From the NCBI GenBank assembly GCA_938005265.1, contig CALLOA010000027.1, positions 16,642 through 80,641 of the forward strand: a stretch of 64,000 nt of DNA, given 5' to 3'. The DNA is from an uncultured Granulosicoccaceae bacterium (lineage in GTDB: Bacteria > Pseudomonadota > Gammaproteobacteria > Granulosicoccales > Granulosicoccaceae). The notes under the pieces were generated by a model. That model made no database searches and was not told the origin of the DNA. It worked only from the letters and a program-made list of their open reading frames with translations. Position numbers and translations under genes: made by a program. Shown piece by piece: positions 1-64,000 of the stretch. The stretch's first letter is position 1, and each line of letters starts with the position of its first letter.

Positions 1-345
1 CATTAGAACTGCGGCGATTAGCAGTGCTTCAAACGGTTTGATTTCGCCGGTGGCCAAGGGGCGGTTGCTGGTACGTGCCACATGGGCATCGAAATTACGG
101 TCTGCGTAATCGTTGATAGCACAACCAGCAGAGCGAGTCAGTATGGTGCCAAGTACAAAAATGACTAGTACCTTGAGTGACGGTATACCGTCTGCTGCAA
201 ACCACAAGGCCCAGAGCATTGGCCACATCAAAAGCCAGATACCGATAGGGCGGTCCATCCGGGTTAGTGACAGGTAGGCACGGATTCGCCCTCTGCCGAC
301 TTGGGTAGTTGACGCATCTGAGTATTGTGTTGGGGCGCTGCTCAC
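1..345 (-). CDS. ubiA: 4-hydroxybenzoate polyprenyltransferase, partial (3' end off the left edge)
   Basis: Integral-membrane prenyltransferase that attaches the polyprenyl tail to 4-hydroxybenzoate in ubiquinone synthesis. The visible 115 residues contain the family hallmarks: an N-terminal '[14 protein letters not shown]' stretch and the first Asp-rich, Mg-diphosphate-binding motif 'NDYADRNFD', followed by '[12 protein letters not shown]'. The gene runs leftwards and its C-terminal half lies outside the window. I chose the GTG at 343-345 as start; an in-frame ATG at 256-258 would cut into the conserved region. It is divergent from gor, with about 130 bp between them. Confidence 0.93.
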
Positions 346-475
346 GAAACTATCTACACTTCATTGTGTCTGCAATGTGCGATGGTAATTGTATCTGATC
401 GTGAGCAAAGGTGGTGCAGGTTGGGTAAACTAGCAAAAAATCTTTCAATTCGAACTGTAGGACGGCAAGACCAAG

Positions 476-1825
476 ATGAGCAAGGATTATGATTTGTTGG
501 CAATCGGTGCCGGTAGCGGCGGCATAGCAACGGCCAATCGTGCTGCTTCCTATGGTGCCCGTTGCGCCGTGGTCGAGGCGGATACCCGTCTGGGCGGTAC
601 ATGTGTCAATCGCGGCTGCGTGCCTAAGAAAGTGATGTGGTATGGAGCAAGCATGGCACATGCTCTGGAGGATGCGGCGGGCTACGGATTCGATGTCAAG
701 GTAAACGGGTTTAACTGGACACAGCTGGTTAAAGATCGCGAAGCCTATATACGCCGTATCAACAAATCTTACGAAAATACCCTGGGAAAGGCCGGTGTTG
801 ATGTGTTGCAAGGGCATGGCAGATTGGTGGATGCAAATACCGTCAGTGTCGGAGATAAAACGGTTACTGCCGAACGCATTATATTGGCGCCCGGTGGTTC
901 TCCAGCGGTACCGTCAGTGCCGGGTGCGGAGCTTGGCATCACATCGGATGGTTTCTTTGAGCTACAGGATCTGCCTGCTAGTGTTGCTGTGGTGGGTGCT
1001 GGATATATTGCAGTTGAACTTGCCGGTATGTTGCAGGCTTTGGGGTCGAGCGTCACTATGCTGTTACGCAAGACGCACTTTCTTAGAAATTTCGACGAAA
1101 TGATGCATTCGACTCTTACTGAATCAATGCAGTCAGCTGGTGTTGAAATGAAAACCGGATTTTCCATATCTGCCTTGAAGCAGACAGATGATGGCATTTT
1201 GGTAGAAAGTACTGACGGTGCGACCTGTGGCCCGTTTGAAAAAGTTATCTGGGCTATAGGAAGAAAGCCTGCAACTGCTGAACTGGGTCTGGAAAATATA
1301 TCGCTGGAAGTCGATCCGCGTGGCTATATCCCGGTAGATGAATTTCAACGCACCTCTGTGGAGTCGGTTTATGCCATTGGTGATGTCACCGGTCAGGCTG
1401 AACTCACGCCTGTTGCGATCGCCGCCGGCAGGCGCCTGGCTGATCGAATATACAATGGCATGGAAGGGCGCAAACTCGATTACAGCCTGATTCCTACTGT
1501 GGTTTTCAGTCATCCGCCGATCGGCACCGTCGGCCTGACCGAAGATGAAGCAAGAAAGCAGTATGGTGATAGTGTCGAAGTTTTTTCTGCGCGCTTTACA
1601 CCCATGGTGTCGGTGTTTTCAGAACATGCCAGCAAGACGGCGATGAAGCTTATAGTTGAAGGGCCGCAGCAACGTGTTGTTGGTTGCCATATTATCGGCG
1701 ATGGGGCAGATGAAATGCTGCAGGGTTTTGCTGTGGCAATGAAAATGGGAGCTACCAAAAAAGATTTTGATGACACTGTTGCCATACACCCCACAAGCTC
1801 TGAAGAATTGGTGACTATGCGCTAA
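476..1825 (+). CDS. gor: glutathione-disulfide reductase
   Basis: FAD-dependent, NADPH-driven reduction of glutathione disulfide in the cytosol. The 449-residue length is typical. Visible are the N-terminal FAD Rossmann motif '[10 protein letters not shown]', the redox-active disulfide in '[13 protein letters not shown]' (about C43/C48), a second dinucleotide fold '[13 protein letters not shown]' near 175, and the C-terminal catalytic His-Glu in 'HPTSSEEL'. The '[10 protein letters not shown]' stretch after the second fold has the two arginines that mark NADPH rather than NADH preference in this family. It is monocistronic by context: divergent from ubiA, and followed by a perfect 20-bp palindrome that may terminate it. 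Confidence 0.95.
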
Positions 1826-1916
1826 TCCTTTTTGATGGTGTGAAATATTTGGCAGAACAGTTTGAAATAGCGTAATTTAAGGCTAATGTAAGTTTGCTTG
1901 CTGCCGTTGACTCCTT

Positions 1917-1935
1917 TGCAGAAATCATTTCTGCA
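1917..1935. promoter_or_regulatory. 8-bp inverted repeat upstream of the pilin operon
   Basis: TGCAGAAA-TCA-TTTCTGCA is a perfect 8-bp inverted repeat with a 3-nt spacer, about 90 bp after gor and about 185 bp before the fimT ATG. It could be an operator for the pilin operon. No regulator is assigned. Confidence 0.3.
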
Positions 1936-1963
1936 CTCTCTTCCCTTCATTGTTATGAAGTTT

Positions 1964-1983
1964 CTGTGGGCAATTGCCCACAG
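1964..1983 (+). terminator. perfect 20-bp palindrome, possible gor terminator
   Basis: CTGTGGGC-AATT-GCCCACAG folds into an 8-bp GC-rich stem with a 4-nt loop, followed by the T-rich run 'gtttcttcaactgttttt'. It lies between gor and the pilin genes. Its perfect dyad symmetry means a protein-binding operator is also possible. Confidence 0.45.
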
Positions 1984-2118
1984 GTTTCTTCAACTGTTTT
2001 TCAATAACACTTTTCTATTGCTCATAATTGATCAGCATTGATCTCCTACCCTCCTGTTGCGGGTAAATATCGCTCAGTTCCTGCCGATAGCAACTGCGTG
2101 GATAATGAATCTTTGCCA

Positions 2119-2691
2119 ATGCCTGACAAACACAATCGCACGTCATCTTTAGACGGTGCCTCACAAGTAAAGGGCTTCTCGTTAATAGAGCTCGTCATTG
2201 TGCTGGCGATTCTTGCAATTATCGGAGCGCTTGCAGCACCCTCGTTTGGGCAGTTTGTGCGCAGTAACAAAATATCAGCGACAACCAACGATCTGGTTGG
2301 TGCGCTATACGCTGCGCGATCAGAGGCCATTACGCGAGGTTTAAGTACGGTTGTTTGCCCCAGCGTGAATTCACAAGATGCGGATGCGGTATGTCAGGCT
2401 GGTGCTGACTGGTCTAGTGGCTTTATCGCTTTTGTGGATGCTAATGGAAATGGCAATCGCGAGCCTGCTGGCGAGGATATTCTGGCTCAGGTGGAGCCGC
2501 TGGACATGGGGTTCGTAGTCACGCCTGATGCGGTTTTCAGTGATCAGGTGTTTTTCTCGAATGAAGGTGGTAGCACCAATCTTGCCGGTGTGCCGTTAAA
2601 CGGCCAGTTCACGATCGAATTTGCAGATCAGCCTGCACGACAGGTGACAATATCTGCCAATGGTCGCGTCAGTTCGAAATCATCACTCTAG
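2119..2691 (+). CDS. fimT: type IV pilus minor pilin, FimT/GspH family
   Basis: Minor pseudopilin thought to prime or cap type IV pilus assembly at the inner membrane. The prepilin peptidase site is clear: 'KG|FSLIELVIVLAILAII', with Gly at -1 and the conserved Glu at +5, followed by a hydrophobic helix. A GspH-like globular domain with a Cys pair follows. The ORF track starts at a TTG at 2038, giving an implausibly long leader; the in-frame ATG at 2119 gives a 19-residue leader and is preferred. First gene of fimT-pilV-pilW-pilX-pilE; the gap to pilV is 10 bp. Confidence 0.88.
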   Translation: MPDKHNRTSSLDGASQVKGFSLIELVIVLAILAIIGALAAPSFGQFVRSNKISATTNDLVGALYAARSEAITRGLSTVVCPSVNSQDADAVCQAGADWSSGFIAFVDANGNGNREPAGEDILAQVEPLDMGFVVTPDAVFSDQVFFSNEGGSTNLAGVPLNGQFTIEFADQPARQVTISANGRVSSKSSL

Positions 2692-2701
2692 CAGTGTCGT
2701 C

Positions 2702-3298
2702 ATGAGTAAAAATATATTGAACCCGCCTCATACCACACCGTTGTCCGGCGTTTGCCGTCGCGAAGCGCAGCAGGGTGTGGGCATTATCGAGGTACTTATT
2801 GCTCTGGTAGTTGTGTCGCTTGGGGTATTGGGTATGGCAAGTTTGCAACTCACCGGTATTAAACACAGCTCCAGCGGCTATAACCGGTCAATGGCTGTAC
2901 TGTTTGTCGAGAATCTGGCCAGCCGAATGCGGTCCAATCCTGATTCTGTAGCTGAAGGGCACTATGCCGGGTACGACTCGGCGGGTTTGAATTGTAATGT
3001 CCGACCAGCACCGTTTTGTCAGGCTTCAATTGGCGTTGCAGCGCAAACTTGCGAGCCTGATGAGATGGCCGCCTTTGATTTGTATTCGATTGCTTGTGGA
3101 TCCATAGGTAGTGATGGAGAAGCGCAAGACGGTGTAAACAACCTCTTGAATGCCGGGCGTTTGCAAGTCGAGTGTGATGATGCGCCTTGTGCGTCCAATT
3201 CAAATTACAGATTGACCATTACCTGGAACGAAGGAAGTACAACTACAGATCAGGACATTGAAGATCTGAAGACCGTACAAGTGAGGTTCAATCCATGA
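2702..3298 (+). CDS. pilV: type IV pilus modification/minor pilin PilV
   Basis: Minor pilin, inner membrane to pilus. The prepilin leader ends at 'QQG|VGIIEVLIALVVV' with Glu at +5, then 'SLGVLGMASLQLTGIK', which is typical of PilV. The globular part has several cysteines (for example 'GLNCNV', 'APFCQA', 'QTCEPD', 'VECDDAPC'). The ORF track extends 14 codons upstream into fimT; the ATG at 2702 avoids that overlap and is used here. The last codon overlaps the pilW start by 4 nt (ATGA), showing translational coupling. Confidence 0.88.
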   Translation: MSKNILNPPHTTPLSGVCRREAQQGVGIIEVLIALVVVSLGVLGMASLQLTGIKHSSSGYNRSMAVLFVENLASRMRSNPDSVAEGHYAGYDSAGLNCNVRPAPFCQASIGVAAQTCEPDEMAAFDLYSIACGSIGSDGEAQDGVNNLLNAGRLQVECDDAPCASNSNYRLTITWNEGSTTTDQDIEDLKTVQVRFNP

Positions 3299-4017
3299 GC
3301 CGCAATACGTTGCATCGCGAGCGCTACTCAGACCTAAGTTTTGCTGACAAACGCAAGCAGTCAGGTTTGACGATAATCGAACTCATGATATCCCTGGTAT
3401 TGGGATTGATAATCATAAGTGCCGTCATCAATGTTTACGTAGGCAGTTCCCGTTCATCAAGTTTCACTAATGGGCTGAACACCATGCAGGAAAATGGCAG
3501 ATACGGTGTATCGGCTATGCAACGGGGTATTCGTCTTGCTGGCTTTTCCCCCGGTCAGGAAATAGAGCCTTTTGATTTCACAATAGCTGATCAGGACAGT
3601 GTCGTTGTCCGGTCTCAACTGCCCACCGATTGCAACGGCCAATCTACCGCTGCACAAGGGGGGCTGGCTGTTAATACCTATCGACTGGATACCACTGAGT
3701 GGCGCATAGTATGTCGTGGTAATTCCGCGGCAGCAACGGACATGCCACTGGTAGATGGCGTCTATGGTTTCCGAGTTTTGTACGGAATTGATTCCGATGG
3801 CGATATGTTTTCTGAAAGCTACGTACCCTTTGATGCGAATCTGGACCCGCTAATGGTAAACAGTGTGCGTTTTGCATTGCTGGTGGGGTCTGATGGCCCT
3901 ATAAGATCGCGTAGCGTGGAGGAAACACACGTTCTGCTTGATCAAGAGTATGCGACCAATGACAAGCTATCACGCCGTGTATTTACGACCACCGTATTGC
4001 TCAGGAACAGGCGTTAG
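3295..4017 (+). CDS. pilW: type IV pilus minor pilin PilW
   Basis: Minor pilin. 'QSG|LTIIELMISLVLGLIIISAVINVYVGS' gives a prepilin cleavage site, Glu +5 and the long hydrophobic helix; the following 'SSSFTNGLNTMQENGRYGV' segment is typical of PilW. At 240 residues it is shorter than many PilW proteins (about 270-350). It overlaps pilV by 4 nt, and pilX starts 3 nt after its stop. The C-terminal 'FTTTVLLRNRR' is the usual PilW ending. Confidence 0.87.
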   Translation: MSRNTLHRERYSDLSFADKRKQSGLTIIELMISLVLGLIIISAVINVYVGSSRSSSFTNGLNTMQENGRYGVSAMQRGIRLAGFSPGQEIEPFDFTIADQDSVVVRSQLPTDCNGQSTAAQGGLAVNTYRLDTTEWRIVCRGNSAAATDMPLVDGVYGFRVLYGIDSDGDMFSESYVPFDANLDPLMVNSVRFALLVGSDGPIRSRSVEETHVLLDQEYATNDKLSRRVFTTTVLLRNRR

Positions 4018-4020
4018 AGC

Positions 4021-4644
4021 ATGAATAATTCAAGCAAATTGGAAATGCCTGTGCAGGGACACCCCATGTTGGCAAAGCAAAACCCGAGTATGGGATTCAA
4101 CCCGGTGAATCGCCAGCGGGGTCTCGCCCTGGTTGTAAGCCTTGTGTTGCTGGTTGCAATGACAATAATCGGTGTTGCAACGCTCAAAAGTACGCGCCTT
4201 AACGAAAAAATATCAGGCAATGCTCAACAGAAAGCCATTAGTTTTGAAGCTGCAGAATCTGCTATCGCCACCATGTGGGATGCGCAGTCATTGACTAGCA
4301 CGCTGGAGCAGATACCCAATGGAATTTTTAACAATCCCTTGCCTGTTGTACCGGCAGGTCTTGCTGATCAATTGTCAGCTGATTTTGATCAAACCAATGA
4401 GCATGGTGTCAGCGTTGATATAGATGCGGGTGTTACTGTTCAATATTGTGGTGAGCTTGCATTGCCTGCCGGTACTGGTGCCAGTGCAGATGAATCAGAA
4501 GTGCAATTGCAGGGTATTGTGTTTGATGTAAACGGCTTTGCCTCGATTGCGGGCAGTAATGCCAGATCAGATCATATTCAACGGGGTTATGTGATCAGGC
4601 CAAAAACCGGGCGTACTGGAAACTGCACAGTACCTGGCGCCTGA
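4021..4644 (+). CDS. pilX: type IV pilus minor pilin PilX
   Basis: Minor pilin, inner membrane. After a 33-residue leader comes 'RQRG|LALVVSLVLLVAMTIIGVATLKST', the PilX_N signature. Like other PilX/GspK-type pseudopilins it lacks Glu at +5. The segment 'NEKISGNAQQKAISFEAAESA' is a PilX landmark. The 207-residue length is normal. In Pseudomonas-type operons the large adhesin/calcium-binding gene pilY1 follows; here the next gene is pilE, only 80 bp downstream. Confidence 0.85.
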   Translation: MNNSSKLEMPVQGHPMLAKQNPSMGFNPVNRQRGLALVVSLVLLVAMTIIGVATLKSTRLNEKISGNAQQKAISFEAAESAIATMWDAQSLTSTLEQIPNGIFNNPLPVVPAGLADQLSADFDQTNEHGVSVDIDAGVTVQYCGELALPAGTGASADESEVQLQGIVFDVNGFASIAGSNARSDHIQRGYVIRPKTGRTGNCTVPGA

Positions 4645-4654
4645 TATCCGTAGC

Positions 4655-4681
4655 TAACCAACAAGCGTAACCAAGTAAGCG
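4655..4681. repeat. imperfect 13/14-bp tandem repeat after pilX
   Basis: 'taaccaacaagcg' is followed directly by 'taaccaagtaagcg', a near-duplicate immediately 3' of pilX and before pilE. It is one of several short tandem duplications at gene edges in this window. Confidence 0.5.
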
Positions 4682-4724
4682 TCTGGCAGCGCTGCATGCG
4701 CTAGACCAAAAAAGAATTTTCATC

Positions 4725-5180
4725 ATGAACCTGACAAGAAAAAACAACATCCAATCCAGCAAGCTTATCTACAGCCGTGGATTTACACTTATAGAGGTCA
4801 TGATTGCGGTAGCAATTTTGGGGATAATTGCCGCAATCGCTATTCCCAGCTATTCTGCTTATATGAACAAAACTCGCCGCGTCGATGCTGTTACGCTATT
4901 GTCTGAAATCGCGGGTGAGCAACAACGCTTCTTTACTGAAAACAATCGTTATGCAACGGACCTGACGGAAATGGGATATCCGGATGCCGCTGAAGAGAGC
5001 GAAAATGGATATTATTCAGTAAGTGTTAGTGCCAGTACGCGCTCGTCCTATACGTTGATTGCAGAACCGGTAGCCGGTGCTGCGCAGGAAAATGATACCG
5101 ATTGCGGGTCGTTCACCATCACTTCAACCGGTATCAAGGGTGTCGAAGGTGCTGCCAAACCCGCTGATCAATGCTGGTAG
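4725..5180 (+). CDS. pilE: type IV pilin-like protein PilE
   Basis: Minor or major pilin of the PilE/PilA class. The leader ends at 'SRG|FTLIEVMIAVAILGIIAAIAIP', a textbook prepilin site with Glu +5. 'RRVDAVTLLSEIAGEQQRFFTENNRYATDLTEMGY' is typical of the PilE minor pilin of Pseudomonas-type operons. A C-terminal disulfide loop is likely between 'DCGSF' and the terminal 'QCW'. It closes the minor-pilin operon. A start at 4725 leaves an 18-residue leader, within the normal range. Confidence 0.88.
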   Translation: MNLTRKNNIQSSKLIYSRGFTLIEVMIAVAILGIIAAIAIPSYSAYMNKTRRVDAVTLLSEIAGEQQRFFTENNRYATDLTEMGYPDAAEESENGYYSVSVSASTRSSYTLIAEPVAGAAQENDTDCGSFTITSTGIKGVEGAAKPADQCW

Positions 5181-5260
5181 ATACTACGGCAAGCAGGTAT
5201 TGAACACGCTGTGTAGCCCTTCAGGAAACATTGATCTGTAAACAGCTGCAGATCATCGTT

Positions 5261-5302
5261 ATTGCCTTCCCCCAGAATTTTATTACCTTCCCCCAGAATT
5301 GC
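5261..5302. repeat. 21-bp tandem duplication downstream of pilE
   Basis: 'attgccttcccccagaattt' plus one T is followed immediately by 'attaccttcccccagaattg' plus one C. The two 21-bp units share 18 positions. They are intergenic, between pilE and the MttB-family gene. Confidence 0.7.
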
Positions 5303-5340
5303 CTGCCTGCAGGCATTCTGCTCTGATAATGAGCCTTTTT
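5295..5340 (+). terminator. possible terminator of the pilin operon
   Basis: An imperfect hairpin, AGAATTGCCTG/CAGGCATTCT, is followed by GCTC-tgataat-GAGC and then 'CTTTTT'. The second stem is short, so this is a tentative intrinsic terminator for the plus-strand pilin genes. Confidence 0.35.
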
Positions 5341-5455
5341 GTCAGATTGGCTTGAATATGGCGGCTGCTAAGGCCGTCGGAAACAGTAGCATTGCCAACG
5401 TGGGCCTGGCCCTTTAGGATTCATGTCTGATTCCTGTCACAACTACTGAATCCCA

Positions 5456-7012
5456 ATGAACAACCCTCGCAAGCGCAGACGCGCGCGCAAGACCGGGGCG
5501 GTGGCCAAGGTGGCACTGCCTCAGCTCGAACGACGTGTGCTTCGTAACCGTTTCGCGCCTGTTGAACCGCTGGATGAGGAACAAATTAATCTTATCCACG
5601 AAGCAAGCATGACTTTGCTGGAAGAGCAGGGCATTGAGGTTTTGGGGGATATGGCTCTCGATCTGTTTCGCAAGGCCGGTGCTGATGTTGATTCAGCAGG
5701 CGTGGTGCGAATGGACCGGGGCCTGTTAATGGAAGCAATCGCGAGCGCGCCAGAAAAATTCTCGGTAACGCCTCGCAACGATGCAAATACCCTGCAGGTT
5801 GGCGAAGATGTTATCAATTTCGGTATGGTGTCCGGCCCACCCAATGTGCACGACAATATCAACGGTCGGCGTATGGGAAACATTCGTGATTTCGAAAGCC
5901 TGGTCAAGTTTGGTCAGTATTTCAACGTCATCACATTCTTTGGCAATCAGGCTGTAGCGCCAACAGATCTGCCAGTCAACACCCGACATCTGGATACCCT
6001 GCTAGCCAGCATTGTTTATTCAGACAAACCGTTTTTCTCAACCGGGATAGGTGCGGGTCGATCACTGGATGCGATTAATATGTGCGCCATAGCGCGTGGT
6101 ATCAGTGTCGAAGAACTGGCCGCATCACCAAGTGCGATGACCAATATCAATGTAAATTCTCCACGCAAACTTGATGACAGCATGGCTTATGGTGCAATGC
6201 AATTGGCCACCCATGGGCAGCCGGTTTCTGTAACACCGTTTACGTTAATGGGCGCCATGACGCCTGCGACACTGGGTGGGGCACTGGTGCAGCAAAACGC
6301 TGAGGCCTTGCTCGGCATCGCATTGTTACAATTCACCAGACCGGGAACACCCGTTATTTATGGTGGTTTCACGTCCAATGTTGATATGCGCTCCGGCTCA
6401 CCTGCCTTTGGCACGCCAGAGAATGCTATGGCAAATCTCGCTGGCGGGCAGCTTTCACGCTTTTACAAATTACCGCACAGAACCAGTGCCTGTAATGCAT
6501 CCAATGCGGTTGACCTGCAAGCTGTTTATGAAACCCAGATGGCTCTATGGGGTTCGGTGATGGGCCACGGAAATCTCATTTACCATACCGCAGGCTGGCT
6601 AGAAGGCGGGTTGGTGGCGTCGTTTGAAAAAGTGATAGTGGATTGCGAAATGCTACAGCACATGACGCAATTTCTTCAGCCTGTAAAAATTGATCTCGAT
6701 GAAATTGGCTTGGATGCCATGCGTGAAGTGGGCCCCGGTGGTCATTTTTTTGGTTGTGAGCACACCATGGCTCGATATAAGGATGCGTTTTATCAGCCTT
6801 TCCTCAGTGATTGGCAAAACCATGAGAATTGGGTGGCATCAGGATCTAAAGATGCAACGCAACGAGCCACTGAAATATGGCCAAAAATATTACAGGAATT
6901 TGAAGCACCGCCGCTGGACCCGGCTATAAAGGAAGAGCTGGAGGCGTACGTGGTTAAACGAAAAGAGGAGTTGGGTAAAGAAGAGCCAGCGTTAGAGCCA
7001 GTCTTGATATGA
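5456..7012 (+). CDS. trimethylamine methyltransferase (MttB) superfamily protein, non-pyrrolysine type
   Basis: Corrinoid-dependent methyltransferase family: members demethylate trimethylamine, glycine betaine or other quaternary amines and pass the methyl group to a corrinoid protein. The 518 residues match the family length and its typical text, for example 'MTLLEEQGIEVL', 'FGMVSGPPNVHD', 'TLMGAMTPATLGGALVQQNAE', 'GPGGHFFGCEHT'. True MttB reads an in-frame amber codon as pyrrolysine; this ORF is continuous and ends in TGA, so it belongs to the pyrrolysine-free branch. The basic N-terminus ('RKRRRARK') is common in marine homologues. No corrinoid protein, RamA-type activator or betaine transporter lies next to it, so the substrate is unknown. 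Confidence 0.85.
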   Translation: MNNPRKRRRARKTGAVAKVALPQLERRVLRNRFAPVEPLDEEQINLIHEASMTLLEEQGIEVLGDMALDLFRKAGADVDSAGVVRMDRGLLMEAIASAPEKFSVTPRNDANTLQVGEDVINFGMVSGPPNVHDNINGRRMGNIRDFESLVKFGQYFNVITFFGNQAVAPTDLPVNTRHLDTLLASIVYSDKPFFSTGIGAGRSLDAINMCAIARGISVEELAASPSAMTNINVNSPRKLDDSMAYGAMQLATHGQPVSVTPFTLMGAMTPATLGGALVQQNAEALLGIALLQFTRPGTPVIYGGFTSNVDMRSGSPAFGTPENAMANLAGGQLSRFYKLPHRTSACNASNAVDLQAVYETQMALWGSVMGHGNLIYHTAGWLEGGLVASFEKVIVDCEMLQHMTQFLQPVKIDLDEIGLDAMREVGPGGHFFGCEHTMARYKDAFYQPFLSDWQNHENWVASGSKDATQRATEIWPKILQEFEAPPLDPAIKEELEAYVVKRKEELGKEEPALEPVLI

Positions 7013-7027
7013 GAGTGCGTAACGACA

Positions 7028-7051
7028 ATGCCCTCGCTAATGCGAGGGCAT
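7028..7051. terminator. bidirectional terminator hairpin between the MttB-like and dodecin genes
   Basis: ATGCCCTCGC-TAAT-GCGAGGGCAT is a perfect 10-bp stem with a 4-nt loop, 15 nt after the MttB-like stop and in the convergent gap before the dodecin 3' end. T-rich sequence follows on the plus strand ('ctttgctttttt'). Confidence 0.7.
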
Positions 7052-7075
7052 GCATTCATAAGGTTGTTAATCTTT

Positions 7076-7122
7076 GCTTTTTTAGTTCTTCCGCTTTTAG
7101 TCTTTCCGTTTTTAGTCTTTCA
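7076..7122. repeat. three tandem ~15-bp repeats covering the dodecin stop codon
   Basis: Units 'gttttTAGTCTTTCa' (7108-7122), 'gcttttagtctttcc' (7093-7107) and a longer degenerate copy (7076-7092). Read on the minus strand, each unit carries a TAA. The three TAA codons (complements of 7112-7114, 7097-7099 and 7082-7084) are exactly 15 nt apart and all in the dodecin frame, giving two backup stops. Confidence 0.75.
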
Positions 7123-7315
7123 AAACGAAAGAAACCTTCATAGTGACGCGATATTCAACAATTTTGCCACCATCTACAACAACTTTCTGGTCTTTAACCC
7201 AGGCACCTTTGACATCCTTCAGAGTCTTGTCTGCGCGTTTTATACCTTGTTCTACGGCGTCGTCAAAACTTTTGCTGGAGGACGCGATTACTTCTGTAAC
7301 TTTTGCTACTGACAT
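7112..7315 (-). CDS. dodecin family flavin-binding protein
   Basis: Small protein forming dodecameric shells that bind flavin or CoA and buffer free flavin. The sequence 'MSVAKVTEVIASSSKSFDDAVEQGI', then 'VKGAWVKDQKVVVDGG' and 'YRVTMKVSFVLKD' is dodecin end to end, with the flavin-stacking Trp in 'GAWV'. The ORF track begins 16 codons earlier; the Met at 7315 is chosen because it matches the 67-residue family length and has an AAGAGG ribosome-binding site 9 nt upstream. Its 3' end lies in tandem repeats that add in-frame stops. Confidence 0.9.
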   Translation of the reverse strand: MSVAKVTEVIASSSKSFDDAVEQGIKRADKTLKDVKGAWVKDQKVVVDGGKIVEYRVTMKVSFVLKD

Positions 7316-7463
7316 AGGAATATACCTCTTACTGATTGATACTGAATACTGTCTTACAGACACGAACGGATATTATACTCGATTACAAGTACCATTCAGG
7401 TAGTCATAGTAAAATTGAGTTTCGTTTAACAGCCAGCTTCTTCCACCACAGGCTCTTATAACA

Positions 7464-8615
7464 ATGAATTACGATTCATCCTACTTCGATAAGGTGCTCG
7501 ATAGACGTCATACGAACAGTATTAAATGGGATAAGTATGGCGAGCGTGACGTTTTGCCACTATGGGTGGCAGATATGGACTTCCCAATTGCTGACGAAAT
7601 ACGCAACGCTATGCTGGAACGTCTTGAGCATCCCGTCATGGGGTACACGCATGCGTCGGAAAATTTATTTTGCGGTTTACGGTTGCACCTGAAAGAAGAA
7701 TTTTGCTGGAATATAGAAAAAGAATGGATTATCTGGATACCGGGTGTCGTGGCGGGATTGGCCGCTTGTGTAAGAGCTTATGCCAGGCAAGGTAGTGAGA
7801 TTATTACTAACCCGCCCATATACCATCATTTCTTTCAGGTGCATGATCAGGCCAGGCACAAGCTTGTTGAAGTGCCTTTACGCGTCGAGGGCAAACGCTG
7901 GACCTACGATATTGAAGCGATGCGCAAGGCAGTAAATGAAAACACTTCACTGATTATGCTTTGCTCGCCGCACAACCCGACAGGCACGGTATTCACGCCG
8001 GCGGAACTGCGTGAGATCTGCGCTATTGCGGATTCTGTTGGCGCAGTTGTCGCATCAGATGAAATACATTGCGGGTTGGTCTTGAACGGTGCGACACCAC
8101 ATAAGCCCACAGCTCTTGCAGCTGCCAACAGCGAATCGGTTGTGACTTTGATGTCTGCCAGTAAAACGTTCAATCTGGCAGGGGTCAATTGTTCTTACGG
8201 TATTATTGCTAACCCCGAATTACGGCAGAAATTCCAGGCTGCCTGCGCTGAAGTAATACCTCCGGTGTCTACGCTTTCTTACACTGCCGCAGAAGCAGCC
8301 TTTGCTTCAGGTCGGCCGTGGCGTCAGGGATTACTGGACTATTTGCGTGGCAACTACGCTTATCTGGTGGAAGAGTTCGCAAAGATTGATGGCATGGAGT
8401 TGCAATCGCTGGATGCAACCTATCTGGCATGGATTGACGCATCAAAGCTCGGTCTTAATGACACTAGCGGATTTTTTGAAAGCCACGGACTGGGTTTTTC
8501 TTCGGGTGAGCAGTTCAGGCAGCCCCAGCACCTTCGGCTGAATTTTGCTTGTCCCCGCAGTACACTTGAGCTCGCTATAAGTCGTGTGCACGCTGCACTT
8601 GCCACATTGGCTTAA
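7464..8615 (+). CDS. patB: PLP-dependent C-S lyase/aminotransferase, MalY/PatB family
   Basis: Fold-type I PLP enzyme; MalY/PatB proteins cleave cystathionine and cysteine S-conjugates to thiol, pyruvate and ammonia. The 383-residue length is typical. Landmarks are 'LPLWVADMDFP' near the N-terminus, 'NPPIYHHFF', 'CSPHNPTGTVFT', 'SDEIHCGLV', the PLP lysine in 'SASKTFNLAG' and the substrate-carboxylate arginine in 'HLRLNFACPR'. The stop shares TTAA with the convergent Nudix gene, a 4-bp 3' overlap. The gene symbol follows the family; the physiological substrate is not evident from context. Confidence 0.85.
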   Translation: MNYDSSYFDKVLDRRHTNSIKWDKYGERDVLPLWVADMDFPIADEIRNAMLERLEHPVMGYTHASENLFCGLRLHLKEEFCWNIEKEWIIWIPGVVAGLAACVRAYARQGSEIITNPPIYHHFFQVHDQARHKLVEVPLRVEGKRWTYDIEAMRKAVNENTSLIMLCSPHNPTGTVFTPAELREICAIADSVGAVVASDEIHCGLVLNGATPHKPTALAAANSESVVTLMSASKTFNLAGVNCSYGIIANPELRQKFQAACAEVIPPVSTLSYTAAEAAFASGRPWRQGLLDYLRGNYAYLVEEFAKIDGMELQSLDATYLAWIDASKLGLNDTSGFFESHGLGFSSGEQFRQPQHLRLNFACPRSTLELAISRVHAALATLA

Positions 8616-9316
8616 TGACTTGAGGCTGGCGGGGCGTAACCTGGAATTAGTAAGTCTCCATTGCGTAATGCATGTAAGAAGTTGAGTGTCATCCTTGCAC
8701 TGGCACCCCATAATATTTCACCATCATATTCATCAAAGTAGACGATAGTTGAGCGTTTGGACTCAGCTGTAGAAAGACCCTGGTTGTTTGGTGACGCTGG
8801 TCTTTCGCGAAGTTCGTAGTGGCTGCTGTCCATTAACCAGTCCAGCGGAATCGTAAAGGCTCGTGCGACTTCGCTGTCCTGCAGTTTCATTGTGCAGGGC
8901 CATTGCAGCAAGCCTACAACTGGAGTAACACGAAAGTAACTGATAGTTTCATAATCCGGTAGCACACCGACAACGCGAATTTTATCTCGCCGAATACCGA
9001 CTTCTTCACGCGTTTCGCGCAGTGCTGTATCCACAGCATCAACATCGCCCTTATCGCAAGCACCTCCGGGAAAAGCGACCTGACCGCTATGCCGGTCTTT
9101 TTCATTTTTGCTGCGCCTGATGTAGAGAACTTGCCACTGGTCAGCGTGTCTCAGCAGTGGTATCAGTACTGCCGCTTTGCGTAATTTGTATCTTTTTCCT
9201 GTACCTCTGGGCAGGTCGGAGGTGTGCAGTGCAGCCGCTTTGCTATCGCTGGGTTTGTTGGCCAGCTTGCTGACCCTGTTAGCAGGACTGATAAAGGGCA
9301 TGGAAATATCTGTCAT
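8612..9316 (-). CDS. CoA-type Nudix hydrolase (NudL-like)
   Basis: Predicted coenzyme-A diphosphatase. The pre-Nudix motif 'LYIRRSKNEKDRHSGQVAFPGG' matches the UPF0035/CoA-pyrophosphatase signature, followed by the Nudix box core 'TALRETREEVGI' with its metal-binding glutamates. The protein carries a C-terminal extension beyond the Nudix fold. The track start at 9337 is a TTG; the ATG at 9316 (or 9301) is more likely, though neither has a good ribosome-binding site. Convergent with patB and divergent from the GGDEF-like gene. Confidence 0.82.
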   Translation of the reverse strand: MTDISMPFISPANRVSKLANKPSDSKAAALHTSDLPRGTGKRYKLRKAAVLIPLLRHADQWQVLYIRRSKNEKDRHSGQVAFPGGACDKGDVDAVDTALRETREEVGIRRDKIRVVGVLPDYETISYFRVTPVVGLLQWPCTMKLQDSEVARAFTIPLDWLMDSSHYELRERPASPNNQGLSTAESKRSTIVYFDEYDGEILWGASARMTLNFLHALRNGDLLIPGYAPPASSH

Positions 9317-9428
9317 TGTTTTATAAATATGAAGCAATTCACAGTGTAACCGATTTGTGCGTGACGGGAAGATGCCAGAAAAATGGCCATAAGCCGATAA
9401 CTAAACTACCCATCGGGATTTTTTTTGC

Positions 9429-10754
9429 ATGCAAGGCAACACTCGTCAATTATCCACCGTCGTTCAGCGCTCAAAGGCCTTTGAGCAGAGCGAGGAAACT
9501 GTGCGTCACCTGCGCCGAGACTCGGCATCCGTGAAATATAGGCCAGTCGAGGTGCAATTTTTCTGTCTGGCAGATAGTAATTTAGGACTTCACACGGATA
9601 TTCAGGCCCGGGTTAAAAGTGTTACCAATTCAGCTGAATGCCGCAGCCGTTGTAATGTCGGACTGTTGGAACTGGGATTGATTCCCTTCGGTGCGACAAA
9701 TAAACAGAGCGAGCTACTGATGTCTGCAGCCGCAACTCAGGCGCTGCCTGTGGTCGTAGTGGCTGATGATCTTGTCGCGGCACGTCGCAGCCCCCTACCG
9801 CCGAACGTAGTCGCTGTAATCGCTAATGATGAAAGTGGAGCAGCAAAACTACGCGATATCTCTCACCAAATCGGAAGTCATGTACACCAGAAGTTATGGT
9901 TGGTTGGAGATTTCAACGGCTACACGCAGCGACTCTATCAAAACCTTGGATACAGTGTGACGTGTGTTGATCAACTTCATCAGATAGATGTTGTGGATGA
10001 ATGCTCAAATGAGAGAGCTTCTGCTTCAACTGTGGTTTTAAATAGTAGTGGTGAGCGTAGTTATCATGATTATGATAATTTTCCAGCGCAGCTGGAAGAG
10101 GCCATAGCGAGCAATGAATATTTTTCAATGTTTACCTTGCTGGATGCGCAAAGCTGCGAACTCAAATATCTGTGGCAACAGCTGGGGGTTACAGCGATAG
10201 ATCAACGCTACACACTTGAACAGGAGGTTGTTGGTCTTGTAAGGGCGTCTTTAAGTCAACAACACAGGCTTGTAACGTTGAATCACGACGCGCTCAGGAA
10301 TTGCCGAACCGGGATTTACAACAAGAATTATCTTGATGAGGCCGGTCGTCTTCTTCATGCTGCTAGCCAGCGAGGTGAGACGCCCTTTGCTGTTGTTGTT
10401 ATACAGCTGCGTGCTACAGATTCGCTGGCAAGTGTTGATAACGTTGAAATTATCCAGAATATACATCAGCTACTTCAAAGTGAATTGCGTGTAAATGACA
10501 TTGTGGCGCAACGTTTTCCTGAAGAGCTGATTTGCCTGATCAGTAGTGCTGAGCGTTATTCTCTGGCTGGATTACTTGAGCGTGTGCACAAAGCGATTCA
10601 AGTCAATCTGGAAAGTCAATTTGGCAGGGAACTGCCGCTAAGGATAGGTGCCACTGTGGAGCAAGGTGCCAGCTTCGACGCAATGATGCACCGTGCCACT
10701 ATGGCTGCTTTGCAATGCAGCTTGCCTGACAGCGGAATAGTTGTCATTCTATAA
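9429..10754 (+). CDS. degenerate GGDEF-domain signalling protein
   Basis: 441 residues. The last ~150 look like a diguanylate cyclase fold ('NKNYLDEAGRLLHAASQRGETPFAVVVIQL...LRVNDIVAQRF'), but where an active enzyme has GG(D/E)EF this protein reads 'RFPEEL', so cyclase activity is unlikely. Residues ~70-270 contain what looks like two receiver-like alpha/beta segments ('LPVVVVADDL', 'FSMFTLLDAQSCELKYLWQQLGVTA') without the clear Asp/Lys phosphorylation set. No transmembrane segment is evident. Likely a c-di-GMP effector or scaffold; the intact EAL gene is 17 kb downstream. Family call moderate, function unknown. Confidence 0.65.
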   Translation: MQGNTRQLSTVVQRSKAFEQSEETVRHLRRDSASVKYRPVEVQFFCLADSNLGLHTDIQARVKSVTNSAECRSRCNVGLLELGLIPFGATNKQSELLMSAAATQALPVVVVADDLVAARRSPLPPNVVAVIANDESGAAKLRDISHQIGSHVHQKLWLVGDFNGYTQRLYQNLGYSVTCVDQLHQIDVVDECSNERASASTVVLNSSGERSYHDYDNFPAQLEEAIASNEYFSMFTLLDAQSCELKYLWQQLGVTAIDQRYTLEQEVVGLVRASLSQQHRLVTLNHDALRNCRTGIYNKNYLDEAGRLLHAASQRGETPFAVVVIQLRATDSLASVDNVEIIQNIHQLLQSELRVNDIVAQRFPEELICLISSAERYSLAGLLERVHKAIQVNLESQFGRELPLRIGATVEQGASFDAMMHRATMAALQCSLPDSGIVVIL

Positions 10755-10801
10755 GGCCTGAGTGTTGGCTGAAATTGTTGCTGTATCCAGCGACTCCGAT
10801 C

Positions 10802-10825
10802 CCATTTTGACTTCCATTTTGACTT
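10802..10825. repeat. 12-bp perfect tandem repeat
   Basis: 'ccattttgactt' occurs twice back to back in the 134-bp gap between the GGDEF-like gene and the CoA-binding gene. Confidence 0.7.
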
Positions 10826-10888
10826 TTAAGGGTTTGGGTGTTCTCGACAGCTGCGCTGCCACTCCACTGAAACCACGATTGCCAAGGC

Positions 10889-11353
10889 ATGGATACAATA
10901 GAAAAACTCCGCAATATCCTGGGTTCCAGCCACGTGGTGGCAATGGTGGGCCTCTCAGACAAGCCTCATCGGCCAAGTTTTTTTGCAGCCAAATACCTGA
11001 TTGAGCACGGTTACAACGTTATTCCGGTTAACCCGCAAGCTGATCAGATACTCGGGCGGCAAGCTTATCCTGATCTGGCCTCGGTGCCGGTAGCGGTTGA
11101 TATCGTCGATTGCTTTCGTCGCAGTGAGGATATGCCTGCTTTGGCTGAGCAGGCAGTGGCTATCGGGGCACGGTGTCTGTGGATGCAGTTAACCGTGATT
11201 AATGAAGATGCCCGGCAACTCGCCGAAGCTGCTGGCTTGCAGGTTGTGATGGACCGTTGTACCAAAATTGAACATGCTCGAATTTTTGGCGGCCTTAACT
11301 ATGCCGGCGTGAACACTAACATCATTTCTGCAAAGAGGCCGCGTCATGTCTGA
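10889..11353 (+). CDS. CoA-binding domain protein (YccU family)
   Basis: Small cytosolic protein with a Rossmann-type CoA-binding fold. 'VVAMVGLSDKPHRPSFFAAKYLIEHGYNVIPVNP' is the glycine-rich CoA/nucleotide-binding start, and 'DIVDCFRRSEDMP', 'GARCLWMQLTVIN' and 'DRCTKIEHARIFGGLNYAGVNT' are standard for the family. 154 residues. It overlaps metY by 8 nt; in several proteobacteria this family also sits beside metY, suggesting a link with sulfur-amino-acid metabolism, but the role is unproven. Confidence 0.85.
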   Translation: MDTIEKLRNILGSSHVVAMVGLSDKPHRPSFFAAKYLIEHGYNVIPVNPQADQILGRQAYPDLASVPVAVDIVDCFRRSEDMPALAEQAVAIGARCLWMQLTVINEDARQLAEAAGLQVVMDRCTKIEHARIFGGLNYAGVNTNIISAKRPRHV

Positions 11354-12704
11354 TACCCCTAGGCAGAATATGCGGCCGCAGAACCCTGAAAACTATCCGG
11401 GCAGCGATCAGGAAAATTACGATCAGGAAGATCGAGTATTTTCAGATGAAACACTTTGCCTGCATGCCGGGCAGATTCCTGATGCCGTGACCGGCTCCCG
11501 TGCAGCGCCTATTTATCAGACGAGTTCTTACGTTTTTGATAATGCGGATCATGCTGCAAGCCTTTTCAATCTGCAGACATTCGGCAATGTCTATTCCCGT
11601 CTGAGTAATCCGACAAATGCGGTGCTGGAAGAAAGGGTCGCAGCACTTGAGCATGGTCGCGCAGCCCTGGCGGTGGCATCCGGTATGTCGGCACAGATGA
11701 TTACTTTGCTCACTCTGGTAAATGCCGGTGATGAAATTGTCGCTGCCAGAACTCTATATGGAGGCAGCTTCTCGCAAATGGATGTGAATTTCAGGCGATT
11801 GGGGATAACAACTCATTTTGTTGACCCTGATGACCCCCTGAATTTTGCCAAAGCAATAACGCCCAGAACCCGCCTGCTGTATGCAGAAACGGTAGGGAAT
11901 CCTAATCTAAACGTGCTTGACATAACTGCGGTTGCCGATATAGCGCGTGACGCCGGAATACCCTTGGTGCTTGATAATACGGTGCCTTCTCCCTACTTGT
12001 GCAAGCCTATTGATCATGGTGCCGATATTGTTATTCATTCAGCGACCAAATTTATTGGAGGTCATGGTACATCTATCGGTGGATTGCTGGTTGAGTCAGG
12101 AAAATTTCCATGGGACAACGGCAGTTTTCCAGAGATGATAGACCCTTCAGATGGTTATCACGGTGTCCGTTTCTATGAAACTTTCGGCGACTTTGCATTC
12201 ACCATGAAAGCGCGTATGGAGTATTTGCGAACACTAGGCCCGAGTATGAGCCCGTTCAATGCCTTTGCTTTTTTACAAGGCGTAGAAACATTGCATGTAA
12301 GAATGGATCGCCATTGCCAGAATGCCATGGCGGTTGCAGAATTTTTGCAATCACACAACAAGGTTGCCTGGGTGAATTACCCGGGCCTTGCGCAGAACCG
12401 CTATTACGAATTAGCACAAACCTATATGCCTAAAGGGGCCAGCGCTGTTTTAACTTTTGGTGTCAAAGGCGGTTTTGAGGCAGGCGAGCGATTTATTGAT
12501 AACGCTTGTTTTCTCAGTCACCTGGCCAATATAGGAGATGCAAAAACCCTCATTATTCACCCTGCGTCCACCACTCATCGCCAGTTGAATACAGACCAGC
12601 AACGTGCGGCCGGCGTGTCGTCAGATATGATCAGGATTTCTGTCGGCCTTGAAAATATTGATGATATTTTATGGGATCTTGACCAGGCATTAACTCGAAA
12701 ATAG
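11346..12704 (+). CDS. metY: O-acetylhomoserine sulfhydrylase (MetY family)
   Basis: PLP enzyme making homocysteine (or a related product) from O-acetylhomoserine and sulfide or methanethiol. Landmarks are 'ETLCLHAGQIPD', 'YSRLSNPT' (PLP phosphate-binding Tyr/Arg), 'AVASGMSAQM', 'LVLDNTVPSPYLCKP', the PLP lysine in 'HSATKFIGGHGTSIGG', and 'HPASTTHRQL' with the substrate-binding Arg. The 452-residue length includes a ~35-residue polar N-terminal extension ('QNMRPQNPENYPGSDQENYD') not found in compact homologues. Translationally coupled to the CoA-binding gene upstream. I found no SAM-type riboswitch ahead of the pair. Confidence 0.9.
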   Translation: MSDTPRQNMRPQNPENYPGSDQENYDQEDRVFSDETLCLHAGQIPDAVTGSRAAPIYQTSSYVFDNADHAASLFNLQTFGNVYSRLSNPTNAVLEERVAALEHGRAALAVASGMSAQMITLLTLVNAGDEIVAARTLYGGSFSQMDVNFRRLGITTHFVDPDDPLNFAKAITPRTRLLYAETVGNPNLNVLDITAVADIARDAGIPLVLDNTVPSPYLCKPIDHGADIVIHSATKFIGGHGTSIGGLLVESGKFPWDNGSFPEMIDPSDGYHGVRFYETFGDFAFTMKARMEYLRTLGPSMSPFNAFAFLQGVETLHVRMDRHCQNAMAVAEFLQSHNKVAWVNYPGLAQNRYYELAQTYMPKGASAVLTFGVKGGFEAGERFIDNACFLSHLANIGDAKTLIIHPASTTHRQLNTDQQRAAGVSSDMIRISVGLENIDDILWDLDQALTRK

Positions 12705-12772
12705 TTTATATAAATTAAAAATATCAGTTGTTTCATCATTTTTGCGTAAAGGAAGAGCAAATTCTGGAAGGG

Positions 12773-13588
12773 CTAATTCTCGCTGCTGTCTGCCTGGTCT
12801 TGCGTTTCGTTGTTCTCGAACAACCTGTCTATCATTCGCTCGGGATTGTCGAGAAAAGATTTTGTAATTTTAAAATGCTCGGTATCCTGAAAGCTGATGT
12901 TCTCGAAAACACCATCGTTTATCTGGTAAATAAGAGCACCCGGATAAGCCATTAAAATAGGCGAATGGGTCGCAATGATGAATTGTGAGTTTTTGCTGAT
13001 CAATTCATGCATTCTTTTTAATACAGCGAGTTGCCGCTGTGGCGAAAGCGCCGCTTCGGGTTCGTCCAGAATATAAAGTCCGTTACCGAAAAAACGATTC
13101 AGCATTAGTGCAAGAAAGGACTCTCCATGTGATTGTTGATGCAGGGACAGTCCACCATAAGCGTCAATAATGGGTGGCGGTGAAATTCTGGCCTCGGGGT
13201 CGTCTTTGTCAAGGTCTTCAATATTACTTGCAACATTGTAGAAACTTTCAGCTCTTAAGAAAAAGCCGTCCTTGGGTTTTTTTATGGATTTCACCAGGCG
13301 CAGGTACTGGTACAGATCCGAGTGATTGCTGTGAGTTTCAAAACCAAAATTTTTCGTTCCGCCTTCGGGATTAAAGCCAAGAGCCACAGCGATCGCCTCG
13401 ACTATAGTAGATTTGCCGCTGCCGTTTTCACCAATAATGAAAGTCACCTCTGGCGAAAATTGCAGGCGCTCTAATTGCCCTATCGCAGAAAGCGTAAAAG
13501 GGAATCGGTTGTAATTGTCGATTTTATCGTGCTTGAGTGAAATTTCCCTTAAGAAAGCTTGCGGGCCCAGAAGGTTTGATGCTTCCAC
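12773..13588 (-). CDS. COG3910-type AAA/ABC-like ATPase
   Basis: Stand-alone ATPase of the RecF/SMC-like (ABC-type) superfamily. Walker A is 'IGENGSGKST' (residues ~52-61), an ABC-signature-like stretch is 'SLHQQSHGESFLALM', Walker B is 'GLYILDEPEAALSP', and the switch histidine is in 'FIIATHSPILMAYP'. The 271 residues leave no room for coiled coils or membrane segments, so it is probably a soluble motor or switch. It starts with GTG sharing one base with the SDR stop (TAGTG), making it the last gene of a four-gene coupled operon. Role of the family unknown. Confidence 0.82.
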   Translation of the reverse strand: MEASNLLGPQAFLREISLKHDKIDNYNRFPFTLSAIGQLERLQFSPEVTFIIGENGSGKSTIVEAIAVALGFNPEGGTKNFGFETHSNHSDLYQYLRLVKSIKKPKDGFFLRAESFYNVASNIEDLDKDDPEARISPPPIIDAYGGLSLHQQSHGESFLALMLNRFFGNGLYILDEPEAALSPQRQLAVLKRMHELISKNSQFIIATHSPILMAYPGALIYQINDGVFENISFQDTEHFKITKSFLDNPERMIDRLFENNETQDQADSSEN

Positions 13589-14334
13589 TAGTTTTTACTC
13601 TTCTTTTTGACAACCCTTTTCAGTGGGTTGACGTTTATTTCCTCGATGACTGCATGGTCAGGTGATTCAAGCAATTGTAAAACAGCATTAGCAACATCAT
13701 CGCCTAGCAGAGCGTTGTCGTCACTAGCGCCCGGTTCAAATTCCAGCGGTTCAAAAAAACCGGTTCTCACCATGCCGGGGTTTACCATGCCGATATGGCA
13801 ATTGGCAGCTGCGCACTCGTGGCGCAATGCTTGAGAAAAACCACGCAATCCGAATTTGCTCGCACTGTAGACTGCTCCGTATCGTCCTCCGGCAAGGGCG
13901 GATTCCGAACCGATAAAAATAATGTCACTGCGACTACAGGTTTTTAATGAAGGTAACAGGAGGCGACACAAAAAAATATGTGACAGTAAATTGGTATTCA
14001 GTAAATGGTTTATCTGTTCCAGTGAAAACTCCTCCAGTGAGCCAAAGCGTCCGATGCCAGCATTGCAGATCACGCTGTCGATTGTATAGTCTCGTAGTAA
14101 GTGTGGAATAACCTGCTGCAATTGTGCACTATCTGAAACATCACACTCGATGCTGGAAAAATTCTGTTGTAAGCATTCCGGTAGTTGATCGTTGATTCCT
14201 GTGGTCGGTTGTCTTGATAAACCCAGCACTTGATGGCCGGCCATCAGCAGTTTTTTGCAAGTCGCAGCGCCTATCCCGCGGCTCGAACCGCTTAGTAAGC
14301 AAGTTCGGCTGTTGCTTGTGATTGTACGGCTCAT
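13588..14334 (-). CDS. short-chain dehydrogenase/reductase
   Basis: Classical SDR of 248 residues. The cofactor motif is 'LLSGSSRGIGAATC' (TGxxxGIG type), then 'CNAGIGRFG' (NNAG-like), the catalytic Ser in 'FIGSESALAGG', and Tyr-x3-Lys in 'YGAVYSASKFGLRGF'. 'GLSRQ' after the first fold carries an Arg, suggesting NADPH. The C-terminal 'RVVKKKSKN' is strongly basic. It overlaps the radical SAM gene by 4 nt (ATGA) and shares a base with the ATPase start, so it is co-translated with both. Substrate unknown. Confidence 0.85.
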   Translation of the reverse strand: MSRTITSNSRTCLLSGSSRGIGAATCKKLLMAGHQVLGLSRQPTTGINDQLPECLQQNFSSIECDVSDSAQLQQVIPHLLRDYTIDSVICNAGIGRFGSLEEFSLEQINHLLNTNLLSHIFLCRLLLPSLKTCSRSDIIFIGSESALAGGRYGAVYSASKFGLRGFSQALRHECAAANCHIGMVNPGMVRTGFFEPLEFEPGASDDNALLGDDVANAVLQLLESPDHAVIEEINVNPLKRVVKKKSKN

Positions 14335-15401
14335 GTGTGGCAGGGGAAAAAGCGGGAGCTGTCTATAGCTGACAGAATTCGATTACTGCAAAAACCCATC
14401 ATGTCCTCCTCCAGCGATTGCGGGTAACTTATCATCGACTGCCTGTTTGCTGTTGTATTGTTATTGTGTGGTGGTTCTGAGGTTGTTTGCTCCAGATTGA
14501 CAGCCAGCATAGGTTCTTCGGGGTAGAGCTTGATTATTTTTTTAAAAAATGGTTTTGGCAATCTGAAAGTACCCAGGCTGATTGAATGTATTCTGCTCAT
14601 GTCGAGCAGGTCAAAAACTTCATCGAACATGTCTGTATAGAGCTGCTCGAAATTGGCAGCTGCGATCAAAGGATCAAAACGTAGTCCGATAGGCCAGCCC
14701 TGTTGTTGTAATTTTTTCAGAGCGTCAAGTCTTTTGTGCAGGGAAGGGGTTTTATGTTCAATGGCTTCAACGATGGGTTGAGGTGAAAGGCTGTAAGCAA
14801 TGACACAGTTGCCCTGTGGTTCGCGTTTTAGCAGATTCCTGATTTGTGTGCTTTTGGTGCGTATTTCCAAATAAGCATTGGCTGGTGCTGTGCCGTTGGT
14901 TTCGCACTTGTCTTTACTGGAATGTGAAAAATAATCCAGACAATGTGACATGAAATGTGTGATGGGCTCCAATGCCAGGGAATCGCAATCGTAGCCAGAG
15001 AAAAACCAAACGGGTTCGTCTGCATGCAGGTGACAGGTCAGTTCTATCTCGTTAAAGAATGCGTCGAAATTGGTAAACACAACGTGATTAGCGGACTGGT
15101 ACATGCCTTGAAGAAAACAATAGCGACAGTCGTAGATGCAATTCATCATATGCGAGAAATAGTAATTGTTACAGCCGCCAATACCGTACCCTTCGGGTGT
15201 TGGCAGTACGAATTTCCCGTGTTTTTCTGCCAGTATCAACGCCGGGTTCAGCTTTTGCAGGCGGAAATTCTGTGATTTAGGATTAAACACTTCTCCGAAA
15301 CGATCAATCTCTATGATGTTTTTTGGCTGTGCACGGGCAAGTATTGCCTGAACCTGTGGCGTATTAGCTATGCTGCGCTCAACGTAGGCTGTGTCGTTCA
15401 T
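14331..15401 (-). CDS. spore photoproduct lyase-like radical SAM protein
   Basis: Radical SAM enzyme of the SPL/'DNA repair photolyase' group, 356 residues. The [4Fe-4S] cluster motif is CxxxCxxC in 'MNCIYDCRYCFLQG' (C88, C92, C95). The lead-in 'LPTPEGYGIGGCNNYYFSH' and downstream 'YLEIRTKSTQIRNLL', 'GLRFDPLI' fit the SPL TIM-barrel pattern. Bacillus SPL uses a Cys as H-atom donor; in my mental alignment that position falls in 'FFSGYDCDSLALE', where it reads Tyr137 with a Cys two residues later. It overlaps both neighbours by 4 nt. No sporulation genes are near, so the substrate is probably not spore photoproduct. Confidence 0.8.
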   Translation of the reverse strand: MNDTAYVERSIANTPQVQAILARAQPKNIIEIDRFGEVFNPKSQNFRLQKLNPALILAEKHGKFVLPTPEGYGIGGCNNYYFSHMMNCIYDCRYCFLQGMYQSANHVVFTNFDAFFNEIELTCHLHADEPVWFFSGYDCDSLALEPITHFMSHCLDYFSHSSKDKCETNGTAPANAYLEIRTKSTQIRNLLKREPQGNCVIAYSLSPQPIVEAIEHKTPSLHKRLDALKKLQQQGWPIGLRFDPLIAAANFEQLYTDMFDEVFDLLDMSRIHSISLGTFRLPKPFFKKIIKLYPEEPMLAVNLEQTTSEPPHNNNTTANRQSMISYPQSLEEDMMGFCSNRILSAIDSSRFFPCHT

Positions 15402-16348
15402 GTTTCTGGTTTGAGCGCCCGCTTGGAGAGCTTGTTATTGTTGTATTCGGGCAAGAGGGTGCTGATGCCGTTATCAAGTGCACTAATCAGTTCAGAGCCG
15501 TTCTTTATCTGTAGATGCTGCGGTAGTGACTTGCCCAGTACCTGGTAGCGTCTGATCAGTTTTCCTAGTTGTTCCTGTTGTGACCGTGTGAAGTGCAGTT
15601 TGTTATTCATTTGTTTTTCAACATGTGCAATAAAGCGGTCACAGGTTTTCTCAAGTTGTTCCATTTGTGGAAAGCCTGTCTGGCTGGAATCCAGCAATTG
15701 GCCGGCAAAACGAGTAATGGAAACAAGGTTCCGGGTCATCAGGTCGTTGATCGCGGCTTTTGTTATTGAGAGGCTTTGTTTGTTGCCTGATTTGTATAGC
15801 GGTGTTGTCGGGTTGTCCGAAATGATTTTTAAACACTGCACCTGTTCTGCAGCCAGGAATTGTCTGGCTGCGAAACAAAAACCATACGCTTCCATTTCAA
15901 AGCACTGGTCGGGCTGGTATGCAGTACACGGATTCCCGACAGACTTGATTGCAAGTCCCGGAATATCGGTTTTAAATGGTAGCTGCGGATAAAAAATTCC
16001 CTTTGAATGTTCTGAAAAGTCATTCATTGTTTGTTTTGCAATGCTACTGGCATGGTAAATCGTTCCGATGGCGTGGTCGGAACCTGCGACGCCAATATTG
16101 ATAGCGACACTTGAGTGAGGCAACGAACCTAAAGCGTAGGATGTTGCGCTGGCGGCAGCCAGTTCACCGATACCGCAAATTATGAGTGTGACGCTGGTTG
16201 ACTCGTAAAGGCGGTAAGCACGGGTTTTCCGGGCTTTCAACTGATAATGCTCGATCAGTGGCGTCGCCTCGGCCTGCAGTGCTACGACCCATAGTAAATG
16301 TGATTGCATGGCCGATGCCGCGGTGTCTGAGGATGTGGCCGATTGCAC
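15398..16348 (-). CDS. nucleoside phosphorylase/nucleosidase-like protein (MTAN/PNP superfamily)
   Basis: Residues ~15-215 carry the PNP_UDP_1 fold: 'LLWVVALQAEATPLIEHY', 'LIICGIGELAAASATSYAL', 'SVAINIGVAGSDHAIGTIY', the nucleoside-binding 'CFEMEAYGFCFAA' and 'CLKIISDNPTTPL'. The C-terminal ~100 residues are helical and polar, with no relation that I recognise. The start is a GTG at 16348 preceded by GGGA; an ATG at 16309 is the alternative. First gene of the coupled operon (ATGA overlap with the radical SAM gene). Radical SAM turnover can release 5'-deoxyadenosine, and MTAN-type enzymes can cleave it, so a partner role is plausible but inferred. Confidence 0.75.
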   Translation of the reverse strand: MQSATSSDTAASAMQSHLLWVVALQAEATPLIEHYQLKARKTRAYRLYESTSVTLIICGIGELAAASATSYALGSLPHSSVAINIGVAGSDHAIGTIYHASSIAKQTMNDFSEHSKGIFYPQLPFKTDIPGLAIKSVGNPCTAYQPDQCFEMEAYGFCFAARQFLAAEQVQCLKIISDNPTTPLYKSGNKQSLSITKAAINDLMTRNLVSITRFAGQLLDSSQTGFPQMEQLEKTCDRFIAHVEKQMNNKLHFTRSQQEQLGKLIRRYQVLGKSLPQHLQIKNGSELISALDNGISTLLPEYNNNKLSKRALKPET

Positions 16349-16434
16349 TTTTGTTCCCGGTAATTCCTGAAGTTGACTGGTTGTGGGGTTTTTGCCTGTT
16401 TCTTGTGGCCAAGTATGCGGTCATTGCCGATGTA

Positions 16435-16452
16435 ACGCTATGCCGGTAGCGT
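16435..16452. promoter_or_regulatory. small inverted repeat in the divergent intergenic region
   Basis: ACGCTA-TGCCGG-TAGCGT lies between the divergent nucleosidase and YbjQ genes. It could serve either promoter. Weak evidence. Confidence 0.2.
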
Positions 16453-16558
16453 AGCCGGGCAAGCACCGGGCACTTGCCATGTTTACACAGGTGCAGCAGC
16501 TCGGCCAGTCGCTGTACAATACCTGCGTATCGACAATGGCTTCCACCAGGAAAATCAG

Positions 16559-16921
16559 ATGCTTGTTTCCAACCTTGAAATTCTCCCGAACCGCAAGATC
16601 GAAGCCCATTTAGGGCTGGTGCAGGGCAGTTCAGTGCGCAGCAAGCACGTCGGCCGCGATATTATGGCGGGAATGAAAAATATATTCGGTGGCGAGCTGA
16701 AAGGCTATACAGAGCTTTTGCAGGACTCACGTCAGGAAGCGATGCAGAGAATGCTGAAACAGGCAGAGTCAATGGGTGCCAATGCCGTGCTCAATGTGCG
16801 GTTCTCCACGTCCAGCATTACCTCGGGTGCGGCGGAGATTTATGTTTATGGTACGGCCGTGAAGCTGGACGACGCGCAGAATCATGCAGCAGGCACCAAT
16901 CAGGTGACAACTCATGTTTGA
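16559..16921 (+). CDS. YbjQ/UPF0145 family protein (first copy)
   Basis: Putative heavy-metal-binding family of small oligomeric proteins with unknown biochemical role. 120 residues, all domain: 'AHLGLVQGSSVRSKHVGRDIMAGMKNIFGGELKGYTELL' and 'REAM'-like 'RQEAMQRMLKQAESMGANAVLNVRF', then 'AEIYVYGTAV'. No signal peptide or membrane segment. AGGA lies 8 nt before the ATG. It overlaps the next, membrane-anchored YbjQ copy by 8 nt, so the two probably form a mixed complex. Divergent from the nucleosidase operon. Confidence 0.85.
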   Translation: MLVSNLEILPNRKIEAHLGLVQGSSVRSKHVGRDIMAGMKNIFGGELKGYTELLQDSRQEAMQRMLKQAESMGANAVLNVRFSTSSITSGAAEIYVYGTAVKLDDAQNHAAGTNQVTTHV

Positions 16922-17378
16922 AATTGTCAGTTTTCTGGTATTGCTGGTCGTTGGCTATGCCTTCGGCAGTCTGGCAGAGCGTCGTCACTATCGCTCCATC
17001 CAAAAGCTGGAAATTGAATTTAATTCAATACCTGCCATTGCCAGTCGCTACCCGCCGGTAGACAAGGCTTACCAGCAGCAGTTGGTCGTTGGTAATGTAG
17101 TTATTGCCTCGGATTACTTCAAATCCTTCCTTGCAGGCCTGGTTAATTTTTTCGGTGGAGCCGTTGTCTCCTATGAGTCATTGCTTGATCGTGCGCGACG
17201 GGAAGCCTTGTTGCGCATGAAAAAGCAGGCAAGGGCTGTGGGTGCTGACTATGTCTTTAACATTAAGTATGAAACAACTTCTGTTGGTAGCGGGCGTCTG
17301 GCATCCATCGAAGTGCTGGCATATGGCACAGCGCTGACACCCTCCGGTATCAGTATTCCAGCGAATCCTGGCAGCTGA
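16914..17378 (+). CDS. membrane-anchored YbjQ/UPF0145 family protein (second copy)
   Basis: 154 residues: an N-terminal transmembrane helix 'FEIVSFLVLLVVGYAFGSLA' followed by the YbjQ fold ('GNVVIASDYFKSFLAGLVNFFGGAVVSYESLLDRARREALLRMKKQARAVGADYVFNIKYETT'). It resembles the upstream copy but is tethered to the inner membrane, the domain probably facing the cytosol given the basic 'ERRHYR' after the helix. It overlaps the first copy by 8 nt; the M48 protease follows after 14 nt. Confidence 0.85.
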   Translation: MFEIVSFLVLLVVGYAFGSLAERRHYRSIQKLEIEFNSIPAIASRYPPVDKAYQQQLVVGNVVIASDYFKSFLAGLVNFFGGAVVSYESLLDRARREALLRMKKQARAVGADYVFNIKYETTSVGSGRLASIEVLAYGTALTPSGISIPANPGS

Positions 17379-17392
17379 AACAGGTATTTTTA

Positions 17393-18247
17393 ATGCGCTA
17401 CGAGAACCGCCAATCACCTGAGGGAATCAATGTCACGGAGCATAATCCGGTGGCTCACCTGCTGAAGCTGCTTGCTGCGGCCGTTGTGATTATCGTGTTG
17501 GTGGTGGTGCTCGCTAACTTGTTCGCCTCCAGGTTGGGCAGGCTGATTCCGTTTCGCTATGAACAGGCATTGATGCAACATGTCACTTATGATTTTAGCG
17601 GGGCAGGGTCTGAGTCTGTGGCGATGCAGGAGTACCTCAACACGCTGGTACAGCGGTTGAGTCCATTGTTGGAGGTGCCTGAAGATATCGAACTCAACCT
17701 TCATCATAATCCTGATGGTGTTTTTAATGCTTATGCAACGTTCGGTGGAAATATTGTCTTTTACAATGGGCTACTCGGGCAGTTGCCACATGAGAACGCC
17801 TTGGCCATGGTCGTAGCTCATGAAATTTCCCATGTATTGCATCGTGACCCGGTAGCGGGTTTGGGCGGTGGTCTGGCCAGTATGGCAGCGCTGATGGCTT
17901 TGACCGGAAGCACCGGTGCTGGCGCGGTTGGCAATCTGCTGAACAAAACCGGTATGGTTGCACAGATGAAATTCAGCCGTGATATGGAGCGCGCAGCGGA
18001 CCGCGCAGCTCTGAGTGCCGTAAATCAGCTCTATGGTCATGTCAACGGAGCGGATGAGTTATTCAAAGTCCTGTATCAGTTGAGCGGTGCTACTGCTGAA
18101 CAGGAAACTACGTTTGATGCATTCATGGCGACTCATCCCTTGCACCAGGAGAGAATCGATGCAATTGCACAATGGGCAGCTGAGAACGGCTGGTCGACAG
18201 CAGGTGAGATAACACCGTTGCCTGAAAACTATTATGATTGGTTGTGA
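17393..18247 (+). CDS. membrane-bound M48 family metalloprotease
   Basis: Zinc endopeptidase. One transmembrane helix near residues 22-46 ('LLKLLAAAVVIIVLVVVLANLFAS'), then a peptidase domain with HExxH in 'VVAHEISHVLHRDP' (His143) and the third ligand Glu in 'RDMERAADRAAL'. 'GGNIVFYNGLLGQLP' before the motif is typical of periplasmic M48C/BepA-like or LoiP-like enzymes. 284 residues, no TPR tail. It follows two YbjQ genes in the same direction within 14 nt, indicating one transcription unit and a possible role in controlling that complex. Confidence 0.85.
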   Translation: MRYENRQSPEGINVTEHNPVAHLLKLLAAAVVIIVLVVVLANLFASRLGRLIPFRYEQALMQHVTYDFSGAGSESVAMQEYLNTLVQRLSPLLEVPEDIELNLHHNPDGVFNAYATFGGNIVFYNGLLGQLPHENALAMVVAHEISHVLHRDPVAGLGGGLASMAALMALTGSTGAGAVGNLLNKTGMVAQMKFSRDMERAADRAALSAVNQLYGHVNGADELFKVLYQLSGATAEQETTFDAFMATHPLHQERIDAIAQWAAENGWSTAGEITPLPENYYDWL

Positions 18248-18339
18248 GGTGTGCAGCCAGGCATTTGTATCACTCATGGCGTACAACACAGCGGCGAATT
18301 TTACGACTCAGCAATATTTGAAATAATGGATATGCCAGT

Positions 18340-18828
18340 ATGAAGACTCACTTTTGCAAGGTGATAACACGCAATACGCAATTGTTGCTCCTGTGTATTA
18401 TCGGGGCCAGTCTCGTATCCTGTGGTGTTGCCAAAAAACTGGAAGCACTGGATGACAACGACGGGTACGGTTTGCCGGCCGTATCAGATGAAGCCAGCGC
18501 TGCAACAGTCAGGGTCAGGAGTAATGATAACGTGTCTGATCAATTATTCCTGCATCTGCTCAAAGTCGATGGTGAAACCATTATGAAGCTTGAGGAAGGT
18601 GACCGTCGCGAGTTTCAGCTGGACCCGGGCACTTATCAAATAGAGGTTACCTGCCATTCCGTACCCAACCAGTCCTACTCGTCTTTTCCACCGAATTTAA
18701 GAGTGGCTGATGGCCGCGACGAGCTGGAGTTAACGCTGGAAGCCGGAGATGAAACCTGTCTGAGAGTCAGCAAACCACTGTTGAGTTGTGCAGGTCTGGA
18801 CGAAACTGCCTTATCAGTGTGCAACTGA
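18340..18828 (+). CDS. lipoprotein of unknown function
   Basis: 162 residues with a lipobox in 'LCIIGASLVSCGV', so probably outer-membrane or inner-membrane anchored. The mature part is acidic and looks beta-rich ('VRSNDNVSDQLFLHLLKVDGETIMKLEEGDRREFQLDPGTYQIEVTC'), similar in style to small carbohydrate-binding or PEGA-like folds, but I recognise no family. Four cysteines follow the lipobox Cys. 92 bp after the M48 gene on the same strand. A 15-bp duplication repeats its stop codon in frame. Confidence 0.65.
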   Translation: MKTHFCKVITRNTQLLLLCIIGASLVSCGVAKKLEALDDNDGYGLPAVSDEASAATVRVRSNDNVSDQLFLHLLKVDGETIMKLEEGDRREFQLDPGTYQIEVTCHSVPNQSYSSFPPNLRVADGRDELELTLEAGDETCLRVSKPLLSCAGLDETALSVCN

Positions 18829-18842
18829 TCAGTGTACAACTG
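18813..18842. repeat. 15-bp tandem duplication across a stop codon
   Basis: 'atcagtgtgcaactg' (18813-18827) is followed by 'atcagtgtacaactg' (18828-18842), one mismatch. The gene's TGA (18826-18828) is repeated exactly 15 nt later (18841-18843) in the same frame. Confidence 0.8.
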
Positions 18843-18859
18843 ATATTGTCAGGCTTGTT

Positions 18860-19801
18860 TTAACTGGTTTCTTCGGCAAGCCAGGAATCAATCAGGTAGC
18901 GCGCAATAGAATCAGGCCGTGGTAGTTTCAGGCGTTCTGATTCCTCGCCCCAGTCTCCGAAGGTACGCATTTCCTCACGTGTAAACCAGCGTGCGTCGTC
19001 CAGCTCATCCTGATTAATATCAAGCTCGGTACTGCGCGCTATGGCTTTGAATCCGAGCATGATAGAGCGAGGAAATGGCCAGGGCTGGGATGCCACATAC
19101 TGGATCTCATCGACCCTCACGCCGGTTTCTTCCTGGACCTCCCGTGCCACTGCATTTTCCAGTGTTTCGCCCGCTTCAACAAATCCGGCGAGTGTGGAAA
19201 ATACGCCTGAGGGCCATGCTTTGTTGCGACCCATCAGGCAACGTGAATTGTCATTGCCATCAACCACCAGCATGATCACCGCCGGGTCGGTGCGTGGAAA
19301 TATCATGTAGCCGCAATCTGAGTGACTGCATGTTCGCAAATGACCGGCATTGCCAAGTTTTGCGGGGTGCCCGCAACGTGAGCAGAAGTGAGAGTTGTTC
19401 TGCCAGATATTGATCGCTCTTGCGTACACCAGCAGGGAACCTTCGGTCGCAGGTAACAGCGGGCCTGCAACTCTCAAGTCTTCGAATTCTGAAACCGCGG
19501 CGTCGTGTGCCGAATCCTGCAGTAATGTGTCCAGTCGGGGTTGCTGCTTGTCAAGTTCGGCGGCAAACCAGTGGTTGCTTCCGTCGAATCCCAGGAACGT
19601 TCTGTTCTGTGCAGATTCCGGTAATGAGGATACAGGCAGGGAACAGGCCTTTGGAGCAGCGGGGGATTTTCGTTCCACCAAAACCTTGTTTTGCCACAGC
19701 GGGATCACCCGGGTCTGAGGGTTTGACCAGAAATTGCTTATCGCGGTTTTATCGGCGCGAAGATGATCGAGCCGGTCCAGATCCGAATGTGAATAAAACA
19801 T
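18860..19801 (-). CDS. nudC: NAD(H) pyrophosphatase / deNADding Nudix enzyme NudC
   Basis: Hydrolyses NADH, and in E. coli also removes NAD caps from RNA. Zinc ribbon cysteines are in 'FCSRCGHPA...TCSHSDCGYMIFPRTDPAVI'. The Nudix box is 'GFVEAGETLENAVAREVQEETGV', followed by the NADH-specific 'SQPWPFPRSIM'. The track start at 19957 overlaps tgpA; the ATG at 19801 ('MFYSHSDLDRLDHLR') removes the overlap and gives 313 residues. The protein is longer at the N-terminus than E. coli NudC. Same strand as tgpA, 53 nt downstream. Confidence 0.93.
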   Translation of the reverse strand: MFYSHSDLDRLDHLRADKTAISNFWSNPQTRVIPLWQNKVLVERKSPAAPKACSLPVSSLPESAQNRTFLGFDGSNHWFAAELDKQQPRLDTLLQDSAHDAAVSEFEDLRVAGPLLPATEGSLLVYARAINIWQNNSHFCSRCGHPAKLGNAGHLRTCSHSDCGYMIFPRTDPAVIMLVVDGNDNSRCLMGRNKAWPSGVFSTLAGFVEAGETLENAVAREVQEETGVRVDEIQYVASQPWPFPRSIMLGFKAIARSTELDINQDELDDARWFTREEMRTFGDWGEESERLKLPRPDSIARYLIDSWLAEETS

Positions 19802-19854
19802 GGGTCTAGTATAGCGGTATGCCTGATGCCCTGTCGCAGCAAAGCGGTGAACCT

Positions 19855-22086
19855 TTATGGTTTCGTGCCAATTGGCAGCGCTGGTGCTGTTGAAACTCGT
19901 GGTATTGTGGCTGTTGGCAGGTGTGAAGCTAACGGTTGTATATTTTCGCGTAACCATTCACGTTGTTGCTTGCACTCCCGCAGCAGTCTTTCGGCTTGCT
20001 CAGCCGGGCCGTGACCAAAGCGCAATTGCTCCAGACCCTTGAACAAGGCGGTGATCTCATTGGCCTGATCAGGCCAATGAGATTGCAATCGCTCCAGATA
20101 GTGTCTGGGGCCTTCGGAATTGCCAATTGGCAAACCCTGTTTGGCAAAGTCATCGCAAGAGCCTGCCCATAGTTTCTCCACAGCTGTCTGCTTTCGTACC
20201 GGCGGCTTCAAACGGTAAAGCATGGCAAGTGACCAGATAGCGGCAAAGGCCAAAGTTGCCAACACCAGATGCAGGGCGCTGGGTTTGCCCAGACCGCTGC
20301 GCTTCCACAGAGAGGTCTGACTGGAAGAGTCAAACTCCACGACCATGCGGTGCCAGCTGTGATTCACGCTATCCCACTTTAGCTGCCACTGGCGCAACAT
20401 ACCCGCACCGCGTCTGGCCAATGCCGGAACAGGCTCGGATGAACCCATTGATGCAATACCTTGCTCCACTCTTGAGGGAGCCACTGCGGCCGTGGGGTCG
20501 AAGCGTTGCCAAGCGCCATCTATCCACGCCTCTGACCAGGCGTGAGCATCGGACTGCCGCACTATCATATAGTCACCGTTCATCTCACCGCCCAGATAGC
20601 CGGTTACAACCCGCGCGGGAATACCGGCCGCCCTCATCATCAGGGTGAATGCCGATGCGTAGTGTTCACAGAATCCGCGGCGACTGGAAAACAAAAACTC
20701 ATCTACGGGTGCCGCACCCAATAGAGAAGGTTTCAGTGTGTAGTGGAAGGGTTCCTGATTGAACCACTGCAGCAACTTGTTGGCGTACTCGAGGTCCGAG
20801 TTGCTTTGCCGACGTTGCTCCAACGCAAATTGCACTGTTCGTGTATTGCGCCCGGCGATTTGCGTCAGCGCGGGCGAAGGAGCTCGGCTGCTCTGCAATC
20901 TGGCAGAGGGCTGTGAAACCATGCCATAACGTACTGCTCGAGTCAGTGGTTTGCTTGTGATCAGCTGAAGGTCTGATGTAAAGCGTGAGTTAAAAGGTAA
21001 TTTGCGTGATGAAGCTTGCCGGTCGCTGTTGTTATCAGCTGATAATTGATCAGGCATAAACGGCATGGAGCTGGCCTGCTCAAGTGCAAACAGCCAGTGT
21101 TGCTGGTTGGGTTGCTGTGTAACAGTATAAGCAATACTGTCTTCGTGGTTGGGCGGTGGCACGGGCGGGTTTAGCAATGGTTGCAGTCGTTGTGCTGCAG
21201 ACCAGGTGCGACCATCGAACTGGGGCAATATCGGGCCACGCCAGTAGCGTTCATGGGGTGCCGGCACCGCGCCCTCGAATTCAACCCGGAAAGCCACTGC
21301 GGAGGATTGCGACAATTGCGATATTGCGCCAGGCGTCATGCTGTCCGACAAACCGGTCTGCGCTTGTGAATCTGCTGGCAGGTTCCACAGTGGGCCGGGC
21401 AGTCGCGGGAACAGCAGGAACAGGGCAATGGCAATCGGCATGCCCTGAAGTAGTAGCTTGCAAACGGATTTTACAATCGACAGTGGCGGCGGCTGAAAGC
21501 GCCGGTTGGTAATAGCGAAAAGTGCGCCGCCCAGACTGATTACGGCTGGCAGTGTAGCGATTGCTGCCATGATTGTCTGCGAATAGAAGTATTGTGTCAG
21601 CAACAGAAAACCGCTGAGCGATATCAGCAGGCTGGCGTCTTTGGTATGTCGTGTTTCGGCGAACTTGCAGGCAGTTAGCAGAAAGAGCATGGCAACGCAG
21701 GGATCACGGCCAAGAAAGTAGCCGTAATGCAAACGCACCGCTGCCGCTCCTGACAGCGCCACCAGTGCCAGTACATGAGTACGCTGAACGCCCTGATAGA
21801 GTCGACCCTGTGGGTTGCGGTAGGCGAACATCCAGATTGCCACCACTGCGCTCCCGCAAATTGATACCCACCAGGGCAGATGGGCGTAGTGTGGCATCTG
21901 TGCCAGCAACACCAGAGCTGCGAGCCAATGAAAGGATTGCTGGTCCAGCGTCTCGCGTGCTGTCGTGGTGTTGGCAGCCTTATTGGAATGAACGTTTGAA
22001 TCAACGCTCGAGCGATTACCTGGAAGCCAGTCCGGTAGTTGCTGTTTAAAGTGTTTTGAAATGCTGCCGGGTTGCAAGCTCATCAT
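19855..22086 (-). CDS. tgpA: TgpA-type transglutaminase-like membrane protein (DUF3488-transglutaminase)
   Basis: 743 residues. A multi-helix N-terminal membrane region (~50-235) is followed by a periplasmic transglutaminase-like domain and a late transmembrane helix ('LVLATLAFAAIWSLAMLY'). The catalytic triad is visible: Cys in 'SRRGFCEHYASAFTLMMRAAGIP', His in 'QSDAHAWSEAW' and Asp in 'QRFDPTAAV'. TgpA in Pseudomonas is envelope-located and important for growth. It starts with ATGATG overlapping the DUF58 stop by 4 nt, and is the third gene of the conserved moxR-DUF58-tgpA operon. Confidence 0.9.
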   Translation of the reverse strand: MMSLQPGSISKHFKQQLPDWLPGNRSSVDSNVHSNKAANTTTARETLDQQSFHWLAALVLLAQMPHYAHLPWWVSICGSAVVAIWMFAYRNPQGRLYQGVQRTHVLALVALSGAAAVRLHYGYFLGRDPCVAMLFLLTACKFAETRHTKDASLLISLSGFLLLTQYFYSQTIMAAIATLPAVISLGGALFAITNRRFQPPPLSIVKSVCKLLLQGMPIAIALFLLFPRLPGPLWNLPADSQAQTGLSDSMTPGAISQLSQSSAVAFRVEFEGAVPAPHERYWRGPILPQFDGRTWSAAQRLQPLLNPPVPPPNHEDSIAYTVTQQPNQQHWLFALEQASSMPFMPDQLSADNNSDRQASSRKLPFNSRFTSDLQLITSKPLTRAVRYGMVSQPSARLQSSRAPSPALTQIAGRNTRTVQFALEQRRQSNSDLEYANKLLQWFNQEPFHYTLKPSLLGAAPVDEFLFSSRRGFCEHYASAFTLMMRAAGIPARVVTGYLGGEMNGDYMIVRQSDAHAWSEAWIDGAWQRFDPTAAVAPSRVEQGIASMGSSEPVPALARRGAGMLRQWQLKWDSVNHSWHRMVVEFDSSSQTSLWKRSGLGKPSALHLVLATLAFAAIWSLAMLYRLKPPVRKQTAVEKLWAGSCDDFAKQGLPIGNSEGPRHYLERLQSHWPDQANEITALFKGLEQLRFGHGPAEQAERLLRECKQQREWLRENIQPLASHLPTATIPRVSTAPALPIGTKP

Positions 22087-23189
22087 CGCCCCTTCCCGTT
22101 TGTATCAAGTAGTGCCAGCGCTTTCAGGCACTCATGCAGATGAGCAGACGCGTCTTTACCATCGTCCTCTGTGTTGCTGATTGCCGGCAGTCCCGGCAGA
22201 TGTAAGCTGAATAGCCGATGCTCGCTGTCACATTGTCGGCACCAGGCTGCGAGTCGGGATATGCGTTGTTCAATGTCCACGAGGTCAGCTGTGTCTCGCC
22301 AATGCAATTCCATACTTTGTGGAAGCTGGCTTTCCTCGAACTCGCGGGTTTGCAGGCCCTGGCCCCGGGCAGTGGCTTTCCAGTGAATGCTGGCGAGATT
22401 ATCGCCAGCCTGGTAAGGCCGTATCGCATGAACCTCGCCCGATGTCACCTGTGATTGCCGGGACGATGAGGATGTTTCCTCGCTCAGGTGCGCGGTTATC
22501 TGCGGTAGCGCAGGGGCATCGTTCTCGCTGGCGGGTAACACCAGTGCTGACACGGGGACATGCCAGTAGCCCCAGGCAAACCACAGCCCGATCGGATATT
22601 CACTTCTTACACGAAGGCGCCCGAGGTGTTGCCAGCCACGTTTAACGGAAGCCACCGAAAGTACGGGTGTCATGGATTGTTGTGTACTTATACAAGGTTC
22701 TTCGAGCATATTACCGGCACGATCTGATACCGCCAGCATGTGCATATCAAGGCGATTGGGATTTTTTAATTCCAGCTCGAATTGGATTTTTTCGCCCAGC
22801 ACACAATGCCTGCTGTTCACCGCTACCAGAGTAACGCCCTGAACATTACGAAAGGTTGCAAGCAGTGCTGCGCTGAACAGGCCCGTCAGCAAAAAACACA
22901 GCGCATAGCCAAGGCCCAAGCCATAGTTCATGGAAGTTACCAGCATCACCAGTAAGCCACCGATGAACATCAGGCCACGTAGCGTGGGTAAAATATAGAT
23001 CCTGTCGTGAGTCAGACTGATAGGTGTGGCGTCCAGCGGACGGTCGCGAAAAAAGCGCTGCTTTACGCGATCCCCACTGCTATCAACTGTCGTCTCAGTG
23101 TCGCCTGTGCTGCCAGAACGATCCCCACCGTGGAAGTGGTCTGTATTGACCCGACCACGGCGCCCGATGGTTTGCAATGATTCCAACAT
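22083..23189 (-). CDS. DUF58 domain protein
   Basis: 368 residues. Two hydrophobic segments ('LRGLMFIGGLLVMLVTSMNYGLGLGYALCFLLTGLFSAALLATF') near 75-120, then the DUF58 signature 'EVHAIRPYQAGDNLASIHWKATARGQGLQTREFE'. Family members partner with MoxR ATPases and transglutaminase-like proteins and often contain a von Willebrand-like fold. A ~70-residue Gly/Asp/Arg-rich N-terminal stretch precedes the helices. Middle gene of the operon: 42 nt after moxR, 4-nt overlap with tgpA. Confidence 0.88.
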   Translation of the reverse strand: MLESLQTIGRRGRVNTDHFHGGDRSGSTGDTETTVDSSGDRVKQRFFRDRPLDATPISLTHDRIYILPTLRGLMFIGGLLVMLVTSMNYGLGLGYALCFLLTGLFSAALLATFRNVQGVTLVAVNSRHCVLGEKIQFELELKNPNRLDMHMLAVSDRAGNMLEEPCISTQQSMTPVLSVASVKRGWQHLGRLRVRSEYPIGLWFAWGYWHVPVSALVLPASENDAPALPQITAHLSEETSSSSRQSQVTSGEVHAIRPYQAGDNLASIHWKATARGQGLQTREFEESQLPQSMELHWRDTADLVDIEQRISRLAAWCRQCDSEHRLFSLHLPGLPAISNTEDDGKDASAHLHECLKALALLDTNGKGR

Positions 23190-23231
23190 GATTCACACCT
23201 TTTCGCTAAAGCCGCGATCGCTGCATGGGCT

Positions 23232-24170
23232 TCAGTTCAGGTCGACTGTGTCGAGAATTTCATGCGCCAGGTGTTTGCCACTGCTGACCGAGCCGGTTAG
23301 TCGGTGGGCTGCGACCGCTGGAAAGACTGCTTGTACGTCATCAGGCAATACCATGGAACGACCGTTTAAAAAGGCCCATGCTTTTGTCATCTTTACCAGA
23401 TTCAATCCTCCACGAGGACTCAAGCCGGCACGGCTGTCCTTACGCGTTTGCGCCAACAACTCCATGACATAATCAGCTACAGCTTCGGACAAGTGCACTT
23501 TTCTTGCAGCTGTTTGCCATTGCAGCAGCATCTTGCTATCGCATACGGCATCCAGCGCCATTGCATGGGCACGTTGATCGCCATGCAGTAACAATTGTTT
23601 TTCCACTTCCGCATCTGGCAGACCCAGTTCGATAGCGGCAAGAAACCGGTCTAGCTGTGATTCCGGCAACGGGTAAGCGCCGGAGCGATCTGCAGGATTC
23701 TGTGTTGCGATGACGAAAAACTGTTCGCCAAGAGGATAAGTGTTGCCGTCGACTGTTACCTGACCTTCCTCCATCGCTTCAAGCAAGGCACTCTGTGATC
23801 GTGGTGGAGCGCGATTGATTTCATCAGCGAGCAGTATCGGTGTAAACACAGGTCCGGGCCTGAATCGAAAGTCACTGCTGGTCTGGTCGAAAATGGAGAC
23901 CCCGGTGATGTCAGCTGGTAGCAAGTCGTTGGTAAACTGCAGACGTTGCCATTCGAGTCCCAATGATTGGCCAATCGCCTGTGCTAATGTGGTCTTGCCC
24001 ACACCGGGCCGGTCCTCCACCAGTAAGTGGCCACCCGCAACCAGGCAGGCAACCGACAGCATAACCTGGTGTTGCTTGCCCAGGAGTACGCTGTCCAGCT
24101 GTTTTAGTAATTGTTCTGTGCCTGGAGGTGCTCCTGCCTGCTCCAGTGCGATAGCCTGTTGTATTGCCAT
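23232..24170 (-). CDS. MoxR family AAA+ ATPase
   Basis: Chaperone-type AAA+ ATPase, 312 residues. Walker A is 'EDRPGVGKTTLAQAIG', Walker B 'ILLADEINRAPPRSQSALLEAMEEGQV', sensor 1 'FFVIATQNPADRSGAYPLPESQLDRF', and sensor 2 'GLSPRGGLNLVKMTKAWAFL' is typical. First gene of the moxR-DUF58-tgpA operon and divergent from the DUF349 gene. MoxR proteins assist maturation of partner proteins, here presumably the DUF58/TgpA pair. Confidence 0.92.
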   Translation of the reverse strand: MAIQQAIALEQAGAPPGTEQLLKQLDSVLLGKQHQVMLSVACLVAGGHLLVEDRPGVGKTTLAQAIGQSLGLEWQRLQFTNDLLPADITGVSIFDQTSSDFRFRPGPVFTPILLADEINRAPPRSQSALLEAMEEGQVTVDGNTYPLGEQFFVIATQNPADRSGAYPLPESQLDRFLAAIELGLPDAEVEKQLLLHGDQRAHAMALDAVCDSKMLLQWQTAARKVHLSEAVADYVMELLAQTRKDSRAGLSPRGGLNLVKMTKAWAFLNGRSMVLPDDVQAVFPAVAAHRLTGSVSSGKHLAHEILDTVDLN

Positions 24171-24448
24171 GTGAGATAAAACTGTGGAACCCGTTCAAAT
24201 ATGAAGTATTTATCGGCATTTAGCCCCGGAACTGGTTGTGAAATCGGTCACTATGACTGGCTTTGCCTGTTGTTTTGCAGCGATTTATCTCAGTGTGCAG
24301 CCAATCGTGATTTCAACCTCAATATGAAGTCAGGTGAAATTGCTTGCTAGAATAGGCGTCCGGTCTGCCAGCCCGGTTTTGCTGGTCCTGTAAAATTCCT
24401 GAAAAGTCCCACCCGCCTGGGGATTTCGAGATAGTTCGAGAGTGCATC

Positions 24449-27400
24449 GTGTTAAAAGGATTGATTAAACCAGACCTCAATGCGCGTGAAGCGGCAGATC
24501 GCTTGACGGCAATCGAGCAGATGGCCGAGCCGCAGCGCTATCAGGCTGAGTTGGCCAATGCTGTGGAAAACGACGAAGACGCGAGTGTGCGTCTGGCAGC
24601 ATTGGCAAAAATAACTGATCTGGAGATGCTTGCCGATTTGGTCAGTAAGCTGATTGATGCGCCCGCAAGTACAGAGGCTCAAGACAGGCCGGTGCCGGAT
24701 ACTTTACAGGCTGCATTGAAAAAGCAGTTCGGTTCAGTATTGCAACTAAGCGATGGTCAACAGCCAGCTGCGGGTATCAAGCCAATCATGGAAAGCTCAC
24801 CCGAATGTCGACATCTGATCGCCTGTGCTTCACCTGATGAGGATGATCGGGCTGCAGCATTGCAGAAAATTGATGATGAGACGGGTCTGGTTCGAGTGGT
24901 AGCCGAAGCGCAACATCACTCCACACGGCTGGCAGCTGCCGAGCGCTTGCAGCAACCTGAACAAATGCAAGCTTGCCTGACCAAAATAAAAAATCGCGAT
25001 AAAGTTGCAGCTCGCCTGTTGCAAAGGCGACTCAGTGAACATCATGCGGGTATCGAAAAAACGGAGTTGTATCAGGCTTCAATCAGGCAAATCACCAGTA
25101 GCATGCAAACGCTCTCTGAAAGTGTCTGGTCGCCACAATACGCCGGACAGTTTATTGCGCTTGAACAACGCTGGAATGCATTGGACCCGGCCCCAGGTAC
25201 CGCCGAGCAACAGGCTTTCCGCGATGCTGCTGGACCTGCCAGCAAGAAAGTTGAAGAGCAAAAATTACAGTTAAATCAGCTTGAGGCCTGCCAGCAGACA
25301 TTGGCCGGTATTACTGCGGCGACTGAGAAGCTCGCAGCAGCCAGCTTTGAAACCTTGCACGAGACCGCCACCACCTGCAGAAAGGTGGCGGACGACGCAC
25401 CGCGGCAATGGCAACTTGCCAGTGAAGCATTAACCGGTGAGAACGCTCTGCAGCCCGCATACGATACAGCGCTGAGAAAATTGCAGGGCTTACTCAAACA
25501 TGCCGAGGCAATAGCGAATGCCGAAGCAGCGGCTGCAAATGCGGCCGAGGCAACTGCCGTCGAATTGCCGCAATCCGACACGGCAATATCCACTGATAGT
25601 GCAGTTTCAGCTGAAACACCGACTGATCCTGTAGCTGAGCCAGTGTTGAACGCCGACTCCAGCGTAACTGATCCAGGTACAACTGCTTCAGGTGATTCTG
25701 CAGCAGAATCTGCAGCAATTGAGGCTTCAGCTCCCGCAGTAAGTAATGAAAAAGCAACTGATCAGCCGCCCGCCGATAAACATAAATTTTCACCCGTAAG
25801 GCGACATAAAGTAATTGATGCAGCACTCTCGGATGAGCAATTTGCTGCGACTATGTCCTGCGTTCCCGAGTTGCATCAGCGGCTTGCATCATTATCGCAA
25901 TTGCTGGAAAAAGATCAGCATCGCCAATCGCAATTGATGGAAGGTGTTGCCAAACAACTCGGTGCATTATCCGCAACAATCGCTGCCGGTAAATGGGGTA
26001 CGGCCGAGGGCATGAGCAATCGCATAGCGAGAAAGCTTGAGCAGATAGAGGGCAAGGAAAGGCAACCGTTACAATCACGCTATGACACGCAACGCAAAAA
26101 ACTTGACGAGCTTGCGGACTGGCAGGACTTCGCAGCCAAGCCAAAACTTGAAGCTCTGGTCAAGACCATGCAGGAACTGCCGGCGCAGTCGTTAAAACCA
26201 CGCGAGCTGGCTGATGAGGTGAAGGCACTGCAGCAACAGTGGAAAGAGTTCGGTGGCTGCCGCGTGGCAAATCAGATGTGGCCCGATTTCAAAGAGGCCG
26301 GTGACACAGCCTATGCACCTTGCAAGGAATATTTCGATGGCTTGAAGAAACAGCGCGAGGCGCGGATTAAGAATCGTAAGGCTGTATGCCAGAGGCTGGA
26401 AGATTTTGTTGCTGAAAATATGCCGGCTGGCGGTAGAGCGGTAGCTGAGCCTTCTGTTGATGAAGCAAATGCTGATTCCGCAGAAGTGTCTGATGAAGTA
26501 ACTGCCGAGCCGGTTGGTGACTGGAAAGCGATGCAGCGTATGTTGTCTGATGCGCAGCGTGAGTGGCGTAATAATCGTATCAATGGACGAAAGCAGGATA
26601 AGCAGTTAGAGGAGAGATTCAATAAAGCCTCGGAACAGGTTGAACAGTTAATCGCGCCCCATTTTGCTGCGGGTGAAACTGAGCGCCAGGAAATTATCGA
26701 AAAAACACGTAAGCTTGCCGGTAACGAAATTAATCAGCATGTTATCAACCAGGCCAAGAGTCTGCAGGCTGCGTGGAAAGTTTGCGGACCTGCCAGCCGT
26801 AAGAACGATCGCAAACTCTGGACAGAGTTTAATGAGCTTTGTGGTCAGATTTTTAACAAACACCGGGAAGAACAGCGAGCACAGTACAAGGCAGGTATGG
26901 CCCATGTGGATCGTGGGCGTGAAATAGTCAAAACGATCCGTTCGCTGGGGAAAAAATCCACTGAACAGGAAGATAAACAATTTCAGGAATTGCAGGATGA
27001 ATTTCAGGGTTTGGCTGAATTTCCGGAGAAAATTCGTAAGGGGTTATTGCGTGATTTTCGCAATGCCTGCGATGGTTACAACACCAAGCGTTCCAACTTT
27101 GGCAAAAAACAGGAGCGTCAGGAGCTGGATGCCTTGCGGCAGCTTGCAAAGATCTGTGAACAGATAGAAAACGGTTCGATTGATTACCGGGATTTCAAGG
27201 AAGTTGAAGCCGTTACCAAACCTGCGGCTGAAACCGCTGAGGTGGAAGCCGAAGTGGAGGCAGAGAATTTTGCTGATAAAAATGCTGAGGCCGCAGCGCA
27301 TGCGGGCGAGTCCGAAGGTGGTGCCAGCGAGAACACCGCGGAGTCATCCGTAGAGTCTGCAAACGCTGAATCAGCAAGCACTGATGCTGAAGGCTGGTTG

Positions 27401-27769
27401 GAGCAATGGCAGGAGCTGGCGGCTATGCTACCCAAGCCGTGGCTCAAACGTATCAACAAGCGGCGGGACACCGCCTTGTCCGTGATGGAGAAGCAGGATT
27501 CCCCGTTCAGCGAGAAGCATAATGATGCCCGGCGCCTTCATTGTATAAAGCTTGAAATCCTCCGTGATGTTGAAACACCAGCAGAGGATAAGGCTTTACG
27601 TATGCAGTACCAGCTCGAGCAACTTCAGTCCGGCCCCGATTCTGCATTTAAAGATGCTGGAAAGGAACAATTGCGAGCCTATGAGGTGGATTGGCTCTGC
27701 CTGCCCCCTGCTGCCACGGGGATTGCAGCCACTTTGGAGCAACGATTTCGTAAAGCGCTGGGTCATTAG
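24449..27769 (+). CDS. large DUF349 domain protein
   Basis: 1106 residues starting at GTG. Several DUF349 units are visible as Trp-containing helical blocks, for example 'ALQQQWKEFGGCRVANQMWPDFKEAGDTAYAPCKEYFDGLKKQRE' and 'SLQAAWKVCGPASRKNDRKLWTEFNELCGQIFNKHREEQ', with strong coiled-coil potential between them. The N-terminal 200 residues resemble HEAT-like helical pairs. Two Ala/Glu/Ser/Thr-rich linkers (~355-440 and ~925-975) look disordered. No membrane segment. Similar long proteins occur in many gammaproteobacteria; the function of DUF349 is not established. Divergent from moxR. Confidence 0.82.
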   Translation: MLKGLIKPDLNAREAADRLTAIEQMAEPQRYQAELANAVENDEDASVRLAALAKITDLEMLADLVSKLIDAPASTEAQDRPVPDTLQAALKKQFGSVLQLSDGQQPAAGIKPIMESSPECRHLIACASPDEDDRAAALQKIDDETGLVRVVAEAQHHSTRLAAAERLQQPEQMQACLTKIKNRDKVAARLLQRRLSEHHAGIEKTELYQASIRQITSSMQTLSESVWSPQYAGQFIALEQRWNALDPAPGTAEQQAFRDAAGPASKKVEEQKLQLNQLEACQQTLAGITAATEKLAAASFETLHETATTCRKVADDAPRQWQLASEALTGENALQPAYDTALRKLQGLLKHAEAIANAEAAAANAAEATAVELPQSDTAISTDSAVSAETPTDPVAEPVLNADSSVTDPGTTASGDSAAESAAIEASAPAVSNEKATDQPPADKHKFSPVRRHKVIDAALSDEQFAATMSCVPELHQRLASLSQLLEKDQHRQSQLMEGVAKQLGALSATIAAGKWGTAEGMSNRIARKLEQIEGKERQPLQSRYDTQRKKLDELADWQDFAAKPKLEALVKTMQELPAQSLKPRELADEVKALQQQWKEFGGCRVANQMWPDFKEAGDTAYAPCKEYFDGLKKQREARIKNRKAVCQRLEDFVAENMPAGGRAVAEPSVDEANADSAEVSDEVTAEPVGDWKAMQRMLSDAQREWRNNRINGRKQDKQLEERFNKASEQVEQLIAPHFAAGETERQEIIEKTRKLAGNEINQHVINQAKSLQAAWKVCGPASRKNDRKLWTEFNELCGQIFNKHREEQRAQYKAGMAHVDRGREIVKTIRSLGKKSTEQEDKQFQELQDEFQGLAEFPEKIRKGLLRDFRNACDGYNTKRSNFGKKQERQELDALRQLAKICEQIENGSIDYRDFKEVEAVTKPAAETAEVEAEVEAENFADKNAEAAAHAGESEGGASENTAESSVESANAESASTDAEGWLEQWQELAAMLPKPWLKRINKRRDTALSVMEKQDSPFSEKHNDARRLHCIKLEILRDVETPAEDKALRMQYQLEQLQSGPDSAFKDAGKEQLRAYEVDWLCLPPAATGIAATLEQRFRKALGH

Positions 27770-27827
27770 TCAGTCTGTTTGGGGATTTTAGGCAGGCTTG
27801 CTTGAGTGGTTGCTTGTCGGGCACCAG

Positions 27828-27870
27828 TTAGTTTCTGTCTGAATCGCATATAGACTTTACTGGAAACTAA
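27828..27870 (+). promoter_or_regulatory. inverted repeat just upstream of the EAL gene
   Basis: TTAGTTTC (27828-27835) and GAAACTAA (27863-27870) form 8-bp arms with a 27-nt loop, ending 13 nt before the GTG start. It could be an operator or a structure near the ribosome-binding region; no clear Shine-Dalgarno is present. Confidence 0.25.
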
Positions 27871-27883
27871 TCTTTGTAAGATT

Positions 27884-29062
27884 GTGATCTCCCTGGACGA
27901 CATAAAATCTGCTCTGTCAGATGGCGAATTGCGCTTGTTTTACCAGCCTAAAGTGGGTTTGCTGAATGGTGAGGTAATCGGTGCCGAAGCACTGGCGCGT
28001 TGGTGCCGTAAAGACGGAACTATAGTCGGGCCGGATAATTTTATTGCCGTGGCTGAAGAGGGTGATCTACTGCACTCCATCACTCTGGAATTTCTCAATC
28101 AGGTAGTCGAAACAATCGGGCAGGTTCGCAATCGTTTTCCCGGGCTTTCGGTTTCCATGAATGTGACCCCCTATGATCTTGAGTCACACCATGTCAGCGA
28201 TGCTATCTCCGCGCATATTTCACAAGGACGGTTGAGCCCGGATGACTTGCAGGTCGAGATTACTGAAAGTGCAGTAATGACGCGTTTCGATCAGGTCTAT
28301 GAAGATATATTGCGTCTCAATGCCCTGGGTGTAGGCGTGTTAATGGATGATTTCGGTATTGGCTATTCATCACTGGACAGACTCAGTCGCTTGCCCTTTT
28401 CTGCCTTGAAGCTGGACAAAGGTGTAGTAACAAGAATGAGCACATCGCGGCAGAATCTGAATGTCGTCAAGTCATCGATATCCATGGCGCGTGAGCTGCG
28501 GATGATATCTGTAGCTGAAGGGGTTGAGTCTGAAGCTGCCTACAATTTTCTTGTAGCCAGTGGATGTGAACAAGCGCAAGGCTTCTGGATATCACAACCG
28601 CTGCAGGTTGATGACTATTTGGATTTTCTTGCTGAAGCACGTGTGTACCAGGGTTCCCAGATTGGTCGTGTGCATCAGGCAGTAATGAATATAGTGCAAT
28701 TCAGAAAAAGTCTGCTGGATGCTGCTTTTTGTAAAAATATTGCTGAGAACGATGTACTCGCCGTGGTGATTGACCCGGAAGTAAGATTGATGGCTGAAGA
28801 CTCACGCTTTGGAACCTGGTATTTTGGCATCGGCCAGGCATTGCGGGGTATCGCTGAATTTGATGAACTGAAAGATTCTTACTGCATGATGCACAGCACT
28901 GCACGAGAATTTATGGAGGAACTCAAAAGTGGTGCTGACAAAGAGGTAATTGATAAAAAACTACAACAGATAGATGAGGGCATTGTGCGCGTCTTGACGG
29001 GCTTGAACGGACTTGAACGGCGTCTTCTGTTAAACGGCGAATCAGGTCAGGATCATTGCTGA
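27884..29062 (+). CDS. EAL-domain c-di-GMP phosphodiesterase with degenerate CZB-like C-terminal domain
   Basis: The EAL domain (residues ~5-250) keeps the catalytic set: 'GAEALARW' (E35), 'SMNVTP' (N93), 'EITES' (E125), 'MDDFGIGYSSL' (D155/D156), 'LKLDK', 'AEGVES' (E212) and 'AQGFW'. It is therefore probably active, hydrolysing c-di-GMP in the cytosol. Residues ~265-385 resemble a chemoreceptor zinc-binding (CZB) domain: 'RFGTWYFGIGQALRGIAEFDELKDSYCMMHSTARE'. The CZB consensus HxW/CxxGxW/HxxxH reads VxF, SRFGTW (S307) and YxxxH (Y333, H337), so three of four zinc ligands are replaced. Start is GTG, with weak ribosome binding. EAL call secure, CZB call moderate. Confidence 0.85.
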   Translation: MISLDDIKSALSDGELRLFYQPKVGLLNGEVIGAEALARWCRKDGTIVGPDNFIAVAEEGDLLHSITLEFLNQVVETIGQVRNRFPGLSVSMNVTPYDLESHHVSDAISAHISQGRLSPDDLQVEITESAVMTRFDQVYEDILRLNALGVGVLMDDFGIGYSSLDRLSRLPFSALKLDKGVVTRMSTSRQNLNVVKSSISMARELRMISVAEGVESEAAYNFLVASGCEQAQGFWISQPLQVDDYLDFLAEARVYQGSQIGRVHQAVMNIVQFRKSLLDAAFCKNIAENDVLAVVIDPEVRLMAEDSRFGTWYFGIGQALRGIAEFDELKDSYCMMHSTAREFMEELKSGADKEVIDKKLQQIDEGIVRVLTGLNGLERRLLLNGESGQDHC

Positions 29063-29585
29063 CATCAGGCTCTGGTTCGTATATCCAGCAAATCCAGCAT
29101 ACACAAGTTGAATAATGGAACCCCCAAACCATGTCATTTGAGTGTGTCTTTGGTTATTGGCCTGCCTATGAATTTACCCTGCTGCAAGTTTTGGCGGGTA
29201 TTTCAAATCCTTGGCGGATAGTGTTGCCTGATGTTTATAATTTATCGGACAAAACTTAACCGGCATTGTTGCTAATGCATCTCGCAGGGACACCGGATAT
29301 ACCTCATATGGGGTATTACGGGCCTCTTTCTGGTTTGGTAAGGTCTTACCGCCATCTGCACTACATATGCTGAAACCCAACAGCTCTTTTTAATGGCCGG
29401 CATACAGTTTTTTTAATCGATTTCCCGCATTTTACGGAAATGGCAGTGCTTTTGGTTTAGTCAATTCTCGCGCTATGGATTGGGGTAGATGCCTGAAGAT
29501 TAATGTGATCTGCAAGGGCTCGACGCGTTCGGATAAAGCAGCCTTAATGCCTTTAGCCAACAAAAAAATTCAAGGAGATTTACAC
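29063..29585. other. 523-bp intergenic region upstream of the secreted FN3 protein
   Basis: No convincing gene. The antisense 68-codon ORF at 29174-29380 has no ribosome-binding site or family resemblance. Structures seen: GGTAAG-GT-CTTACC (29337-29350), TACC-tcatatgg-GGTA just before it, and a near-repeat 'ttggcgggta'/'ttggcggata' around 29195-29220. It ends in a strong ribosome-binding site (AAGGAG) for the next gene. Long leader length suggests regulation, but I recognise no known riboswitch. Confidence 0.5.
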
Positions 29586-30449
29586 ATGGGAAGACTTTCT
29601 ACACTTTCTACATTAGCCAGCCCCATTCTGCTCTGTTTCACTATTGCTACAGCGACAACCGCACAGGCAGCTTCCGAACGAATGGTCATCAACTACAGAG
29701 GAACTGATACTGCAGTTCCCAAAGTTGTTCCGGATACTTTAGGAGTTGGCTCTAATGCTAATGGAATGCTCGATGCCAACTGTTTTGTGGCCGATATATT
29801 CGATCTGCAAAGCGGTGAATTACTGGGTACTGCTGAGGATTGTCTGAGTGCGATTGCTGCAGGTACTGATACAGAGAGTGGCAGTGGTGAGCAGTTAGTG
29901 GGTACGACCGTATTCAATCTGGCAGATGGGCGTCTTGTGGTGCAGGGGTTGACGAGTGTACAGGCAGTGAACTGGCCTACGCAAAACGGTGATGTTGTTT
30001 TCACACATATAACCGGTGCCAATTCGCCCAATGATGCAGTTCTGCGGGGAGAGGGTGAATTCGCAAGCACAGGTGTCTATGCCAGCGCATCGGCTCGAGT
30101 AAGATTGTCCGGTCAGGTTGATCTCAGTCAGCTTTCAGAAGGGCAAATTACATTTGATTGTATTTTCGTGGTTGATGTTGATGCGGGTGCCGACATGATG
30201 GCTGTGAGCGGGCAACGCTATGACGCGACACAAGGGGAGATTTTCTGGCCACGAAACCCGGAATTTAGTGAATATGCTGTTTATCGCGATGGCGTATTGC
30301 ATGCCACCTCGAATGGCACGAGTTTTTATGAGTCTGTGCTTGATGGTGGTGTCAGTTATCAGTACAGAGTTGAGGCCGTAACTGATGAAGGTGGTGTCAC
30401 TATTGGTAGTGTCACTATACCTGGCCAAGCCGGGCCCGGAAGCAACTAA
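29586..30449 (+). CDS. secreted protein with C-terminal fibronectin type III-like domain
   Basis: 287 residues. The ATG at 29586 is preceded by 'aaggagatttacac', a strong ribosome-binding site, and opens a clean Sec signal peptide 'GRLSTLSTLASPILLCFTIATATTAQA|A'; the upstream part of the tracked ORF is rejected. The mature region starts with a beta-rich segment of unknown family ('FVADIFDLQSGELLGTAEDCLSAI') and ends in an FN3-like module ('EYAVYRDGVLHATSNGTSFYESVLDGGVSYQYRVEAVTDEGG'). The 'VYRDG' FN3 style is the same as in the GH16 enzyme at 42-44 kb. Followed by a strong terminator. Probably extracellular or surface-associated. Confidence 0.7.
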   Translation: MGRLSTLSTLASPILLCFTIATATTAQAASERMVINYRGTDTAVPKVVPDTLGVGSNANGMLDANCFVADIFDLQSGELLGTAEDCLSAIAAGTDTESGSGEQLVGTTVFNLADGRLVVQGLTSVQAVNWPTQNGDVVFTHITGANSPNDAVLRGEGEFASTGVYASASARVRLSGQVDLSQLSEGQITFDCIFVVDVDAGADMMAVSGQRYDATQGEIFWPRNPEFSEYAVYRDGVLHATSNGTSFYESVLDGGVSYQYRVEAVTDEGGVTIGSVTIPGQAGPGSN

Positions 30450-30468
30450 GGGTGTACGTGGGCTGGTA

Positions 30469-30495
30469 ACTGAGGCAGGATTGGCCTGCCTCAGT
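30469..30495. terminator. bidirectional terminator
   Basis: ACTGAGGCAGG-ATTGG-CCTGCCTCAGT is a perfect 11-bp stem with a 5-nt loop between the convergent FN3 protein and dehydrogenase genes. Confidence 0.75.
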
Positions 30496-30536
30496 CACAC
30501 TGTGCTTAATCGTTTTGGTAACTATCAGGTGATCTA

Positions 30537-31403
30537 CTAATTTTTTTCAGGTAAGGCCGGTATCGTTTTCAATGATGCAAGCAGGGCATGCCCGAAATCA
30601 TCACGGCTCACTGCTGTATCGTGTTGCCTGCCGTGTTGCTGATAGGTATTGTCGATAACGTCCAGTGCGGCGATAACATCTTTCTCCAGAATTCCAATGG
30701 TATTGTCGGGCTGGTAATTTTCATGGCTCCAGTCTATTGCGTCCATTCTGTTTGAAAACCAGTTGCTACCAGAACTGCTGTTGACTACGTCAAGCAATTT
30801 GTCCGCTGGCATGCCGAGTTGCTCGGCATGCGCAAGACTCTTGCGCACGCTGATTACATTGCAAGCTGCGATGTAGTTATTGAGAACTTTGGCGAGCATG
30901 CCCTGGCCGGTTTCACCGAGATGGAAAATATTTTTGCCCATGGCATTGAAAGCCGGCATCAGTGCCGCTACTTCAGATTTCTCTCCTCCGATCATAAAAC
31001 TGAGATTACGCTGTCGGGCAGCAACTGGCGCACCTGACATGGGTGCGTCAATCAAGTTTACATCGCCCGGTAGATGTTGATGAAGGGATTCTATATAGCG
31101 GGGTGACACAGTGGAGCTGATGATCAGCCGCTGTGGATAGGAACCTTTTTTGTAGACGGCATGGTCGCCAAAACAGATATCTTGAATCTGATATTGGTCT
31201 CTGACGACAATCAGCAGAATATCATCGCTATGCAGGCCGTCCAATGAGTCCAGCATATATTGCTGGAAGTCCGGGAACTCTGATTTTGGCCTGACATCAA
31301 ACCCCAGAGCGTCAAAACCGGCCGATCTCAGCGCTATAGCCATGGGGAGTCCCATGGCTCCGCAACCGGCGACTATTATCCTGGAAAGCATCTGCTGGTC
31401 CAT
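30537..31403 (-). CDS. NAD(P)-dependent 3-hydroxyisobutyrate dehydrogenase family protein
   Basis: Beta-hydroxyacid dehydrogenase family, 288 residues. The N-terminal Rossmann motif is 'IIVAGCGAMGLPMAIALRSAGFDALGFD', substrate-binding 'DAPMSGAPVAARQRNLSFMIGG', and catalytic Lys in 'GQGMLAKVLNNYIAACNVISVREAL'-like 'GMLAKVLNNYIAACN'. The usual 'TM' turn is 'SSTVSPRYIESL'. The start region contains a 12-bp duplication giving two in-frame ATGs ('MDQQM'); either may be used, with GAGG upstream of the first. Substrate not deducible; convergent with the FN3 gene and divergent from the M48-TerB gene. Confidence 0.85.
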   Translation of the reverse strand: MDQQMLSRIIVAGCGAMGLPMAIALRSAGFDALGFDVRPKSEFPDFQQYMLDSLDGLHSDDILLIVVRDQYQIQDICFGDHAVYKKGSYPQRLIISSTVSPRYIESLHQHLPGDVNLIDAPMSGAPVAARQRNLSFMIGGEKSEVAALMPAFNAMGKNIFHLGETGQGMLAKVLNNYIAACNVISVRKSLAHAEQLGMPADKLLDVVNSSSGSNWFSNRMDAIDWSHENYQPDNTIGILEKDVIAALDVIDNTYQQHGRQHDTAVSRDDFGHALLASLKTIPALPEKN

Positions 31404-31412
31404 CTGCTGGTC
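31389..31412. repeat. 12-bp perfect tandem duplication covering the start codon
   Basis: On the plus strand 'catctgctggtc' occurs twice; on the minus strand this is gaccagcagATG twice, so the start codon of the dehydrogenase is duplicated in frame. A further 10-bp near-repeat ('taaggcgttt'/'taaggcgttg', 31416-31435) follows immediately upstream. Confidence 0.85.
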
Positions 31413-31506
31413 CTCTAAGGCGTTTTAAGGCGTTGTTGCCGAGATTGTATCTCGAGTGCGATAATTTCCCCTGAAAGACAAGACTTAATAACTGGAGTAC
31501 ATTGCC

Positions 31507-32706
31507 TTGCCGGATCAATTGCGTTACCGAAATGATAAATCACTCTTCGATTCCCTGCTTGAAGACCGTGATGTTAAACGGGTCAATGAGCTAATACAGA
31601 AGCGTGAGGAGGAGGGGCCACAGGGCGTGCGTCGCCAGTTGCTGTCGACCTCTGTGAGACTCAGCAGCGGTATGGCGCCAGGCATTCATGCGATGGCGAA
31701 GGATTGTGCTGAAAGGCTGGAGATGGATATTCCGCTGGAGCTATATGTCTATTCAAGTCCGACATTCAATGCGGCCTGCTTCAAGCCAGAAGAAGGTAGA
31801 TTGTTTGTCATGTTTTCCTCCAGCTTACTTGAGGGTTTTACTGAAACGGAATTGAAATTTGTTATGGGCCATGAGTTTGGCCACTATATCTACGGCCATC
31901 ACGATATACCCATAGGTTATCTATTGAAAGGGCGCAGTAAACCTGGCCCCAAGCTCGCGCTGGAGCTTTTTGCCTGGTCAAGAAATGCTGAAGTATCTGC
32001 CGATCGCGCGGGTGCCTGGTGCGCACGGGATTTCAATAGTGTTGCAAGCGCATTGTTTAAATTGTCTTCAGGTTTGACTGGCAGTTTTATTAAATTCAAT
32101 CTGGATGAATTTCTCAGTCAGGTTGATGAAATGCAGGCCGTTGACGCTGAGCCCGGACAGGGTGCCTCGCAGGCTGACTGGTTCTCAACCCACCCCTTCA
32201 GTCCGCTCAGAGTGCGTGCTCTGCAGCTATTCCATGATTCTGAACTGATGAAGGAGCAGGGTGGCACTTCAATTGACGAAATGGATGTCGGTGTGCAGCG
32301 TACGATGAGTTTGATGGAGCCCAGTTATCTGGACGGGCGAACTGACGCTGCCATCGCTATGCGCCATCTGTTGTTTGCAGGTGCCGTTGTCGTTGCATCT
32401 GCAAGCGGCGAGGTCAGTAAAGAAGAAATTGAAGTATTCGAGAAGTTTTTTGAAAAAGGCGATTTCAGCGACAAGCTTAATATCGAGCGTCTGCGTGATG
32501 AACTACCGTCCAGAATTAGCAGGGTTTGTGAGCAAACCACAGTAACCCAACGTATGCAGGTGGTACGCGACCTCTGCACAATTGCGCGAGCTGAAAACGG
32601 TATCAGCCCTGAAGAGCGCGACGTTATTAATGAAATAGCAGATGGTTTGGAAGTTTCGCGTAACTTTATCTGTCAGTCTATCGAAAAAGATCCTGAACCG
32701 GATTAG
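31507..32706 (+). CDS. M48-family metallopeptidase fused to a TerB-like domain
   Basis: 399 residues, no signal peptide or membrane helix, so apparently cytosolic. Residues ~55-240 are a peptidase domain with HExxH in 'FVMGHEFGHYIYGHHD' (His122) and the third-ligand Glu in 'RNAEVSADRAGAW'; 'YVYSSPTFNAACFKPEEGRLFVMFSSSLLEGFTETEL' is M48-like. Residues ~285-395 form a helical TerB/DjlA-like module ('HLLFAGAVVVASASGEVSKEEIEVFEKFF...LCTIARAENGISPEERDVINEIAD'). The start is a TTG with GGAG 10 nt upstream. The combination recurs in gammaproteobacteria, role unknown. Confidence 0.78.
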   Translation: MPDQLRYRNDKSLFDSLLEDRDVKRVNELIQKREEEGPQGVRRQLLSTSVRLSSGMAPGIHAMAKDCAERLEMDIPLELYVYSSPTFNAACFKPEEGRLFVMFSSSLLEGFTETELKFVMGHEFGHYIYGHHDIPIGYLLKGRSKPGPKLALELFAWSRNAEVSADRAGAWCARDFNSVASALFKLSSGLTGSFIKFNLDEFLSQVDEMQAVDAEPGQGASQADWFSTHPFSPLRVRALQLFHDSELMKEQGGTSIDEMDVGVQRTMSLMEPSYLDGRTDAAIAMRHLLFAGAVVVASASGEVSKEEIEVFEKFFEKGDFSDKLNIERLRDELPSRISRVCEQTTVTQRMQVVRDLCTIARAENGISPEERDVINEIADGLEVSRNFICQSIEKDPEPD

Positions 32707-32760
32707 TTTCGTACACAGTAATTTGATATCAGCAGTCGGTACCAACGGTATCTTTTAATT

Positions 32761-32780
32761 TGCTTCAATCTGCTTCAATC
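32761..32780. repeat. 10-bp perfect tandem repeat
   Basis: 'tgcttcaatc' twice in the 112-bp gap before the ABC transporter gene. Confidence 0.7.
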
Positions 32781-32818
32781 CGGCCCCGGTTAAACGGCAA
32801 AATCTACTATAACAGCTT

Positions 32819-34651
32819 ATGATTGCCCGTTTCTTTGAAAGCCTGATTGACCCCCTGGAAGCGCGGCCGGTGCAAAAGCCACCGGCCACCACGCGCGAAT
32901 TTTTTTCCTACCATTTACGTCCCTATCGCAAGTTGATAGTGATCGCGCTGGCGATTGGGGGTGTGGCATCAGTTTCTGAAATATTGCTTTATGTTTTTCT
33001 TGGCCAGCTGGTCGATTGGATGGCCCACACCGAGCGAGCTGATTTTTTTTCCGAACACGGAATCGCACTTGTGTTGATGTTGATAACGGTTGTGATCATC
33101 AGGCCGTTATCTTCGCTGTCATCACGTGCAATGATGAATCTGGCGCTTGCGCCGGGTATTGCCAATGCCATTCGTTGGCAGAATCATCGCTATGTTATGC
33201 GGCAGAGTTTGAGTTTCTTCCAGAATGATTTTGCTGGTCGAGTCGCACAGAAAGTCATGCAGACGGGTAATTCACTACGCGAGGCTCTGTTCAATGTCGT
33301 AGACGGTGTTTGGTTTCTGGTGATCTATCTGGTTGGTATCGTGATCTACTTTAGCGGCACTGATCAGGAGCTTTTGTTGCCGGTATTGCTGTGGATAGTC
33401 GGTTACCTGCTGGTGATTTTTACCATGGTTAAACCGGTGCAGAAAAAATCCAGGCAGCTGTCTGAAGCAACGTCGGTGCTGACCGGGCGCATAGTAGATA
33501 GCTATACCAATATTCAATCAGTAAAATTGTTTGCACATGCCGAGCAGGAAGAATCTTATGCGGCTGATGGCATCGCGCGGCATACCAGTGCCTTTCGCAT
33601 AATGATGCGTGCGGTTTTAAGTATGACCGTGGCTTTGACAGTGCTTAATACTTTGTTGGTTGTTGCAACAGCCGGCTTGTCAATTGTGCTTTGGCAACAG
33701 GGAAAAGTTTCGGTGGGTGATATTGCAGTAGTCAACGGATTGGTGATTCGCCTGTCGCAGATGTCTGGTTGGATTCTCAGGACAGTGACATCCCTGTTTG
33801 AGAATATCGGTGCGGTGGAGAACGGCATGGAAACCATTTCCCAGAACACCCTGGTGCTGGACTCGCCTGATGCAACCACTCTTGATGTCACCCGCGGAGC
33901 CATTGAATTTCGACAGGTTAATTTTAACTACGCGTCAGAAACTACTGTGATTAATAACTGCAACCTGAGCGTCAAGCCGGGAGAGCGCGTAGGTTTGGTG
34001 GGGCGTTCAGGTGCTGGCAAGTCAACGCTGGTTAATCTTTTATTGAGATTCTATGATATTGATTCCGGTGAAATACTGATTGATGGCCAGAATCTAAGTC
34101 AGGTAACCCAGCATTCACTGCGCAGTAATATTGGTGTCGTTACTCAGGATACCTCTCTTCTGCATCGATCGATTCGAGATAACATTGCTTATGGGCGGCA
34201 AGCCGCTGAGCAGGCTGATGTCATAGCAGCTGCAAGAACTGCATCTGCAGATGTATTTATAGATGATCTGAAGGATATGCACGGCAGGCACGGTTACGAA
34301 GCACTGGTAGGCGAACGCGGCGTCAAATTATCCGGTGGCCAGAGGCAACGTATAGCGATCGCTCGCGTGATTCTCAAGAATGCACCGATTCTGGTGCTGG
34401 ATGAAGCGACGTCATCCCTGGATTCAGAGGTAGAGCAGGCGATACAAGAGCAGTTGTACCGGCTAATGGAAGGAAAAACCGTGTTAGCCGTTGCACACCG
34501 CTTGTCAACAATCGCGGCTCTGGATCGGCTGGTCGTGCTTGATGCCGGCCGGATTGTGGAGCAGGGTTCACATGAAGATCTGTTGAACAGCCAAGGGCTT
34601 TATGCATCATTGTGGCAGCGCCAGTCCGGTGGGTTTCTGGGTCAATCCTGA
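32819..34651 (+). CDS. ABC transporter, fused permease-ATPase (MsbA/multidrug type)
   Basis: 610-residue half-transporter, expected to work as a homodimer in the inner membrane. The N-terminal ABC transmembrane domain (~40-335) has about six helices; the nucleotide-binding domain follows with Walker A 'GRSGAGKSTLVNLLLRFYD' (~395), Q-loop 'VTQDTSLLHRSIRDNI', signature 'LSGGQRQRIAIAR' (~504), Walker B 'PILVLDEATSSLD' (~521) and the H-loop 'VAHRLSTI'. Exporter architecture; substrate unknown (lipid, peptide or drug). No adaptor protein gene is adjacent. Confidence 0.9.
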   Translation: MIARFFESLIDPLEARPVQKPPATTREFFSYHLRPYRKLIVIALAIGGVASVSEILLYVFLGQLVDWMAHTERADFFSEHGIALVLMLITVVIIRPLSSLSSRAMMNLALAPGIANAIRWQNHRYVMRQSLSFFQNDFAGRVAQKVMQTGNSLREALFNVVDGVWFLVIYLVGIVIYFSGTDQELLLPVLLWIVGYLLVIFTMVKPVQKKSRQLSEATSVLTGRIVDSYTNIQSVKLFAHAEQEESYAADGIARHTSAFRIMMRAVLSMTVALTVLNTLLVVATAGLSIVLWQQGKVSVGDIAVVNGLVIRLSQMSGWILRTVTSLFENIGAVENGMETISQNTLVLDSPDATTLDVTRGAIEFRQVNFNYASETTVINNCNLSVKPGERVGLVGRSGAGKSTLVNLLLRFYDIDSGEILIDGQNLSQVTQHSLRSNIGVVTQDTSLLHRSIRDNIAYGRQAAEQADVIAAARTASADVFIDDLKDMHGRHGYEALVGERGVKLSGGQRQRIAIARVILKNAPILVLDEATSSLDSEVEQAIQEQLYRLMEGKTVLAVAHRLSTIAALDRLVVLDAGRIVEQGSHEDLLNSQGLYASLWQRQSGGFLGQS

Positions 34652-35031
34652 TTCCTATGGCCTGCTGTGATTTGTGAAGTCTGCTGCGTTCTTATTCTGT
34701 ACGGACAATTTCCTCTATTTGGCCAGTTATTTTTTGGAATGGCTTTCTATCTGACCGTATTCACCTTCTAGCGAAAAAAGCTTCTTTACAACTTCTTTGC
34801 CTATAACCAGCGTCATACTGCATTGCCTTCAGCCGGGTAAAGTATGAAGTTGTTCGCATTTTTCCAAGTCACTAATTCCTTTTGCATTATGACGCTTCCA
34901 CAGCCGTGCAAATTGGCTCTGTGTGGCCGACAACTTGATAGGAGAAAAGACGATTTTCTTTTTCAACGACCTTGATTATTAACCCTGTAATTATCTTTGT
35001 AGATAAGGGCGGGATAGTTGAAGGAACGCCT
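34652..35031. other. 380-bp intergenic region before the exostosin-like gene
   Basis: I see no gene, RNA or strong hairpin here. The 3' end holds a Shine-Dalgarno-like 'gaaggaac' (about 35020) that could serve a 15-codon ORF or a GTG start (see next entries). Confidence 0.5.
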
Positions 35032-35079
35032 ATGTGGGCGACATCTGTTTTTCGGATTTCAATCTGGACTTTGATATGA
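35032..35079 (+). CDS. possible 15-codon leader peptide ORF
   Basis: ATG at 35032 opens MWATSVFRISIWTLI and stops at TGA 35077-35079, overlapping the ATG of the exostosin-like gene (35076) in an ATGA arrangement. AAGGA lies 6 nt upstream. If translated, it would couple initiation of the downstream gene. The alternative is that the same Shine-Dalgarno drives the GTG at 35034, extending the downstream protein by 14 residues. Not distinguishable by eye. Confidence 0.25.
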   Translation: MWATSVFRISIWTLI

Positions 35080-36071
35080 AGCTGTTTTTGACCTCAGCCT
35101 ACGATGTGCACACAATGCTCGATGCTTTGAGGGTGTATGCCGAGTCGGACGTTATTGGCCGTCATGAGGTTTGTTATAGCGCTGATGAGGCAGATATTAT
35201 TCTGTTCGTCGAAGATGGTCAGTTCGACGACTATCTCTACAAGCAAATTCAAATGCATACCCTGGTTAAACGGTTCCCGGAAAAAGTTTTCATGTACAAC
35301 GAGGTGGATAAGCCTTGGTGTGTATTACCTGGTTTGTATTGCAATATGCCGCAGCGATTTTTTCAGAGGAATCGTCAGATTGCATTCCCGATGTTGACCG
35401 TACCGAATGAGCTGGTTGCACAAATCTACAGCGCCAATGACACGTCAGAACGCAAGTCGCTATATTCGTTTGTCGGTGCTGCCAGTCATCGCTGCCGTAA
35501 AGGGGTGTTGGCGCTGGCAGACAGGAATCCAGCAGTTATTGATACTTCTGATTTTAACGTCTGGAACTGTACCACCGAAGAACGGCTTGCTGCCGAAAGA
35601 CGATATGCAGATATCATGGAAGACAGTCTTTATGTGCTATGCCCACGCGGAATAGGAACTTCCAGCTACCGTTTGTTTGAAACCATGCAGGCTGGGCGTG
35701 CGCCAGTAATTATTTCTGATCAGTGGGTTGAGCCTCCACAGGTTAACTGGGATTTTGCTTTACGGATACGCGAGAGCGATGTGGCGGAAATTCCTGAATG
35801 GTTACAATCGCGTGCCTCGGAAGCCCGTGATCGTGGTGAGGCCGCACGAGCTGCATGGGAAGTCTGCTATTCTCCATCAAGAATTTTCGATACCATAACT
35901 GAATCAGTGGTGCAGCTGAAAAACGAGCAGGCGGAGAACGTCGGTACAGAAGGCCAGTTCCTTGAGCAGACACGTAAAATGTTGATTGAACATGAGAATC
36001 GTGCTGTAGCGGCAGCTCGTCGAGTACGGGACCGCGTTGCAGAGATGTTTGCACCTGTAAATCAGAGTTAA
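35076..36071 (+). CDS. exostosin-like glycosyltransferase (GT47-type)
   Basis: 331 residues from the ATG chosen here ('MKLFLTSAYDVHTMLDAL'); the tracked GTG at 35034 would add 14. The exostosin pattern is visible: 'CVLPGLYCNMP', 'LYSFVGAASHRCRKGVLALA', 'YADIMEDSLYVLCPRGIGTSSYRLFETMQAGRAPVIISDQWVEPP' and 'IRESDVAEIPEWLQ', the donor-binding half of GT-B enzymes. No signal peptide, so it probably acts on cytosolic or lipid-linked glycan. The C-terminal ~60 residues are helical and polar. No other glycan synthesis genes adjoin it; a GT2 gene is 12 kb away. Confidence 0.75.
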   Translation: MKLFLTSAYDVHTMLDALRVYAESDVIGRHEVCYSADEADIILFVEDGQFDDYLYKQIQMHTLVKRFPEKVFMYNEVDKPWCVLPGLYCNMPQRFFQRNRQIAFPMLTVPNELVAQIYSANDTSERKSLYSFVGAASHRCRKGVLALADRNPAVIDTSDFNVWNCTTEERLAAERRYADIMEDSLYVLCPRGIGTSSYRLFETMQAGRAPVIISDQWVEPPQVNWDFALRIRESDVAEIPEWLQSRASEARDRGEAARAAWEVCYSPSRIFDTITESVVQLKNEQAENVGTEGQFLEQTRKMLIEHENRAVAAARRVRDRVAEMFAPVNQS

Positions 36072-36127
36072 AAGCCTGTTTTACGGGAGATGTTTTAGTG
36101 GCTGTATTGCCAGTCACATTTTCTAAC

Positions 36128-36182
36128 TTGGTAGCGACCTGGCAGCGAATTGGTAGTGACTTGGTAGTGACGCTGGTAGCGT
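36128..36182. repeat. 11-bp tandem repeat, five copies
   Basis: Units: ttggtagcgac, ctggcagcgaa, ttggtagtgac, ttggtagtgac, gctggtagcgt. Exact 11-bp register over 55 bp in the gap between the exostosin-like and HNH genes. The period is close to one helical turn, so every copy faces the same side of the DNA. Confidence 0.8.
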
Positions 36183-36298
36183 AGGGCGGGGAATTTTAGG
36201 GATACAAGATATCAGTTAATACAAAAGTAGAACACAAACGTCGTATCTTGTGGTATACCTTGTAGCGCAAAGAATCAAATACGATAAGCTTTCTTCAC

Positions 36299-36862
36299 AT
36301 GAACGCAAAGGTATTAAGATTAAACAAGGCTGGAACGCCTATCGCATGGCTTAACTGGCAGGAAACAGCCACTCTAGTTGCTAAAGATCAGGTGATTTGG
36401 AGTCTTGGCGAAGTCGTCTACACCATATACGGCGGCACCAGCAACAGCGGCGCCCGATCGCGTCTGGACCTGCCAAGTATTGTTGCCTGTGATGGCAAGA
36501 TAGAAGAAAAAACGTTTGTCCCCAGCCTGACCAATTCTTTATTGTTTTCTCGCGATCAGCACGTATGCCTGTATTGCGGTCAAGACTTCCCTTCAAGCGA
36601 GTTATCTCGCGATCATGTCACACCGACATCACGTGGCGGCAAGGATATATGGACGAATTGCGTGACTGCTTGCCGACGCTGCAACAACCGAAAAGGAAAC
36701 AAGACACTGGATGAAGCCAATATGGAATTGCTCGCAGTGCCATTTGTGCCTAATAGATACGAGTTCTTTTATCTTTCCAATCACAATGTACTGGCAGATC
36801 AGATGGAGTTCCTGAAAACCCGCTTTTCGAAGAACACGAAAAACAATCTGCATTTCCAATAA
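36299..36862 (+). CDS. HNH endonuclease family protein
   Basis: 187 residues. The HNH motif is complete: zinc-knuckle 'CLYCGQDF', 'LSRDHVTPTSRGGKDIWTNCVTACRRCNNRKGNKT'. The N-terminal 'VLRLNKAGTPIAWLNWQETATLVAKDQVIW' and 'SLGEVVYTIYGG' match the common stand-alone bacterial HNH proteins that are not part of restriction or intein systems. C-terminal 'FVPNRYEFFYLS' is also shared by that group. No nearby methylase or phage gene. Role unknown, perhaps DNA repair. Confidence 0.85.
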   Translation: MNAKVLRLNKAGTPIAWLNWQETATLVAKDQVIWSLGEVVYTIYGGTSNSGARSRLDLPSIVACDGKIEEKTFVPSLTNSLLFSRDQHVCLYCGQDFPSSELSRDHVTPTSRGGKDIWTNCVTACRRCNNRKGNKTLDEANMELLAVPFVPNRYEFFYLSNHNVLADQMEFLKTRFSKNTKNNLHFQ

Positions 36863-36929
36863 AATCCAAACACGCTGACCTCAACGCTGCAGAAAGTGAG
36901 TTGCTTATCTTCCATACAATCTGGCTAAT

Positions 36930-37616
36930 ATGAATATCGGTCTGCTCGGAGATTTTGATGAGGCAGTGACAGCTCACAAAGCGATACCACTTGCTTTGCA
37001 ACTTGCAGCTGATGAATTAGAGGTAAATATAGAGTATCAGTGGCTGCACTCACAGGATATCGAAATCCGGCAACTTGAAGAATATTCCTGCCTCTGGTGT
37101 GTACCTGCAAGCCCTTATGAAAATACTGATAATGTGTTGGAAGCAATAAAATTTGCCAGGGAGCAGGATGTTCCGTTTCTGGGGACCTGTGGCGGGTATC
37201 AACATGCAGCACTGGAGTTTGCGCGCAATGTTCTGGGTTTTTCTGAGGCAGGAAATTCGGAAATAACACCCGATTCGTCAATGCCGGTAATATCAGGTCT
37301 GGTATGTAAACTTTATGATGTGGCTGCTGATATTGAGCTTTCTGAAAATTCCGTTATAGCCTCAGCCTATGGAGCGCTGAATATTTCGGAAGAGTATTTT
37401 TGCGGCTATGGTGTCAATCGCGATTATTTGCATCTGTACAACAATTCGGCCTTGAACTTCACCGGGCATGATGTTGATGGCGACCCCAGGGCGCTGGAAA
37501 TTAGCGCAAACAGATTTTACGTTGGTACGGCATTCCAGCCAGAACGCTCTGCTTTCAACAAGGTGGTGCATCCTCTGATACGCGCCTATCTGATTAGCGC
37601 ATCAGAACGTCATTAA
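36930..37616 (+). CDS. class I glutamine amidotransferase-like protein (CTP synthase C-terminal-related family)
   Basis: 228 residues. The nucleophile elbow 'FLGTCGGYQHAALEF' carries Cys at the position where some relatives of this family carry selenocysteine. The His-Glu pair of the class I triad should lie in 'HPE'; here it reads 'TAFQPERSA', so the catalytic His is Gln. 'MNIGLLGDFDEAVTAHKAIPLAL' is the typical N-terminus. It may be a non-canonical hydrolase or binding protein. A 15-bp duplication repeats its stop codon in frame. Confidence 0.75.
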   Translation: MNIGLLGDFDEAVTAHKAIPLALQLAADELEVNIEYQWLHSQDIEIRQLEEYSCLWCVPASPYENTDNVLEAIKFAREQDVPFLGTCGGYQHAALEFARNVLGFSEAGNSEITPDSSMPVISGLVCKLYDVAADIELSENSVIASAYGALNISEEYFCGYGVNRDYLHLYNNSALNFTGHDVDGDPRALEISANRFYVGTAFQPERSAFNKVVHPLIRAYLISASERH

Positions 37617-37634
37617 ATTGAACGTTATTAAATT
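37605..37634. repeat. 15-bp tandem duplication across a stop codon
   Basis: 'gaacgtcattaaatt' (37605-37619) then 'gaacgttattaaatt' (37620-37634), one mismatch. The TAA stop at 37614-37616 recurs in frame at 37629-37631. Confidence 0.85.
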
Positions 37635-37711
37635 TTCTGAGACAACGCAAATTTTACTTGGGCGGACTTTGTAATAAGCAAGCGATTTTTCTTTAATAAT
37701 CCGGCTGGAGT

Positions 37712-39304
37712 TCAGCCATCATTTCCCAGCTTGTCATTTTTGCTAAGTGCTTCTGTTGAAAGATTGCCTGACAATAACTCAAGCATGGCAAGTTCAGAGA
37801 AGCTAATCATACTGACATCGCCAGGATTACTTACGCCACCCATCTGTATAATCCAGTTTCCAGAGTTTGCAATCAGGTTTATATAGTGTGCTTCCGGGTC
37901 GTTCAGGTTGTTTGTATTTTTAAGTTTTGTTACTGCAAGAAACACACGCATAGGCCAGCTTTCACTTTCGTTCTCACTCTCTTGCCTTGACGCCTTACTG
38001 ATAGTCAGGTGGAGTGTGTTCCAGTAAGTGTTTCCCTCATCAGACCGTATTGCCTTTTCATGAAATGATTGCGCAAAAAGATCTGCCGTTTCACCGTTTT
38101 CAGTTTGCATCACTGTGATTTCTACGGGCTGAATTCGTGTCGTTTGCTGGTCGAAAAGTTGTGCTCCTACCATAGAGCGAATTAGACGTGTAAAGCCTTC
38201 TTTGGTAGCTGCGCGACGTTCGGGATCGTTGCGTAGATCCAGGCCTTTGATGGGAGAGGTTTCTATCAGGGCGTACTGCGGTGAGTTCCATTTATGGTTC
38301 ACGCCTTGTAGCCGGGAGAATATGACGTGGTTACGCTGTACTCGAGCTGTATCCGGGTAGTTTTGAGGATCCAGAATTTGTACCGGGTCTTCCGGTGGGT
38401 TTTTTAGCACGGCTTCAAGGCGCTGTTTGCCGTTTGGCAGGCTCTTTAAGGATTGCAGGAATCGCTCCCCTTCAACATAGGCATACTCCAGTACATTGCG
38501 GCTCACTGCCTGTAAGCTTCGAGCAACAGGGTCGGTTGGCTCTGGAGCTTCAAACATAAAAGCGTCAAGACTCTGCAAACCCCGAAGACAATTCAGATTG
38601 CTACAGATTTCCCTTGTTGCCAGTTGAGCATGACCCTCAAAAACTGCTGATTGTGCAACTGAGGCGCGAAAATTCAACTCTCTGCGATTGTGAATCTGGA
38701 AACGCTTGTTGTCAGCTGCATGAACAAGTTCATGAATAATCAACGCAAGCAACCCCTGTTTGATCAAATCTCTTTCTTTGTTCTGTGAAGATAAATTGGA
38801 AGAGTCTCTTAAAGAATTTCTGAATACAGCAAGTAGTTCCCGATTGAGTACTACCTGATTCTCCGGCGATACATAGAGTCCGGCGTAGGTTCCAGCCTGG
38901 TCCTCGAGAACTTTATCAACAAAAAAATCAGCGAATTGATTGTTATGGAATACTGCGTGACTGAGCTTGTCGGTTTCGCGGCGGACAAAGTGTTCCAGTT
39001 CATTATTGTCTGCCAGTTTCAGTGTGACCGGTTCCAGTGATATTCCGAAATGTTTGCCAACAGCAACCTGCGCATATTTATAAATTTCTGTAACAAACTC
39101 ATCGCTATCGACAGCGGTATCTTTGGCTACATCTGCAAATGCTGAGTGTTGTGGGTCCAGGCTTGATTTGCTGGTGGATTCCAGCGGTGCATCTGGTCTG
39201 TCCAGTGTTGCCTGGCAGCCTGCGACTAAAAACGACAACAGCAAAATACTCGCGATGGTACGCGTGTTTGGCTGTTTCTGATGATGCAGAGAAAAATTGT
39301 GCAT
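37712..39304 (-). CDS. putative metallopeptidase lipoprotein with HExxH motif
   Basis: 530 residues. Lipobox 'LLLSFLVAGC' places the lipid anchor at C30. HExxH lies in 'LLALIIHELVHAADNKRF' (H191, E192, H195), and 'SAVFEGHAQLAT' offers a third ligand (E223) 28 residues later, the gluzincin spacing range. The second half (~330-530) has no catalytic motifs I recognise; it ends in 'MISFSELAMLELLSGNLS'. I recognise no named family. Convergent with the amidotransferase-like gene. Likely periplasm-facing. Confidence 0.65.
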   Translation of the reverse strand: MHNFSLHHQKQPNTRTIASILLLSFLVAGCQATLDRPDAPLESTSKSSLDPQHSAFADVAKDTAVDSDEFVTEIYKYAQVAVGKHFGISLEPVTLKLADNNELEHFVRRETDKLSHAVFHNNQFADFFVDKVLEDQAGTYAGLYVSPENQVVLNRELLAVFRNSLRDSSNLSSQNKERDLIKQGLLALIIHELVHAADNKRFQIHNRRELNFRASVAQSAVFEGHAQLATREICSNLNCLRGLQSLDAFMFEAPEPTDPVARSLQAVSRNVLEYAYVEGERFLQSLKSLPNGKQRLEAVLKNPPEDPVQILDPQNYPDTARVQRNHVIFSRLQGVNHKWNSPQYALIETSPIKGLDLRNDPERRAATKEGFTRLIRSMVGAQLFDQQTTRIQPVEITVMQTENGETADLFAQSFHEKAIRSDEGNTYWNTLHLTISKASRQESENESESWPMRVFLAVTKLKNTNNLNDPEAHYINLIANSGNWIIQMGGVSNPGDVSMISFSELAMLELLSGNLSTEALSKNDKLGNDG

Positions 39305-39583
39305 TTAGGGTGCATTTACTAACCGTCGATAATGACTTTATCCTACCCTACTGAGGGATTTAGTTGGTGAAATAGCAAGACTTTCGGGATCTTGACCGCA
39401 GAAGAATCTAAGCGTGCCCGGCTTGACAGGACCTGCTAGACAGATCGATAAGTCAGGCGTGTATTAGCGATAAAAAATTCCGCCGAACGATTGCTGGCAG
39501 AGTGTTAAACGGGTCACAGTAGCGCTATGTATCGGCCACCTACTTAGCTGATAGGTTATTTAAGGGAAGGGGGAGAGGCAGAA

Positions 39584-39892
39584 TCAGGAGGCTTTGCGCA
39601 GCTCGCTCATCTGACGGCATTCTCGGCACAAATAAAGGCTTGATTGATAACACTCAAGAACGAACTCATCTTCTACATTACAGCTTGTCGGGCAGCCATC
39701 GTTTAAAGCTCCCCTGCAGGCAGGAGCCAACAGTGGTTCGATATCTTTGCTGAAGGACTGTCGCTCCAGAGCGTCCAGATCGTCGATACTTCCGTCGAAC
39801 AAAATTTTTTCCGCGATTTCCTGTGCGGTATCAGTCAGCAGATCTGTGTACTCAACGAGATACTCAATGATATCCAGTGTATTTTTTTTCAT
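39584..39892 (-). CDS. small Cys-rich protein of unknown function
   Basis: 102 residues, no signal peptide. The N-terminal half is acidic and helical; the C-terminal half has seven cysteines in 'APACRGALNDGCPTSCNVEDEF' and 'LECYQSSLYLCRECRQM', suggesting metal binding or an oxidised loop. ATG followed by a Lys run is a normal start. It lies alone between two metallopeptidase-like lipoprotein genes and faces away from the downstream M48 gene. No family recognised. Confidence 0.55.
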   Translation of the reverse strand: MKKNTLDIIEYLVEYTDLLTDTAQEIAEKILFDGSIDDLDALERQSFSKDIEPLLAPACRGALNDGCPTSCNVEDEFVLECYQSSLYLCRECRQMSELRKAS

Positions 39893-40025
39893 TCTGTTCT
39901 TTTAATCCAGGAGTGATCAGAATCGAAATACCAAAGATTCATGTATCGGGCCAGACAAGCTTGGAATCGCTTGCCGTACTTTCTTATTTCTGTGTTTCAG
40001 GCGTGAGACTTGCACTAAAGCACAC

Positions 40026-41303
40026 ATGGATCAGTTTGCAGATAAAACGAAAGGCCTGTTTTATTTTTTTACAGCGATTGCTGGCGCGTTTATTCTGACT
40101 GCCTGCGCGTCACCCGCTTCCTTGCCGGCTGTGTCCCAGGATCTATTGGGCAGTGGTGATAGATTGGCGCATGCGCAGTACATAGAAGCAAACAACAGTA
40201 TGGTTGAGCTTCACAACCGTGGGGCTGTTTACGACGATGATGTGTCGCGTCAATTGATTGATCGGGTACTGAACAGGCTCTTTCCCGGTCAGCACAATAA
40301 TCCCGTCAGAGTGACGCTTGCACGTTTGCCCGGGGAGAATGCTTATGCCTTGCCCACGGGCGATATTGTTTTACACCAGAGTATGCTCGCAGCATTATCC
40401 AGCGAAGCGCAATTGGCTTTTGTTCTGGCGCATGAGGCTGCTCATGTCTTCCTCAATCATGCATGGTTGAGTGCCACACATCGCTCGAAACGGCGTGCTG
40501 CAGCACACCTGACAGACTTGATATTGTTTGGTAATAACCGATCCTATGGTTATTTTGCCAACAGCGTAGAGGCTTATAGTCGGCAACAGGAATTTGATGC
40601 TGATGATTACGCTGCCAATATCCTGCTTAATGCGGGCTATGATCTTGAAGATGCTGGTGGTTTTTTCAAAGTCCTGCAACGTTACCCGATGGTTTATGAA
40701 GCGGATGCATCGCAGCGAACCCATCCTGGTATTAATGAACGAAAGCAGCGGTTGGCACAGCTGTCTCAACGATTGACTATCGCTACACCGGTATTGGCCA
40801 GAGCAGTCGGCGATGACACACTGGAGCAGGCAAGACAGTTCAACAATCATCGTAGTAATGTTCTGAGTCGCAGCATTCGTGACAAGATTGGTGAGCACGA
40901 TCTGCCGGGAGCATTGCTACAAATAGACGAGCTGGAGAATCTCAACGGAGAAACAGGTTTTACAGATTGCTTACGGGCAGAGCTCTATGAAGCAATTGCA
41001 TCGGATGTTGAAGAGGCGGGTAAAGCTATCCGTGAGATTTTCGACAGGCCTGAGCCGTCAGAGCAAAAAGCAGCTGAAAAAAATGAGACGGCTGAACAGG
41101 GTTCAGCTAGCGTATTTTTTCTCAGGCAAGCTGAAGCAATCTATGAAACCAGATTAAGCAAAGACGGGAATTCGGATTGTGCGCAACAGGGGCTTGAACA
41201 AATTCAAACACAGTTAACTGCATCGAGCCCTGCATCAAATAGTAATTCGTTTCATCAACAGTCGTTGTCAGGGCTGTCAGCCCCGCTATCGACTGGCTGG
41301 TAG
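40026..41303 (+). CDS. M48 family metalloprotease lipoprotein
   Basis: 425 residues. Signal and lipobox in 'FFTAIAGAFILTACAS', so a lipid-anchored periplasmic protease. HExxH in 'VLAHEAAHVFLNHAW' (His136) and the third ligand in 'RQQEFDADDYAANIL'. 'LPGENAYALPTGDIVLHQSMLAAL' is typical M48. 'QRTHPGINERKQRL' contains the His-Pro seen after the domain in periplasmic M48 enzymes. The C-terminal ~170 residues are helical, with a low-complexity stretch, in the place where BepA-like relatives carry repeats. A lipoprotein gene follows after 15 nt. Confidence 0.83.
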   Translation: MDQFADKTKGLFYFFTAIAGAFILTACASPASLPAVSQDLLGSGDRLAHAQYIEANNSMVELHNRGAVYDDDVSRQLIDRVLNRLFPGQHNNPVRVTLARLPGENAYALPTGDIVLHQSMLAALSSEAQLAFVLAHEAAHVFLNHAWLSATHRSKRRAAAHLTDLILFGNNRSYGYFANSVEAYSRQQEFDADDYAANILLNAGYDLEDAGGFFKVLQRYPMVYEADASQRTHPGINERKQRLAQLSQRLTIATPVLARAVGDDTLEQARQFNNHRSNVLSRSIRDKIGEHDLPGALLQIDELENLNGETGFTDCLRAELYEAIASDVEEAGKAIREIFDRPEPSEQKAAEKNETAEQGSASVFFLRQAEAIYETRLSKDGNSDCAQQGLEQIQTQLTASSPASNSNSFHQQSLSGLSAPLSTGW

Positions 41304-41318
41304 TGGGTCTGAATTAAA

Positions 41319-42098
41319 GTGAGGTGGGTACTTTTCGGTTTTTCTTTTTTGCTGGTCTGTTCATGCGGCCTTTCAAAACCCGATGTGAAGCCTGGCGGCG
41401 GCCCGTTCCGTGCTCAAGATCTTGATGACTATGCATTCGAAGCGCAGGTGCTGCCTGAGAACACTGCGATCGCACCCCAACTAATCGTTTTGCCTTTCAG
41501 TGTTTCATTGCAACGTCACTATCTGGTGAAAGACCCGGTGTTTGAGCGATCTCGATACCCGCAGATGGGCAAGTCGTTTGGTGATACCGTCAATCGATGG
41601 GCCGAAGTGCGAGGTTATGATTCGCAGATTCTTGATGCTGCCGGTAGCAGTAACCTGTTTGCGTCACAGCGTGTTACATCCACCAGTATCAGGCAGTTAA
41701 ATAAAAAAGGTTCGATAGCCCATGTACCGCCATTACGTGGCTTGGTACGGGAGTTGAAACCGGAGCTGCAAATCAAGTCCGGCTCGCTGATTATGGCTGG
41801 CTCTTATATCGGCCACAACAAATCAAACGGTCAGCTGCTGAAAGAAAGAGTGTCCAGTGGTATGCGCTTCCTCAGCAGTTTGGGTCGGAAACAGTTCCGG
41901 CGTCCACCGGGTGGTTTCGGCAAATTGTTTGTAGTGATGCTCGAGGGCGACACAGGCAGGTTGGTCTGGTTCAGTGATGCGGAAGCCAGTCCTGAAAACG
42001 CCAACCAGGTATTGGCCGGGGTTCTGACTCAATACAAGCACAGCCGATCTGACGAGGCCTACAGCGTGCAGGCAACAGCTTTGCCTCCTGATCTCTAG
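41319..42098 (+). CDS. lipoprotein of unknown function
   Basis: 259 residues starting at GTG with weak ribosome-binding sequence, probably coupled to the M48 gene 15 nt upstream. Lipobox 'FLLVCSCGL'. The mature protein has 'APQLIVLPFSVSLQRHYL', 'GDTVNRWAEVRGYDSQILDAAGSSNLFASQ' and 'IKSGSLIMAGSYIGHNKSNGQLLKERVSSGM'; this resembles periplasmic lipoproteins of the CsgG/penicillin-binding-activator style (alpha/beta with 'VVMLEGDTGRLVW'), but the similarity is too weak to name. Ends in tandem stops (TAG TGA TGA). Confidence 0.6.
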   Translation: MRWVLFGFSFLLVCSCGLSKPDVKPGGGPFRAQDLDDYAFEAQVLPENTAIAPQLIVLPFSVSLQRHYLVKDPVFERSRYPQMGKSFGDTVNRWAEVRGYDSQILDAAGSSNLFASQRVTSTSIRQLNKKGSIAHVPPLRGLVRELKPELQIKSGSLIMAGSYIGHNKSNGQLLKERVSSGMRFLSSLGRKQFRRPPGGFGKLFVVMLEGDTGRLVWFSDAEASPENANQVLAGVLTQYKHSRSDEAYSVQATALPPDL

Positions 42099-42133
42099 TG
42101 ATGATACCTGCGAGGTGGCTCCCCACAGGCTAT

Positions 42134-42186
42134 AGCTCACAGCGTTGGTGAGCTGATTTGGCAGTGAGCTAAAGCTCAGCGTTGGT
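42134..42186. repeat. paired inverted/direct repeats at the GH16 3' end
   Basis: AGCTCAC-agcgttg-GTGAGCT (42134-42154) and TGAGCT-AA-AGCTCA (42165-42178) form two hairpins. 'agctca(ca)gcgttggt' is also directly repeated (42134 and 42173). The second copy contains the GH16 stop codon. Possibly a terminator for both convergent genes. Confidence 0.5.
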
Positions 42187-43783
42187 AGGCCCTGATGTAG
42201 TCAACAGCCATAGTGGCAGGAAACTGTGTAGAGCCGTCCGGGTCACCTGGCCACCATCCACCAACGGCGAGATTAACCAACAGGTACATTTCTTCGTTGG
42301 AAACGTTGCCATCGTCAAACCGGTTTTGCTCAACACCGTCAACATACCAGATGATAGTGCCTGGCTCCCATCTGACCGCATAGGTGTGGAAATCCTGGCT
42401 GTAGTCGGGCCCATGAGTTTCGAATGACGGTGTTCTTCTGGCTGCCCAGCCATCAACCCAGTGGTAGGTCTGATAGACCTGACTGCGCTGGTGGCCTATG
42501 TACTCGACTACATCAATTTCCGGCCGGTTCAGATGATCGTGATGGTGCAATAACCAGAAGGCTGACCATAGCCCCCGCCCGGCGGGTAGTTTGGCTCGCA
42601 TCTCCACATAGCCATATTTCATTGTGAACTTGTTGTAGGTCGTCATAGCGCCCGACAGGTAGGGCTGGTTTACTGCATTGCCTCTCAGATGATCCGGAGT
42701 TCGTATCGCGTTGATATACATGAACTCGCCATCAAAGGAAAAAGGCTGGTAGCCAAACCAGGGGTTGGTTAGCTGATCAACATAGAATTGCTTTTCGCTG
42801 TTGATGATCCAGGTGGAACCCCAGCGGTAGCTGGTATTCCATTTGTTGCCGTCCAGCCCGCCGCTCTGGAATTCCTCGGCAAAAACCAGGCGATAGCCGT
42901 CAGGAACAGAAGATGTCGAAGAGTTGCTGTTGCTGGCCGGACTTGCTGCTTCTGCCTGGGGCTGGGTTGTTTGCGCTTGGTTTGAATTCTGATTTGAAAC
43001 GTCACCGTTGGCCGTGTTGACAACCAGCGGATCGGACGGGTCAGAGAATTTCACCTGTTCATCAATGGCAACAACGGTATAGCGGTAGTCCCGGCCCCAT
43101 TCGATCCATGATTCGTTGTACTCATTGCCGCCGACCCAGGTTATGTAGGAACCATCGCGATAGATGTTATAACCGGTCACTCTTCGAGGGCTGTTCGGTG
43201 TTTGCCAGGTCAGGCGTATCTGGTTGCCATTGAGGACGTTGGCGCTGAGGTTTGATGGCCTGTCAGGTCGATCTGCACCGGCATTGCTATTGTTGCTTTG
43301 GTCGTTTTGAGGTGCCGGCGGGGCCACTCCCGATGCTTGAGCTGAGGCGATGGCAGAAAGCGCAGAATAATTGGCAGAGAAATCAAACGCGGTTATCTGA
43401 TAGTCATGCAGAGTCCCGGGGCGTGCGTTTCTGTCAATGTAGTTGGTTTCCCTGACCGTATCGTAGTAGCTGCCGTCTCGGTAAACGTTGTAACCCGCGA
43501 TTCCTGAATCATCCCATGGTCTGTTCCATGTAACCCTGATTGATGTTTCAGAAATTGCGCTGGTGAATATGCCGTTTACTATTGAAGGTGGCTGGGAATC
43601 TGCAACCGCAAAGGGTGCTTTGAGAGCAAGAGCAAACAGTGTCAGGACCAGAAAACAAAGCCGGGCAGAGGGTGACCGGCGTTTGCCTGAAAATCTGCTT
43701 AACGTTTTGTTTGCGCCAGTTTTTGCGCCAGTGATTGCGAGAGAAAAAAATGAAGTAGCGGTCGTATTGATTTGCTGGAGCAT
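42176..43783 (-). CDS. secreted glycoside hydrolase family 16 with two FN3 domains
   Basis: 535 residues. A Sec signal ends near 'ALALKAPFAVADS' after an unusually long ~40-residue N-terminal stretch, so a later start is possible although no better Met is present. Two fibronectin type III modules follow (~65-150 and ~175-260; 'GYNVYRDGSYYDTV', 'GYNIYRDGSYITWV'), then a Ser/Gln/Asn-rich linker and the GH16 domain (~295-535). The catalytic motif is 'PEIDVVEYIG' (E422, D424, E427). GH16 enzymes cleave beta-1,3(4)-glucans, agar or carrageenan; the visible sequence does not settle which. Likely a secreted polysaccharide-degrading enzyme. Confidence 0.88.
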   Translation of the reverse strand: MLQQINTTATSFFSLAITGAKTGANKTLSRFSGKRRSPSARLCFLVLTLFALALKAPFAVADSQPPSIVNGIFTSAISETSIRVTWNRPWDDSGIAGYNVYRDGSYYDTVRETNYIDRNARPGTLHDYQITAFDFSANYSALSAIASAQASGVAPPAPQNDQSNNSNAGADRPDRPSNLSANVLNGNQIRLTWQTPNSPRRVTGYNIYRDGSYITWVGGNEYNESWIEWGRDYRYTVVAIDEQVKFSDPSDPLVVNTANGDVSNQNSNQAQTTQPQAEAASPASNSNSSTSSVPDGYRLVFAEEFQSGGLDGNKWNTSYRWGSTWIINSEKQFYVDQLTNPWFGYQPFSFDGEFMYINAIRTPDHLRGNAVNQPYLSGAMTTYNKFTMKYGYVEMRAKLPAGRGLWSAFWLLHHHDHLNRPEIDVVEYIGHQRSQVYQTYHWVDGWAARRTPSFETHGPDYSQDFHTYAVRWEPGTIIWYVDGVEQNRFDDGNVSNEEMYLLVNLAVGGWWPGDPDGSTQFPATMAVDYIRAYQR

Positions 43784-44087
43784 TTGATTGGGTTCTTACA
43801 GTTTACTCTGGGCAGCAAGCACCAATGGCAATCGTTCCCTGGTCGCTTCTGGCAGCCTCGCTGGCCAAGATGTCAAAGTTTACACTTGAATCTTAACCAA
43901 AGATGAATAGTGCGATTATTCAGTAGTTTAGTGTAAGAATAAAGATGTTTTTTTGACACGTAATCCTTGACAGCTTGTCAGGATGATCTACGCGCTACTT
44001 AATTTTTAAGCCTGAATTCAGTTTCAGCAGTAAGCTATTGTCTGTTGGCCGTTTTGCGTTTCGTTTTTGTCAGATGGCTCACGTTAC
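43784..44087. other. 304-bp intergenic region
   Basis: No gene seen between the acyl-CoA ligase stop and the GH16 start. It contains an imperfect inverted repeat, CCT-TGACA-GCT-TGTCA-GG, at 43965-43982, which could be an operator for GH16. Confidence 0.35.
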
Positions 44088-45746
44088 TCAGGCATTTGTC
44101 ACACGCTCTCGCAGTTCGAATTTCTGAATTTTTCCTGTGCTGGTTTTCGGCAGGGGACCGAATATAACGTGGCGCGGCACTTTGAATCCGGCCAGGCGGG
44201 TTTTGCAGTACTCAATGACCTCATCAACGGTTGCCTCGGTATCCGGTTTCAGTGTGATGAATGCACAAGGTGTTTCACCCCATTTCTCGTCTGGTTGTGC
44301 CACTACTGCAGCTTCTAGGGTTTTCGGGAAACGGTACAGGGTTTCTTCGATTTCCAGAGTGGAAATATTTTCACCTCCTGAAATGATAATGTCTTTTGCC
44401 CTGTCCTTGATCTCAACATAGCCATCTGCGTGTTGCACGCCGAGGTCGCCAGTGTGGAACCAGCCGCCGGCAAATGCCTGCTCGGTGGCTTTAGGGTTTT
44501 TCAGATAGCCCTTCATGACGGTATTGCCGCGAATCATCAATTCACCTATCTGTGTGGCGTCGTTCGGTGTTGCTGTCATGGTGGCGGCATCGTAAACCTG
44601 TGCATCCTGCAGTGTGAGGTAATGTACGCCCTGGCGAGCGATCCGTGCCGATCGATCGTTCAGGCTCAAACTTTCCCAATCTTGCTGCGGCAGGCATACA
44701 GTTGCAGGGCCGTAGGTTTCCGTGAGTCCATAGAGATGAGTTACGTTAAACCCGATGGCTTCCATTGCTTCAATCACAGCAGAAGGAGGTGCAGCACCGC
44801 CTGTAGCTATCTCGATGCGATTGCCTGCCTGCTTCTGCACATCAGCCGGAGCATTGGCCAGCATGTTCAAGACGATGGGAGCGCCGCACATATGGGTAAC
44901 ATCATTGTCTGCGATACTGTTAAAAATGGCTGCTGCTTCTACCTTGCGAAGGCAGATATGAGTTGCCATGGCAGCAGTTACTCCCCAAGTGAAAGTCCAG
45001 CCATCGCAGTGAAACATGGGTAGTGTCCACAGATAGCGTGAATTCTGGTTAAGACCCATGGTGATCAGGTTGCCCAAGGCATTCAGGTAAGCGCCACGGT
45101 GATGGTAAACACAGCCCTTTGGATTACCGGTTGTTCCGGACGTGTAGAGCAGGGATAGCGATTGCCATTCATCTGCTATATCGAACAGTTCACTGGCATC
45201 AACGGCTGCGGATGATGTAATAAAATCTTCGTATCGGGTTTTTCCCAGCAACTCGCCGCCACTTTCTCCATTGGCCGGTTTAAATTCACTATCAACGATA
45301 TCGATGACCGGAATATCGCGGCCCAGGATCTGCAGTGCCTGCTTGATGACGGGTGAAAATTCAGAATCAGTGATCAGTGCCTTTGCCTCACCGTGGTCGA
45401 GAATAAAGGCAATAGTCGCAGCATCAAGACGGATGTTGAGCGAATTCAGTACCGCGCCAATCATTGGCACGGCATTGTGTAACTCCAGCATTTCCGGCGT
45501 GTTGGAGCACATCGCTGCGACACAATCACCCCGGCCTATGCCCTGCGCTTTCAAAGCTGTTGCCAGACCGCAGGTGCGTGACCAGAATTCTCGGTAGTTG
45601 TAACGGCGTTCGCCGTGCACAATCGCTGTATGCTCGGGCCTCAGCGCTGCTGCTCTCTGCAGAAAAGACACTGGAGTCAGTGCGGCATAGTTAGCCGCAA
45701 CCTGTGGAAGATCCTGTTCGAAGATGGAATGACTAGCCATTGACAT
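44088..45746 (-). CDS. AMP-binding acyl-CoA synthetase (possibly 3-methylmercaptopropionate-CoA ligase-like)
   Basis: 552-residue ANL-superfamily ligase that adenylates a carboxylic acid and forms its CoA thioester. P-loop 'SLLYTSGTTGNPKGCVYHHRG', 'HLYGLTETYGPATVC', 'GWFHTGDLGVQHADGYVEIKDRAKDIIISGGENIS' and the catalytic Lys in 'KTSTGKIQKFEL' are all present. The text is close to the plant AAE/bacterial DmdB type rather than to long-chain FadD. It overlaps acuI by 8-14 nt (two possible ATGs), so the pair is co-translated; with acuI this suggests short-chain or DMSP-derived acids. Substrate inferred. Confidence 0.82.
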   Translation of the reverse strand: MSMASHSIFEQDLPQVAANYAALTPVSFLQRAAALRPEHTAIVHGERRYNYREFWSRTCGLATALKAQGIGRGDCVAAMCSNTPEMLELHNAVPMIGAVLNSLNIRLDAATIAFILDHGEAKALITDSEFSPVIKQALQILGRDIPVIDIVDSEFKPANGESGGELLGKTRYEDFITSSAAVDASELFDIADEWQSLSLLYTSGTTGNPKGCVYHHRGAYLNALGNLITMGLNQNSRYLWTLPMFHCDGWTFTWGVTAAMATHICLRKVEAAAIFNSIADNDVTHMCGAPIVLNMLANAPADVQKQAGNRIEIATGGAAPPSAVIEAMEAIGFNVTHLYGLTETYGPATVCLPQQDWESLSLNDRSARIARQGVHYLTLQDAQVYDAATMTATPNDATQIGELMIRGNTVMKGYLKNPKATEQAFAGGWFHTGDLGVQHADGYVEIKDRAKDIIISGGENISTLEIEETLYRFPKTLEAAVVAQPDEKWGETPCAFITLKPDTEATVDEVIEYCKTRLAGFKVPRHVIFGPLPKTSTGKIQKFELRERVTNA

Positions 45747-46719
45747 CTACCACCATACGCCCGCGTACCTTACCCTTGATGATGTCCGTGCCTTTCGACG
45801 CAATACCGGTGAGCGGCGTCGTTTCGGTCATTGTTTCAAGTAGCTCCAGAGGCAGGTCTGTAGTCAGACGTTGCCAGGCTTGCAGGCGCTTGTGTTTCGG
45901 GCACATCACCGAATCGATGCCTAGCAGATTGACTCCACGCAAAAGGAAAGGAATGACGGTGGTTTCAAGTTTGTTGCCGCCGGCAAGGCCGATAGCTGCA
46001 ACAGAGCCACCATACTTTGTCTGGGTTAGCAGGTTGGCCAGCGAACTGCCACCGACTGAATCGATGGCACCAGCCCAGCGTTCCTTGTTCAGTGGTTTGC
46101 CGTTTGACTCAGCCAATTCCTCACGTGGAATGATCTCGCTGACGCCAATAGACGTCAGGTACTGATCATCCACACGACCGGTTGAAGCATGCACTTCAAA
46201 TCCGAGCTTTGACAGAATCGAACAGGCGACCGAGCCGACACCACCGCTGGCTCCGGTGACGAGTATTGGACCGCTGGAAGGAGTAAGCCCATGATCTTCC
46301 AGTGCCATGATTCCCAACATGGCAGTTAAGCCGGCAGTTCCGACCGCCATGGCCTGGTATTCAGTCAGTGGCGAAGGTAAGGGAACAAGCCAGTCGCCAT
46401 TCACACGAGCGCGCTGTGAATAGCCTCCCCAGTGCACCTCACCGACACGCCAGCCGGTCAGTATCACTTTATCGCCCGTTTTGTATTCAGCATGATCGCT
46501 GTTGGCGACGGTGCCACTAAAATCTATGCCGGGTACGTGGGGATAATTTCGTACCAGTCCGCCAAGCCCGCCCAGTACCAGACCGTCCTTGTAGTTAAGG
46601 GTCGAGTAGGCGACATCAATCGTGACGTTGCCTTCCGGGAGATCTTTGTCATCCAGTTCTTTAATGCTGGCGCTGACTGATTTGTCGTCTGACTTATCTA
46701 TGACAAGGGCTTTGAACAT
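45733..46719 (-). CDS. acuI: acrylyl-CoA reductase (NADPH), AcuI/YhdH family
   Basis: Zinc-free medium-chain reductase, 328 residues. 'STLNYKDGLVLGGLGGLVRNYPHVPGIDFSGTV' and 'GEVHWGGYSQRARVNGDWLVPLP' are AcuI/YhdH signatures, and the NADPH site is 'LVTGASGGVGSVACSIL'. AcuI reduces acryloyl-CoA to propionyl-CoA and protects cells from acrylate released from DMSP or in propionate routes. GGGAA precedes the ATG. It overlaps the downstream acyl-CoA ligase. No DMSP lyase or demethylase gene is in the window. Confidence 0.88.
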   Translation of the reverse strand: MFKALVIDKSDDKSVSASIKELDDKDLPEGNVTIDVAYSTLNYKDGLVLGGLGGLVRNYPHVPGIDFSGTVANSDHAEYKTGDKVILTGWRVGEVHWGGYSQRARVNGDWLVPLPSPLTEYQAMAVGTAGLTAMLGIMALEDHGLTPSSGPILVTGASGGVGSVACSILSKLGFEVHASTGRVDDQYLTSIGVSEIIPREELAESNGKPLNKERWAGAIDSVGGSSLANLLTQTKYGGSVAAIGLAGGNKLETTVIPFLLRGVNLLGIDSVMCPKHKRLQAWQRLTTDLPLELLETMTETTPLTGIASKGTDIIKGKVRGRMVVDVNG

Positions 46720-46836
46720 AATGGATTTCCCGGTTTATGAAACTTGTGTATATGTTTAGTAAAAAAGCAATGCCGAAAACGTTGGCAAACTTAGCTTTTC
46801 AGATTTTGTCAAGCAGTGTTACTGCCCGTTGTTGCT

Positions 46837-47592
46837 TCAGCGCCCGCCAGAGACATTGAGAAAAGAGCCGGTCACATAAGAGGCTTCATCGGATGCCAGC
46901 CATAGAGCTGCAAGGGCAACTTCCATGGCAGTACCTCCGCGCTGCATGGGCACCAGATTCGCCAGACGATCCACGCGGCCCGGTTCACCGCCACTGGCGT
47001 GGATATCCGTATAGATAAGGCCCGGTCGAATGGCGTTTACACGGATGCCGTTGTCAGCTACTTCTTTTGCAAGTCCGGTGGTCATGCTGTCCATAGCGCC
47101 TTTGGACATGGCATAGTCGACGTACTCGTTGGGCCCGCCCAGTATGGCAGCAATCGAGGATATATTGACGATGCTTCCACCGTTGCCATTGTGTTGTGTC
47201 GACATTCGCTTGACAGCCGCTTTGGCGCAATAGATAGCACCCATCAGATTGATATCCATTATTCGCCTGATCCGCTGTTCTTCCAGATCTTCGAATTTTG
47301 AGGGCTCGGCAACGATGCCTGCGTTGTTCATCAGGACATCAAGCCGGCCAAACTTATTATCGATTTCGGTATAAAGTTTATCGACCTGTTCAGCGCTACC
47401 GACATCGGCCTGTACCGCAATCGCGTTCAAGCCTGCAGCAGCAGCTTTATCAACCAGTGCATTGGCTTCGGGCTCAGCTCGGGTGTAGTTGATGCACAGA
47501 TCGTATCCACGAATGATGGCAGCTTCTACAATTGCTGCACCAATGCCGCGGCTTCCACCAGTGACCAGCATGACTTTGTTGGACGTTGCCAT
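46837..47592 (-). CDS. SDR family oxidoreductase (YgfF-like)
   Basis: 251 residues. Cofactor motif 'LVTGGSRGIGAAI', 'NNAGIV', catalytic Ser in 'IVNISSIAAILGG', and Tyr-x3-Lys in 'YVDYAMSKGAMDSM'. 'CINYTRAEPEANALV' after the first fold, with Arg, points to NADPH. The ending 'ASYVTGSFLNVSGGR' is the classical SDR end. It lies 117 bp upstream of acuI on the same strand, so co-transcription is possible but not demonstrated. Confidence 0.88.
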   Translation of the reverse strand: MATSNKVMLVTGGSRGIGAAIVEAAIIRGYDLCINYTRAEPEANALVDKAAAAGLNAIAVQADVGSAEQVDKLYTEIDNKFGRLDVLMNNAGIVAEPSKFEDLEEQRIRRIMDINLMGAIYCAKAAVKRMSTQHNGNGGSIVNISSIAAILGGPNEYVDYAMSKGAMDSMTTGLAKEVADNGIRVNAIRPGLIYTDIHASGGEPGRVDRLANLVPMQRGGTAMEVALAALWLASDEASYVTGSFLNVSGGR

Positions 47593-47643
47593 AAAATGTG
47601 AACCCGTTTTGAATTGATGGTGAGCAGCCTGCGCACCCTGATG

Positions 47644-48009
47644 TTAGCTCAGCATGGTTAAAAAGGGCCGTACTGAAAACCAGGCAACTATGCCACAAAA
47701 GACCAGCAAGCCTGTTGTAATCAGAGGCCTTTGCAGCAGGCTTTGCCAGAATGTGGGTTGCCTGCCTTCGGCCAACTGGCTGTTCCAATCTGCACGTGCC
47801 TGCTGCTGTCGTTTCGCCTGAAATTCGTCAAGTAGCTGGCGAGCAAGAGGGTAGTCATCTTCATCCTTAAGCCACAATGCCGGCATGGATATTCCCCAGT
47901 TGCCGGCATCGGTTTCATAGAAATCCACTCGGTTTTCCTCAAGCAGCTCCAGAATGCCGCTGATTTCATCTTCCGGGACGCCACGCAGCTTTATTAAAAT
48001 TCTCGACAT
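47644..48009 (-). CDS. small membrane protein with putative ACT/DUF2007-like N-terminus
   Basis: 121 residues. The N-terminal 'RILIKLRGVPEDEISGILELLEENRVDFYETDAGNWGISMPALWL' looks like a small alpha/beta signal-transduction fold (I recall DUF6164-type proteins with this text). The C-terminus has one transmembrane helix, 'LITTGLLVFCGIVAWFSVRPFL'. The basic, Gln-rich middle is likely cytosolic. 51 nt upstream of the SDR on the same strand. Function unknown. Confidence 0.65.
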   Translation of the reverse strand: MSRILIKLRGVPEDEISGILELLEENRVDFYETDAGNWGISMPALWLKDEDDYPLARQLLDEFQAKRQQQARADWNSQLAEGRQPTFWQSLLQRPLITTGLLVFCGIVAWFSVRPFLTMLS

Positions 48010-48141
48010 GGGTTAATTATCATCCATTGAATTGCAGGGACACAACACGAAATTCTGGGTATTTCATGGGGTTTTTGATAAATCCCGGGTTGCACTGGCC
48101 AGTTTGTGGTGTGTCCCGGTAGAAATCCGGACTAACGGCTT

Positions 48142-48981
48142 CTACAGCAACTGTGGCAATAAATCCTGTATTTGTTGCAGCAACTCCCGGGCTTGCCTGT
48201 TGTTGTTGTGCTTTTCCGCCCCCTTCTGGAATATTCTGAATTTGGCTTCCATTTGTTCGAGGGTTTGCTGCTGCTGCGTATTCGTCAGGCTGCCGCTGCG
48301 GATAATTTTTTCCATGGCTTTGATTCTGAAGCGATCCATCGCCGGGTATTTATGCGATAGCTGGTCGCTATGGCCGCCATATTTTTTCAGTAAAGGTTTG
48401 TCGACAAACAGCACCGGCATTAGTGAGCAAACGCGAAGCCACATGTCATAGTCTTCACAGGCAGGCAATTCAGTGTCGAACAGGCCAACCAGATCAAAGA
48501 CTTGTTTATGAATCAGGACAGCAGAGGGTGAAATAACGCAAAGAGGCAGGCAGTTGCTGTAGATCTCACCACCTGTCTTTTTGTGTTTTTTCATCGGATT
48601 GACTCTGCGCCCGTTTCGAATCCAGATCTCATCGCAGTGACAGATGAGTGGATTTGCATGAATGGTCGCTTGCGTTTGCAGAGCGCTTTTTTGCTCGCGA
48701 AGTTTTTCAGGCAACCATTCATCGTCGGAATCCAGAAACGCAATCCACTCACCTGTGGCCGCTTTAATGCCGGCATTGCGCGCGGCTGAAACCCCTTGAT
48801 TGGATTGCTGCAGACAAATTACCCCGGGATTCTGCTGTGCTATCGCAGCACTTGAATCGGTTGAACCATCATCAACCACAATTAATTCGTGAGCAGGAAA
48901 TTCCTGTGCAATGACAGATTTGATGGCACGGTCTATGGTGCTCTGCCGATTAAATACTGGAATAATGACTGATACTTGCAC
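48142..48981 (-). CDS. family 2 glycosyltransferase
   Basis: 279 residues, GT-A fold. 'VSVIIPVFNRQSTIDRAIKSVIAQEFPAHELIVVDDGSTDSS' is the classic start, and 'ARNAGIKAATGEWIAFLDSDDEWLPEKL' carries the DxD-like metal/nucleotide-sugar motif. 'ELPACEDYDMWLRV' is the acceptor-side ED motif. No membrane segment, so it is cytosolic. It stands alone rather than in a polysaccharide cluster. Substrate unknown. Confidence 0.9.
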   Translation of the reverse strand: MQVSVIIPVFNRQSTIDRAIKSVIAQEFPAHELIVVDDGSTDSSAAIAQQNPGVICLQQSNQGVSAARNAGIKAATGEWIAFLDSDDEWLPEKLREQKSALQTQATIHANPLICHCDEIWIRNGRRVNPMKKHKKTGGEIYSNCLPLCVISPSAVLIHKQVFDLVGLFDTELPACEDYDMWLRVCSLMPVLFVDKPLLKKYGGHSDQLSHKYPAMDRFRIKAMEKIIRSGSLTNTQQQQTLEQMEAKFRIFQKGAEKHNNNRQARELLQQIQDLLPQLL

Positions 48982-49028
48982 TGGCCGGGACTGACTATCG
49001 CTAATTTACTATGTGGGTATCACGATAC

Positions 49029-50039
49029 CTAACGCGGTACTTCTTCGGCAATCACAGCGAGGCAATCACCAGGGGTGATGAGTCCGGGAAAGTGGCGTGC
49101 CATCAGTATTCCGTCGCGGCCTGCGATAAATTCCCTGGGTGCCCGCCCGGTGTTCTCGAAGTCATGAACCCGGGCAATAACCGAGCCTTTGTAAACAGGT
49201 CCACCGAGAAAGCTGCACATCTCCAACATGCCATGGCAGTCGGCCACAACGAAACAGTTTTCTTCAGGCATTTCGAGCATGCGTGTGGATGCCAGTACCA
49301 GTTCCTGTTGCAAGATTCCAGTGTGCACCAGAAAGTTACGGCAACCGGTTTCCGCTATTTGCAGTGATTCGCGAGTTACAGTGCCTCCGCCGCGCAATTC
49401 TGTAGTAACGAAAACCTTGCCTGCAGTTTCAACCATGGTGTCGAGCATGCCGCGATCATCAAGTTCCCGCATGCGCAGACTGTTAGGCGCACCAAAAGCG
49501 ATCATGGCGTTTTCGGCTTTTTCCTGTAGTTGCCGGTCAGCAAGAAAGTGAACTGCAGCCAGTGGTATAAAATCGAGTGTCTTGCCACCAGAGTGTAAAT
49601 CGAGTACATAATCTGACTCCGGGATTATGCTGGTGCTTATGTAGTCGGCAATTTTATCGGTAATGCTGCCATTACTATCCCCTGGGAAACAGCGGTTCAT
49701 GTTCTTGTTGTCTATAGGGGAAAGGCGACTGGCGCTAGCGACAGCTGGTGCGTTCAGGCAGGGTAGCAGGATAAGCCTGCCGTTTATGTCTTCCAGATTC
49801 AGTTCATTTGCGAGTTTAAGCAGTGCCAGAGGGCCTTCATATTCATCACCATGATTCCCGGCGATCAGTGTAACAGTCGGGCCGCTGCCGTTTTTGATTA
49901 CAGTAATCGGAATACGTACAGAGCCCCAGGCTGACTCATTACTTGAATGCGGCAGACTCAGATGGCCATGTTGTTTGCCCTCTACTTCCAGCTTGATGCT
50001 GGAAGAAATTTGCGAAGCGATTTCATCGTTTGGATTCAT
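49029..50039 (-). CDS. succinylglutamate desuccinylase/aspartoacylase family, DoeB-like deacetylase
   Basis: Zinc amidohydrolase of the AstE/AspA family, 336 residues. 'AGNHGDEYEGPLALLKLA' supplies His and Glu zinc ligands, and 'YVLDLHSGGKTLDF' the third His. 'SPIDNKNMNRCFPGD', 'ELRGGGTV' and 'ARHFPGLITPGDCLAVIAEEV' closely follow the N-acetyl-diaminobutanoate deacetylase DoeB of ectoine degradation, as I remember it. The tracked start at 50201 adds 54 residues without domain character; the ATG at 50039 fits. No doeA, doeC or ectoine transporter gene is adjacent, so the ectoine role is inferred. Confidence 0.78.
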   Translation of the reverse strand: MNPNDEIASQISSSIKLEVEGKQHGHLSLPHSSNESAWGSVRIPITVIKNGSGPTVTLIAGNHGDEYEGPLALLKLANELNLEDINGRLILLPCLNAPAVASASRLSPIDNKNMNRCFPGDSNGSITDKIADYISTSIIPESDYVLDLHSGGKTLDFIPLAAVHFLADRQLQEKAENAMIAFGAPNSLRMRELDDRGMLDTMVETAGKVFVTTELRGGGTVTRESLQIAETGCRNFLVHTGILQQELVLASTRMLEMPEENCFVVADCHGMLEMCSFLGGPVYKGSVIARVHDFENTGRAPREFIAGRDGILMARHFPGLITPGDCLAVIAEEVPR

Positions 50040-50229
50040 TGTTGCAGGCTGTGATAGTTCAAGGCACGTGTAGTTGCCATTCGGGCAAGTTATATGCTGA
50101 TTATTACATGAATTGGCAGTTGTGCCGGTAGCGTTGTTAGCCAGCAACGCGTGGCTGAGGTAACATTTGTATGCGCTATGTCCGAATGCAGTGGCGCGCA
50201 TAGGTAACCATTAGTGGTATGGCGGTAAA

Positions 50230-52011
50230 ATGACAACCCCTCAGATACTCATCAGTATGGTTCTGGTGCTGTCCATGGTCATGTTTGGCTGGGGCAAGTA
50301 CCGTTACGATCTTGTTGCCATGAGTGCACTTCTACTGTGTATTGTTCTTGGTCTGGTGGATAGTAAAGTTGCCTTTAACGGGTTTGGAAATGCCGCCGTC
50401 ATAACCGTAGCTGCAGTACTGATTATTTCGACTGCATTGAAAAATGCCGGTGTTGTTGATGTTCTGGCCAGCAAGATAAGCCACCTCACCGAAACCCCTG
50501 TAATGCATATTGCCGCATTGACCGGCGTTGTTACGGTGGCTTCTGCTTTCATGAATAATGTGGGAGCACTTGCCTTGATGCTGCCAATTGCATTGTCAAC
50601 TGCAAAGGAGCGCAATCGTCCACCTGCCATGCTGCTAATGCCCCTAGCCTTTGGTAGTTTGCTGGGAGGGATGACCACACTAATAGGCACGCCACCCAAT
50701 ATCATTGTTGCCAGTATTCGTGGTAGCTATCTTGGCGAGCCATTCTCCATGTTCTCGTATTCACCGGTTGGTCTGCCTGTTGCCATAGTCGGTTTCATTT
50801 TCATTATTTTCTTCGGCTGGCGTTTGATTCCACAAGCACGCATGGAACAAAACTCGACTGAAAAACTATTTGAGGTAGGTCATTACCTGACAGAAGTTGC
50901 TGTGCAGAAAGATTCCGTTGCGATTGGTAGCACTCTGGCTAACCTGGTTGATGAGGACGACGATGGCAATATTGAAATAATCGGTATAGCCGGCAAGAAC
51001 CGCTTCGTGCAAATCGGCAGGGCAGGCGCAAAAATAAAGGAAGGGGATATTCTGCTGCTGCGAGCTGACCCCGCTGATCTCAAACCTTTTCTGGATGCGC
51101 ACGGGCTGGAGCTGCTGACTTCGGCAACCAATCAGTTTATTGAACCTCAGCAGGAAGATGACGTGCTGGCTGAAGGCGTGGTAAAGCGGGATTCTGTTTT
51201 ACAGAATCGTGGAGTCGACAGATTGCGGCGTTTGACCGGCCGAACAGTCGCACTTGTAGGGCTTGCTCGGCAGGGCCATTCAGTCACCCAGCGTTTGCGT
51301 CAAGTCATATTCAAACCTGGTGATGTCTTGTTATTGAGAGGTGACTTAGGTTCGATTGATGAACATATGAATACCCTCGGATTATGGCCTTTGGCCAAAC
51401 GCGAGCTGGATCTGAATCGTAACAGGCGGGTTATTACTGCATTGGGGATATTTGCAGTAGCGATTGCGCTGGGTATTGCCAAAGTCGTAACCATGCCGGT
51501 GGCTTTTCTTTTGGCAGTAGGTGCCTACCTTTTAAGCGGAATTCTCTCGGTCAGGGAAATTTATGAAGATATAGACTGGCCGATTATTGTGCTGCTCGCG
51601 TGCATGATTCCGGTTGGCAATGCATTAACAGATACAGGTACAACATCACTGGTTGCCGATGTCTTGCGAAACGTTACGCAAGGTTGGCAGGGTTGGCAAA
51701 TTGTTATGCTGGTACTGGTGGTGACGATGTTGCTGTCAGATGTCATCAATAATGCTGCCACAGCATTGGTCATGGCACCGTTGGGAATAGAGATAGCTGA
51801 AAAGCTGAATGTCAATCCTGATCCGTTTCTTATGGCAGTAGCTGTTGGCGCATCTTGCGCTTTCCTGACACCGATAGGGCATCAGTGCAATACATTGGTC
51901 ATGGGGCCTGGTGGTTATAAATTTGGTGACTACTGGCGTGTTGGACTGCCTTTAGAGGTGGTGATTACTATTGTCAGTGTGCCAATGATTTTGTTTTTCT
52001 TTCCACTGTAG
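50230..52011 (+). CDS. SLC13-family anion permease with TrkA-C (RCK) domains
   Basis: 593 residues. The membrane halves (~1-205 and ~400-593) contain the SLC13 text 'AFMNNVGALALMLPIAL', 'MPLAFGSLLGGMTTLIGTPPNIIV' and, in the second half, 'LVVTMLLSDVINNAATALVMAPLGIEIA' and 'TPIGHQCNTLVMGPGGY'. Two TrkA-C regulatory domains lie between them (~205-390; 'GAKIKEGDILLLRADPADL', 'VIFKPGDVLLLRGDLG'). Such proteins carry sulfate, dicarboxylates or related anions. Divergent from the DoeB-like gene and followed by a GST. Substrate unknown. Confidence 0.87.
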   Translation: MTTPQILISMVLVLSMVMFGWGKYRYDLVAMSALLLCIVLGLVDSKVAFNGFGNAAVITVAAVLIISTALKNAGVVDVLASKISHLTETPVMHIAALTGVVTVASAFMNNVGALALMLPIALSTAKERNRPPAMLLMPLAFGSLLGGMTTLIGTPPNIIVASIRGSYLGEPFSMFSYSPVGLPVAIVGFIFIIFFGWRLIPQARMEQNSTEKLFEVGHYLTEVAVQKDSVAIGSTLANLVDEDDDGNIEIIGIAGKNRFVQIGRAGAKIKEGDILLLRADPADLKPFLDAHGLELLTSATNQFIEPQQEDDVLAEGVVKRDSVLQNRGVDRLRRLTGRTVALVGLARQGHSVTQRLRQVIFKPGDVLLLRGDLGSIDEHMNTLGLWPLAKRELDLNRNRRVITALGIFAVAIALGIAKVVTMPVAFLLAVGAYLLSGILSVREIYEDIDWPIIVLLACMIPVGNALTDTGTTSLVADVLRNVTQGWQGWQIVMLVLVVTMLLSDVINNAATALVMAPLGIEIAEKLNVNPDPFLMAVAVGASCAFLTPIGHQCNTLVMGPGGYKFGDYWRVGLPLEVVITIVSVPMILFFFPL

Positions 52012-52057
52012 GTCATGGCAAACTGGTAGTGGTAAGCAAATTGCGGAAGGTAGAATT

Positions 52058-52699
52058 ATGATCAAAGTCTGGGGTCGAGCCTCTTCATCCAATGTGCAAT
52101 CCGTGATGTGGTGTATCAACGAATTGAAGTTGCCACATGATCGAATAGATGCCGGGCTGATGTATGGCGTTACTGATACACCGGACTATCTTGCAATGAA
52201 TCCCAACGGTACTGTGCCAACGATAGTTGATGGCAGTAACCCGCCACTTTGGGAGTCCGGAGCTATCCTACGCTACCTTGCCAACAAATACGGGAAAGCA
52301 CCTTTTTGGCCGGATGATCCGGTTCAACGGGCAGATGTTGATCGTTGGGCTGAATGGGGGAAAGTCAGTGTACAGACGAATTTCAGTGGCCCCATTTTCT
52401 GGAAGCTGGTGAGGACGCAGCCTGAACAACGCGATGAGCAGCAGCTGGCAGCTGCCGTCAAACATTTTGAAAAATTCCTGACGATCGCAGATCAGAGACT
52501 GTCAACACGTAAATTTCTGGTAAACGATGATTTCACTCTTGCCGATATTCAGTTTGGCCATATCCTTTTTCGTTACTATGATGTTGACATCAAGAGATCG
52601 CCGTTACCCGAATTGCGGCGTTATTACGATCAGCTTACAACCATGCCGAATTATAAACAGCATGTGATGATTAACTATGATGAGCTAAGGTCAAGCTGA
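52058..52699 (+). CDS. glutathione S-transferase
   Basis: 213 residues, beta/eta-like bacterial GST. Thioredoxin-fold N-terminus 'IKVWGRASSSNVQSVMWCINELKLP' with the Ser region used for glutathione activation, cis-Pro in 'NPNGTVPTIVDG', and 'LWESGAILRYLANKYG' with the gamma-Glu-binding Glu-Ser. The C-terminal helical domain has 'FLVNDDFTLADIQFG', the N-capping Asp motif. 'AAGG' type ribosome site (gGAAGGt) precedes the ATG. 46 nt after the permease on the same strand. Confidence 0.9.
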   Translation: MIKVWGRASSSNVQSVMWCINELKLPHDRIDAGLMYGVTDTPDYLAMNPNGTVPTIVDGSNPPLWESGAILRYLANKYGKAPFWPDDPVQRADVDRWAEWGKVSVQTNFSGPIFWKLVRTQPEQRDEQQLAAAVKHFEKFLTIADQRLSTRKFLVNDDFTLADIQFGHILFRYYDVDIKRSPLPELRRYYDQLTTMPNYKQHVMINYDELRSS

Positions 52700-52781
52700 G
52701 AAAAAGGCAGGCTGAAAAAGTAGAACAGCCTTTGCTCAATCAAAGATGTTTTCCATGATGAGCCGCAGGCTGTAGCAGTCG

Positions 52782-52801
52782 AGCCCTGATAAGTCAGGGC
52801 T
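52782..52801. terminator. bidirectional terminator between gst and the OmpA lipoprotein
   Basis: AGCCCTGA-TAAG-TCAGGGCT: perfect 8-bp stem, 4-nt loop, then 'actgttttatt'. Convergent gene ends on both sides. Confidence 0.7.
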
Positions 52802-52837
52802 ACTGTTTTATTAAGACTCTAATACAAGAATCTGGAA

Positions 52838-53518
52838 CTAGCGTGGTGAAGTGAATGCTTCGCGCTCGCGCCCTTGAACAATTGGCTTCAGATAAATTTC
52901 TACGCGACGGTTCTGGCTGCGCCCGGTGCTCGTTGCATTATCTGCAATTGGCTGGTTCTCACCGCGCCCGGCACTACGCAGGCGTGTGCGTTGCACGCCC
53001 GACTTGCTCAAGTATCTTGCAACAGAAATAGCTCGCTTTTCAGACAGCTGCTGATTGTAGCTTCCAGAGCCTGTGCTGTCGGTATGTCCGATCACGTGAA
53101 TAGCTGTCTGATCGTATTCAGAAATGATGCGGGCTACTTTATTCAGGCTGCCAGTGAAATTTGGCTTGATGCTGGCACTGTTAACATCGAAAGACACTTC
53201 ACTCGCAACATCGAGTTTTATAGTCTCGGCATCAGGCCGGCTCAGTGCGATTTCATTGCTGTTTTGTTCTGCGGCAAGCTGCTGCTGCAGTTTTGCGTGT
53301 TGCTTGTCCATGTAGCTGCCAACAGCAGCACCTGTAAGTGCACCTACAGCGGCGCCTATTACCCGTCCGTTTTCACTTTTAGACTGGTTACCGATTACAG
53401 CACCCGTCACAGCACCGATTGCGGCTCCGGTCTTTGCACGTCTATTCGGGTCGTCAGTCGCACAACCAACAGTAATCAAAGCTGCGACGCCCACCACTAA
53501 TAATTTTTTAATAATCAT
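52838..53518 (-). CDS. OmpA-family lipoprotein with glycine-zipper segment
   Basis: 226 residues. Lipobox 'AALITVGCAT' (C19), then a glycine-zipper membrane-interacting segment 'TGAAIGAVTGAVIGN...GAAVGALTGAAVGSYMD', a polar coil, and an OmpA/peptidoglycan-binding domain (~105-215; 'HVIGHTDSTGSGSYNQQLSEKRAISVARYL', 'RSAGRGENQPIADNATSTGRSQNRRVEIYL') with the Asp/Arg pair that binds diaminopimelate. Same arrangement as YiaD-type outer-membrane lipoproteins. A CRP-like site lies about 160 bp upstream of the start. Confidence 0.9.
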   Translation of the reverse strand: MIIKKLLVVGVAALITVGCATDDPNRRAKTGAAIGAVTGAVIGNQSKSENGRVIGAAVGALTGAAVGSYMDKQHAKLQQQLAAEQNSNEIALSRPDAETIKLDVASEVSFDVNSASIKPNFTGSLNKVARIISEYDQTAIHVIGHTDSTGSGSYNQQLSEKRAISVARYLSKSGVQRTRLRSAGRGENQPIADNATSTGRSQNRRVEIYLKPIVQGREREAFTSPR

Positions 53519-53674
53519 TTATTCACCAAAACATCTTTTATTATTCGGGAAAGTCTTGGGCGATCGTCAAAAATAGTTGAGGACGAGCGCACCAAGGCTA
53601 CAAGAGTTGTTTCGGCGGTTTGGATATTTACTGCAGGTGTGGTTAGGGGATATCGCATTATAAATCACCGATAC

Positions 53675-53690
53675 TGTGATATAGATCACG
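53675..53690. promoter_or_regulatory. candidate CRP/Vfr-type binding site
   Basis: TGTGA-TATAGA-TCACG matches the CRP half-site consensus TGTGA-N6-TCACA at 9 of 10 positions. It lies in the 298-bp gap, 157 bp upstream of the OmpA lipoprotein start; the rest of the gap shows no gene. No CRP gene is in the window. Confidence 0.4.
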
Positions 53691-53816
53691 CAGCATCGGG
53701 TTACGTGCGTTTAGTGTCTGGTGAATACGGGTGCTGGCAGGAGTAATGGCTGATATCCAGGCTGCCTTGGATAGAAGACAGCTGTTACTGGTCTTTGTTA
53801 AATCGAACCTCGACCC

Positions 53817-54779
53817 TTAGAGATCGCAGAAGATTTGATGTTTACCCGCAGATTCAAGACTACTATCCGTGCGTTTTAAGCGCTGATAGCCATAACAACT
53901 GGGTATGGAATCGGGGTCATCCTCAGGTGACGCTACCAGTGTTGATACATCCAGATCACCGTTAGGGTGCAATGTTTCGATAATGACCGAATCGAGGAGG
54001 TAGCCCTCCCTGTCGATTTCAATCAAAGAGCTTAAATCGTCCAGCGTTGACAGCGTCTGGTAGTTGCTGCCATCGTCCCGAACGATTATCAGGCGATTGG
54101 CCACAACCGGGTTGATGTCATCTTCAATGGCTTCGAATCCGGAGCTACCGCCATTGCCTGCAACGGCAGATTCTGTACGGTCATTTACTGATTTGATTCG
54201 GCCGAGAAATAATTGCACAGCAAGCAGGCCGTTGTCGCTACCGGCATTTCCCGAAGTGTTGGAAGAAGTACTGTTTATTGCCAGCGACGCCAGTAATGCG
54301 CGTGTACCAAGTAGCGTATATTGCCTGTCTTTGTATTGCGTGTTGCGGTTGTTTTGTACAAGCTCGTCCAGATATTTTCGTTGTCTGTTGGAGAGCTCAT
54401 CAATGCCATCGTGGTCCGGCCATTCTTCGCAAGTGTAGCCCCACTGGTTTTGATATTTACCTGTCAGTTCTATGATTTTGTTACTGCAAAACGTGGATTC
54501 GAAGTCGGCATGCCACTTGACTTCGCGTTGGTTGCCAGCTGATGTAACGCTGACTTCGCAAAGATGATTAACACCCGGGTAATCCACGCGAATATACCGG
54601 ATATCATTGCCTGAACGGCACTCGTACTCGGTAGCTAGTGCGGTTGTCGAAAAAAACCAAAGCAGAATTGACAAAGGCAGAAACGGCAAAGGCAGAAATG
54701 GCAAAATGGGCAAAAACAAGAGATTGACTGGTATTGGAGTTGTACCGTTGTCTTTTTCAGATAGTCTGGCAACAAACAT
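53817..54779 (-). CDS. exported Cys-rich protein of unknown function
   Basis: The tracked start is a TTG at 54845; the ATG at 54779 is preferred, although its AGAGG abuts the codon. A long hydrophobic segment 'LLFLPILPFLPLPFLPLSILLWFFSTTALA' works as signal peptide or anchor. The mature part has six cysteines (ECRS, HLCEV, TFCSN, YTCEEW, PSCYGY, IFCDL), an even number that suggests three disulfides. The leucine/proline block comes from a 15-bp tandem repeat in the DNA. No family recognised. Confidence 0.55.
   Translation of the reverse strand: MFVARLSEKDNGTTPIPVNLLFLPILPFLPLPFLPLSILLWFFSTTALATEYECRSGNDIRYIRVDYPGVNHLCEVSVTSAGNQREVKWHADFESTFCSNKIIELTGKYQNQWGYTCEEWPDHDGIDELSNRQRKYLDELVQNNRNTQYKDRQYTLLGTRALLASLAINSTSSNTSGNAGSDNGLLAVQLFLGRIKSVNDRTESAVAGNGGSSGFEAIEDDINPVVANRLIIVRDDGSNYQTLSTLDDLSSLIEIDREGYLLDSVIIETLHPNGDLDVSTLVASPEDDPDSIPSCYGYQRLKRTDSSLESAGKHQIFCDL
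54676..54705. repeat. 15-bp tandem repeat inside a signal peptide
   Basis: 'ggcagaaacggcaaa' then 'ggcagaaatggcaaa' (one mismatch), with a partial third copy. On the minus strand it encodes repeated 'LPFLP', lengthening the hydrophobic core by five residues per copy. Confidence 0.75.
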
Positions 54780-54962
54780 CCTCTTAAAACTCACTATGCT
54801 TGCTATGGAACGGGCTGGAGCAGGACATTCTACAGTGTTAAACAAGCTATTTGCAGCACAAATTATGAAGCGTCAAATGTGCGTCGATGACCGCAGGTAA
54901 AATGTTTCTAAGTGTCTGAAAGTGATATTTTGCGACACTTCAGTTTGAACATTTAATCGGCA

Positions 54963-55955
54963 CTAGGGTTGAAGAATTATTTTTGGTGCCTGGGTTTGCG
55001 CCTGGTGAATTTCGCGAAACGCTGACGCGCCTTCAGACATCGGGCGAATCTCAAGCCAATCCAGTGAGCCCAGACCGCCGCTGGCAAGAAGGTCAAGCGA
55101 TGCGTTTAAATCAGCCACAGTATAAGTGTAATTGCCAATAAACGTTATTTCCTGCAACGTCAATTTGCGTGTGTCCAGCCCGTCAACGTTATCCTGTAAG
55201 CCAATGTGTGAAATAACGCCCCCGGGTCTGGCGAAACGGCAGGAATCTGCGCGGGTGGCACCACTGCCAACGGCATCAATAACAAGATCAAATGAATTTT
55301 CTTCGGGCCGCGCCTGACTTAGGGGGTCAAGCACTTCGCAGCAATCTGTATTTTTGATTGTCTCACGTCGTGCATCGGCTGTTTCCGATAAAAAGATTTC
55401 TCGCGTACCTTTTTGATTCAGGATAAGTGCGGCCAGTAAACCGATAGCACCACCACCTATAACCAGAGTACGGCACTCGCTGATGGGTCTGTGCAGGATT
55501 TTTTCTGCCAGTATCACACTATGCAGTGAGACAGCCGTTGGCTCCATCAAGCTTGCGTGTTGTTGAGTTAATTTATCCGGTACCGGGATCAGGTTGGCTT
55601 CCGGCATGTCTACATATTCTGCAAAAGCGCCTGGCAAGCGCATGCCGATAATTTCACGATGTTTGCAAAGATTGGTACGTGCGGAAAGACAGTCACGGCA
55701 TACACCACAGGTCGTTATGGGATTGACGGCAACCTTTTGGCCTTCGTAACGACCACCTAGTGCAATTCCAGCAGCTTCATGCCCGAGTATCAAAGGGGGT
55801 ACCCGGCGTTCGTCATGTCCGTGATAGGCATGCATATCAGAGCCGCAGATACCGCTTGCCTCTACCTTGACAAGAATATTGCCAGCAGCGGCTATCGTAT
55901 CTGGTTCGTCACGATAAGTAACTTCAAGATCGCCTGTATAGACTAGTGCTTTCAT
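54963..55955 (-). CDS. zinc-dependent medium-chain alcohol dehydrogenase
   Basis: 330-residue MDR enzyme. Catalytic zinc site 'GICGSDMHAYHG' and 'LILGHEAAGIALG', structural zinc cysteines in 'CGVCRDCLSARTNLC', and Rossmann motif 'VIGGGAIGLLAALI' followed by 'SETADAR', whose acidic residue suggests NAD. It resembles the threonine/sorbitol dehydrogenase group. AGGAAAAAGG ribosome site. It is 54 nt downstream of the HpsN-like gene, so probably oxidises the same polyol or sulfonated polyol. In dihydroxypropanesulfonate degradation extra dehydrogenases handle the stereoisomers; this role is inferred. Confidence 0.85.
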   Translation of the reverse strand: MKALVYTGDLEVTYRDEPDTIAAAGNILVKVEASGICGSDMHAYHGHDERRVPPLILGHEAAGIALGGRYEGQKVAVNPITTCGVCRDCLSARTNLCKHREIIGMRLPGAFAEYVDMPEANLIPVPDKLTQQHASLMEPTAVSLHSVILAEKILHRPISECRTLVIGGGAIGLLAALILNQKGTREIFLSETADARRETIKNTDCCEVLDPLSQARPEENSFDLVIDAVGSGATRADSCRFARPGGVISHIGLQDNVDGLDTRKLTLQEITFIGNYTYTVADLNASLDLLASGGLGSLDWLEIRPMSEGASAFREIHQAQTQAPKIILQP

Positions 55956-56009
55956 CGCCTTTTTCCTGCCGGGAAATTATTTTTTGGGTGTTATTAAAAA
56001 TTGAAGTTT

Positions 56010-57377
<1,368 letters not shown>

Positions 57378-57511
57378 TTACGTTTGTCACAAGTAAGTTG
57401 TTGTTGGATGTACGACATCTTCATAAATAATCACAGCCGCTACCCAATCAATCAGTATAAGCCCAAGCCACGCAATCCATCTCCAAGTTTCAGAGACTCA
57501 ACCAGCGGTAA

Positions 57512-58615
57512 TTACTTCTTCAGGGAGTTAGCGTAAGCGTTACCCAGTGCTGCGTTGGACGTTTGCGCACCCGCCCAGAATGGAATAGCGGTTTCGGCAA
57601 ATGCTTTCATTGAATTCCACACTTCAGCGAAGAATTCGTTATCGGCAGCATTTTTTTCCAGAGTTGCATTGGCCGCAGCCATGTACTCGGTGAAGTAGTC
57701 AGCAGGTGTGTCATGCAGGATGACGCCGTGGTTTTCAGTCAAGTCTTTCAGAGCCTTGCCGTTTTCGTGTATACGGTAGCTGATCGCCTTCATCAGTGAT
57801 GCATCGGCAGCAACCTGCATTGCGTTTTGTTGCAGAGGAGTGAGCTCGTTCCATACATCCTTATTGATGTACATGTCAGCATTAACCACAACCTGGTGCA
57901 GACCCTGCAGATAGTAGTGCTTCAGAACTTTCTGGAAACCGAAAACGCTGTCAGGCTTGGGGCAGCACCATTCGGCAGCGTCGATTGTGCCTTTTTCCAG
58001 AGCTGGCAGAATGTCACCGCCACCCATGGCAACCGCAGCTACACCGATGTCGTTGTAAGTCTTACCGGGAATGCCGGGAGGTGTGCGGAAACGCAGCCTA
58101 CGGAAATCATCCATACTCTTGATCGGCTCTTTGAACCAACCCAGTGCTTCCGGGCCAACCGGTTGCAGCATCAGCCCTTTAACGTTGAGGTTCATTTCGT
58201 CCCACAGTTGATCATACAGTTCTTTACCGCCACCGAACTGGAACCATGAAATGAAGGCGATGTTGTCGATACCCACACCAGCACCTGCAACAGGAGAGCC
58301 GAACAGCATGGCAGCCGGGTGCATACCGGACCAGTAGTGAGTCCATGCAAATCCAGCATCAAGCAATCCTTTGTCCACGGCGTTCATGATTTCAGCGCCG
58401 GGAACAATCGAGTTGTTTGGCAGGATATCGAAAGTGACTTCACCATCGGTGAGAGTCGTTACGGTATCTGCGAAGTCACGCAGCATGACAATTTCGTCTG
58501 CCTTGTTGCTCAGTACGGACTGGATCTGGATGTTGGTAGCCGCGTTGGCTGCAACACTACCCAGCAACAGCGAGCCTGCGGCTACCGTTGCCAGCGATTT
58601 GGCGAATTTGAACAT
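57512..58615 (-). CDS. TRAP transporter solute-binding protein (DctP family)
   Basis: 367 residues, periplasmic. Signal peptide 'FKFAKSLATVAAGSLLLGSVAANA|A'. 'NSIVPGAEIMNAVDKGLLDAGFAW', 'FRRLRFRTPPGIPGKTYNDIGVAAVAMGGGDILPALEKGTIDAAEWCCPKPD' is the DctP substrate-binding signature; the Arg in 'LRFRTPP' binds a carboxylate or sulfonate in characterised members. GGAGGAAA ribosome site. First gene of dctP-hpsN-like-MDR. No DctQ or DctM membrane gene follows, so it must use permease subunits encoded elsewhere. Confidence 0.9.
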   Translation of the reverse strand: MFKFAKSLATVAAGSLLLGSVAANAATNIQIQSVLSNKADEIVMLRDFADTVTTLTDGEVTFDILPNNSIVPGAEIMNAVDKGLLDAGFAWTHYWSGMHPAAMLFGSPVAGAGVGIDNIAFISWFQFGGGKELYDQLWDEMNLNVKGLMLQPVGPEALGWFKEPIKSMDDFRRLRFRTPPGIPGKTYNDIGVAAVAMGGGDILPALEKGTIDAAEWCCPKPDSVFGFQKVLKHYYLQGLHQVVVNADMYINKDVWNELTPLQQNAMQVAADASLMKAISYRIHENGKALKDLTENHGVILHDTPADYFTEYMAAANATLEKNAADNEFFAEVWNSMKAFAETAIPFWAGAQTSNAALGNAYANSLKK

Positions 58616-58659
58616 TTCGAAATTTCCTCCATTGGATTACAGCAATGCATATACAACGT

Positions 58660-58687
58660 GTAGTTCGTCTATTGTAGTTCGTCTATT
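58660..58687. repeat. 14-bp perfect tandem repeat upstream of dctP
   Basis: 'tgtagttcgtctat' twice back to back, starting 45 nt upstream of the dctP ATG, in the likely promoter or 5' leader. Confidence 0.8.
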
Positions 58688-58796
58688 AAAGGGCACTTCG
58701 TAACCACAATGACCTATGCATTGGAGAATGCTGGTGGACATACAGATAGAAGCAGCAGGATAAGCCGCACAGATACCTGGCTAGCATTCATAAGGC

Positions 58797-58827
58797 CCAA
58801 TAATGCGAAGCAGATTCTCATTATTGG
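58797..58827. promoter_or_regulatory. 9-bp inverted repeat, candidate operator of dctP operon
   Basis: CCAATAATG-N13-CATTATTGG, perfect 9-bp arms, about 180 bp upstream of dctP. On the minus strand the left part 'ATAATGAGAATC' also resembles a Fur half-site, but the rest does not fit. Confidence 0.4.
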
Positions 58828-58928
58828 TTTACAGTGTCAATTGCACGAATTGGTTGGCAGGGACTAATTCCGAGCTATTTTAGCCAATGGATTAGCATGG
58901 TTGCGAGCATGAATTGGGGGCGGCCAAT

Positions 58929-58945
58929 CCGTCCAATCTGGACGG
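58929..58945. promoter_or_regulatory. 7-bp inverted repeat
   Basis: CCGTCCA-ATC-TGGACGG, perfect arms with 3-nt spacer, flanked by GGCC on both sides. Could be an operator or part of a transcript hairpin. Confidence 0.3.
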
Positions 58946-59025
58946 GCCAATGCCTTGAAAGTGCTTTGCTTTTTGGTATGCGGCTGCAAAAAATCGGCCA
59001 GATTGTCCGGTAGTTGAACCCTGCA

Positions 59026-59060
59026 AATGAAAACGCCCTGCGAGGCAGGGCGTGTTCATT
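59026..59060 (-). terminator. terminator of the DUF1501 gene
   Basis: ACGCCCTGC-GAG-GCAGGGCGT (59033-59053), extended by AATGAA/TTCATT outside one mismatch. It lies 53 nt downstream of the DUF1501 stop on the minus strand. Confidence 0.75.
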
Positions 59061-59112
59061 GAGTTTTTGGTTAATCAAAGTGCTAACCGGATGTTTGTTT
59101 CGCGTTTAGGGG

Positions 59113-60483
59113 TCAGCTTCGAAACAGTCCGAGATCACGTTCTGCAAAATTTCCAAGATCAGGCAGTACGCTATCCAGTGTGCCTTCGTTGAGCCCGGCC
59201 CATCTCAGTAAAGTGGCAGCATACTGAGATGCTGACAAGGTGGGCACCACACGTCCGTTACGAACGGCGTCCGGGCCCTGGACTGACATTCGGGGAATGG
59301 TGCCGTAGACATCTCCACCGTTCACAGCGCCACCCATCACCATATGGTGGTTGCCCCAGCCATGATCAGTGCCATCACCATTGCTGGTCAGGCTACGTCC
59401 AAAGTCGGAGGCTGTGAAAGTCGTGACCTGATCGCTCATACCCATTTCATCGATGCTGGCCTGGAAGTAAGCCATTGCATCGGCCAATTGGCTGAACAAA
59501 TAAGGTTGTTCCTTATTCTGGTGATCATGCACATCAAACCCATCCATGCGAACATAGAAAATTTGTCGTTTCATGCCGAGTACCGGGTGAACGGCAATCA
59601 TGCGAGCCACCATTTTCAATTGTGCTGCCAGATCGTTTTCCGCAGGTATCTGAGTCGCTGGATCAGGCTGATTGGCCAGTACCGCGCCCAGCTCTGAGGT
59701 GATGTCTCCCGCTCGTCTTTGCAGATCAGCGTAGGAATCCATAAATAAATGCTGGTAGGGCAGTTCGTTTACACGGCGGAAACTTTCCACTCGCGGGCGT
59801 TGCCATTCTGTACCGTCATCCATGCCGGCATACTGAACCAGGCCGCTGGAGCGTAAGCTAAATGGTCGTTGCTCGCTGCTGGCTTGCCAGTAGTTAGCGC
59901 CGGCCAGTGTAATGGCTGTCAGGTAGTCGCGTTCCTGCTGTCGTGCCAGCTCACGTGCCGCAAGCGCACCCCAGCCCTCAGTACCATTGGCTTGACCCTG
60001 CAGCTGTTGCCATTGGATTTCCTGATCAGAGTGAGAAAATAGCTGCGTCGGCAAGCGCACCGCTTTGGCCTCGTATAGTTCCTTGGTGGTGGGCTCGATC
60101 AGTGTGCCGACGTTGGCAACGAAAGCTAATCGGCCTTCGTGGTATAGAGGCTCAATCGGCGCACAAAACGGATTCAGTCCACAGGAAACTGTCGATGCAT
60201 TGCGTTTTGGTAGCTGCAGCAATTGAGACCGGTCAACCGACAGATTGCCTCGCGATTCGTAGTACTCTTTGTATTCCGCATCTGAGTCGGGTACCAGCAA
60301 ACTAAAGCCGTCCATACCTCCTTCAAGGTAAATACAGACCAGTGCCTTGTAGTCGCCATCTGCGGTGTTGGCAGAAGCAGAGCCGGTCAGTGTGTGCCAT
60401 GGGCTTCCACCCATCGCAAGACCTGCACCGCACATGGTTTTAAAACCCAGAGACAGAAATTTTCTGCGTTGATGATCGTGCAT
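59113..60483 (-). CDS. DUF1501 domain protein with twin-arginine signal
   Basis: 456 residues. The N-terminus 'MHDHQRRKFLSLGFKTMCGAGLAMGGSPWHTLTGSASA' has a Tat motif (RRKFL) and hydrophobic core. DUF1501 features are 'LVCIYLEGGMDGFSLLVPDSD', 'FSHSDQEIQWQQLQG' and 'TFTASDFGRSLTSNGDGTDHGWGNHHMVMGG', the sulfatase/alkaline-phosphatase-like metal region. Tat export suggests a folded or metal-loaded periplasmic protein. It follows the DUF1800 gene by 30 nt on the same strand, the usual pairing. Confidence 0.88.
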   Translation of the reverse strand: MHDHQRRKFLSLGFKTMCGAGLAMGGSPWHTLTGSASANTADGDYKALVCIYLEGGMDGFSLLVPDSDAEYKEYYESRGNLSVDRSQLLQLPKRNASTVSCGLNPFCAPIEPLYHEGRLAFVANVGTLIEPTTKELYEAKAVRLPTQLFSHSDQEIQWQQLQGQANGTEGWGALAARELARQQERDYLTAITLAGANYWQASSEQRPFSLRSSGLVQYAGMDDGTEWQRPRVESFRRVNELPYQHLFMDSYADLQRRAGDITSELGAVLANQPDPATQIPAENDLAAQLKMVARMIAVHPVLGMKRQIFYVRMDGFDVHDHQNKEQPYLFSQLADAMAYFQASIDEMGMSDQVTTFTASDFGRSLTSNGDGTDHGWGNHHMVMGGAVNGGDVYGTIPRMSVQGPDAVRNGRVVPTLSASQYAATLLRWAGLNEGTLDSVLPDLGNFAERDLGLFRS

Positions 60484-60513
60484 GATTGTTTGCTCTTTTT
60501 ATTATTATTTTTT

Positions 60514-62334
60514 TTATAACTGCACTGCAGATTCAGGTGAAGAAGCGATCAGGAAAATTGCTTCTACAACTTTTTGAGAGCTCGCCCAGCCAAAGTTTCG
60601 CGAGTCCATCAGTGTTCGTGCTTCGTTACGCAATTCGTCTGACATGGTGCCACCCAGTAGTACCCTGTCCAGATGGTCCAGCAGCGCTTCCGGGTCGTCG
60701 GCAAGCTCTACTTCCCGGTCAATATTGATCACGATACGCCGTTCTGTGGACTCATACTTGTAGTTGTGAGCCCAGATACTGTTGGCTAAAAGTCTGTTCG
60801 TTATATTGATGATGGAAGTTTCATCATGTATTTCGAACTCGGGTGATACCAATCCATTGTCGCGAATCAAGCCAGGTTGACTGAAGAATGGCGTAAAAAA
60901 ATTGAACACCGAGTTTGCATTCAATGGTGCTTGTGCCAGTTCTGTTGCCGCCCAGGCATAATTGAAATCAAAATGAATTGAATCAGGCCTGAAGGCTCGC
61001 CACATAGAGGTTATGCGCATCACCGGTTCCTTCAGTTTTCCAAAAGTGCGTGGATACAGTGCATAGCCCTGAAAGGCTTCTTCGTGCAATAGTATTGCTG
61101 ATACAACGCTACCTATCGATCCACGTACACCAACGCCGTTGTCATTGAATACTTCCACAATGTCGCGAATGTACTGCGGTGATGGATTACTGGTGACGAG
61201 TCGCTGGATTAATTGTCTGGATATAAAAGGGCCGACATTCGGGTGATTGAAAATATTGTCGAGTGCCATTTCCAGATCTTCGCGTGCTGACTGCCCAGCC
61301 GGTATCTGAAATCCGTCGAGTAAAGTTTTAGCGCCCTTATCATGGAATTCTTCATAGGGCTGCATGGGTGTTATATAGTCTTTGGTCAATGGCCAGCGAA
61401 AATCAGCAATACCCGAGAAATGCCATCCGGTAAAAACATGCGCGAAAGCTTCAATGACATTCTGGTCGTAGGTTGCTAGTGGCAGTCCGTTTTCATCGAG
61501 CTGCACGGAGCCATCGGTATTCAGTTTGACCAGGCCAATAGTGAATAGCTGCAGCAACTCACGCGCATAGTTTTCGTCTGGTCTAACATTGAGCTCGGGG
61601 TCCGGTTTTCTATTGCCCTTCATGCTCAGGTATTCACCCATTATCGGGCTCAGCGTGACAGCTTCCATCAGATCGCGAAAATTTCCGAAGGCGTGATCAA
61701 CCAGTATGTCGTAGTACTTTGCAACAGCGTCCTGTTCGTCACCCAATCCGTCTTTGGCTGAAATAACAAAGATTTCACTCAGTGCGAAAGCCACGCGCTG
61801 GCGCAGTTGGTCGTCAGCTTCAATCGCTGTTTTCCACCAGACATTGACATATTGCGCCCAGCGAAAATTTTCTTGTTGCAGGCGTTCAGCCATATAGGTG
61901 GGTGGTAATTGCATCTGCTCGGTTATCCACTCAACCGGAGTTTGTTGAGTGAGCTTGTCCACAGCATCAAGCGTTGGGCCGAAGGTGCTGCGTTGCAAAA
62001 AACGGTGCGCGGCTGTTTCATCCAACAGGCTATTGGCTGTGAAAACTTGCGCAGCACCTATCTCCGGTTCGGAATCGTTGCTATCTGCTGAGCCGTTTTC
62101 ATTAACCACTGGTAGCTGTCCCGGCACAATGATCGGGTTCAGATCAAGATCAGTGGTATTGGTATTCGCGAAGGCGGGCTCGCTACTACCCGAACCTTCA
62201 GATGCTGCAGTGCTGGCTGCTCCTGTTGGTTCTGCCGATGGCGAGGAGCCACCTCCACAGGAAGACAACATCCAAAGGGATGCGAAAAGCGGAACTGCGA
62301 GAGTTTTGTTTATTGTTATTGTCATCTCGGACAC
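60514..62334 (-). CDS. DUF1800 domain lipoprotein
   Basis: 606 residues. Lipobox in 'LFASLWMLSSCGGGSS', then a Ser/Ala/Glu/Pro-rich linker and the DUF1800 domain ('AAHRFLQRSTFGPTLDAVDKL', 'WWKTAIEADDQLRQRVAFALSEIFVISA', 'ENYARELLQLFTIG', 'FNHPNVGPFISRQLIQRLVTSNPSPQYI'). Two starts are possible, 62334 and the ATG at 62325. Partner of DUF1501 downstream. Biochemical role of the pair is not established. Confidence 0.88.
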   Translation of the reverse strand: MSEMTITINKTLAVPLFASLWMLSSCGGGSSPSAEPTGAASTAASEGSGSSEPAFANTNTTDLDLNPIIVPGQLPVVNENGSADSNDSEPEIGAAQVFTANSLLDETAAHRFLQRSTFGPTLDAVDKLTQQTPVEWITEQMQLPPTYMAERLQQENFRWAQYVNVWWKTAIEADDQLRQRVAFALSEIFVISAKDGLGDEQDAVAKYYDILVDHAFGNFRDLMEAVTLSPIMGEYLSMKGNRKPDPELNVRPDENYARELLQLFTIGLVKLNTDGSVQLDENGLPLATYDQNVIEAFAHVFTGWHFSGIADFRWPLTKDYITPMQPYEEFHDKGAKTLLDGFQIPAGQSAREDLEMALDNIFNHPNVGPFISRQLIQRLVTSNPSPQYIRDIVEVFNDNGVGVRGSIGSVVSAILLHEEAFQGYALYPRTFGKLKEPVMRITSMWRAFRPDSIHFDFNYAWAATELAQAPLNANSVFNFFTPFFSQPGLIRDNGLVSPEFEIHDETSIINITNRLLANSIWAHNYKYESTERRIVINIDREVELADDPEALLDHLDRVLLGGTMSDELRNEARTLMDSRNFGWASSQKVVEAIFLIASSPESAVQL

Positions 62335-62639
62335 GCTATGGCTTGTAAAGTGTCAGAAACGAGTAACGGCAATATTTTGCGTTACTGAATAGTATTCGCA
62401 AAAGATGTGTAGTAATGCCGATTTTTGAATTGCCTGCGCCTGCCACTGTGATGCCGGTTTGGCCAAACCGAGAACACAGTCTCATTCGCTTTTTTAAAGC
62501 ATTAGATAAGCGCCAACGGATGCTGTTCCAGAAGTTTTTTCAAAAAAGAGGCGGGAATGAAACCGGGGAAACTGACAGGGACTGTAAAACGAAAGTTAAA
62601 GCTGTGGCCGCGAAGGATACCGGCCACAGCTGATGTAGT
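62335..62639. other. 305-bp intergenic region upstream of DUF1800
   Basis: Promoter region of the DUF1800-DUF1501 pair. A GTAACG/CGTTAC inverted repeat sits near 62365-62388. A 72-codon plus-strand ORF (62415-62633) overlaps the terminator below, so I do not call it. Confidence 0.4.
62600..62631 (-). terminator. terminator of the coiled-coil membrane protein gene
   Basis: AGCTGTGGCCG-N10-CGGCCACAGCT, perfect 11-bp arms, 9 nt past the stop; on the minus strand it is followed by 'ttaactttcgtttt'. Confidence 0.8.
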
Positions 62640-63590
62640 CTAATCCTGTGTTTTGCTCACAGATGATTTTATTCGATCCCAAAGTGAGCGCTTCTTACGA
62701 TTAGCTGACACGGGCCCTGTTGCTGCAGCTGAATGTGCTGGCTCAGTGGCATTTTCACTTGAGCGACTCGTGGTTTGATTGTCACTGGCAAAATTGTCGT
62801 GATTGGCAACCCGCTCGTTTGTTGTTGTTGTGGTGGGGCCAGGCTGCTCGTCCGGAAATGCTGGCGTGCGTTGCGTGCCACTCATGTCACTGTGGTCACC
62901 TTCGTTTTTGATGACCATGGTTTTGTCGAAGTCATCCCCGCCAGTCTGAGTGCCCGGTTTAAACCCGGGGTCCTGGGTCGTTGCGTTCGGGCGTCCACCA
63001 ATATGGGGTTCTGCCACCGGGCTTCGTCGTGGTTGCGCGGTTGGCCTTTCTGGCTGTGGGGGTACTTGCGTTGGTGCTTGCGGCGCAGCGGCGGGTTTGC
63101 GTGAGCTAAAGCCCAGTGCCCGTGGGGGCCGGTTTTTCCCTTTGGCACTTTCCTGTTGCAAACGGGAAATTTCCCGGTCCTTTTCCGTTATTATTTTCTG
63201 CAGACGTTCCTGAGTGTCGCGTTGGCGTTTACTGAGTTGTTGCACTTCAATGTGTGCTTTGTGTACTGCCGACTTGTTGGCTTCCAGCGAAGAGTTCAGG
63301 GAATTATTCTCAGATTCGATCGACTGAATACGACCTTTCAGAACATTGGCATCCTGTTGCGTACTATTCAGCTCATTTTGCAGGGTTTCTTCCCTTTCCT
63401 TATATTTGCGCCGCCAGGCATTGTCACGATGTATCAGTTTATCGCGGGCAAATGCGGCTTTGCAGAGCCAGCCGATAATCAGGCCGAGCAGGCTGGCTGC
63501 AAGCAGGCAGAGGAGAATTTCCGAAATCAGAAATTTCATTGATCCCCACTCGGCAAGCAGGGGAGACAGCTTTTCCATCAGTTTTTCCAA
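62640..63590 (-). CDS. membrane-anchored coiled-coil protein with disordered Pro-rich tail
   Basis: 316 residues. A single N-terminal transmembrane helix 'FLISEILLCLLAASLLGLIIGWLC' is followed by a basic patch and a ~105-residue heptad-rich coiled coil ('EREETLQNELNSTQQDANVLKGRIQSIESENNSLNSSLE...RDTQERLQKIITEKDREISRLQQ'). The rest is Pro/Thr/Gln/Asn-rich and probably disordered, ending in the basic 'NRKKRSLWDRIKSS'. No family recognised. It starts 17 nt after the OmpA-like gene on the same strand, so the two are probably co-translated envelope proteins. Confidence 0.7.
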   Translation of the reverse strand: MEKLMEKLSPLLAEWGSMKFLISEILLCLLAASLLGLIIGWLCKAAFARDKLIHRDNAWRRKYKEREETLQNELNSTQQDANVLKGRIQSIESENNSLNSSLEANKSAVHKAHIEVQQLSKRQRDTQERLQKIITEKDREISRLQQESAKGKNRPPRALGFSSRKPAAAPQAPTQVPPQPERPTAQPRRSPVAEPHIGGRPNATTQDPGFKPGTQTGGDDFDKTMVIKNEGDHSDMSGTQRTPAFPDEQPGPTTTTTNERVANHDNFASDNQTTSRSSENATEPAHSAAATGPVSANRKKRSLWDRIKSSVSKTQD

Positions 63591-63607
63591 GTCAGTAGAC
63601 CACGCTT

Positions 63608-64000
63608 TTAGAAATTAAACTCAATACGGCGATTACGTGCCCGGCCTTCCGCGGTTGCATTATCTGCAATCGGCGCCAGCTCCCCATACCCATAGGCACG
63701 CAGAATGTCAGTCGAAACACCTTTGCCTTCCAGATAGCTACGAACAGCATCAGCCCGGTTCTGGCTCAATAACAAATTCTGTGCGCCATCACCACTTGAA
63801 TCAGTGTAGCCAGCAATAGTAACCACTGTCTCCGGATAGTCCTGCAGTACCTCAGCTACCTGATCGAGAATCGTGATGCTTTCTGGTTTCAGTGTATCCC
63901 TGCCGCTGTCGAACAAAATGCCGCGAGTATCTATCTCTGCAAGACGTTCAGAAAGTGTAGGCACGGGAGCAGGCTCTGGCTCTGGCTCAGGTTCTGGCTC
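63608..64000 (-). CDS. OmpA-family protein, partial (5' end off the right edge)
   Basis: C-terminal peptidoglycan-binding OmpA domain: 'FDSGRDTLKPESITILDQVAEVL', 'TVVTIAGYTDSSGDGAQNLLLSQNRADAVRSYL', 'RAYGYGELAPIADNATAEGRARNRRIEFNF'. The track begins at an internal GTG (63964), but the frame stays open to the edge and encodes an (Glu-Pro)n linker just upstream, so the true start lies beyond 64000. Followed after 17 nt by the coiled-coil membrane protein. Confidence 0.9.
   Translation of the reverse strand, partial: EPEPEPEPEPAPVPTLSERLAEIDTRGILFDSGRDTLKPESITILDQVAEVLQDYPETVVTIAGYTDSSGDGAQNLLLSQNRADAVRSYLEGKGVSTDILRAYGYGELAPIADNATAEGRARNRRIEFNF

Follow-up and report, generated by a model that had tools for sequence, protein, structure and literature searches.

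Why should a relative of spore photoproduct lyase (SPL) be encoded next to a nucleosidase, a short-chain dehydrogenase/reductase (SDR), and an ATPase, and do these genes form one system? The question is raised by four overlapping minus-strand reading frames in the window, the 64,000-nucleotide stretch of DNA from an uncultured Granulosicoccaceae bacterium that was analyzed here. The frames are real, and the overlaps of 4, 4, and 1 nt (ATGA, ATGA, and TAGTG) reported in the initial annotation were confirmed. For the nucleosidase gene (NUC), the ATG at 16309 seems a likelier start than the annotated GTG, since NUC homologues begin near residue 17. The features are listed in Table 1.

Table 1. 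Features of the gene set and of the adjoining ATPase gene in the window
Feature	Position	Strand	Remarks
NUC, nucleosidase	16348-15398	-	316 aa, GTG start
NUC catalytic domain, MTAN-fold nucleosidase	residues ~17-206		Glu27, Glu153, Asp178
NUC C-terminal helical domain	residues ~207-300
SPL-A, SPL-like radical SAM enzyme	15401-14331	-	356 aa
SDR, classical short-chain dehydrogenase/reductase	14334-13588	-	248 aa
COG3910-like AAA ATPase	13588-12773	-	271 aa, GTG start
GT2, glycosyltransferase family 2	48142-48981	-	PF00535; separated fourth member of the set

The gene set is conserved across bacteria

A comparison of gene neighbourhoods placed NUC beside SPL at 95 of the 103 loci that could be tested. 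A neighbouring SDR was detected at 82 of 110 loci and mostly lies downstream of SPL. The NUC-SPL-SDR trio is conserved, is mostly translationally coupled, and was traced to 45% SPL identity, reaching Acidobacteriota. Fusobacterium vincentii encodes NUC and SPL as one fusion protein, and SDR comes next; the Fusobacterium record yielded no GT2. Because the coupling of NUC, SPL, and SDR recurs across many families, it is not due to chance. The adjacency and the fusion bear out the earlier proposal that the nucleosidase and the SPL-like enzyme belong together. When the four window genes were checked for whether they rarely co-occur, three of them were found to co-occur, but the ATPase gene was not found with them.

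GT2 immediately precedes NUC at 35 of 78 loci, and the two are fused in G075 and G203. Among 274 gammaproteobacterial genomes, an SPL-family protein was present in all 44 with NUC and in all 44 with GT2 (p ~1e-46, not corrected for phylogeny); the counts follow natural gaps in the E-values. Divergence is also correlated between SPL and NUC (r=0.85), SDR (0.86), and GT2 (0.78). GT2, NUC, SPL, and SDR are an uncharacterised enzyme set that is inherited as a unit, and its real fourth partner is GT2, which was absent from the set first annotated. The set is carried by 48 of the 274 sampled gammaproteobacterial genomes, about one in six, and by some Acidobacteriota and Fusobacterium. Carriers include deep-sea Bathymodiolus gill symbionts and oral and gut bacteria. 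Our literature searches found no published description of it.

NUC is a nucleosidase with an additional helical domain

NUC scored below the curated cut-offs, with 22.4 bits against PNP_UDP_1 (PF01048; cut-off 25.1), 15.5 against PRK05584 (cut-off 169), and 35.7 against its best NCBIfam match, futalosine hydrolase TIGR03664 (cut-off 124.7). The E-values were 6.9e-9 for futalosine hydrolase and 9.3e-3 for MTAN. The predicted model had a pLDDT of 89.5, the best 50 matches in a fold search were all MTAN or futalosine hydrolase, and the catalytic Glu/Glu/Asp is kept in 102 of 102 homologues with an intact catalytic domain. The predicted MTAN fold together with the invariant catalytic residues confirms the assignment as a nucleosidase.

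Fold, catalytic residues, and hydrolytic type are common to NUC, MTAN (MTA/SAH nucleosidase, Pfs; TIGR01704), and futalosine hydrolase. NUC differs from both in its low profile scores, its shorter core, its extra C-terminal helical domain, and its confinement to SPL-family genomes. A simple replacement of MTAN by NUC was rejected, as canonical MTAN is above cut-off in 0 of 46 carriers and in 2 of 34 non-carriers, which does not discriminate. There is no more than a hint of kinship between the C-terminal domain and the N-terminal extension of SPL-B (hhalign E 0.026, probability 2%; hmmsearch 0.013-0.15).

The SAM-recycling relay is not conserved in SPL-A

SPL-A has the fold of spore photoproduct lyase (TMq 0.76-0.79) and matches PF20903 with 66.6 bits, above the cut-off of 27. 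It carries the motif CIYDCRYCFLQG at residues 88-99, and in a 33-row alignment both CxxxCxxC (residues 88-95) and FSGYDCDS (134-141) are invariant. The NCBIfam SPL models were missed by a wide margin (TIGR04070, 77.5 bits versus 400; TIGR03886, 44.2 versus 437.6).

In the profile alignment, Phe96 of SPL-A stands at the place of Tyr99 of Bacillus subtilis SPL, and Tyr137 at that of Cys141. The corresponding residues are Ser at both places in SPL-B, Phe/Gly in the G075 type, and Tyr/Thr in Fusobacterium; the SPL of gut contig L112 also has Tyr at the Tyr99 position. The notion that Phe at this position always accompanies NUC was rejected, as the fused NUC of Fusobacterium is joined to an SPL with Tyr there. 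Judging from these alignments, the SAM-regenerating relay of true SPL (Cys141/Tyr99) has not been conserved. Two residues past Tyr137 lies an invariant Cys139 that might act as a substitute for Cys141. In B. subtilis SPL, the Y99F and C141A mutants released about one 5'-deoxyadenosine per repaired dimer, which means that SAM was not regenerated (PMC3742179). SPL-A and its relatives, in which the relay residues are absent or changed, would therefore be a natural test of the relay mechanism.

Compared with SplB (TIGR04070, PF20903; PDB 4FHC-4FHG, 4K9R), SPL-A retains the fold, the cysteine motif, and an equivalent of Tyr97 (Tyr94). It departs from SplB at the two relay positions, in its later invariant Cys, in its low TIGR04070 score, and in its context, which has operon partners and no sporulation genes.

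SDR and GT2 carry the motifs of their families

SDR matched PF00106 with 135.6 bits (1.9e-39) and has a TGxxxGxG-type motif and the Asn-Ser-Tyr-Lys residues of classical SDRs; at least 97% of the 89 homologues compared share Asn115, Ser143, Tyr156, and Lys160. Arg41 suggests that the cofactor is NADP(H). The GT2 of the window shares 55% identity with the GT2 encoded in the operon of locus L049, and the GT2 subfamily profile matched in the window's genome with 6.7e-124. Besides PF00535, it has a DxD-type motif, an invariant DSDD in A3.

A radical enzyme with its own nucleosidase is the preferred explanation

We give a probability of about 0.5 to the reading that the set encodes a radical enzyme that consumes SAM and a nucleosidase that is dedicated to it, docks on it, and most likely clears away 5'-deoxyadenosine, the two being part of an uncharacterised pathway with an SDR and a glycosyltransferase. 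SPL-A would generate a 5'-deoxyadenosyl radical and act on a substrate. Because the relay is not conserved, each turnover would use up one SAM and set 5'-deoxyadenosine free. NUC would dock on SPL-A by way of its C-terminal helical domain, or be joined to it by fusion, and would lift the product inhibition by hydrolysing 5'-deoxyadenosine to adenine and 5-deoxyribose. The product of SPL-A would then be processed by the SDR, probably with NADP(H), and by GT2, through reduction or oxidation and sugar transfer. Radical SAM enzymes are inhibited by 5'-deoxyadenosine, and a nucleosidase or a phosphorylase serves to remove it (PMC6079011). The initial suggestion that the nucleosidase removes the by-product of the radical SAM enzyme fits with the changed relay and with the linkage of NUC to SPL.

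A precedent is found in Escherichia coli, where the general MTAN (Pfs) relieves the inhibition of biotin synthase by 5'-deoxyadenosine (PMC6079011 and references there), as is proposed for NUC. Unlike Pfs, NUC is dedicated and operon-linked, and in one lineage it forms one protein with a single radical SAM enzyme. SPL-negative gammaproteobacteria mostly lack canonical MTAN too, yet have no NUC; clearance alone therefore leaves unexplained why only the SPL-like enzyme has its own nucleosidase.

Another possible explanation, though on the unlikely side, is adenosylation, in which the SPL-like enzyme attaches a 5'-deoxyadenosyl group to a substrate, NUC strips the adenine from the adduct, the SDR reduces the sugar aldehyde so released, and GT2 glycosylates the product. 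Parallels are MqnE with futalosine hydrolase, HpnH with HpnG in hopanoid synthesis, and ArsS in arsenosugar synthesis. This single chain would account for the nucleosidase, SDR, and GT2 alongside one radical SAM enzyme and is in keeping with their strict co-inheritance. It also agrees with the best NCBIfam match of NUC, futalosine hydrolase being a nucleosidase for a bulky 5' substituent. However, the fold of SPL-A is far nearer to SPL than to MqnE (4e-19 versus 2e-3), and G051 has lost the catalytic domain of NUC (E=0.12) but retained its helical domain (2e-11) and SPL. L112 looks the same, with catalysis apparently lost beside an intact SPL. This pattern in two lineages suggests that NUC catalysis is dispensable and the helical domain is not, and by-product clearance therefore fits better than an obligatory step. 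The HpnH/HpnG/HpnI and MqnE/MqnB pathways have the same logic of radical SAM enzyme and nucleosidase (plus glycosyltransferase), but their radical SAM families are unrelated to SPL-A. A hopanoid side chain as product is disfavoured, as only 8 of 46 carriers have a squalene-hopene cyclase above cut-off and the window's genome has none.

We regard it as improbable that the set handles a modified nucleoside or base, for instance in the modification or salvage of tRNA or nucleotides, with NUC freeing a modified base and the SPL-like enzyme breaking or making a C-C bond. The layout is comparable to that of a nucleosidase and queuine lyase pair, a nucleosidase would be a natural partner, the known substrate of SPL is a nucleobase dimer in DNA, and eukaryotic queuosine is glycosylated by GT2-like enzymes. 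Against this, NUC has the adenine-type triad of MTAN, the neighbourhoods hold no tRNA- or base-metabolism gene as a constant partner, and among solved structures the sequence of SPL-A matched only spore photoproduct lyase, not queuine lyase.

Repair of DNA photolesions, with the other genes as accessories, is highly doubtful, even though SPL-A shares the fold and Pfam family of SPL and an SPL-family gene is induced by UV-C in the non-sporeformer Curtobacterium (PMC12029717). The failure of the NCBIfam models, the unconserved Cys141 and Tyr99, the deep-sea, oral, and gut carriers, and the co-inheritance with a glycosyltransferase and an SDR all argue against the thymine-dimer role that had been considered for the locus.

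We put slightly better than even odds on the broader view that this is a widespread, unrecognised biosynthetic pathway of bacteria. In it, a radical SAM enzyme with the SPL fold would form a complex with a nucleosidase of its own and produce or alter a metabolite, which the SDR and a dedicated GT2 would turn into the finished, glycosylated compound. On that view, enzymes of the SPL fold would play a major part beyond DNA repair. In annotation, the SPL gene of the set is easily mistaken for that of a DNA repair enzyme. The set would be an orphan pathway with defined genes and a natural example of physical linkage between a radical SAM enzyme and the nucleosidase for its by-product.

The ATPase gene is a local passenger

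The product of the last overlapping gene matched AAA_15/AAA_21 with 58 bits. No homologue of it was found in the 109 other loci, so that the window itself is the 1 of 110. In the nearest relative, L002, the ATPase gene is absent and SDR is followed directly by a convergent gene for a PLP enzyme. That all four window genes work as one system, as first annotated, is hardly credible despite the 1-nt overlap of SDR and ATPase, given its absence from all other loci and its close stand-alone relatives. A role in anti-phage defence was rejected, as PADLOC matches the generic ATPase only. The ATPase is a co-located passenger outside the conserved system, and its coupling to the operon is a peculiarity of the window's genome. 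Its stand-alone relatives, about 57% identical, lie on unrelated replicons of Caballeronia, Cupriavidus, and Clostridiaceae (Firmicutes).

Gene content and conserved neighborhood

Re-reading the window sequence reproduced exactly the four open reading frames and the overlaps of the initial annotation. In family scans, the spore photoproduct lyase (SPL)-like radical SAM protein matched PF20903 (66.6 bits), the short-chain dehydrogenase/reductase (SDR) gave a confident match to PF00106 and the ATPase gene a confident AAA ATPase call, while the nucleosidase (NUC) sequence was recognized weakly. The structure model of NUC (pLDDT 89.5) was used in a fold search, and the 50 best PDB matches were all MTAN or futalosine hydrolase; by predicted structure, NUC is clearly an MTAN-fold nucleosidase. 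The window's genome (Gammaproteobacteria, 4.9 Mb, 212 contigs) has its closest relatives in Granulosicoccaceae.

SPL homologue loci, 80 from species genomes and 30 from an even class sample, were compared; these include the window's own, and some regions are in both sets. SPL identity to the window protein fell as low as 45%. The proposal that NUC and SDR are partners of SPL held across these loci: NUC lies directly upstream on the same strand in 95 of the 103 with enough upstream sequence, mostly with an overlap or a gap of a few bases, and SDR lies downstream in 82 of 110. The sole other common family among all neighbors was a glycosyltransferase family 2 protein (GT2, a subfamily defined by its own alignment), found at position -2 on the same strand in 35/78 loci and also at the Acidobacteriota locus L059. 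The four-gene operon GT2-NUC-SPL-SDR is probably ancestral, since a member of the same family as the window's genome (G145) has all four genes together. The remaining recurrent families each occurred at 20 loci or fewer, and the top two, YbjQ and M48, were both in Granulosicoccaceae-type loci. In 12/78 loci, a DUF1820 protein lay close to one end of the set, either that of GT2 or that of SDR.

Features in the window and in compared loci
Feature	Location	Remark
GT2	window 48142-48981	same strand as operon; apart from NUC-SPL-SDR
Two YbjQ-like genes and M48 peptidase gene	window 16559-18247 (+)	divergent from NUC; position recurs in Granulosicoccaceae-type loci
S-methyl-5'-thioinosine/MTA (MTA/MTI) phosphorylase	L229:3287-4009 (G000 C128)	only other PF01048 protein found in window's genome
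SPL-B	L174:6953-8383	distant SPL form
SPL-B	L184:4349-5617	distant SPL form
SPL-B	L186:4311-5642	distant SPL form
DUF1820	L175:4797-5108	
DUF1820	L020:5022-5357	
DUF1820	L021:9179-9517	
SPL-SDR pair	L028 ~5226-9813	Bathymodiolus symbiont; between transposase-like fragments; no NUC upstream

Co-inheritance and fusions

SPL-A (the window type), SPL-B, NUC and GT2 were mapped in the same 274 gammaproteobacterial genomes. SPL-A was found in 37 genomes plus one fragment, and SPL-B (about 370-476 aa) in 10, never alongside SPL-A. NUC and GT2 each occurred in 44 genomes, delimited by natural E-value gaps (5e-42 to 7e-11 and 2e-99 to 1e-51, respectively), and all of these genomes had an SPL-family protein. 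Four genomes had SPL without NUC: two in which GT2 is fused to a NUC-like domain (G075 and G203), one with a decayed NUC (G051) and one 82% complete. Co-occurrence gave a Fisher p of ~1e-46, with relatedness of the genomes ignored. Divergence of SPL correlated with that of NUC (r 0.85), SDR (0.86) and GT2 (0.78), as expected under common inheritance. As a negative control, about 1.5 kb was searched on each side of SPL genes in Acidobacteriota; none of the three partners was found within that distance at 25 loci of a different SPL subfamily, mostly with the motif GTGELxDSL, and NUC was present at 5/5 SPL-A matches (four genomes). GT2-NUC-SPL-SDR is thus a real, co-inherited gene set, and no description of it was found in the open-access literature.

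In Fusobacterium vincentii, NUC and SPL form a single 623-aa protein, followed by SDR; its NUC part matches the window NUC at E=5e-16. Of all the observations, this fusion and those of GT2 hint most strongly at a physical or metabolic coupling. The 2.1-Mb F. vincentii record (L111, NZ_CP084075.1) is labelled a plasmid and is almost certainly the chromosome.

Relay residues and proposed mechanism

The SPL-like protein has the fold of spore photoproduct lyase (TMq 0.76-0.79 in a structure search), and the cluster motif was invariant in the alignment. In true SPL, Cys141 donates hydrogen and the radical returns via Tyr99, which reforms SAM (PMC3742179; PMC5368176); the Y99F and C141A mutants use one SAM per turnover (PMC3742179). 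The window type, in contrast, has Phe96 at the Tyr99 position and Tyr137 at the Cys141 position, with an invariant Cys139 two residues beyond in SPL-A. SPL-B has Ser at both the Phe96 and Cys139 places, and the Fusobacterium protein has Tyr and Thr there, respectively. Therefore, the SPL relay is conserved in no linked subfamily. SPL-A could use a different relay that runs through Cys139. SPL-B (the tabulated loci and relatives) also has extra cysteines, in CPVxSxxTxCCN before the cluster motif and YLCME or YFCME near the C-terminus; judged from sequence, these could form a further metal or Fe-S site.

From the observed genes, order, co-inheritance, fusions, folds and residues, we infer the SAM stoichiometry, what NUC cleaves and that it docks, and the steps taken by SDR and GT2. 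SPL-A would consume SAM, NUC would clear the by-product by splitting 5'-deoxyadenosine, and SDR and GT2 would finish the product; we put the probability of this mechanism at about 0.5.

Glu27, Glu153 and Asp178 of NUC, which correspond to the acid/base and ribose-binding residues of MTAN, were kept in 102/102 sequences with an intact catalytic domain. No canonical MTAN exceeded the cut-off in the 46 carriers tested. As an alternative to by-product clearance, NUC could be an obligatory depurination step of the pathway. The NUC of G051 is without its catalytic domain (E=0.12) but retains the C-terminal helical domain (2e-11), and the neighboring SPL is intact. The gut contig L112 resembles G051, with a segment that matches the Fusobacterium helical region (2e-5) and the catalytic domain apparently lost. 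NUC in SPL-B genomes is without the helical domain. Since the helical domain can outlast the catalytic one and is missing with SPL-B, its function appears to be tied to SPL. The catalytic activity of NUC can be lost, on the evidence of two lineages; this favors by-product clearance over obligatory depurination.

A role in UV repair is disfavored by the relay residues, the habitat and the partner genes. A hopanoid route was rejected because most carriers lack hopene cyclase. The ATPase, initially counted as a member of the system, is an insertion in this operon: related stand-alone genes occur on unrelated replicons, and the closest relative (L002) has no gene between SDR and the next gene.

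The L112 record (MT835514.1) is named "Bacteriophage sp." and comes from human faeces; it carries SDR, the NUC-like remnant, SPL and apparent cellular genes, and looks like bacterial DNA.
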